From a virus, in IMG/VR virus record IMGVR_UViG_3300005531_000235, positions 1 to 27,392 of that record: DNA of 27,392 nt. One strand, written 5' to 3'. The notes under the pieces were generated by a model. The model made no database searches, had not been told where the DNA came from, and worked only from the letters and a program-made list of their open reading frames with translations. The position numbers and the translations under genes are program-made. Of the stretch, positions 1 through 27,392 are shown piece by piece; position 1 is the first letter of the stretch, and the number at the start of each line of letters is the position of its first letter.

Positions 1-273
1 CTAAAAGCCAAGACTGCTCCGCGCTCGCTCTTCATCAAGCGTCGCTGTCAGAGCGTCTACTTTGCCCTCCAAACGCCGGATTTCGTCTTGAAGATCGACG
101 ATGCGCCTCTCATAACCATCAATCAGCATCCGGATCCGTGCGTCGACCAATGCCGCCATTGACGCCCGGCTGTTGAATAAATGTCCAAGGGCAGTTCCGA
201 TCGAACCGACGACAAGTCCTCCGATTCCAGTCAGCGCAGCCCAATAATTACTGTCCCCGACATCTGCCGCCAT
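1..273 (-). CDS. Small membrane/coiled-coil protein, spanin-like
   Basis: ATG 273 is chosen because GGAGAG lies four bases upstream; an earlier ATG (285) adds four residues. The 90-aa product has a hydrophobic N-terminal helix (YWAALTGIGGLVVGSIGTAL), then a long charged amphipathic helix (IRMLIDGYERRIVDLQDEI ... LEGKVDALTATLDEERARS) with heptad pattern. The stop codon is at bases 1-3, so the gene is complete. N-terminal membrane helix plus coiled coil is the layout of Rz-type inner-membrane spanins or of small phage holin-associated proteins. No outer-membrane lipoprotein partner is seen in the window. The role is inferred from layout and the lysis-end position. Confidence 0.65.
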   Translation of the reverse strand: MAADVGDSNYWAALTGIGGLVVGSIGTALGHLFNSRASMAALVDARIRMLIDGYERRIVDLQDEIRRLEGKVDALTATLDEERARSSLGF

Positions 274-350
274 GGCACTCTCCATAAATAATTAAGCAAA
301 AAGACCATCTGGTTTTCTGTGTCATCAAGTACGCGGCGGCGGCGTGTATC

Positions 351-446
351 TCATGAGCGGAAACAGCCCTTGATTGCAGCGGCAATGGCTGGCAGCGTAA
401 ACAGGACGAGCCAGCCGAGCGTTGCAAAGAAATCGCTTTTAGTCAT
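351..446 (-). CDS. 31-aa putative membrane peptide
   Basis: A short frame starting with AAGG seven bases before its ATG. The product is TKSDFFATLGWLVLFTLPAI followed by AAAIKGCFRS, that is, a single membrane helix with a basic end. Just upstream (447-516) a second tiny frame reads VISAEVTAIFASWVRCVAKA; it has an in-frame TAG before it, ends with a four-base overlap into this ATG, and can start only at GTG. The 286-350 and 447-524 stretches hold nothing else I can support. A holin-like role is possible. It could also be chance. Confidence 0.4.
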   Translation of the reverse strand: MTKSDFFATLGWLVLFTLPAIAAAIKGCFRS

Positions 447-524
447 GTCACCGCCTTCGCCACGCAGCGGACCCAGCTTGCGAAGATCGCCGTCACCTCA
501 GCGGAGATGACCTAGTCGAGCATC

Positions 525-1316
525 TCATGCTGCTTTCAATTCGGCCATGCGCTGCTCGAGAACGGCGAGGCTGATCCCAGAAGGTGTCATGCCTTGCTTG
601 ACCCAGGACGCGGCGATCACAGCATCGGCTGTATCGAAGTAAAGCCGGAAGGCATCCCAGCTCACCGGGACGAGTTCTCCCCAGGTCCAAACGTATATGA
701 AGTCCGCGTCGTATTTCTCGGAACAGACGCAATGGCCGCCCCAGGAGTAAGGCTGCCAACTGGGATCTTGTGCTGAGTAACCGGAAAGTGTCCATTTATC
801 GGCCTGCTGCCAGGCCAGCGGAAGGCCGACGCCGAGATCCACTACGCCGAACCAGTCGACCGAGCGTTTGACATTGGTGAAATCATTTACATCAATCGCC
901 GCGGTGCCGGCGAAGTGATGGTTGAACGCACCATGCTTCATGACATAGGTGAGAACATCCTCGATGACGGCGCCTTTGTCGGTCGGGTTCTCCCCGCTGG
1001 CGTCTTTCGGCGCGTTCGGATCATATCCAGTAATTGCCGAGTAAAGCGCAAGCACCTGGCCGGTCGAAGGAAACCATTCCTTGTCGTAAGCAGCCTTGAG
1101 TGCGCCGGCAATGATATTGGCGACGGCGGCACAGGTGCAATCGCCTACTGCGTCATTACCGAACACTGGCCGCTTTGTTGCACCCTCCGTCCAGTCCGCC
1201 GCAGGCGCGGGAGCTGGGAGATCGGCGCCGAAAAGTTTGGCGAAGGCGACGCGCTTTGAGCGTTCAGCCGGGTGCGGCCGGAGTGCGCCGAGTTTGTGAT
1301 TACGGAAATCAGGCAT
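525..1316 (-). CDS. Papain-like cysteine-peptidase-fold protein of unknown role
   Basis: 263 aa; ATG 1316 is preferred because GGAG lies nine bases upstream, while the longer frame begins at a GTG. After an N-terminal RKLG-like start (FRNHKLGALRPHPA) comes a candidate nucleophile in GNDAVGDCTCAAVAN (Cys60 or Cys62), and much later GGHCV (His195) followed by FIYVWTWGELVPVSWDAF, the place of the papain NSWG loop. The Asn of that loop is replaced, so activity is doubtful. There is no signal peptide. Similar proteins with a TWG...MTW ending occur in phage genomes without known function. It could be a virion or cytoplasmic peptidase. Its stop overlaps a short ATG frame, and the next genes are tiny. 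Confidence 0.7.
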   Translation of the reverse strand: MPDFRNHKLGALRPHPAERSKRVAFAKLFGADLPAPAPAADWTEGATKRPVFGNDAVGDCTCAAVANIIAGALKAAYDKEWFPSTGQVLALYSAITGYDPNAPKDASGENPTDKGAVIEDVLTYVMKHGAFNHHFAGTAAIDVNDFTNVKRSVDWFGVVDLGVGLPLAWQQADKWTLSGYSAQDPSWQPYSWGGHCVCSEKYDADFIYVWTWGELVPVSWDAFRLYFDTADAVIAASWVKQGMTPSGISLAVLEQRMAELKAA

Positions 1317-1371
1317 GGATCGAGTCTCCACTGGGAAAACCACGCAAATTGTTTGAATTGGATCAGGCTGC

Positions 1372-1917
1372 TCAGAGGCCAGGGAAGATCATCGGCACGA
1401 CCGTGTTGATCGAGGTGACTCCCGTCACGATGGCACCGATGAGATTTGCCGTGTTTTGCTGGAGGGCCTGCGCGGCCGGGGCACACGCGACTCTGAGCTG
1501 GCCATTCGGCAGGAGATCAGCTTGCAGGATGGCGAAGGTCTCAATGTCGGTCGCGAGGTGGACTTTCAAAGAAGGGGCGGCTTGGTTGGCTGCTGCGGTG
1601 GCGTTGACGGCCTGAGCGAATGTGAGAAGCGCCTGCCAGCATGGCGTCACGACGGTTTCTTTTGCCTGTGTACCGACAGCGATAGCCTGCTGCAAATCGG
1701 GGATCGCCTGCCCTGATGCCCAAACGGCGATCTTATCCGCCAGCTGGTCAGGAGTAAGAAGAGACAGATTGAAGGTCAGCTTTGATGGCACCGGTTTGGT
1801 GACATGATGCTCCTTCGCTGGAAGGCGTGGATTGATCGCGGATTCCGCAGCAGCAGCTCCGATCAGGCCGGAGATGCAGACAAGCGCGAACATCACCCGC
1901 AAGAAGGGATGTTTCAT
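1372..1917 (-). CDS. Exported 181-aa protein of unknown function
   Basis: AGGAG precedes the ATG. Residues 1-24 are a clear signal peptide (basic start MKHPFLR, hydrophobic core, cut after GAAAA), with no lipobox Cys. The mature part is Ala/Gln-rich and helical (LTPDQLADKIAVWASGQAI, DLQQAIAVGTQAKETVV, LLTFAQAVNATAAANQ) with two Cys that could form a disulfide, and ends in a Val/Ile-rich strand with MIFPGL. It would act in the periplasm. I recognise no family. It lies between lysis and papain-like genes, so a lysis-timing or immunity role is possible, but this is only positional. Confidence 0.65.
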   Translation of the reverse strand: MKHPFLRVMFALVCISGLIGAAAAESAINPRLPAKEHHVTKPVPSKLTFNLSLLTPDQLADKIAVWASGQAIPDLQQAIAVGTQAKETVVTPCWQALLTFAQAVNATAAANQAAPSLKVHLATDIETFAILQADLLPNGQLRVACAPAAQALQQNTANLIGAIVTGVTSINTVVPMIFPGL

Positions 1918-1958
1918 TGAACGCTCCTGAGGAAGGGAAGTTGAGATTGGCTAGAGCT

Positions 1959-2120
1959 TTATTTCGCGCCGCCGTCTTTTGCGAAGATCAGACCGATGCC
2001 CGTGAGGGCGGCGGTTTGATCCGCATCGCTAATATGTCCTGAATGCCAGGTATCGAGCGCGGCCCAGGCAAGGAGGGCAAGCCCGGTCAGGCTCGTTTTC
2101 CAATTGATCACGATGGTCAT
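1959..2120 (-). CDS. 53-aa small membrane protein of the lysis cassette (holin candidate)
   Basis: Starts inside the endolysin stop (ATGA overlap), so it is almost certainly co-translated. The product begins TIVINWKTSLTGLALLAWAA with one membrane-spanning stretch, then a short polar part (DTWHSGHISDADQTA) and a second weakly hydrophobic stretch ending GIGLIFAKDGGAK. That ending matches a large group of tiny phage proteins ending in GLLFAKD, found next to endolysins. A holin or holin regulator role is likely from position and size, but unproven. Confidence 0.7.
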   Translation of the reverse strand: MTIVINWKTSLTGLALLAWAALDTWHSGHISDADQTAALTGIGLIFAKDGGAK

Positions 2121-2827
2121 TTTGCAAGCTCCTTATCGAAAGCCTCGACTCGCTGGTCATGGCGCCACGCCTTGAAAACTGCGGAAACTATGACGAGGAT
2201 GGTTGCTGCCAAAACGAAGATCAGCGACTCTGCCGTTGGTGAGAGCACGGCGAGAACACCCCCTGCACTAGCGGCGATAACTACGGCATCACCGGCCGTC
2301 TCGCGCTTACCGGCAGCGTCGCCGCGGGCGGCCTTCAGGGCGGTATTCGCATCGGCCATGCACATGCGGAGCGCCGTTGCCTCACAAGCCGCAACCCGCG
2401 CGCCCCAGCCCTTGCCGAAGCGGCGCCAGTTCCTGAGCCCATGCAGAATCGAAAGACGGTAAGCGCAAATGTTTCTGATCAGCGTGCGCGCTGGAATCTT
2501 TGGGCCTCCGCAATGGCCGAGAACATCGAGTGCCGTGCGCGGGCCGGAATTGACCGCGAAATCGTAGACCGCGAGATCGACACCGGCTGGAAGCGAGTCT
2601 CCGCCAATGGCATCCCAAAATTCCTCGCGGAAGATCGCCGCACGCTCGGACGCCAGACTTTCAAAAACATTCTTCGCCGGGAGCCCTTGCCTTCGCCGCC
2701 ACGCGTCATAAGTAGCCTGAGTGATACCGCACATTGTCCGGCCGCCGGGATCGGCAGGGTTATCCGCACGGCCGCCTTCGTAAGCTTCCGTGAAGGCATA
2801 GCAGTTCTTGTAATTTGCAGCTGTCAT
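2117..2827 (-). CDS. GH108 endolysin with two C-terminal membrane segments
   Basis: 236 aa, with GGAG five bases before the ATG. The N-terminal part is the glycosyl hydrolase 108 muramidase: candidate catalytic Glu17 in TEAYEGGRADNPADPGG, then GRTMCGIT, and VYDFAVNSGP (about 87-96). Residues about 100-160 match the peptidoglycan-binding type-3 helical domain that follows GH108 (RNICAYRLSILHGL, NWRRFGKGW). After a basic linker come two hydrophobic helices (about 181-197 and 201-219) and a charged tail. Most GH108 endolysins end after the binding domain, so this one may be anchored in the inner membrane and released or inverted at lysis. No signal peptide is present. Its stop overlaps the next start by four bases (ATGA). 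Confidence 0.85.
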   Translation of the reverse strand: MTAANYKNCYAFTEAYEGGRADNPADPGGRTMCGITQATYDAWRRRQGLPAKNVFESLASERAAIFREEFWDAIGGDSLPAGVDLAVYDFAVNSGPRTALDVLGHCGGPKIPARTLIRNICAYRLSILHGLRNWRRFGKGWGARVAACEATALRMCMADANTALKAARGDAAGKRETAGDAVVIAASAGGVLAVLSPTAESLIFVLAATILVIVSAVFKAWRHDQRVEAFDKELAK

Positions 2828-2839
2828 GCTTGCTCCAAT

Positions 2840-2861
2840 AAAAAGCCGCCTCGAGGGCGGC
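2840..2861 (-). terminator. Intrinsic terminator after the glycosyltransferase gene
   Basis: A 6-bp all-GC stem (GCCGCC with GGCGGC) with a five-base loop is followed on the minus strand by TTTTATT. It closes the accessory block and separates it from the lysis genes. The endolysin ribosome site follows immediately, so lysis genes need read-through, antitermination or an unseen promoter. Confidence 0.8.
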
Positions 2862-2890
2862 CGTTCAAATTTGAAAAATGTGGAAATAAC

Positions 2891-3847
2891 TCAATCCGCG
2901 ATGATATTTGCATCCTCGTTGCGGCTGCGCAGGTAATTGTCCCAGTCGCGTTCGAGCTCGGGTTTGTTCCCAGCCCATTCGATCACGCCAAAGGTGTTGC
3001 GCTTCAAGTCACGATAGGGGTCGAAGCCATGGCGCAGGAACATATCCCAGCGGCTGACATAGGCCCTGGATTTCTTCGAGCCGTGGAAATTGTGCTCGAT
3101 AATGCCTGGCACATAGCCAAGCTTTTTGTTGGCATGGGTTAGCGCGCGATGTTGCCAGGTTATCACGGCCTGCCGGTAGCTCGGCATAGTGCTGCCCGGC
3201 ATGGATTTCTCGGCGGCCCCTACAAGGCCGAGCGCCATGTGGTGATCGCCTGAGCCCATCCCGCCGAGTTCAAAGAGGCCGCCAATGCGGTCGAGAATGT
3301 CGCGGATCCAGGCCCAGGCAAAGCCGGAATGGGCATAAGTGTAGGGGCCACCGTCGAATGTCCAGAAATTCGGTCCCGCCGGCACAACCGGCTTGCCATC
3401 GTGGTAGAGGCTGCAGAAGCTCGTATGAACCTGGATGAGCGAATCATTCGGGCCGAGATCGAGCGCATTCTTCCACGGCTGGATTACCGGGTAGAGCTGT
3501 AATGCCTCAAGCGTCTCATAGGCCCATCCGGGCTTGCGGAAATGGATGTCGGCGTCAAACGTGCCAATATATTTGGCATTCTGCGGAAGCTGCGCGATAC
3601 CGATATTGAGCAGGCATTCCTTGTTCCAAGCTAATGTCGTCGCGCGCACCGGGATATGCGTCACGCGATCGGAAGCGAGATCAGCGAGCTCGTAAGGCCG
3701 CGCGCCGTAGGCGCATTCGACAACAGTCACGTGGACCTGCGGCTCATTGATCCAGTCGAGGATGGCGTTGATGGCGAGCCGCGTGCGGGACGCCCAGCGG
3801 ATCGGATTGGCGACAGCAGTGACGATGTGCAGCGTAGCATTCTTCAT
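2891..3847 (-). CDS. Phage-encoded GT-A type glycosyltransferase
   Basis: 318 aa, with AGAGG before the ATG. The N-terminal half is a GT-A nucleotide-sugar fold: LHIVTAVANPIRW start, NKECLLNIGIAQLP, and the metal-binding DAD motif in IGTFDADIHF (about 98-100). The second half has the acceptor-side motifs SGFAWAWIRDILDRIGGLFE and GMGSGDHHMALGL (about 184-210), followed by a phage-type tail (IEHNFHGSKKSRAYVSRW, FDPYRDL). There is no signal peptide or membrane segment, so it acts in the cytoplasm. Donor and acceptor are unknown; candidates are a surface sugar (receptor change, superinfection exclusion), a virion protein, or DNA. It ends at a strong terminator before the endolysin gene. Confidence 0.82.
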   Translation of the reverse strand: MKNATLHIVTAVANPIRWASRTRLAINAILDWINEPQVHVTVVECAYGARPYELADLASDRVTHIPVRATTLAWNKECLLNIGIAQLPQNAKYIGTFDADIHFRKPGWAYETLEALQLYPVIQPWKNALDLGPNDSLIQVHTSFCSLYHDGKPVVPAGPNFWTFDGGPYTYAHSGFAWAWIRDILDRIGGLFELGGMGSGDHHMALGLVGAAEKSMPGSTMPSYRQAVITWQHRALTHANKKLGYVPGIIEHNFHGSKKSRAYVSRWDMFLRHGFDPYRDLKRNTFGVIEWAGNKPELERDWDNYLRSRNEDANIIAD

Positions 3848-3855
3848 GCGGGCCT

Positions 3856-4185
3856 CTAATTGAGACGGCGGATGGAAACTGTGGCAACGCCTGGAAGGCG
3901 GATGGATCGTGCGGCGCCTTCGGACAGATCAAGGCAGCGGCCGGTCCCGCGTGCCGGGCCGCGATCATTGATCCGCACAACAACGCTGCGGCCTGCGTAG
4001 GTCACAAGAAGCCTGGTACCGAACGGATGTTTCCAGCTCGCGGCGGTCAACCCATGCGGATTGAACCGCTCGCCACTGGCGGTGAACAACTCGCTCTCGT
4101 ACCCATACCAGCTCGCGCGGCAGACCTCCGCATGGCTAGGCGCAAGCGCGCAGAGCCACGCAGCGAAACAGAACATCAATCTCAA
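3856..4185 (-). CDS. Exported RlpA-like double-psi beta-barrel protein
   Basis: 109 aa with a signal peptide (cleavage likely after PSHA, about residue 19) followed by a single RlpA-type double-psi beta barrel: CRASWYGYESELFTASGERF, PFGTRLLVTYAGRSVVVRIN, DRGPARGTGRCLDLS. RlpA proteins cut glycan strands lacking stem peptides. The conserved Glu (GERF, about Glu39) and Asp (INDRGP, about Asp74) are present. The usual His in LTAAH is Ser here (LTAAS), with a His four residues on, so activity is uncertain. The start may be TTG 4185 (gives a basic n-region) or ATG 4176; neither has a strong ribosome site. There is no SPOR domain. It is an extra wall-acting enzyme besides the endolysin, near the glycosyltransferase gene. 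Confidence 0.8.
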   Translation of the reverse strand: MRLMFCFAAWLCALAPSHAEVCRASWYGYESELFTASGERFNPHGLTAASWKHPFGTRLLVTYAGRSVVVRINDRGPARGTGRCLDLSEGAARSIRLPGVATVSIRRLN

Positions 4186-4194
4186 TGGCGGAAC

Positions 4195-5925
4195 TCAATT
4201 CACCGTGAGAGTCACGAGTGCGGTGCCGACGCCGGTGCCATTCATCGCAGTCAAAGCGAGATAGTAGGTTCCTGCTGCCACTGGAATCCCGCTGATTACG
4301 CCGGTTGTTGAGTTAAAGGAAAGACCAGCTGGCAGCGAGCTTACCCACCCAGCGCCAACAGCAGGAGCTCCCGAGGCCTGGTAGCTTGTTGGCGAATTGC
4401 TCGCCATGATCTGCAAGCTAAAAGGCTGGCCGTGTGTTCCCGTGTAGGTTTCAGAATTTAAGACAACAGGAGCCGTCGCGGCATTCGGAAAGCCAAGGTA
4501 GGTCTGCACATTGTCAAACGCCACTCCGTTTGGTGCAAAGCCCTGCTGGAAATAGGTCAGATCAAGCTGGCCTGAACCCATAAGACCGGAGCTTTGTGAT
4601 AGGCAAGTGCCGCCATGCCCGCATGGAATGGTAACAGCACCAAGAAGCGCGCCAGACGAATTATAAACCGATAACACTTGCAGCGGCGGATCGGTCGTTC
4701 CATTGCCTGCCTTCAGATAAGTGGCTGCAATCGTATACCAGCCGCTTTGGGTGATTTTTGCAAATGTTGCTTGACTGGCTGCAACATAGTTGGCATCGCC
4801 GGACCAGCCAATTTCAACAGTTCCGGTTGATGGAACCGAGAACAGTATGTTCGACTCAAGTCCATAATTAGGACTGCCGCTTGTATCAAGGACATTTGGA
4901 TCTTCATTAAGCTCAAAGGCCGCATTTCCAGTGTTTACCGGAGGTGTCCAAGCGCCTGCCCCGCTAACAGGGATGTAGAGCGCGATTGATTGTGTGAAAG
5001 TGCCTTGGTAAGGCGGATAGGGTGAAGCGATGAAATCGCTGTTGTTAGCGGCTGCTTGGCCCCCGAAATAAGAGGCCATTGCGCAACCCCAGCTCGAATT
5101 ATCGGGCGTTGCGATGGCATATTTGTTGCCGAAGGAAGCATTCGGTGCGTTGATGCTGCCAAGGGGGCTGCATGAACCATAGGCATAGGTTGTCAGGGTC
5201 GCTTGCGTTGTGCCCCCGCATTGGAAGGGAGCAACGCCAGCAGAATTTGTCTCAAATCCCTGGAAGAACGGAATCTCGCCAGCGGTTGCCGAAAGAGCCG
5301 TGATCTGCAAGCCGTTAAAGATTCCATAGGTGTTTACACCTGAATACTGCCCGGCTGGTGCCTTCTCCGGGTTTGCCGTGTAGCTGATCGTCAATGTCCC
5401 GGTGCCATCCGCTACAGCGTTGAATACAACGTAATTAACCCCCAAGGCAAACGAGCCTGTGCCAAACCCAGTCGTCGAATCTCCGCTACCGGTGGCAGGA
5501 ACGCCAGAGCCTTGCGTGATCGAGAAGATCGTCCCACGATAAGCATAGCCGCCATTTTGCCCATAAAGATAGAGCTGGTAGTTCCCATTCGGCGTGAGAC
5601 CCGTCAGAGTGACGGTCTTGGTGTCGTTTTCTGCCAGAAAATACCACGAGAGCAAATTAGGTGTCGTAGCTAAATTGTGGAGTCCGTCATTAGTAAATGA
5701 TATTGCGACTCCTGTGGCCGGTGAACCATCAGAATAGACAAGTGAACTTGTCGGTGAAGTCACATCATTCCATACCGGGCTTGCTACGCCATCACCGGTA
5801 TAGACACCTTGTTGTCCATTGATGCTATAGGCCGTTCCACTAAAATTTATGTCGATCGTTTGTGCTAAAGCCGATGCGCACAGGAGCCACGAAAATAACC
5901 CAGCTCCGAGCAATTGCTTTATCAT
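4195..5925 (-). CDS. Sec-exported beta-domain protein with C-terminal putative Ig (He_PIG-like) domain
   Basis: 576 aa, with GGAG seven bases before the ATG. It begins with a textbook signal peptide (MIKQLLGAGLFSWLLCASALAQ, cut before TIDINF), unusual for a virion fibre. Residues about 23-215 form a jelly-roll-like domain (DINFSGTAYSINGQQGVYTG, YQLYLYGQNGGYAYRGTIF), about 216-475 a second lectin/LamG-like part (FFQGFETNSAGVAPFQCGG, VAFDNVQTYLGFP), and about 480-576 a putative-Ig domain (LPAGLSFNSTTGVISGIP, AAGTYYLALTAMNGTG). No lipobox or anchor is seen, so the product would be periplasmic or secreted. It may be a surface decoy or adhesin, or a fibre exported for another purpose. The function is unknown. 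Confidence 0.7.
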   Translation of the reverse strand: MIKQLLGAGLFSWLLCASALAQTIDINFSGTAYSINGQQGVYTGDGVASPVWNDVTSPTSSLVYSDGSPATGVAISFTNDGLHNLATTPNLLSWYFLAENDTKTVTLTGLTPNGNYQLYLYGQNGGYAYRGTIFSITQGSGVPATGSGDSTTGFGTGSFALGVNYVVFNAVADGTGTLTISYTANPEKAPAGQYSGVNTYGIFNGLQITALSATAGEIPFFQGFETNSAGVAPFQCGGTTQATLTTYAYGSCSPLGSINAPNASFGNKYAIATPDNSSWGCAMASYFGGQAAANNSDFIASPYPPYQGTFTQSIALYIPVSGAGAWTPPVNTGNAAFELNEDPNVLDTSGSPNYGLESNILFSVPSTGTVEIGWSGDANYVAASQATFAKITQSGWYTIAATYLKAGNGTTDPPLQVLSVYNSSGALLGAVTIPCGHGGTCLSQSSGLMGSGQLDLTYFQQGFAPNGVAFDNVQTYLGFPNAATAPVVLNSETYTGTHGQPFSLQIMASNSPTSYQASGAPAVGAGWVSSLPAGLSFNSTTGVISGIPVAAGTYYLALTAMNGTGVGTALVTLTVN

Positions 5926-5943
5926 GATTTGTCTCCATAAATG

Positions 5944-5964
5944 AAAAAAGCGCCCGGAGGCGCT
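5944..5964 (-). terminator. Intrinsic terminator after the LamG-type fibre gene
   Basis: A 6-bp stem (AGCGCC with GGCGCT) and TCCG loop is followed on the minus strand by six T. It shares the 12-base core CGCCCGGAGGCG (plus strand) with the terminator at 8050-8073. It lies only eight bases before the ribosome site of the next gene, so that gene depends on read-through or on a promoter I cannot identify. Confidence 0.8.
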
Positions 5965-5994
5965 GCTTGCAATTCCTGTTATTATATTTTCACT

Positions 5995-8028
5995 TTACAC
6001 GATTACCTCTGAATAACCGCAGTTTTGTGTACCTGAGCCCATTCCAATCGTGACATTGACATTCGAGAATGCCGCTGAAAACGGCTGATATTCTGCCAAT
6101 TCGTAAGTAGCGGTTGTGATTTGAGTGAACCCCGATCCTGCAGATGGATTTGCAGTGCTCCCAAACCAATAATCGCCGAACAAGACGCCTGCTGTTTGGG
6201 TTGTGGAAATCTGGGCGACGCTCGACGCCCCTGTAACAGTCACAGGCGGCTGCGGGAGAGAGGGCGTTGTGCCGCCCTTCGACCACACCAATGCGGTAAT
6301 ATTGTAGACAACTCCGGCGCTGCCAGAGACCGTGACGATGCCGTTCGTTACCGGCGAGGCTGCGATGGCGTACCAGCTATATTGATAGCCGCCGCTTGGA
6401 TGCATAATAACGCGCGCATTCCAGGTGAGCCCGGTGGTATCTGAAATAACTGGCGCTGTGCCGCTGTTAGTGATGCATGATACATAGATCATGCAGTTAT
6501 TACCGGCTGTACTGATGGTGGCAGATATCGAAGATCCGTTGAGCGTCTGATTTTTCACGCTGCTTTGCAGCGTTACGCCTGTGCTTGCGCTCGTGATAAC
6601 CGAAGTCGTGGAGCTCGCCACAGTAAGAGAACCGCCAGCACCGGTGCCCGTGACCTTCACGGCGAGCGTGTGGCCAATGTCCGAAGATTGCGCTGTGTAG
6701 GTAGAGTTTATCGCGCCGGAGATCGCCGCTCCGGTGTCGGCCCAATACCATTGGTAAGTGAACTTGATGGCATTCGCCCATGTGCCTTTCGAGGCCATGA
6801 GAACCTGTCCAGCTTGCGGGGTACCAGTGATTGATGGAGCCGTGGAGTTTGTTGGCGAAGGAGCTGCTGCTGGCGGCCCAGAGCCCCATGCAGGAAGGGC
6901 CGTTCCAGATAGAGTTCCATTGAACGCATTGAATGATTGATCGTGAAGCGTCGTGCCGCCACCCTCGCTGAAGTTGAAATAAAGCACGTTGTTGCTATCC
7001 ACTGCAGGCGGTGCACCGGCCCACGGATAGCTCGCGAAGTATGAACTGCTGCGAGCGGCGTTGGAAAGTGCAAAAAAGTTAATAGAGCCAACGAACGCAT
7101 ATGTGCTCAATGATGAACCTGATTGATTACCTATGTAGAATGGGTTGGTTACACCAACGATTGACGCGGTTAGGTTATCATTGAGAATAGTCAAATTCGT
7201 GTCTTGAATTCCATCAACGTACATCTTCACGCCAGATGCGCTCGACGAGCCATCGTAAGAGCAGGCAACCATGTGGTGGCAGCCATCGCAAACATAGATG
7301 CTGCCAACTACATAGATTTGGTTACTTGTGTAGTTGTTGATTAGCCTGACAACAAGACATCCTGGATTTGTCTGTATGCTGCTGGTGATCCAAAACTCGT
7401 AGCATGGAAAAGGAGAAGCACCTGCGTTCGAGAAAATCAGGCCGCCGATCGCGCCGGATATACCGGGAGGTGAAGACAAGTTAATGCCAGCCATACACGA
7501 CCATGGCTGAGTCCTATCCCATGCAAGCGCCGTATTCGCAGCGCTGCTGAGGCCAACATAGGAATTTTCAGGGAACGTGAGCTGGTAGGAGGATGGTCCG
7601 CTGCTGATTTCGGACACACTTAAATTCGTGACATTGCTTAGTGTCTCGGTGAGCGAAAACGTGATTGTAGTTGGCGAGCTTGGAGGTATTGCGCCAACTT
7701 GAAGTTGCCACGTGCCACTAACTTGCGAGATCTGGACAGCACCAGATGGAATGACGTTGCTAATAGTCAGGGCCGAGCCCGCCATTGTGCCAGAAATATT
7801 GGAAATAAATGTCCCTTGCGGCTCTCCGGCGGGGAACGAGCTTGCGCTGAGAGTGAGTGTTTGAAGACTGCTTGTAACACTCTGTCTCGTCCAGCCATTC
7901 GCTTCCAAAATCGGCACATCAAAGCTGAGGACAGGTATGAAGATGCCAGGAGAGGAGGAATAGGTGCGGCCGTTGAAGGAGATAGATTGTGCACCGCTAG
8001 CGGGCGGCGTCATGGCGACAGTGGACAT
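5995..8028 (-). CDS. Tail fibre / receptor-binding protein with LamG-like and Ig-like domains
   Basis: 677 aa, with AAGGG eight bases before the ATG. Residues about 14-50 (SISFNGRTYSSSPGIFIPVL ... ILEANGWTR) are a short attachment module common in phage structural proteins. Residues about 145-375 form a LamG/concanavalin-like domain (GVKMYVDGIQDTNLT; ATHERE-type strands around FYIGNQSGSSLSTYAFVGSI; LYFNFSEGGGTTLHDQSFN), likely glycan-binding. Residues about 396-478 are an Ig-like repeat (APSITGTPQAGQVLMASKG, TYQWYWADTGAAI), and about 480-677 a further Ser/Thr/Gly-rich beta domain. It probably binds host surface sugars. It is bounded by terminators on both sides. No intramolecular chaperone or enzymatic motif was recognised. 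Confidence 0.75.
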   Translation of the reverse strand: MSTVAMTPPASGAQSISFNGRTYSSSPGIFIPVLSFDVPILEANGWTRQSVTSSLQTLTLSASSFPAGEPQGTFISNISGTMAGSALTISNVIPSGAVQISQVSGTWQLQVGAIPPSSPTTITFSLTETLSNVTNLSVSEISSGPSSYQLTFPENSYVGLSSAANTALAWDRTQPWSCMAGINLSSPPGISGAIGGLIFSNAGASPFPCYEFWITSSIQTNPGCLVVRLINNYTSNQIYVVGSIYVCDGCHHMVACSYDGSSSASGVKMYVDGIQDTNLTILNDNLTASIVGVTNPFYIGNQSGSSLSTYAFVGSINFFALSNAARSSSYFASYPWAGAPPAVDSNNVLYFNFSEGGGTTLHDQSFNAFNGTLSGTALPAWGSGPPAAAPSPTNSTAPSITGTPQAGQVLMASKGTWANAIKFTYQWYWADTGAAISGAINSTYTAQSSDIGHTLAVKVTGTGAGGSLTVASSTTSVITSASTGVTLQSSVKNQTLNGSSISATISTAGNNCMIYVSCITNSGTAPVISDTTGLTWNARVIMHPSGGYQYSWYAIAASPVTNGIVTVSGSAGVVYNITALVWSKGGTTPSLPQPPVTVTGASSVAQISTTQTAGVLFGDYWFGSTANPSAGSGFTQITTATYELAEYQPFSAAFSNVNVTIGMGSGTQNCGYSEVIV

Positions 8029-8049
8029 ATCGATTGCCCTTTTGCGAAC

Positions 8050-8073
8050 AAAAAAGCCGCCCGGAGGCGGCTT
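8050..8073 (-). terminator. Intrinsic terminator after the short fibre gene
   Basis: On the minus strand an 8-bp stem (AAGCCGCC paired with GGCGGCTT) with a TCCG loop is followed by a run of six T. The C-UCCG-G closing is a stable UNCG-type tetraloop. It lies between the two fibre genes and would end or reduce the long structural transcript. Confidence 0.85.
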
Positions 8074-8095
8074 GGAAAACGGATGCTATTTTTTG

Positions 8096-8638
8096 CTATG
8101 AGGCGGGCGGCGACAGGAGGATGTAATGGACCACGAACCTGATTGCCCCTGCCGTGAAATTTCCCGTGTTAGAAGTCAGGAGAAGAGAAACCGGCGAGGC
8201 GTCCCATCTGAGCTGATTCTGCCCGTAAATCACCGTGCTGCCCGCCGTCAGACTTGGGGACTGCCCGGAGGCAAAAAGCGTTGGGGAGCCCGTCACGCCG
8301 AAATTGAAAGTGCCGGTTGGGCCGGTGATCGTCGTGGTGACCCGCCAGCCTGCACCAATGATGAACTTGTAACCGGCAGGAAGCTGGACTACCGAAGTGT
8401 ATGCCGTTACGCCAGTTGTGATCGTCTCTCCGCCGGCACCCGCGCTTTCGGCAACGGCGATCTGGGCGAGTGATCCAAACGGCATTTTTCGGCCATTGGC
8501 CGGGAATCCTCCGTTTGTCGCTCCGTCCTGGATGTAGATTTCATTGGTGTCGGTGGAGACGAAAAGTTCTCCCTGCGCACCGTGATTTGCTTGGATGTTG
8601 GCGAGAACATCACGCCGTAACTGAACCTGAACTGACAT
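8096..8638 (-). CDS. Short tail fibre-type protein with Mtd-like N-terminus
   Basis: 180 aa starting three bases after the tip-protein stop begins. The first 55 residues (VQLRRDVLANIQANHGAQGE, then LFVSTDTNEIYIQDGATNGG) match a widespread N-terminal attachment module of phage fibres, related to the Mtd/long-tail-fibre start. The rest is a beta-rich receptor-type domain (ITTGVTAYTSVVQLPAGYKF ... NQLRWDASPVSLLL ... IRFVVHYILLSP). It probably forms a trimeric fibre or knob on the tail tip. Receptor unknown. An intrinsic terminator lies right after it. Confidence 0.75.
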   Translation of the reverse strand: MSVQVQLRRDVLANIQANHGAQGELFVSTDTNEIYIQDGATNGGFPANGRKMPFGSLAQIAVAESAGAGGETITTGVTAYTSVVQLPAGYKFIIGAGWRVTTTITGPTGTFNFGVTGSPTLFASGQSPSLTAGSTVIYGQNQLRWDASPVSLLLTSNTGNFTAGAIRFVVHYILLSPPAS

Positions 8639-8639
8639 T

Positions 8640-11633
8640 TTAGATTCCTGCTCCCAAATCTATTTTAGCTAGCATTATGCCGTCCGTGACGATACCCCAT
8701 TGGTCAGATTCCGTGACTGCCGCCGAGGCGGAGCCGAAGTCCAGGTTCTGGCCGAGCTGGAGGGCCTGGGTTACCGGACCGATTGGTGATCCCGCGCCCG
8801 TTGGCGTGTATGTGAAGACCTGACACTCGGCTAGGTCTTCAATAGCCTGCCCGAAGACGTTGAAGCTCTGGAGCTTCACATAGATCGTGACACCGATGAA
8901 GCTGGCCGGAAGCGCGTATTGAAAGATGGTGTCATCAACACGCACAAAGGGAGCGCCAATCGAATGGGCGGCGGGGGAAGTACCATCCACCCCGCGATAA
9001 AGGGTCGTCAGATTATAGGCATTCGCGCTTGTCAGAGTGGCGGTCTCATAAGATAGAAGTTCGTTGTCCACCAAGCATAGGGTTACGCCATTCTGGGCAT
9101 CAACGGCCGTTCCGCTTGAAAGTGTTCCGCCGCTCTCCGCAAGATTGACGGAAAGTGTGTTCACTGTGTCCGGATTGCTGCCGCCTGGAGCCGGGAGAGC
9201 AGCCGTCAGATAGCCTTGCCGGGAAGGTCCGAGGATTTGCCCGGCCTGAGTGTAAGTGTTCCCATCAGTCGAGAGCCAGACGTTCGCGCCTCCCCAGTTC
9301 GGATCGGCTTTCCCAGCAACCCCCTCTGGCGGCGTCACCGCGCCGCTGGTCGCGAGCGTCGAGCCAATCACCGAAGTAAAAGCAGGAAGAAATGTCGGCT
9401 GGCCGCTCGGGGAACCTCCCGGCGCCTGCCACGCATATCCCGCGCCCCAAATGTAAACGCCGTCGCCGGCGGTCCCCGAATAGCTGTTGCTGAAGGTCGT
9501 TCCGCTGAGCGTTTCGAGATAGACGTAAAACCCTGGCGCGGCAGTCGCCGCCATCGTCGTATAGATGATGATCTGATACCAGCTCGATCCAGCCGCAAAT
9601 TGCGTCATCGACGCCGTAACCCCGGCATCCGCCGCATAAAAGGAACTGGTGCCATTGATGCTGAAATCAGCGCCAACCTGCGCCGAGCCATTGAAAATGT
9701 TGAGCCGTACCGCGCTTCGCGTGTTTGCCTGCACAAAGAGAGAGAAAACGACGGTGCTGCCGGATGCAACGGACCCCGTGTAATTCTGATAGGTGTAATG
9801 GAGCGTTCCGCCCGCCGTCTCATTCAGGGCATAGACCGGCGCGACGCCTCCAGAAGCAGCGATGAAGACCTTGGGGATTCCACCCGTGAGCGAGGATGGC
9901 GGCTCGAAGATGACTGGCGGGTTAACGCGCGCGGGAACGGCACTCTGGTTTGTCGAATTTCCGGCACCTCCAGTCTGAATCTGATATCGCACAGGAGATG
10001 CAACGCCGCCGGGAAATTCCTCAGCCGTGATTGAGAGGATACCGTTGTCGTCTTCCTCGATTTCCGTGATGCGGACGGTCACATTGTTCAAGCCAAGATT
10101 GGAATCGGTGATGTTCACCAAATCCATCGGATCGAGCAGGCAATATTCCCACGAGAGCTTGAATTTGTAATGGTTGCGAATGTAAAGACCACGCTGCAGG
10201 ATGAGCTGCGCGGCGACCTGCCCCACTTGCGGATCGCAGATTTCGTTCGCCGTGATATCTGGCGCCATGCGGAGCCCATAGGTCTCGATCGCGTTCTGAT
10301 CCCACGCGTCGACCGGCATGTTCTGGTAGGAGTTCTCGTTCTCCCATATAACCCAAGGCTCATTGACATTGACCGGGAGCCATGACTGAATTCTCTGGTT
10401 AATCTGCAACCGGCGCCAGTTGTAGAGCGAGAACGGATCGGCGCGCGTGATCTCAACCGGGTCTTTTCCGTCCTCGCGGATGAAGTCGTCATCTGTCAGG
10501 CTGTAAACCGGCGTTACGTGCGGGACGAAGCTCACGCCGCCAGGGACCCATTTGTTTGGCGTCGGACCAACAATGGAATCACCGTAAGGGATGAAGCGCA
10601 AAAGGCCGCCCGACCACACTGCCGCCGTGTTTGTGATCTGGAGCCAGCGCGCGAGGATGGAGCTGGCCGTTTCGTGGTTGGTGAGCGCTGGGCTTATCGC
10701 GAGATAGGACGCGCGGCAATACCCCTGGTAGGAATTGTCCCACGATGCCGTTTGCGTCCCGGATTGTGTCCCGCTCGTGTTGATGGGGGTGCCCCCGTAT
10801 GTCACGGACAGATTCGATGTCGCGCCAGAGGAGTTGATCACATAATAAACCGTCCCGGTTGATAGCCCGGCCGGGAGCGCGCCGGTTGTCATGAGGACAA
10901 CGGCCGTGCCCGGCGCGGGAGCCGATGATGGCCATGTGATGACCGCTGGAGAACCAATAGAAATCGAGATTGTCTGAACGGAAGGAGAAAACAACGATGT
11001 GGCATCAATACTCGCGGCGGGGAAGCCGACGCCATACTGCGGGTTTGTCAGAAAGTCCTGAATGACTTGCGCCGGGTCTGCGTCACCGCCATTGATCCCG
11101 GAAGACCCAAAGAGGACGCCAAAGACCTCGATCGAGAATTGAGGGAGGTTGCCGCTCGACCCGAGATAATAGTTATAGGACGTGATATAGGCGAGGCCGT
11201 GATAGGAGAGGGCCTGTCCGGCGAAATAGGTGGTAAGCACATTCCACGGCGTCTGTGTTTGCGTGCCGTAGTAAACGGCCCAAATGTCGCCGCCATAGGT
11301 GTTCGTGACGTTCTGACCGGACCAGATCGTTCCGAGCCCTTGGATAGGCCCTTCACAGAGACCCATCTCGAAGGACGTGTAATATTGCCATGCTTGGCTT
11401 CCCGTACTTCCGGTGCTGCTGCCTCCTCCTTTTCCGCTACCTGTGTTTCCACCGGTTCCAGGTTCGGGATAACCATAGTAAGCATAAAAGCCACCAGTCC
11501 AGATGCAATTCGGCGCGATCTTGTTAGCACCCCAGACAATCGCGATCGGCACGTTATTGCCCGATGTCTGAATCTGAAGTCCCGTATAATAGGGAATATG
11601 ACCATTATTCCGGTGTTGTTGAAGGAAGCCCAT
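8640..11633 (-). CDS. Central tail-tip / host-specificity protein (Phage-tail_3 type) with inserted domains
   Basis: 997 aa from ATG 11633, coupled to the peptidase stop; a TTG four codons upstream is less likely. The N-terminus (GLQIQTSGNNVPIAIVWG, about 18-35, and FEMGLCEGPIQGLG, about 88-101) and the central block (WRRLQINQRIQSWLPVNVNE; GLRMAPDITANEICDP; YIRNHYKFKLSWEYCLLDP) are those of GTA gene 15 / lambda J-like tip proteins. A beta module (SPAVITWPSSAPAPGTAVVL ... GALPAGLSTGTVYYV, about 225-300) is inserted before QGYCRASYLAISPALTNHE. A carbohydrate-binding-like jelly roll (VVFSLFVQANTRSAVRLNIF ... GVYIWGAGYAWQ, about 600-740) follows the core, then a YETATLTSANAYNLTTLYRG segment typical of tip proteins. 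The GTA TIM barrel is absent here because it sits two genes upstream. Confidence 0.88.
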   Translation of the reverse strand: MGFLQQHRNNGHIPYYTGLQIQTSGNNVPIAIVWGANKIAPNCIWTGGFYAYYGYPEPGTGGNTGSGKGGGSSTGSTGSQAWQYYTSFEMGLCEGPIQGLGTIWSGQNVTNTYGGDIWAVYYGTQTQTPWNVLTTYFAGQALSYHGLAYITSYNYYLGSSGNLPQFSIEVFGVLFGSSGINGGDADPAQVIQDFLTNPQYGVGFPAASIDATSLFSPSVQTISISIGSPAVITWPSSAPAPGTAVVLMTTGALPAGLSTGTVYYVINSSGATSNLSVTYGGTPINTSGTQSGTQTASWDNSYQGYCRASYLAISPALTNHETASSILARWLQITNTAAVWSGGLLRFIPYGDSIVGPTPNKWVPGGVSFVPHVTPVYSLTDDDFIREDGKDPVEITRADPFSLYNWRRLQINQRIQSWLPVNVNEPWVIWENENSYQNMPVDAWDQNAIETYGLRMAPDITANEICDPQVGQVAAQLILQRGLYIRNHYKFKLSWEYCLLDPMDLVNITDSNLGLNNVTVRITEIEEDDNGILSITAEEFPGGVASPVRYQIQTGGAGNSTNQSAVPARVNPPVIFEPPSSLTGGIPKVFIAASGGVAPVYALNETAGGTLHYTYQNYTGSVASGSTVVFSLFVQANTRSAVRLNIFNGSAQVGADFSINGTSSFYAADAGVTASMTQFAAGSSWYQIIIYTTMAATAAPGFYVYLETLSGTTFSNSYSGTAGDGVYIWGAGYAWQAPGGSPSGQPTFLPAFTSVIGSTLATSGAVTPPEGVAGKADPNWGGANVWLSTDGNTYTQAGQILGPSRQGYLTAALPAPGGSNPDTVNTLSVNLAESGGTLSSGTAVDAQNGVTLCLVDNELLSYETATLTSANAYNLTTLYRGVDGTSPAAHSIGAPFVRVDDTIFQYALPASFIGVTIYVKLQSFNVFGQAIEDLAECQVFTYTPTGAGSPIGPVTQALQLGQNLDFGSASAAVTESDQWGIVTDGIMLAKIDLGAGI

Positions 11634-12085
11634 CAGGATGCCCAATAAGAAAATAGTTTCGGTCTGCGCCCCGGATTGCTCAACGCAAGATTGCCGGATA
11701 CCTCATCCTCAATGACACCGCCAGCGGGCTGAAAGGCGTGAATAATCCTTATCGGACTAGAGCATGTCACAATGCCGCCATGGGAGTAGCACCTGCCGTA
11801 GCGGAAAACCATGACATCACCCGGCAGGGGAATTGCTACCTCCCTTGTTCTGTCGAAGATGAACCCGAGATAGCGCTCCTCGTTACGGTGCAGCATCCAG
11901 TCTGGCGGGTAGGGGCGCGGGTCGAAAGGCTCACAGAGGCCAGTGTCGACGAATACACGCACGAGCAGCATCCCACAATCGACCCCGGCTCCCTTAACAT
12001 CTGCCGCGTGGTGATAGGGAGTCCCAAGCCAGGAACGCGCTTCGTCAACAATAATGCCTCGCTGGTTTCGCTCTGCCTCACGCAT
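11633..12085 (-). CDS. NlpC/P60-family cell-wall peptidase of the tail tip
   Basis: 150 aa with the NlpC/P60 papain-like fold. Candidate catalytic Cys37 is in GAGVDCGMLL and His102 in CYSHGGIV, with His116 (IIHAF) as the likely third residue. GTPYHHAADVKG before the Cys is the usual first-helix region, and PLPGDVMVFRYG before the His is the standard strand pair. It would cut peptidoglycan cross-bridges to let the tail through during DNA entry. It matches gene 14 of the Rhodobacter GTA by family and position. Its stop overlaps the next start by one base (TGATG). Confidence 0.92.
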   Translation of the reverse strand: MREAERNQRGIIVDEARSWLGTPYHHAADVKGAGVDCGMLLVRVFVDTGLCEPFDPRPYPPDWMLHRNEERYLGFIFDRTREVAIPLPGDVMVFRYGRCYSHGGIVTCSSPIRIIHAFQPAGGVIEDEVSGNLALSNPGRRPKLFSYWAS

Positions 12086-12089
12086 CAGT

Positions 12090-12305
12090 TTATTCCAGCG
12101 TCCCGTCCGGCGAATATTTCCCCTCGATATGCTTCACAACGGCTGCTTCCGGACCCGGCGGCGAGACGACGGCGACAAGTGCAATGACATGCTGGACATG
12201 TCCGGTCTGAACGGCACGCTGCCGTGCCATTTCGATCGCTTCCTCTTCCGTATGTGTAAGATCTTCAATAGTGCCGCCCGCTAATCCAAATCTGTTTCCA
12301 TCCAT
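12090..12305 (-). CDS. Small hypothetical tail-tip gene (71 aa)
   Basis: The frame lies in the ten-to-four base gaps between the DUF2163 protein and the NlpC/P60 peptidase, with GAGG eight bases before its ATG, so it is very probably translated. The product has an acidic helix (DLTHTEEEAIEMARQRAVQ) and a central strand (HVQHVIALVAVVSPPG), with no signal peptide or Cys. I recognise no family. GTA-type clusters do not always have a gene here. A chaperone or minor tip role is possible from position only. Confidence 0.7.
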   Translation of the reverse strand: MDGNRFGLAGGTIEDLTHTEEEAIEMARQRAVQTGHVQHVIALVAVVSPPGPEAAVVKHIEGKYSPDGTLE

Positions 12306-12315
12306 TGTTTAACCC

Positions 12316-13218
12316 TCAGAAAAGAGTGAAAGTTGGCTGCGGCACATAAGGAAACCCGCGAAAATTTGAGAGGTTGTTGAAGCGATTCTGGCAGGCCGCC
12401 TGTGTGTGATCGCACCCCCAGTAAGCCGTGAACGTGTCGCCGGCAGCAGGCGAAGCATAAAGTGGATAGGAGAACAGCAGGGTTGTCCCGTTATCGTACT
12501 TAATATTGACCGTCAGGCCATTGTTCACACCGGATGTAAAAGTCAGGGTTCCCTGCGTGAAAGTTCCGGGGGTTACCCCGGACGGGTAGGCCGTCCATGA
12601 AACCGATGAAACGGATGGGCCGGGACTTGATGCCACGGTTCCATTGGCCGAATATGCGCTTTTGACTAAGGTGCAGCCGGAGTCAAAGAGCACATGCTGG
12701 CAGGCCGGTGAATAGACGTTGCGCGGCATCTGCAGGTCGAGCAGAACCAAATCCGAGTTGACGGTGATCTGTGCCGTCGTGCGTCCGATACTGTCGATCG
12801 TTCCGACGCGCCCCTTGAAGAGAACCACGCTGCCGATCGGGTTTTCCGTATCCGCCGAGGACCATGAATTCAGGAAGACCCTTGCGCGCCAGACTGCCGC
12901 GCCATCGAATATACCGCGCCCGAGCATTTGCAGGAACGGCTGGCCGCCGATCGTATAATTCGGGTTCGCCGAGATCGTGAGCTGCTGCTGATCGACTTCA
13001 AGACCTGTCGATGACTTATAGCGCAGACCGTTCACCAGAACGGAATTGGCGAGAAAGACATATCCCCCGAGCGTGATCGGAACGTCGGCATTGGTATAGG
13101 TAAGGATAAGCCCATTTGTGAGTGCGAAAGTGTAGCAGTCGGCGATATAGGCGGTCGCATCTGGGTCTTCCCGCAGCGCATTGATGTAGTTAATGACAGC
13201 GGTACTGGCATTTTTCAC
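12316..13218 (-). CDS. Tail-tip protein, DUF2163 plus BR0599 domains (GTA gene 13-like)
   Basis: 300 aa starting at GTG 13218, with AGGAG six bases upstream; the start overlaps the preceding stop by four bases. Residues about 1-165 fit DUF2163 (the ITLGGYVFLANSVLVNGL strand run, VDQQQLTISANP, VVLFKGRVGTIDSI). Residues about 166-295 fit the BR0599 C-terminal domain with its Cys pairs: YSPACQHVLFDSGC (about 168-181) and GCDHTQAACQNRFNN (about 268-282) ahead of the NFRGFPYVP end. These Cys clusters suggest a metal site, and the related GTA hub protein carries an iron-sulfur cluster (family knowledge). It would form the hub between distal tail ring and tip protein. Confidence 0.9.
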   Translation of the reverse strand: MKNASTAVINYINALREDPDATAYIADCYTFALTNGLILTYTNADVPITLGGYVFLANSVLVNGLRYKSSTGLEVDQQQLTISANPNYTIGGQPFLQMLGRGIFDGAAVWRARVFLNSWSSADTENPIGSVVLFKGRVGTIDSIGRTTAQITVNSDLVLLDLQMPRNVYSPACQHVLFDSGCTLVKSAYSANGTVASSPGPSVSSVSWTAYPSGVTPGTFTQGTLTFTSGVNNGLTVNIKYDNGTTLLFSYPLYASPAAGDTFTAYWGCDHTQAACQNRFNNLSNFRGFPYVPQPTFTLF

Positions 13219-15770
13219 TTCACACTCCTGAATTTCAGCGTCTGCACCCGCCAGAGGCCGTTCATGAACTCCTCGAAATCGAGCTGGTCATCAAGAAAGC
13301 GGCAGTTGAACGCATAGGTGCAGGACGCAGTGACCGCCGATCCAGAGGCAGGGGCCGTTGTAAAAGTGATCTGATTCCCGCTAACGGTGAAGGCAGATGT
13401 GGCGATTCCGTTCACATAAACCGTGGGAGTCCCAGTGATCCACGATACTGGCTCCGTTTCGAGATACGGAAAGACGCCGTACTGGCGCTGGAGAGTGAAA
13501 ACAGTATTCGTTCCGTTTCCAGTCGCCGGATAGGTAGAAATAGGGGATGTTTGAGTATTGTCGGATGGATCGGTGTAAAGGAAAGTATTGTACTGCCCCT
13601 GGCACATGAGATAAAGCCCCATGAGCTGTTGCAGCGACTGATAGCCGAGGCCCGCATAGATGCTGTTTGAGTCGAGTCCTTCAATCGCAAGCTCAAATTC
13701 ATAGAGCGTTTGCGAATAGAATGGTGTGCGGACTTCGCGGCCAGATACATGGCTTGCTATCCGCGTCGAAAACATAGGACGCTTGTGGATCGAATAGGTA
13801 AGGCCGGGAAGGGTCGGGAAATTTCCTACGGGCATTGGCGGTCCTGGAGGTGCGTCGGGGGTTGGAGGGATAATGAAAGGGCCTTTCCCAGCCAGCCAGT
13901 TACCCGCTGGCCAGTTTCCGGCATCTCCCCAGACACTTGTGAGAACCGGAAACGTCGGAAAAGGCCTTGCGTCCCAGTTCCATACCGAGCAGAACGCAGG
14001 CTGCAACATTATGACGCCACCAACTGTCTCGTTGTTGCTAGGCGTGTCGGTGAACCAGTATTCGTAGAATGCCTGCAGGGCAAGGAGCTGCAGAAGATGG
14101 TCCTCTCTCGGTGCCCAGCCGCCGCCATCTGTCGGGTTCCAGATAGACCAGTATGCGGTTCCGCTTTCAACGGACCCTACCGAGTAGAAGAGATTGGGCT
14201 GATTTGTGCTCCTGTCATTTGACGGGAAGCCATATTCCGTAAAGGTGATCGACTTCGAATTTGGCACCCAGCCAGTCGGAGAACCTTGCGGAACCCAGCT
14301 TCCGCTCGTGTTTGGATAAATCGCATAGTGCTGATTATTCCACCACCAGCGAAGCTGCTTGTTGGCAAGGAGTTCCTGATTTGGATAATACTGGTTGCGG
14401 GACTGTGTTAGCCGGCCGCCCTCCGGCAGCGAGACCTGCAAGTCGGTTCCGTTCGGGTCTGGGCCACGCCCAAGATTGTTCGAGTCATTGTAGAACCAGT
14501 TGAACTTCTCACCGCCCTCGATGTTCGCCTTCAGATATTCTTTCGAGTAAATGGTAGGCGTCCCGGTAAGGCCAAGGTTACTCATTGTTGAAGGGCCGGG
14601 AGGCCACACCGCCGGCTTCGGCAGACCCCACGTCACGGTGTCGAGACCGCCTCCTCCTGTCGTCCAGTCCGATATGGGGAGGTAGTTGTCAAAACAGACG
14701 AGGTCTATGTTATTATGCGACCATAGTTGGTCGAGATGCGGCCATTGGCCAGGGTTTGATGGATTTGAGCCGGTATGTTGATATCCCATCCAGCTGGACC
14801 AGTCGGCGGCATAGGCAACCAGATTGTGCAGGTTCACCGTGTCCTTGGTTAGGGAAGCGGTATCGAAGACATGCCGGACTTCATCCGCAAGCTCCATCAG
14901 TCCGAGCGGACCATAGAGGAACGGGTAATCCCATGTTGGCGGACTTCCGGTTCCAGCGAGTGTCCAGGATGGACCGCGAATGGTTTCCAGGCCGCGAAGT
15001 TCAGATCCAATAAGGAATAGATCCACACCGCCGGCCACAACGCAAAGATTGGCATAGTGAAGAATGAACCTCCTAAATGTGAAGTCTGTTGCGGATCCTG
15101 AATAGGAAACCGTCAGATTTGTTGTGTCCTGCGTGAAATCTGAATAGGAGGCGGTGCCAAGAAAAGCCGCGACTGCGTTTGCCGCGCCGGTTGAAACATC
15201 GGCACTGTCGTAGGTGATGCGTCCGCGCCACGCCTTGTCGCCGTTGTCCATGAGAATGAACGGATAGAATACGACGCGGAACCCGCGATCCTTGAGGTAC
15301 TGGATGCAGCGAACGATGGACTGATCACTTGGTGTACCGCCATAGGTAAAAGAACCATTAGCGTTCGTCGTGATCGGAATAAGTCCCGGTGACGTTTGTG
15401 TGAGCGAGGAGCACCGCCAGATATCGGAGGCCCAAGCCGAACCAGTCCATTTCTGGAATAGGCCGCCGATATAGGTTGTGGACGGATAGATTTTGCAGGC
15501 GGTTACGTCGGTCGAGTTGCCAAACCATGCACACACGATAGCAACCGTGGTACAAGCGTTTGGCGCCGGTGGAACAGGAAAGGCCGATTGGAGCTGCCCG
15601 ATCGACACTTCAAAATCGGTTTGCGTGCTGCCGGCCTGCCATCCACTGAAATAGGTATTGATCCCGAGCATGGCGGGCTCGGTAGCACGCTGCCCCTGAT
15701 ATGGCACAGTGTCATATGTAAACTCGCCAGTCGACGGCAAGAGGTTCACGCCGTTGACATAGAGCGTCAT
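13215..15770 (-). CDS. Tail protein: GTA-type TIM-barrel hydrolase domain fused to DUF2460
   Basis: 851 aa in two parts. Residues about 30-600 match the GTA TIM-barrel (glycoside-hydrolase-like) domain: SIVRCIQYLKDRGFRVVFYP (about 151-170), a candidate acid Glu in LIGSELRGLE (about Glu257), NIDLVCFDNYLPISDW (about 354-369) and a second Glu in FTEYGFPS (about Glu512), the spacing of a clan-A-like pair. A Pro-rich linker (about 633-656) leads to a C-terminal DUF2460 domain (about 660-851): RPMFSTRIASHVSGREVRTP, then TVYVNGIATSAF and NCRFLDDQLDFEEF. DUF2460 is gene 12 of the Rhodobacter GTA, while the TIM barrel normally belongs to its gene 15. Probable role: distal tail protein with wall- or capsule-degrading activity. 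The stop overlaps the next start by four bases (GTGA). Confidence 0.88.
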   Translation of the reverse strand: MTLYVNGVNLLPSTGEFTYDTVPYQGQRATEPAMLGINTYFSGWQAGSTQTDFEVSIGQLQSAFPVPPAPNACTTVAIVCAWFGNSTDVTACKIYPSTTYIGGLFQKWTGSAWASDIWRCSSLTQTSPGLIPITTNANGSFTYGGTPSDQSIVRCIQYLKDRGFRVVFYPFILMDNGDKAWRGRITYDSADVSTGAANAVAAFLGTASYSDFTQDTTNLTVSYSGSATDFTFRRFILHYANLCVVAGGVDLFLIGSELRGLETIRGPSWTLAGTGSPPTWDYPFLYGPLGLMELADEVRHVFDTASLTKDTVNLHNLVAYAADWSSWMGYQHTGSNPSNPGQWPHLDQLWSHNNIDLVCFDNYLPISDWTTGGGGLDTVTWGLPKPAVWPPGPSTMSNLGLTGTPTIYSKEYLKANIEGGEKFNWFYNDSNNLGRGPDPNGTDLQVSLPEGGRLTQSRNQYYPNQELLANKQLRWWWNNQHYAIYPNTSGSWVPQGSPTGWVPNSKSITFTEYGFPSNDRSTNQPNLFYSVGSVESGTAYWSIWNPTDGGGWAPREDHLLQLLALQAFYEYWFTDTPSNNETVGGVIMLQPAFCSVWNWDARPFPTFPVLTSVWGDAGNWPAGNWLAGKGPFIIPPTPDAPPGPPMPVGNFPTLPGLTYSIHKRPMFSTRIASHVSGREVRTPFYSQTLYEFELAIEGLDSNSIYAGLGYQSLQQLMGLYLMCQGQYNTFLYTDPSDNTQTSPISTYPATGNGTNTVFTLQRQYGVFPYLETEPVSWITGTPTVYVNGIATSAFTVSGNQITFTTAPASGSAVTASCTYAFNCRFLDDQLDFEEFMNGLWRVQTLKFRSVK

Positions 15771-15786
15771 GCTGCCTCAAAAGATT

Positions 15787-15909
15787 TTACGAGAACTTTT
15801 TGAAAATACGATAAGCTGCGTACTTATAGGATCTAGCAAGACCATACCAGCCTAGGAGTCCTGTGTCAGAGTATCTCCTGCAGAGGCCATAATTTATCGG
15901 CCATGCCAG
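15787..15909 (-). other. Protein-like open frame without a start codon, after the tape measure gene
   Basis: Between the tape measure stop and the TIM-barrel gene (143 bases) one frame stays open for 40 codons after a TGA and ends at TAA. It contains GLLGWYGLARSYKYAAYRIF, rich in Tyr and basic residues and protein-like, but has no ATG, GTG or TTG in frame. In another frame a 15-codon ORF starts directly at the tape measure stop (TGAATG, 15913) and reads MTGMADKLWPLQEIL. Joining the two by a frame shift would give one small protein. This could be a broken gene, a recoded gene or chance. Confidence 0.25.
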
Positions 15910-15913
15910 TCAT

Positions 15914-17170
15914 TCAGATGTTCTCAAGCTTTCTGAGCCCGAGATGCGTACCTGTGCGCACGCTCTCGTTTACCGTCCGCATGATTGTCTTGCCATGCGT
16001 CTGAAAAAATTGTCTTACACTTTGGGAATCCATGGCAGACACATTGAAGTTCAAGGCATGATGCACATGAACTGTTCCCCCGGCACCGCCACTGGACTCC
16101 ATTATGCTGCGAAACGCCCCCGCCGGACCGGCCGGAATAATCATTTCCCCTCGGTGGACCTGAGCAATCATATCATTTGGCAGGCTCCAGGCTCCGCTCG
16201 CGAAAGATGCAAGGCCTGCTCCAGCGCTCATCACCGCCGCTTCCGCACCTGCTGCAGGCCCGGCGGCGGCTGGCCCCATAACAGGCGCAAGGAATCCAAA
16301 GACACCAGCAAATGTCTCTCCGGCCGAAGCCATAATAGATTTCAAGACTGCGCTTATCGTGCCTGCCATAGACGCTGCTGAGGCTGACGTTTCGAGTCCG
16401 GTGCGCGCCGCAGTTCCGGCGGCGACTGCCGCCGTTCTGGAGGTCTCTCCGGCCTGTACCGCTGCCGTCTGAGCAGCAACAGCGGCCAGCCAGTCGGCAA
16501 CCATTTTCACATTCGCTTGTATGAATGACTGGAGGATCTGCAAGGATACATTCCTCGCTGCATCCCGAAGCTTCATATGCCCGGCAATCATCTCCATAAT
16601 CGATGACGATACGCTTGAACCTATCCTCTCGAATGTACGTCTGTAGTCACTGTCGAGTTGCTGGACTGCGCTTCGTTCGATTTCCAGCCTCCGGAGTGAG
16701 GATTGGCTTGTAAGTTCGTCTATTTGACGTTGAGCCGAGGCATAAGCAACAGTCCCTTGTTGATAAGTACCTCTCAAGAATTCCAGGTGTTGACGTTCAA
16801 TATTCTCACGCTGCGTTTCCAGAGCAAGAAGACCTGCAAGCTCTTCTTGGCGGGAAATCTGTGCCATCTGAGCCCGCTCCCTGATAATTGCAATTTGTTC
16901 TTTTAACTCATTTTGAGCTATATCATAGCGAGTCTGCTCGTTCTGCCGTGTAATTGCAAGTTCGGTGTCACTGGACGTCTGCGCCGTTGAGATCTTCCTC
17001 GCCGCATCGGTTGCATAGGATTGTGATAATGAAACAAAACTTGCATTAATCTGCGCGGCACCGCTGCGTAGGGTATTTGTTGTTGCCTCCACCGCACTTG
17101 TCGCCCGTTGCATTCCCTTTTGCAAGTCGGACACGTCGGCGGTGAAAGTAATGGACACATCGTCCGCCAT
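15914..17170 (-). CDS. Tail tape measure protein (short)
   Basis: The tape measure sets tail length and is ejected with DNA. The start is placed at ATG 17170 (MADDVSITFTADVSDLQKGM), which has AAGGA upstream; a more upstream ATG would add eight residues. The 418-aa product has an N-terminal ADVSDLQKGMQRA segment typical of tape measures, a long charged coiled-coil region (about 75-190: RQNEQTRYDIAQNELKEQ, RQEELAGLLALETQR), an Ala/Gly-rich hydrophobic middle (about 225-320) likely to cross membrane during infection, and the common C-terminal MIAQVHRGEMIIPAG motif. At about 1.5 Angstrom per residue it predicts a tail of only about 60 nm. Confidence 0.88.
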   Translation of the reverse strand: MADDVSITFTADVSDLQKGMQRATSAVEATTNTLRSGAAQINASFVSLSQSYATDAARKISTAQTSSDTELAITRQNEQTRYDIAQNELKEQIAIIRERAQMAQISRQEELAGLLALETQRENIERQHLEFLRGTYQQGTVAYASAQRQIDELTSQSSLRRLEIERSAVQQLDSDYRRTFERIGSSVSSSIMEMIAGHMKLRDAARNVSLQILQSFIQANVKMVADWLAAVAAQTAAVQAGETSRTAAVAAGTAARTGLETSASAASMAGTISAVLKSIMASAGETFAGVFGFLAPVMGPAAAGPAAGAEAAVMSAGAGLASFASGAWSLPNDMIAQVHRGEMIIPAGPAGAFRSIMESSGGAGGTVHVHHALNFNVSAMDSQSVRQFFQTHGKTIMRTVNESVRTGTHLGLRKLENI

Positions 17171-17240
17171 GTCTTTCCTTTCATAAAGCTTCAATCTACG
17201 TTAAACATTCATGTTTTTGAACAGCATGTATTTTTCCATG

Positions 17241-17546
17241 CTATAGGCCATCGGCAAGGCGAACAAACCCGCTTGGAAAACGAGCCATTAGTCCCCCTAT
17301 CCCGCTTGGATCCGACTTGCTATTTGCGATCTGCTCCGGTCTTTGCTCAATACGATACACACACTTTAAGATTTCATGTGTTGGAGGAAACTCACGCCAA
17401 TAGATAAAGAGGTTCAACACATCATACATTGTCATTTCATCGATCTGCGCGGGCGTGTACCCACAACTTGCCATAAGCCTCGCGTAGATGTAGCTAAAAT
17501 CTATGCGGGGAGATCCATTACGCGGAGCTCGCCCGCCTACACTTCC
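17241..17546 (-). CDS. Tail assembly chaperone, T-like extension reached by -1 frameshift
   Basis: This frame is open for 101 codons and lies -1 to the upstream chaperone gene. Its first ATG is at 17474, but 24 open codons before it read as plausible protein (PRIDFSYIYARL joins smoothly to MASCGYTPAQIDEMT), and no ATG, GTG or TTG with a ribosome site serves them. The core TPAQIDEMTMYDVLNLF...YWREFPPTHEIL resembles the short downstream partner of tail assembly chaperones. A shift at GGGGG would give a fusion of about 201 aa (100 residues from the first frame plus 101 here), parallel to lambda gpGT. Translation from ATG 17474 alone is the alternative, but it lacks a good ribosome site. Confidence 0.72.
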   Translation of the reverse strand, partial: GSVGGRAPRNGSPRIDFSYIYARLMASCGYTPAQIDEMTMYDVLNLFIYWREFPPTHEILKCVYRIEQRPEQIANSKSDPSGIGGLMARFPSGFVRLADGL

Positions 17547-17845
17547 CCCAGCCTGGCATCTCCACGCGTTGGCGCTTCAACAAAACCACCGAGGTGTAAG
17601 ACTGTAGCCATTGCGGCACCGATCTCCGGAGCCGTCGCCTCAATATCCCCAAGAGATGAAGCTTCATGGGGATGGTCGCGGCCCAACGCAATCGCAACAA
17701 TAGCGATTGCTGCTGCCACATTGCTTTTTGTCTCGTTGGCAGCCGACATAAGAATGGGTTCGATTTCCTGCACTTGGCGCAGCGTCAATGGACGGACAAG
17801 CCACTCATGCGTGCCAAGCCGTATCGTCTGAGATTGAGGGCGCAT
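17537..17845 (-). CDS. Tail assembly chaperone, G-like upstream frame
   Basis: 102 aa starting at ATG 17845, one base after the tail tube stop and with GGAGG ten bases upstream; a longer reading needs a TTG without such a site. The product (RLGTHEWLVRPLTLRQVQEI, then an Ala/Ile-rich helix and GDIEATAPEIGAAMATVL) has the size and helical character of lambda G-type chaperones, which coat the tape measure and recruit tube subunits without entering the virion. Shortly before its stop lies a run of five G (17545-17549), where a -1 shift would continue into the downstream frame (17241-17546). The function is inferred from position and this two-frame arrangement. Confidence 0.75.
   Translation of the reverse strand: MRPQSQTIRLGTHEWLVRPLTLRQVQEIEPILMSAANETKSNVAAAIAIVAIALGRDHPHEASSLGDIEATAPEIGAAMATVLHLGGFVEAPTRGDARLGEV
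17543..17563 (-). promoter_or_regulatory. Candidate -1 ribosomal frameshift site
   Basis: The zero-frame codons are CTG GGG GAA GTG TAG. The peptidyl tRNA on GGG can re-pair perfectly one base back because five G occur in a row (17545-17549). An internal Shine-Dalgarno-like GGAG (17560-17563) lies ten bases upstream, a spacing known to stimulate -1 shifting. Downstream, GCGG and CCGC could form a short stem. The site is not the canonical lambda GGGAAAG heptamer. Confidence 0.6.
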
Positions 17846-17846
17846 A

Positions 17847-18602
17847 TCAGGATGCCTCCGCAAACGACCAAGTCATTACATTACCCGCTGCGTCCGCAAA
17901 ACAAGAGAAATCGAATTCTGGCATGGTAAAATCTTCAAGCTTTGTGCCGAATGTTAGCTTATTAGATGTGCAATTGTTCAATTGCAGGGAAACGGCCTGC
18001 CCCTGGAATGTCGTATAGAATTTTGCCTTGAACGTCGGCGTTGTGCCAAGCAATTGGTTAGTAACCTGAATCTTCTGGCCAGAGCTAGAGATTGCATACG
18101 TATAACTAATTAGCACCTTGACACCTGCAAGGTTGTCGGCCGATGAGAAGGTGTAAACGCCTGTCGCTGTGTTGACAGTGTATTGTCCTGCGGCAGGATT
18201 CGCCGAAACAAGCTGCATAGGAATGCCGGTTTCCGCATTGATCACACCCGCATCGTCAACGTAGGTCGCGGAATTGGCGACAGTTATTTGGTATTGGCCA
18301 GACGATCCTGGAATTGCTGTCGGTCCCTCTGCGTATGAGGTTGCGATCTGACCAAGCTGTGGAGTAACTCCATAATACAAACTCGCAAAAGCTATTCCGG
18401 AAATTCGAGCCACCTTGGCTTTCCCCGTTGTCTTTATCGTGCCTCGCGCGATCGCCACAGGACGCTGATACTGACCGGTAAGCTCTTTGATCGTAGCGGT
18501 CTCCTCGATCGTGACCTCCTGTACAAGACCAAAGTTAACTGGCGTTGCGTTGGCAATATCTGTCCGTGTTCCGAGCAATACCCCAGAGCCGAAACTATAC
18601 AT
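17847..18602 (-). CDS. Major tail tube protein
   Basis: 251 aa, encoded directly before the tail assembly chaperone and tape measure, which is the standard slot for the tail tube subunit. It starts YSFGSGVLLGTRTD, has an early strand-helix region with VQEVTIEETATIKELTGQ (about 27-44), and ends with strands around KAKFYTTFQGQAVSLQL and FTMPEFDFSCFADAAGNV, typical of beta-sandwich tube proteins. Residues about 112-170 (DDAGVINAETG, PAAGQYTVN, VLISYTY) form a module closely matching one in the connector. A GAGGT site lies upstream of the ATG. The next gene starts one base after its stop. Confidence 0.87.
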   Translation of the reverse strand: MYSFGSGVLLGTRTDIANATPVNFGLVQEVTIEETATIKELTGQYQRPVAIARGTIKTTGKAKVARISGIAFASLYYGVTPQLGQIATSYAEGPTAIPGSSGQYQITVANSATYVDDAGVINAETGIPMQLVSANPAAGQYTVNTATGVYTFSSADNLAGVKVLISYTYAISSSGQKIQVTNQLLGTTPTFKAKFYTTFQGQAVSLQLNNCTSNKLTFGTKLEDFTMPEFDFSCFADAAGNVMTWSFAEAS

Positions 18603-18749
18603 GGTTTACCTCTTTCGTTCGACAAATACCTGGCACCTGATGGAACTGCCACGGCAACATAATCATTAGAATGGCGTATCTATATACGTTCATCATACTG
18701 GGCGCCTGCTTCTAGCTCAATCCAAGCGGATAAACGCATGCCAGATTGA

Positions 18750-18941
18750 TCACCGGACGATGAGGATACCAGGAATAAAAGCTGGAAATTGGTTCTTGGG
18801 AACTGCCGGTGCCGCAATCCCCATATCGAGCAGATCCTGATTTGTGGCCGGTCTCGTGTCATCTCCTCCTCTTAGGCTCCGCATTTCACATCCTTGGATA
18901 ATCACCCGGGCGTTCGCGCGCTCCGTTGCTATCGTCAACAT
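18750..18941 (-). CDS. Small hypothetical tail-region protein (63 aa)
   Basis: The open frame extends upstream to a TTG, but the ATG at 18941 has AAGGA seven bases before it and is the better start. The product contains DTRPATNQDLLDMGI and a Pro/Ala-rich hydrophobic end (AFIPGILIVR), with no clear membrane helix. It lies between the tail terminator and tail tube genes in the 462-base space that otherwise holds no gene. I recognise no family. It could be a minor tail or assembly factor, or a gene remnant. Confidence 0.45.
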   Translation of the reverse strand: MLTIATERANARVIIQGCEMRSLRGGDDTRPATNQDLLDMGIAAPAVPKNQFPAFIPGILIVR

Positions 18942-19064
18942 CTGATAATCCTTCAAATACTGTTATCCGCACGCCGCAATGGCTGCAAACAGAACATCTC
19001 TCAATCTTCTGGTTTCCATGGCGGAAACGATTTGAGTGGCCAAGCTTAAGATGAGGTCTGCAAC

Positions 19065-19505
19065 CTATGGCAAGATAATTCTAATAGGGACAATCAAAAG
19101 CCCATCACCGTCAACATCACCCGGATCTTTCAACACCTTTCCATCAATGCGGCAGTTATAAACTGCACCGCCGAGTGTGTTCCGTCCACTCGCCGTATCT
19201 GCTCCAGAAAGCGCGAACGCGTTATCGATGGCGTCCATCACTTCGTTGATGAGCATCGCACCTATTGTCGCTGGATCCTTGGCATTCAGGTAGACGAACA
19301 CCTTGGCTTCGATGACGCGTTTGGGAACAGCGCCCTCCGTCCAAGAATAGGTTTCTTGGCCGCCCTCGAAAAGGAAGCAAGCTGGCCGGCTTGCCGCGGG
19401 CACATCGGTCCAAAGCCTAAGCCGCCTTGCCGGTCCAAGTTTCCATGGGTATGCGTTTGCGATGATATTCATGAGCGCCGCAATGGCGTTCTCTCGTACC
19501 GTCAT
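19065..19505 (-). CDS. Tail terminator / minor tail protein U-like (probable)
   Basis: 146 aa at the place where tailed phages encode the tail terminator, between the gp10-like protein and the tail tube. The layout is right for that alpha/beta fold: N-terminal helix (RENAIAALMNII), a strand region (PACFLFEGGQETYSW), a strand FVYLNAKD, a helix (INEVMDAIDNAF) and a C-terminal strand (GLLIVPIRIILP). Such proteins cap the tail tube at its final length and join it to the head. I see no diagnostic motif, so the call rests on size, fold pattern and order. Confidence 0.68.
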   Translation of the reverse strand: MTVRENAIAALMNIIANAYPWKLGPARRLRLWTDVPAASRPACFLFEGGQETYSWTEGAVPKRVIEAKVFVYLNAKDPATIGAMLINEVMDAIDNAFALSGADTASGRNTLGGAVYNCRIDGKVLKDPGDVDGDGLLIVPIRIILP

Positions 19506-19584
19506 ACCGTCCAGCTCCCTACAATTGCTTAAAGCAGGCTCTTGCTAACCATTCATTCGCTTCTATGTACTTCGGTTCACATCC

Positions 19585-20025
19585 CTATCGCAGCGCATCA
19601 ACAATAGCCTGCTTAAGATTGACCTTTATATCATCGCGCATTTCCTTAAGTGAGCTCGTAAGGTAAGAGCGTGCTTGGATTAGCGAACCTGGGTGATGGA
19701 CGTGTTTCGCGAAAACCTCATGCCCATTCAAGGCAAAAGCCAGCACCTTGGCATTCACTGCAATGATCTCATGAGCTGCGGTTTTTCCGCCGAATTCCTG
19801 AATCGCGGCATAGGGCACGCCGACGCTGGAAACAGTGACCGATAAGTCACTCTCCTCATTATCTACTGACGATACGATGGACTGCGCGAGAGCGCCTGAA
19901 CGGGGCTGAAGTACTGCGCCAGAAAGCTTTTGCTGTATCCGGGTCTCGAGAGCATTACGAAGAGCCTCCGCCTGATCCGATAGTGCATTTCGTACTGCCT
20001 CCACATCGAAGATCACCTCGATCAT
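19585..20025 (-). CDS. HK97 gp10-like head-tail joining / tail completion protein
   Basis: 146 aa with the HK97-gp10-like pattern: a helical N-terminus (VRNALSDQAEALRNALETRI), the family turn PRSGALAQSI (about 41-50), the conserved PYAAIQEFGG strand-turn (about 71-80), and the C-terminal RSYLTSSLKEMRDDI helix (about 118-132). Members act at the neck or tail-completion stage between connector and tail tube. The start overlaps the connector stop by four bases. The assignment rests on motifs plus position and is fairly secure. Confidence 0.85.
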   Translation of the reverse strand: MIEVIFDVEAVRNALSDQAEALRNALETRIQQKLSGAVLQPRSGALAQSIVSSVDNEESDLSVTVSSVGVPYAAIQEFGGKTAAHEIIAVNAKVLAFALNGHEVFAKHVHHPGSLIQARSYLTSSLKEMRDDIKVNLKQAIVDALR

Positions 20026-20849
20026 GGCGTAATTAGCCTCCGGTAAGGCCCAAGGGTACTCGCAACGTAATCTGGAATATCCTTAACGATGAAACCAATG
20101 CTCTCTTGCCCGCCGAGCGACTTCGAGCGCTGTCCTATACGTGAGCGATAGGCATATCGTTCTGCCACCCAATCCGTACAGCAAGACGCGAGATCGGCTG
20201 GCACATAGCCATAACTAATGAGAACGGTTGCTCCTGCATCAGCTTGAGAAAAATTATAAATACCATTTGTTACCGCGTATTGCCCGGCCGCGGGAACGCC
20301 TGCAACCATTTCTAGCGCAACTTCGTTTGAGTAAGTGACGCCAGCATCACTGCCCCAATCACCGTAAGGAGCCTCCACGGGAACGCTGTAAGGAGGGTTC
20401 AAAGGGATCACTGCACTTTCGTTCGCAATCTGGTATCCGGCCCGATAGGAAATCGTGACGTTCTGCACACCGCATGCAAATAGATAGCGGCGTAAAGACA
20501 GTCTCTGCATGGCTCCAGGCGGGGTACCGCCAGATGTCTCTAGAACATAACCGGCCTGAGCGCTCGCACCCACGGTTAGAGAAGGTGAAGGCGGGATGGA
20601 GATACCGTTTATTACGCAAGAGGAGATCTCAATGACCGGCCATTGTTTAAGTACAATTGAAAAATCATTTCCACCATCACGTACTTCGACATAGTCCGCC
20701 GGCAAGATCGCTGGCCTATCAATAAAACTTAGTATTGCCCGGCTAATTTGCGTGATCATCTGAGCAAGAAGAACATCATCATCGGTGCCCGAAATATCGA
20801 GCCAGGACTTCACATCAGAGAGGCTAATGAGATCAAAGGGAGAGGCCAT
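20022..20849 (-). CDS. Head-tail connector, gp6-like, with inserted beta domain
   Basis: The 275-aa protein has the start and end of the HK97 gp6-like head-tail connector family (adaptor ring below the portal). Residues 8-48 (LSDVKSWLDISGTDDDVLL...) form the first helical hairpin, about 49-145 carry a strand-rich part, and the C-terminus (DLASCCTDWVAERYAYRSRIGQ, about 219-240, then VKDIPDYVASTLGPYRRL) closes the helical core. Between these, about 160-216, is an extra module (DAGVTYS, PAAGQYAVTNG, VLISYGY) that also occurs in the major tail protein nearby. Its stop overlaps the next start by four bases (ATGA), so the two are probably translationally coupled. Confidence 0.85.
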   Translation of the reverse strand: MASPFDLISLSDVKSWLDISGTDDDVLLAQMITQISRAILSFIDRPAILPADYVEVRDGGNDFSIVLKQWPVIEISSCVINGISIPPSPSLTVGASAQAGYVLETSGGTPPGAMQRLSLRRYLFACGVQNVTISYRAGYQIANESAVIPLNPPYSVPVEAPYGDWGSDAGVTYSNEVALEMVAGVPAAGQYAVTNGIYNFSQADAGATVLISYGYVPADLASCCTDWVAERYAYRSRIGQRSKSLGGQESIGFIVKDIPDYVASTLGPYRRLITP

Positions 20850-20972
20850 TTTATTGAAATCCTGCTGTCAGGCGTTGCGTTCATGCAACAGCCCATTGTC
20901 ACGAAGTTAGCCGCATTCTTTCTCAGACGCAGGCTTTCCTGGGTATCCGCGGACCTAACTGTTTGAGAGCCC

Positions 20973-21386
20973 TTAACCTCCAGCCGCGCTCCGTATAGCA
21001 GCGCGCAGTTCATCATTGGTCACGGGAAGGGATACCCGAATCCCCTTTGCCCTCAGCAAGGTAAACAGCTCCCGGCGTTTCATCTCCGATATGTCATTAA
21101 TTCCGGCGCTGGGCTCTGTGATACCGGCTCCGGCGCCCACACAGGTATCCAATGACCTCGATGGCTTTCCTGTCCCGGGCTGATCTGGTTGCCTCACAGA
21201 TTGAGCAACCGCCATATGGCCGCCGCCGCCGCTCTCCCTTTGTTTATCGTCCAGCGGAGTTAACCCGTGCGAGATGAGACTCATCACGCTGCTCTTCTTG
21301 ACTTCGATGGATCCATCTTCGGCTATTTCAAGGATTTTTCCTTCATGGGAGACTGCACAGCAGCCTGTTGGAACCCGTAGCTTCAT
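20973..21386 (-). CDS. Small head-associated protein with SAP/HeH-like C-terminus
   Basis: A 137-aa protein between capsid and connector, with GAGGAA upstream of its ATG. The first 45 residues (RVPTGCCAVSHEGKILEI, then an acidic strand and SLISHGL) resemble small beta domains common at the N-termini of phage structural proteins. Residues about 46-95 are a Gly/Pro/Ser-rich linker. Residues about 97-134 (SEMKRRELFTLLRAKGIRV, then NDELRAAI) form a short helix-extended-helix pattern like SAP/HeH domains, which often bind nucleic acid or protein in phage head genes. The position suggests a head-completion or decoration role; no precise function can be assigned. Confidence 0.7.
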   Translation of the reverse strand: MKLRVPTGCCAVSHEGKILEIAEDGSIEVKKSSVMSLISHGLTPLDDKQRESGGGGHMAVAQSVRQPDQPGTGKPSRSLDTCVGAGAGITEPSAGINDISEMKRRELFTLLRAKGIRVSLPVTNDELRAAIRSAAGG

Positions 21387-21423
21387 CCTGATGATTCCTC
21401 ATTAGGTACCGTAATCGGTCTTC

Positions 21424-21449
21424 TCCGGCGAACTCATGAGTTCGCCGGA
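21424..21449. repeat. Perfect 26-bp palindrome after the capsid gene
   Basis: Each half is the exact reverse complement of the other (half-site TCCGGCGAACTCA). It lies between the capsid stop and the next gene's start. As RNA it would form a hairpin of about 11-12 base pairs with a very small loop. No T-run follows it on either strand, so it is not a standard intrinsic terminator. An mRNA 3'-end stabiliser, processing site or protein-binding site is possible. Confidence 0.75.
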
Positions 21450-21535
21450 ATCCCGACAAAAGACGTCGTGTAGCTGGTATCTTCTAGCTGCAACTCACGT
21501 CTAAGAAACACAAGAAGCACCGATGAGCAGAATGG

Positions 21536-23065
21536 TTAGCCGTTACCAATATTTGTGATTAATGCCAAAGATGGCGGGAAGTAGTTTTGCAGAACTTCAT
21601 CCGCATAGACCCCATACTCATATCTGCGGCTGCGAAGGGGCCATTCAATCTGGTAATAATCTTGCCGCGTGCGAATTTGCATGATGTTGCCAACGCCTGC
21701 AAGCGGATATGGCAGCGTCTTTGTTGTCATGAGAATTGTTCCAGAGGGCATGTTTGGATGTACCCTTATGTCTATGACGCTACCACCCTGCATCGAAAAC
21801 CGGTTTAAATAAGTACGAACCATTATGCCGCCGCCAACTAGATCTTGCGGAGATTCGAAAACGAAACGCTGTGCAGCGGTTTGTGATCCAGATAGGATCT
21901 TTCTTGAGATATTTAAGGCCTCCTGCGAATTTACCCACATTGTATCTGGAGAAAGCCGGTAGCTATCCCACATATGTTTCAAGACAGTGTCAATCTCTAT
22001 GATACCACCAGAACTATCTGATGTGAGTGGTGTTCCAACGCCAGGTGTCCCAGAAGCCATCGTATAGATGTACGATCCGGAACCCGGAATGAGTGCCTGA
22101 TAAATGAGACCGTCAAATGCAAGTGCATTCGTAGAATTGTCAATGTATGAGCCATTGACCTGCAGAGAAGCCACCTTTTGCGTTCCAGTTGCCGATGCGG
22201 TAATCACCACCGAATTTATCGTTGTAATCGCGCCAAGCGTTTCATTACCAACAGATCCCCAAAACCAGGCATATCCTAGAGCCCCAGTGACCGGAACGAC
22301 GCTTGCACTAATTGAGCTCGTTGTGCCTGTCGTTGCCACAGTCGCATTTGCGCTGGGTATGGCCACGCCACCCCCAAAAATGTCGTTCGAACCATCGGCG
22401 TTGATGCGCGTGATTTGCCCTTGGATACCACCTGCGATGCTCCCATTCATAAGTCCATCGAGAGTCAAAGCAACGCAAATGACAGACCAGGTCTGAGTAG
22501 TGAGCGTTCCTCCGGTGGTCAATGCCGTTAGTGTCGGTGTGGGGGTTGTGCCGAGAGGCACCGAAGTGCAGCCTCCAAGGATCATCGCTTCTTCGCCAAG
22601 CATCAGAGCTTCAAGGCCCGTCTTAGCTGCAATCGCACGGATGTCGTCGAACCCCTGACCTGCATACTGGGCCTCGAAATCGACACTCGTTTCAATCCCG
22701 ATTCCCTTGTAAGTTGCGGTGTAGGACTGTGTGTTTACAGCCATGACGCCGCCTCGATTTGCTGACGAAACACCAAAACGCAAACCGCTTGTATTGATTG
22801 CAGTCACCGCGCGCCACGCAGCCTGGATGCCGCCCTTTCCGGAAACGCGGGGAATCATGTTGCGTAAGGGCGTCAATACCGGATATAGAAACTTCGCGCC
22901 AAGCTCCAAGTCGTAGAATGTCAGCCCCGATGTGGCACTCGCGCTTTCTGAGAATGTGGACTTTTCGAGTCCGCTGAGGCCTTTGAATCGCGGATCACCA
23001 AGCGGCCTTTGCTGCGCTGCCTTAAGCCTGTCCAGAACATCCTGAACATTGGTCTGCGTCATCAT
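21536..23065 (-). CDS. Major capsid protein, HK97-type, with inserted beta domain
   Basis: Position directly after the protease, 509-aa length and overall pattern identify the major head subunit. Residues 1-45 are helical and polar and could be a scaffold-like delta region removed by the protease. Residues about 46-170 give the N-arm, E-loop and spine (VDFEAQYAGQGFDDIR, GEEAMILGG), and about 350-509 give the P- and A-domain return (LSPDTMWVNSQEAL, IDIRVHPNMPSGTILM, RRYEYGVYADEVLQNYFP). Between them, about 172-300, is a Thr/Ser/Gly-rich stretch that looks like an added fibronectin/Ig-like domain (VVPVTGALGYAWFWG, NETLGAITTINSVVIT), probably exposed on the capsid surface. Two adjacent ATGs follow an AGGAG site. 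The fold is inferred from pattern and context. Confidence 0.88.
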   Translation of the reverse strand: MMTQTNVQDVLDRLKAAQQRPLGDPRFKGLSGLEKSTFSESASATSGLTFYDLELGAKFLYPVLTPLRNMIPRVSGKGGIQAAWRAVTAINTSGLRFGVSSANRGGVMAVNTQSYTATYKGIGIETSVDFEAQYAGQGFDDIRAIAAKTGLEALMLGEEAMILGGCTSVPLGTTPTPTLTALTTGGTLTTQTWSVICVALTLDGLMNGSIAGGIQGQITRINADGSNDIFGGGVAIPSANATVATTGTTSSISASVVPVTGALGYAWFWGSVGNETLGAITTINSVVITASATGTQKVASLQVNGSYIDNSTNALAFDGLIYQALIPGSGSYIYTMASGTPGVGTPLTSDSSGGIIEIDTVLKHMWDSYRLSPDTMWVNSQEALNISRKILSGSQTAAQRFVFESPQDLVGGGIMVRTYLNRFSMQGGSVIDIRVHPNMPSGTILMTTKTLPYPLAGVGNIMQIRTRQDYYQIEWPLRSRRYEYGVYADEVLQNYFPPSLALITNIGNG

Positions 23066-23229
23066 ATCTAGCTCCTAGCCGGTGGAATTTCTAGAGTGTT
23101 TTCGGAAGTCAGTCTTAACTGATGAGGTCAGGCTGTCTGCACATGCCTATTGCGGGACTGGAGGGCTCGCGAAAGGCCCCGTCAGCTAAGGCGACTTGAG
23201 CGCTCAGGCGTCATGCAGGAAAAAGATGC

Positions 23230-24339
23230 TTAGCGTAGCGGCGGCCGACCGTTCCGCTGCGCCAATTTGATGGCGAGAACCGAAAGAGCATCCGGGTTCG
23301 AAAGCAGTGTCTCGGCATCGCCGGAAACTTCATCCATCCGGTCCTCGCTTTTTGAAATGACCCGCGAGTGGCCCACGAGTGGTAAAGGTAAGGGCTGATC
23401 CTCTATATTCTTAACCCGGCGCAAGACATCGGCGAGCGTTTCAGCAAGGACGTTGAAGCTTTTTTCCAGATTCCCCTGCGACATTTTCTGCGGCGTGCAC
23501 ACAGCACCAAGTTCCACTGCAGTGTCATGCATGTGCTGGATTCTCGTTTGATCCGCCTCGTTGTTGCGGGCGCCAATCTTCAGAAGATTGCTGCTTTTTA
23601 GACCGGCGGTCTTAAGAGGTGCTGAAGCCGGCGATGCTTGCGAAACGTCAGTGTGTGCGAGTTCACCAGTTTCTTCACTTACCATGCTGCGCAGAATAGA
23701 AGAGGCACGCGCGACAAGATCGCGCAACTCACCTGGCACATTGGAATCGTCCTGCTCGGACATCTCCTCTAATTCCGCTGCATTTTGCAGCCAGTTCAAT
23801 TCATCAATGATATGCGCAAGCCGTGCTACAGTGTCCATTTCTTTGCTGAAGTGTCTCTGTTCACGTGTTCCATCAGCCTTGATCAGTTCGAACGTCGCTT
23901 CCGGCAGGCATGGCAGATCAACGAGAGAGATTTCACTTGGAGCCGCAGTGTAACGTGTACGCCCTTCGGTATCTGTCCACCGGCGTTCGTAGGTCCCTCC
24001 CTGCGAGAAGCCGGTATACACGCCTTCTAACACTTTTGCCCATTCGGCATCATCGACGACCTTGGCACAGATCTCGATCTGCTTTGCATCATCATTAAAA
24101 GTGATCTTGGTCACCTTTCCGGCCGCGACATTTCCATGCATTGCACGCAGGTTGCCAAGAGATTTGCCACGGGTTGACTTGGCAATCTCTGCCGACCATT
24201 TTTCGTAGAGCGGCTTGGTGGAGGCATAATCGCAGATCTCGCCAGCGCGATCTTCCTTTTCTGCAGTTGCGATGCCATAGACGCAGCGGTGCGCTGCGTC
24301 GACCTTTGTGATCGGAATGAACATACGCAGCACGGACAT
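23230..24339 (-). CDS. Prohead protease, S78-like, with C-terminal scaffold-like extension
   Basis: This protease would process the capsid precursor and scaffold during head maturation. The N-terminal 165 residues fit the herpesvirus/HK97-type (S78, ClpP-like fold) family: a strand-turn start (GIATAEKEDRAGE), a candidate catalytic His in RAMHGN (about His68), a candidate nucleophile Ser in TGFSQGG (about Ser112) and the family strand PSEISLVDLP (about 134-143). The remaining 200 residues are charged, helical and low in aromatic residues, with DELNWLQNAAELEEM and repeated coiled-coil-like stretches, as expected for a fused scaffold (inference). At 369 aa it is longer than many stand-alone proteases, and no separate scaffold gene is seen before the capsid gene. 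The start has AAGGAG five bases upstream. Confidence 0.85.
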   Translation of the reverse strand: MSVLRMFIPITKVDAAHRCVYGIATAEKEDRAGEICDYASTKPLYEKWSAEIAKSTRGKSLGNLRAMHGNVAAGKVTKITFNDDAKQIEICAKVVDDAEWAKVLEGVYTGFSQGGTYERRWTDTEGRTRYTAAPSEISLVDLPCLPEATFELIKADGTREQRHFSKEMDTVARLAHIIDELNWLQNAAELEEMSEQDDSNVPGELRDLVARASSILRSMVSEETGELAHTDVSQASPASAPLKTAGLKSSNLLKIGARNNEADQTRIQHMHDTAVELGAVCTPQKMSQGNLEKSFNVLAETLADVLRRVKNIEDQPLPLPLVGHSRVISKSEDRMDEVSGDAETLLSNPDALSVLAIKLAQRNGRPPLR

Positions 24340-24428
24340 GAATACTCCTTGCTTTACGAATAACGAATGAGGGACGAGATGGCTTCTCTCTAGAGAAGCT
24401 GAAAACGGTGTGGTTTTGTTTCTGCAGA

Positions 24429-24680
24429 CTATCTAAAAAAGTGGCACGCGAACTGCCAGGCACCTCGGGTGAAAGCCGCTGCCGGTCCTTCGGTGTCTTC
24501 TCGACAAACCTTCAAGCGGTAGTAAACTCTCCCGGGTCCAGCGGCAGTGCCGATTACGTAGTCTGATGCCTGCCTGGTAATTCTGAGGTCGCGCGCCCAC
24601 ACATCCTGGCATCCAAACAGATGAAAGTAGTGAAAGCCGAGGTGCGCTTCTTTATTCCGGCAGCGGAACAAAACCCGCAT
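24429..24680 (-). CDS. Possible small protein between portal and protease
   Basis: An 83-codon open frame overlaps the last 29 bases of the portal gene and fills most of the 312-base space before the prohead protease, a stretch that otherwise holds no gene. I recognise no family. The middle (WARDLRITRQASDYVIG) and a C-terminal part with EGPAAAFTRGAW look protein-like, with no membrane segment or signal peptide. Against it, no convincing ribosome site precedes its ATG, although translation could be coupled to the end of the portal gene. It may be a real accessory head gene or a chance ORF. Confidence 0.35.
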   Translation of the reverse strand: MRVLFRCRNKEAHLGFHYFHLFGCQDVWARDLRITRQASDYVIGTAAGPGRVYYRLKVCREDTEGPAAAFTRGAWQFACHFFR

Positions 24681-26007
24681 TGGTGAGGGTCATCGGCTTG
24701 CCCGCCGACGCCTGCGCCAGCGGAGGCCGGCCAAGCGCCGCCCGCGCCTCATTGATGGTCAGGATACCCTTGGAGGTATAGCCGGAAAGGATTGCCTCTT
24801 GCGCCACGGGATCAGTTTCGTGACCCGCACTCCAAATGAATTCGAGATCAGCTGCTTCAAATTCGCTCGCAAGAATATCATCAATGAGCGCCTTCACCCA
24901 GGCAAGGATCGGCGCAAGACCTTCCTCCTCGGCAATCTCCTTTTGAGTCTCGGCCGTGGCACGATTGATAGGCTGAATGAGGGCTTGTGGGGATATCGAG
25001 AAAGCAAAGCAGACGATGCGTGCGAGCCATTCATCGAATGCTCCCTTGAGCTCGGGCTCCTTCGTCTGGATGAAAGTCTTCGCGACGCCGCCAGGCACGA
25101 ATTTGGCCCTTCTGCGCCGGCTGAGATCGCCATCGAAATAGGCATCCCAATATTTCTGATAGGAGGCGATCTGATCAGGCGTCCAGCTTTCTGGAACACC
25201 GATGAGGCTATCGGGGATATTCCCTTCTGAGAAATAATCGAGAAGGTAGGATTGCCGGCGCAGGGCGATGTTCACTGTCGTGATCACCTGCTCCACAGGG
25301 CTCATGCCATAAATGTGATTGACGCGCAGATTACGCGGCCTGTATATCAAGTCCCGTACAGAATAATTGACCGCAGGATAACCTTTCAGGATCTGCTGAT
25401 ATGCAGCAGGATAGACAAGCTTGCCGTCCTCGTAGTACGGTTGCGGCGGACGGCCCCATGGGTCGATCACGGGCTTGATTGTTGCACCGTCGAGCGGCAT
25501 AAGCGCTTTCAGCCGGCCGCCCCGGTCACGGCTCATGTAGAGTGCCGGAGCGTCGGTGACAAATACCTCTTCGAGCAAAATGCGCAGCCAATCGGCAAAT
25601 CCATGAATGCCATCCGGGCGAGCGAAAAAACTCTTTAATACTGCGATACGTTCCGTGTCCCTTACTGAATGTGCCGTCTTGTCCCGCGTAGTGATGATCC
25701 ATGATTGACGTGCTGCCTGATCTTTACGCGTCTCGATAATAAGACGTAAAAGATCATAGCCGTCCGCAAGCGCGCGCAGCGTTCCGAAGGTCAGCGGCTC
25801 GTAGGGGCGCGGGAGCGTCGAAAGATTATAGCCGGCCGGATAGTCCCATTGGCGTCCGGCAACCTCGGGCGGCGCGAGCGGCGTGATGGGATCGAGAGGG
25901 CCGAACCAATCCGCTGCCTCTTCCGCATTTTTGATCCCAGCAAAACTGACACTGACCTCATAGGGGCTAAGCGGCCAGCTTCTTTGCCCCGCACCGCGCT
26001 CGGCCAT
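24652..26007 (-). CDS. Phage portal protein
   Basis: The portal forms the ring at one capsid vertex through which DNA enters and leaves, and to which terminase and connector bind. The 451-aa protein has the usual portal layout: an N-terminal wing region with the LMPLDGATIKPV strand (about 167-178), an IYRPRN...HIYGMSPVEQ segment leading into the stem and clip region (about 225-243), and a C-terminal crown region rich in Ala/Leu with INEARAALGRPPL. Length and order fit HK97/SPP1-type portals. The start ATG has a good AAGGA ribosome site five to six bases upstream. It sits between terminase and prohead protease, the standard order. The family assignment rests on these motifs and the position. 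Confidence 0.93.
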   Translation of the reverse strand: MAERGAGQRSWPLSPYEVSVSFAGIKNAEEAADWFGPLDPITPLAPPEVAGRQWDYPAGYNLSTLPRPYEPLTFGTLRALADGYDLLRLIIETRKDQAARQSWIITTRDKTAHSVRDTERIAVLKSFFARPDGIHGFADWLRILLEEVFVTDAPALYMSRDRGGRLKALMPLDGATIKPVIDPWGRPPQPYYEDGKLVYPAAYQQILKGYPAVNYSVRDLIYRPRNLRVNHIYGMSPVEQVITTVNIALRRQSYLLDYFSEGNIPDSLIGVPESWTPDQIASYQKYWDAYFDGDLSRRRRAKFVPGGVAKTFIQTKEPELKGAFDEWLARIVCFAFSISPQALIQPINRATAETQKEIAEEEGLAPILAWVKALIDDILASEFEAADLEFIWSAGHETDPVAQEAILSGYTSKGILTINEARAALGRPPLAQASAGKPMTLTNAGFVPLPE

Positions 26008-26084
26008 GCTGATTCCTTCGTGCTTGAGGTGATTTCCTTTAGCCGTTCCTTAGGAAGGCAACGCCCCGCCCTATGCTTACGGCG

Positions 26085-27392
26085 TCATATGCGGCTCGAG
26101 CCTTCCGCCTGACGGCGGTAGAATTCGATGATGCCTGTATGATCGCCGCTCCCGAAGAGATACGTCAGAGCCCAGATGGCGGCGTCGGCATGATCGGGAC
26201 TCCCGCCTCCCATGTAACCCGCCACCGAAAACGCGCAAAGCTGATCTTCTAGTTTTCCAAATCGTCCGGCATGATGGACTTGGCCCTGTGCGTAGCGCAC
26301 GGAGACTGGCTCAGCACGGACTGCCTTGCCTCGGCTCGCGCTCACGAGGCGTACAGGCACATTCGGGTCCGCCGCCTGGAGTGTCGCGCGAACCATCTCA
26401 CCGCCAAAGTTGCTTTCGGCCACGATGCAATCGGCACGGAATTCATGAAAGGCGTTGACCGCCCGCCTGCCCCAGACCGCCGGAGCCTCGCGGCAGGAAA
26501 GGTCCTCGAGGATGTAGCAATCCCCATCAAATCCTCTCGCCGCGACGATGATACCTATCTCATCTGCGCCAAGATCATCTCGTCCCGCCGCCCCTGAAGG
26601 ATCAACGGCCACGACAACCGCAGCGCGCTTATCATCTGAAATATCCTCAGGTGCACATCGGTTTGCGTCTATTGTCTCAAAGGTCCATAGTGCACCGTCG
26701 ATTTCATCAACATAAACACCTTCATAAAAACGTTTGCGCTGCCTCTGCGGAAGATTATCGAGACTTGCCAGGAATTCCCCGGAAAGATTCGCCGCATTGT
26801 CAGGAGGGTTTAAGAAAGCGCGCTGGTAATTCTCGGGATCTTTGAGTAGCTGTTTTGAAATAGGATCACGTTTGTCGCCAAAAAGAATATTCGTCCAATG
26901 TGACTTGCCAACCGGATTGAGATCTACAAACGCATGCTGGCGAATTCCATTCGTTACTTGGGCAAGCCGCGTGAAAGCAACCAATGCGGAGGAATAAGGT
27001 ATCTGAGAGGCTTCGTTCAGGAAGATGGTGGCATATTCGAGGCCGAGGATTTTCTCAACGCGGTCTTTATCATCGAGTCCGCCAATCCAAATGCGCGAGC
27101 CATTCGGCAGGGCAAAATAGCCATCCTGCCTGTGCTCCTTGAGCGTCACGCCAGGGAAACAAAGATCGACCACTTGAGGCAGCGTCCCGAGTGCGATGGA
27201 AGCCCGCGCAGCATTGGCCCTAAAACGCAATATGGCATGACGTGAACCTTTCTCTTGAAGTGCTCGTATCAGAATGGCACGTACGATAAGGAAAGTCTTA
27301 CCCGAGCGTGTACCGCCTGCTAGACAAGTATAGCGCTGCGGCCCATCCAAGAGGCGGCGAGCCGCTTCCTGGCCTGCACTGAATGATACCAT
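26085..27392 (-). CDS. terL: Phage terminase large subunit (ATPase/nuclease)
   Basis: This is the DNA-packaging motor: it docks on the portal, drives DNA into the prohead with ATP and cuts the concatemer. The N-terminal ATPase has a Walker A motif GGTRSGKT at about residues 26-33 and a Walker B strand ending in the catalytic Glu of IFLNEAS (about 121-129). The C-terminal RNase H-like nuclease shows the expected acidic residues: Asp in VAVDPSG (about 264), Glu in VAESNFGG (about 326) and Asp in DHADAAIWA (about 403). The 435 residues cover both domains and are near normal family length. The first ATG falls exactly on the window edge, so a slightly longer N-terminus cannot be excluded. No small terminase is seen; it would lie outside the window. 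It is the first gene of the late block and is followed after 77 bases by the portal gene. Confidence 0.95.
   Translation of the reverse strand: MVSFSAGQEAARRLLDGPQRYTCLAGGTRSGKTFLIVRAILIRALQEKGSRHAILRFRANAARASIALGTLPQVVDLCFPGVTLKEHRQDGYFALPNGSRIWIGGLDDKDRVEKILGLEYATIFLNEASQIPYSSALVAFTRLAQVTNGIRQHAFVDLNPVGKSHWTNILFGDKRDPISKQLLKDPENYQRAFLNPPDNAANLSGEFLASLDNLPQRQRKRFYEGVYVDEIDGALWTFETIDANRCAPEDISDDKRAAVVVAVDPSGAAGRDDLGADEIGIIVAARGFDGDCYILEDLSCREAPAVWGRRAVNAFHEFRADCIVAESNFGGEMVRATLQAADPNVPVRLVSASRGKAVRAEPVSVRYAQGQVHHAGRFGKLEDQLCAFSVAGYMGGGSPDHADAAIWALTYLFGSGDHTGIIEFYRRQAEGSSRI

Follow-up and report, generated by a model that had tools for sequence, protein, structure and literature searches.

The window, meaning the whole 27,392-base stretch of an IMG/VR virus record that was analysed and that has been described as coming from a phage of a soil bacterium, carries its morphogenesis genes on the minus strand. 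They run in the order connector and neck proteins, tail tube, a pair of reading frames here called G and T, tape measure and further tail genes, the last including a GTA TIM-barrel/DUF2460 protein; from the ORF translations we also take the terminase, portal and head proteins to be present. The features that matter for the G/T pair are the following:

17847..18602, minus strand: putative major tail (tube) protein, directly 5' of G; phrog_8234, E 7.7e-59 (function not given).
17537..17845, minus strand: G, putative tail assembly chaperone, zero-frame ORF of 102 aa, from direct reading of the frames and homologues.
17845 (ATG start) and 17539-17537 (TAG stop), minus strand: limits of G, from direct reading.
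17560..17563, minus strand: GGAG, resembling a Shine-Dalgarno sequence, ten bases ahead of the heptamer, from group statistics.
17543..17549, minus strand: putative slip heptamer GGGGGAA, read G_GGG_GAA, with the same sequence and phase in relatives.
17549-17545, minus strand: run of five Gs, from direct reading.
17241..17543, minus strand: T, predicted -1-frame extension after the slip, 100 aa, beginning SVGGRAPRNGSPRIDFSYIYARL, from frame reading and homologues.
17505..17536, minus strand: predicted hairpin 6 nt past the heptamer, GCGGG(C)GAG...CTCCCCGC, in which one C is bulged, from folding and covariation in 52 relatives.
15914..17194, minus strand: tail tape-measure protein, directly 3' of T; phrog_2854 tail length tape measure protein, E 5.3e-20.

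The product of 17847..18602 also matches phrog_2729, a virion structural protein, at E 6e-5, and its place in the gene order suggests that it is the tube protein. Residues 157-216 of the head-tail adaptor (20022-20849, minus strand) match the same family as the tube protein, phrog_8234, at E 3.8e-11, an insert of about 60 aa being common to these two different structural proteins. The tape-measure protein is short, with 426 aa from TTG 17194, which suggests a short tail. Elsewhere in the window, positions 3856-4185 (minus strand) hold what we take to be a small RlpA-like (double-psi beta-barrel) frame, and the ORF beside it at 2891-3847 (minus strand) is presumably glycosyltransferase-like.

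At the end of G the zero-frame codons read CTG GGG GAA GTG TAG, the -1 frame is open from 17576 to 17241, and a slip after GAA would give a fusion of 101 + 100 = 201 residues. A sequence-only reading of this DNA had proposed a tail assembly chaperone made by -1 frameshifting, with products of 102 and about 201 aa, a GGGGG run at 17545-17549 close to the zero-frame stop, GGAG ten bases ahead of that run, and a downstream frame that is -1 to the upstream gene; every coordinate checked agrees with direct reading, and so do both product lengths. Its statement that the downstream frame is open for 24 codons before its first ATG needs amending, as the frame is indeed open ahead of ATG 17474, but for about 34 codons, 24 being the count from the G run.

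Frameshifting into the -1 frame is classical in tail chaperone genes. Tail assembly chaperones of the lambda G/GT type are made by -1 programmed frameshifting, as Xu, Hendrix and Duda reportedly described in 2004. The frameshifting of lambda G/GT-type chaperones is also treated in a review (PMC5009743). As in lambda, the pair studied here sits between the tube and tape-measure genes and consists of a short zero-frame product and a -1 extension; the same placement is found in the record of Brevundimonas phage Strzyga, and in Acinetobacter phage 5W one extra gene intervenes in the order. Where lambda has GGGAAAG, it has GGGGGAA at the junction; also unlike lambda G/GT, it matches no named Pfam family and, in the window's group, is flanked by a Shine-Dalgarno-like element and a hairpin.

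In total, 290 loci including the window were examined, 266 with both parts, 15 with one and 9 with neither; 92 of the 266 were left out as identical over the compared stretch, which leaves 174 distinct loci. A search with the tail tube protein gave 59 IMG/VR loci, and a search with the T alignment gave 49 viral loci, many of them on contigs already found, together with 10 loci in genomes of Methylocapsa, Methylocella, Beijerinckia, Methylobacterium and other Beijerinckiaceae/Hyphomicrobiales, prophage regions of Methylocella tundrae and Methylobacterium tarhaniae being among them. Tube homologues at about 35% identity were present in annotated phages of Pseudomonas (KT1), Acinetobacter (5W, vB_AbaSI_5, MD-2021a) and Brevundimonas (Strzyga, Polewnik), and the tube proteins of KT1, 5W and Strzyga led to 58, 80 and 22 further viral loci, respectively. 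T was matched in 2 of 397 sampled genomes from the order of genome G001, so genomes are not a richer source of relatives. Searches of the phages collection gave no match with G and, with T, matches at E 0.9 and worse only, one of which, the hit H11 in Pseudomonas phage KT1, turned out to be the real T homologue. Protein identity among the relatives goes down to about 20-35%. The group counts used below (window group 52, KT1 group 27, Strzyga group 11, 5W group 19) are of non-redundant loci with GGGGGAA only and are therefore a measure of the flanking signals but none of the heptamer.

The window's own G and T matched no Pfam family, which speaks against a chaperone assignment, and Pfam searches with 42 G and 43 T members returned no tail-chaperone family. 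In PHROG, family 7947 was matched by G of 5W (E 1e-53) and of KT1 (E 2e-25) and family 8018 by T of 5W (E 1e-43), both families being labelled 'unknown function'; the window group matched them weakly, with 13 of 42 G members (7947) and 30 of 43 T members (8018) at E <= 0.1. The AlphaFold model of G (mean pLDDT 83.5) suggests a likeness to the N15 tail assembly protein GT, its closest match in BFVD (prob 1.00, TMq 0.63, with a weak E of 0.014), and several of the best 25 BFVD matches carry the name tail assembly chaperone or pre-tape-measure frameshift protein; a Foldseek search of the same model against the PDB gave no match at E <= 0.001. The model of T reached a mean pLDDT of 77 and a pTM of 0.48, and nothing significant was found for it in BFVD with Foldseek.

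In the overlap of the two open frames, 167 of the 174 distinct loci and 66 of 71 representatives (clustering at 80% identity over 105 nt) have GGGGGAA, phased as G_GGG_GAA, so the G run singled out from the window alone is conserved. The heptamer by itself proves little, since the 27.4-kb window contains 3 copies against 3.67 expected by chance, and it is the conservation in relatives that carries the evidence. Among 60 window-group sequences, selected for the heptamer, all seven of its positions reach 2.0 bits and most neighbouring positions stay below 1 bit. In the 52 window-group loci the codon before GGG specifies any of eight amino acids (L, V, P, S, T, M, Q or A) and its third base is always G; in the same genes NNG makes up 35% of codons, GGG 15% of glycine codons and GAA 40% of glutamate codons. 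Constraint on the zero-frame protein does not explain this invariable G ahead of GGG.

The seven departures among the 174 loci count against the site. They are GGGGGAG in three loci (L125, L266, L289), GGGGGGA in L035, GGGGAAA in L218, a broken frame with four Gs in L203, and L281, which has no G run. At the homologous place L281 seems, by eye and with codons partly inferred, to read P-A-E-N against P-G-E, and its site is perhaps GGAAAAC, of the 'twofour' type named in PRFect. Within the 5W group, L203, L218, L216 and L245 show a shortened G run, a G-to-A change, or a truncated G followed by unrelated sequence, and are likely decaying or recombined tail modules. The 15 partial loci, more divergent and read by eye, have GGGGGAA at the junction in eight cases (L026, L049, L054, L055, L182, L267, L285, L287), GGGGGGA in L277 and GGGAAAC in L181; the other five (L110, L155, L216, L245, L283) have no assigned junction site. 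GGGGGGA (L035, L277) and GGGAAAC (L181) are X_XXY_YYZ heptamers and the sole canonical forms among the loci, and their substitution at the same place in relatives argues strongly for GGGGGAA as the slip site. The GGGGGAG of three loci is likewise a replacement that stays slippery. The canonical pattern, with re-pairing in both the P and A sites, is absent from the window and the 166 other loci with G_GGG_GAA, and the sequence-only reading was right that only the P-site tRNA can re-pair fully; what stands at the junction of this tail chaperone pair is instead five identical bases followed by two, the 'fivetwo' pattern of PRFect.

T lies in the -1 frame of G in 173 of the 174 distinct loci, the window among them, the exception being L203. 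The strongest competitor of a frameshift is that G and T are separate genes and that reinitiation or translational coupling starts T at a codon of its own, such as ATG 17474, with the G run serving as a Shine-Dalgarno sequence. In their deposited records, Acinetobacter phages 5W, vB_AbaSI_5 and MD-2021a and the Brevundimonas phages do have two CDS annotated, and most members have a Met in the motif ARLMxxCGY. This Met is not conserved, however (ARLI in L050, GRLA in L039 and L045, GRIC in L047), and a start there would cut off the conserved block IDFxxIYARL. From the site to the conserved YxR motif, the -1 frame holds no ATG, GTG or TTG in 45/52 loci of the window group, 27/27 of the KT1 group, 11/11 of the Strzyga group and 16/19 of the 5W group, and separate genes would leave both the fixed phase of GGGGGAA and the invariable preceding G unexplained. 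The deposited two-CDS annotations begin T within the conserved block (in 5W at GTG 4607 of L124), and PHROG 8018 begins at residue 11 of the T domain of 5W, apparently because annotation started T inside that block. We consider an independently started T very improbable. Neither of the findings that the sequence-only reading had named as fatal to frameshifting, a start of T's own in the homologues or a G run that is not conserved, turned up.

The flanking signals differ among the groups. With expected counts taken from phase-matched windows within the same genes, a Shine-Dalgarno-type tetramer at -16..-7 is present in 37/52 window-group loci (5.4 expected), 12/27 KT1-group loci (2.0 expected), 3/11 Strzyga-group loci (1.4 expected) and 0/19 5W-group loci (0.1 expected). 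In the window the 10 nt between GGAG and the heptamer fall within the spacing of 9-14 nt given for -1 shifts (PMC5009743). On the 3' side, the 45 nt that begin 3 nt past the heptamer fold with a mean z of -2.64 in the window group, and six windows flanking them range from -0.57 to +0.09. The mean z is -2.26 in the KT1 group, in which two windows on the 3' side are structured as well (-3.42, -1.67), -1.53 in the Strzyga group and +0.87 in the 5W group. An alignment-free count of uninterrupted helices of at least 6 bp starting 4-8 nt past the heptamer found them in 49/52 window-group loci (17.4 expected), 27/27 KT1-group loci (6.7), 7/11 Strzyga-group loci (3.6) and 0/19 5W-group loci (4.6). In the KT1 group (L123 and relatives) a strongly folded stretch lies 60-105 nt 3' of the slip site (mean z -3.42, 26 loci) and is possibly a second structure or a pseudoknot partner.

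A first hairpin count (alignment A3) took in 36 of the 52 window-group loci and omitted 16 with divergent or shorter stems; this omission favours structure, and the count was therefore redone on all 52 (A4) alongside the alignment-free test. In A4 a seven-pair helix has 93.5% of its cells paired, a percentage flattered in comparison with slid versions by the drawing of the structure from the same consensus, and 19 double-change cells against 4.1 in shuffled data. The covariation score is 0.192 against 0.111 when shuffled (reached by 0/500 shuffles) and at most 0.108 when slid. For the statistic 'pairs with a change on both sides', 51/500 shuffles did as well in A3, which is not significant, and 8/500 in A4. 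The hairpin of the window itself has a folding energy of -18.4 kcal/mol (z -3.53, 0/200 shuffles as good), and the segment 17495-17539 folds with z -2.20. Its helix is interrupted by the bulged C, which counts against it, and L002, the near-identical relative that stands for the window, is among the 3/52 loci lacking an uninterrupted 6-bp helix. A search of 17300-17900 against Rfam gave no match. The signal as first described from the window, a G run and GGAG, holds, and the covarying 3' hairpin had been missed.

Judged from these alignments, the window group has a three-part signal resembling that of E. coli dnaX, in which a Shine-Dalgarno-like element lies 5' and a stem-loop 3' of the slip site; unlike the site proposed here, the A_AAA_AAG of dnaX re-pairs fully in the A site, and its frameshift product is the shorter, not the longer, one (PMC5009743). 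The Acinetobacter 5W-like group retains the heptamer alone, placed directly before the stop codon, and its 19 non-redundant loci, with neither tetramer (0/19) nor hairpin (0/19), count against the frameshift explanation. In L124 and its relatives the codon that directly follows the heptamer is TAG or TAA.

A homopolymer run at the junction could also point to transcriptional slippage, in which RNA polymerase adds or drops a G and some mRNAs encode the fusion in a single frame, with nearly the same final protein. Five Gs are short for polymerase slippage, and in L181 the run is replaced by GGGAAAC; this replacement, together with the conserved Shine-Dalgarno-like element and 3' hairpin at ribosome-scale spacing, argues for the ribosome rather than the polymerase and makes slippage during transcription highly unlikely. 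A sequencing or assembly indel, or decay of the gene, might also put T out of frame, and the four Gs of L203 and the truncated G genes of L216 and L245 are examples of such changes among relatives; this reading is refuted by the same -1 relation in 173/174 distinct loci, complete phage genome records among them, and has next to no probability left.

Programmed -1 frameshifting accords with the reading frames, the absent starts, the conserved heptamer and its phase, the upstream element and the hairpin, all of which are directly visible in these loci, and on comparative sequence grounds the locus is very probably a tail assembly chaperone gene from which, as with lambda G/GT, two products are read. 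As to whether and how often ribosomes shift, how the tRNAs behave and what the chaperones do, we infer the following course. Most ribosomes would read the 102-codon G frame and terminate at TAG 17539-17537. A smaller share would be held up by the hairpin 6 nt further on, and perhaps also by base pairing between GGAG and the anti-Shine-Dalgarno sequence of the ribosome, and would slip back one base on G_GGG_GAA and continue in the -1 frame to give the 201-residue G-T fusion. The pause would find tRNA-Gly on GGG and tRNA-Glu on or entering GAA; after both move back by one base, tRNA-Gly would re-pair perfectly on GGG in the P site, and tRNA-Glu would sit on GGA in the A site with a G:U middle pair or be exchanged. 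Alternatively, the shift may precede A-site decoding, GGA then being read as glycine. Apart from L281 and L181, every departing locus retains G_GGG, which would be consistent with the P site playing the main part. By analogy with lambda, the role of G would be to coat the tape-measure protein and that of the T part to bring in subunits of the tail tube.

Both a frameshifted tail chaperone and GGGGGAA as its site are already known, and what is added here is their probable occurrence in this proteobacterial phage family; the motif has been reported from actinobacteriophages and from corynephage phi16. PRFect describes GGGGGAA as the 'fivetwo' motif of tail assembly chaperones in SEA-PHAGES genomes, with about a thousand cases, all GGGGGAA, and its authors remark on G:U pairing of the second tRNA (PMC10885494). 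The heptamer and the type of gene are identical to those found here; those cases are annotated and not tested, and come from actinobacteriophages (PMC10885494), whereas the present loci belong to proteobacterial phages and add comparative support for the site, a 5' element and a 3' hairpin. For phi16, gp14A has a predicted -1 site in the tail assembly genes with an internal Shine-Dalgarno GAGG, GGGGGAA and a 3' structure, in that case a single genome with a predicted H-type pseudoknot (PMC5506516). That the site is non-canonical had been recognised from the window; that GGGGGAA is a slip motif reported for phage tail-chaperone genes (PMC10885494; PMC5506516) had been overlooked. Caulobacter phages phiCbK/Colossus and Burkholderia phage KL1 have a -1 site ahead of the tape-measure gene, and the site predicted in Colossus and KL1, GGGAAAC, is the motif of the relative L181; these are canonical heptamers, unlike the one in the window (PMC3556154; PMC3483164). 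Among the literature matches listed, which covered few subscription papers, no report for this proteobacterial phage family was recognised.

GGGGGAA is notable as a site because its A-site tRNA cannot re-pair cognately. According to Sharma et al. (PMC4066793), the most efficient bacterial motifs permit cognate re-pairing in the A site, and under that rule GGGGGAA counts against frameshifting; the systematic E. coli assay described there covered Z_ZZN tetramers and X_XXZ_ZZN heptamers only, so GGGGGAA lies outside the measured motifs. We tentatively suggest, at somewhat less than even confidence, that GGGGGAA stands apart as its own class of -1 slip site in bacteria, maintained by selection in proteobacterial phages. 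Re-pairing at such a site would be confined to tRNA-Gly in the P site, and the tRNA in the A site would not pair cognately after the shift. A single substitution would turn it into the textbook GGGGGGA, and its retention perhaps sets a low, fixed ratio of G to GT.

With this analysis PHROG families 7947 and 8018, both catalogued without a function, are given a proposed one, and T appears to have been annotated from the wrong start in Acinetobacter 5W and other phages. The comparative evidence across alpha- and gammaproteobacterial phages suggests that the noncanonical GGGGGAA is itself under selection, and since relatives carry GGGGGGA or GGGAAAC in its place, it lends itself to a direct test. 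If true, a GGGGGAA slip class would run against the rule drawn from the E. coli assays.
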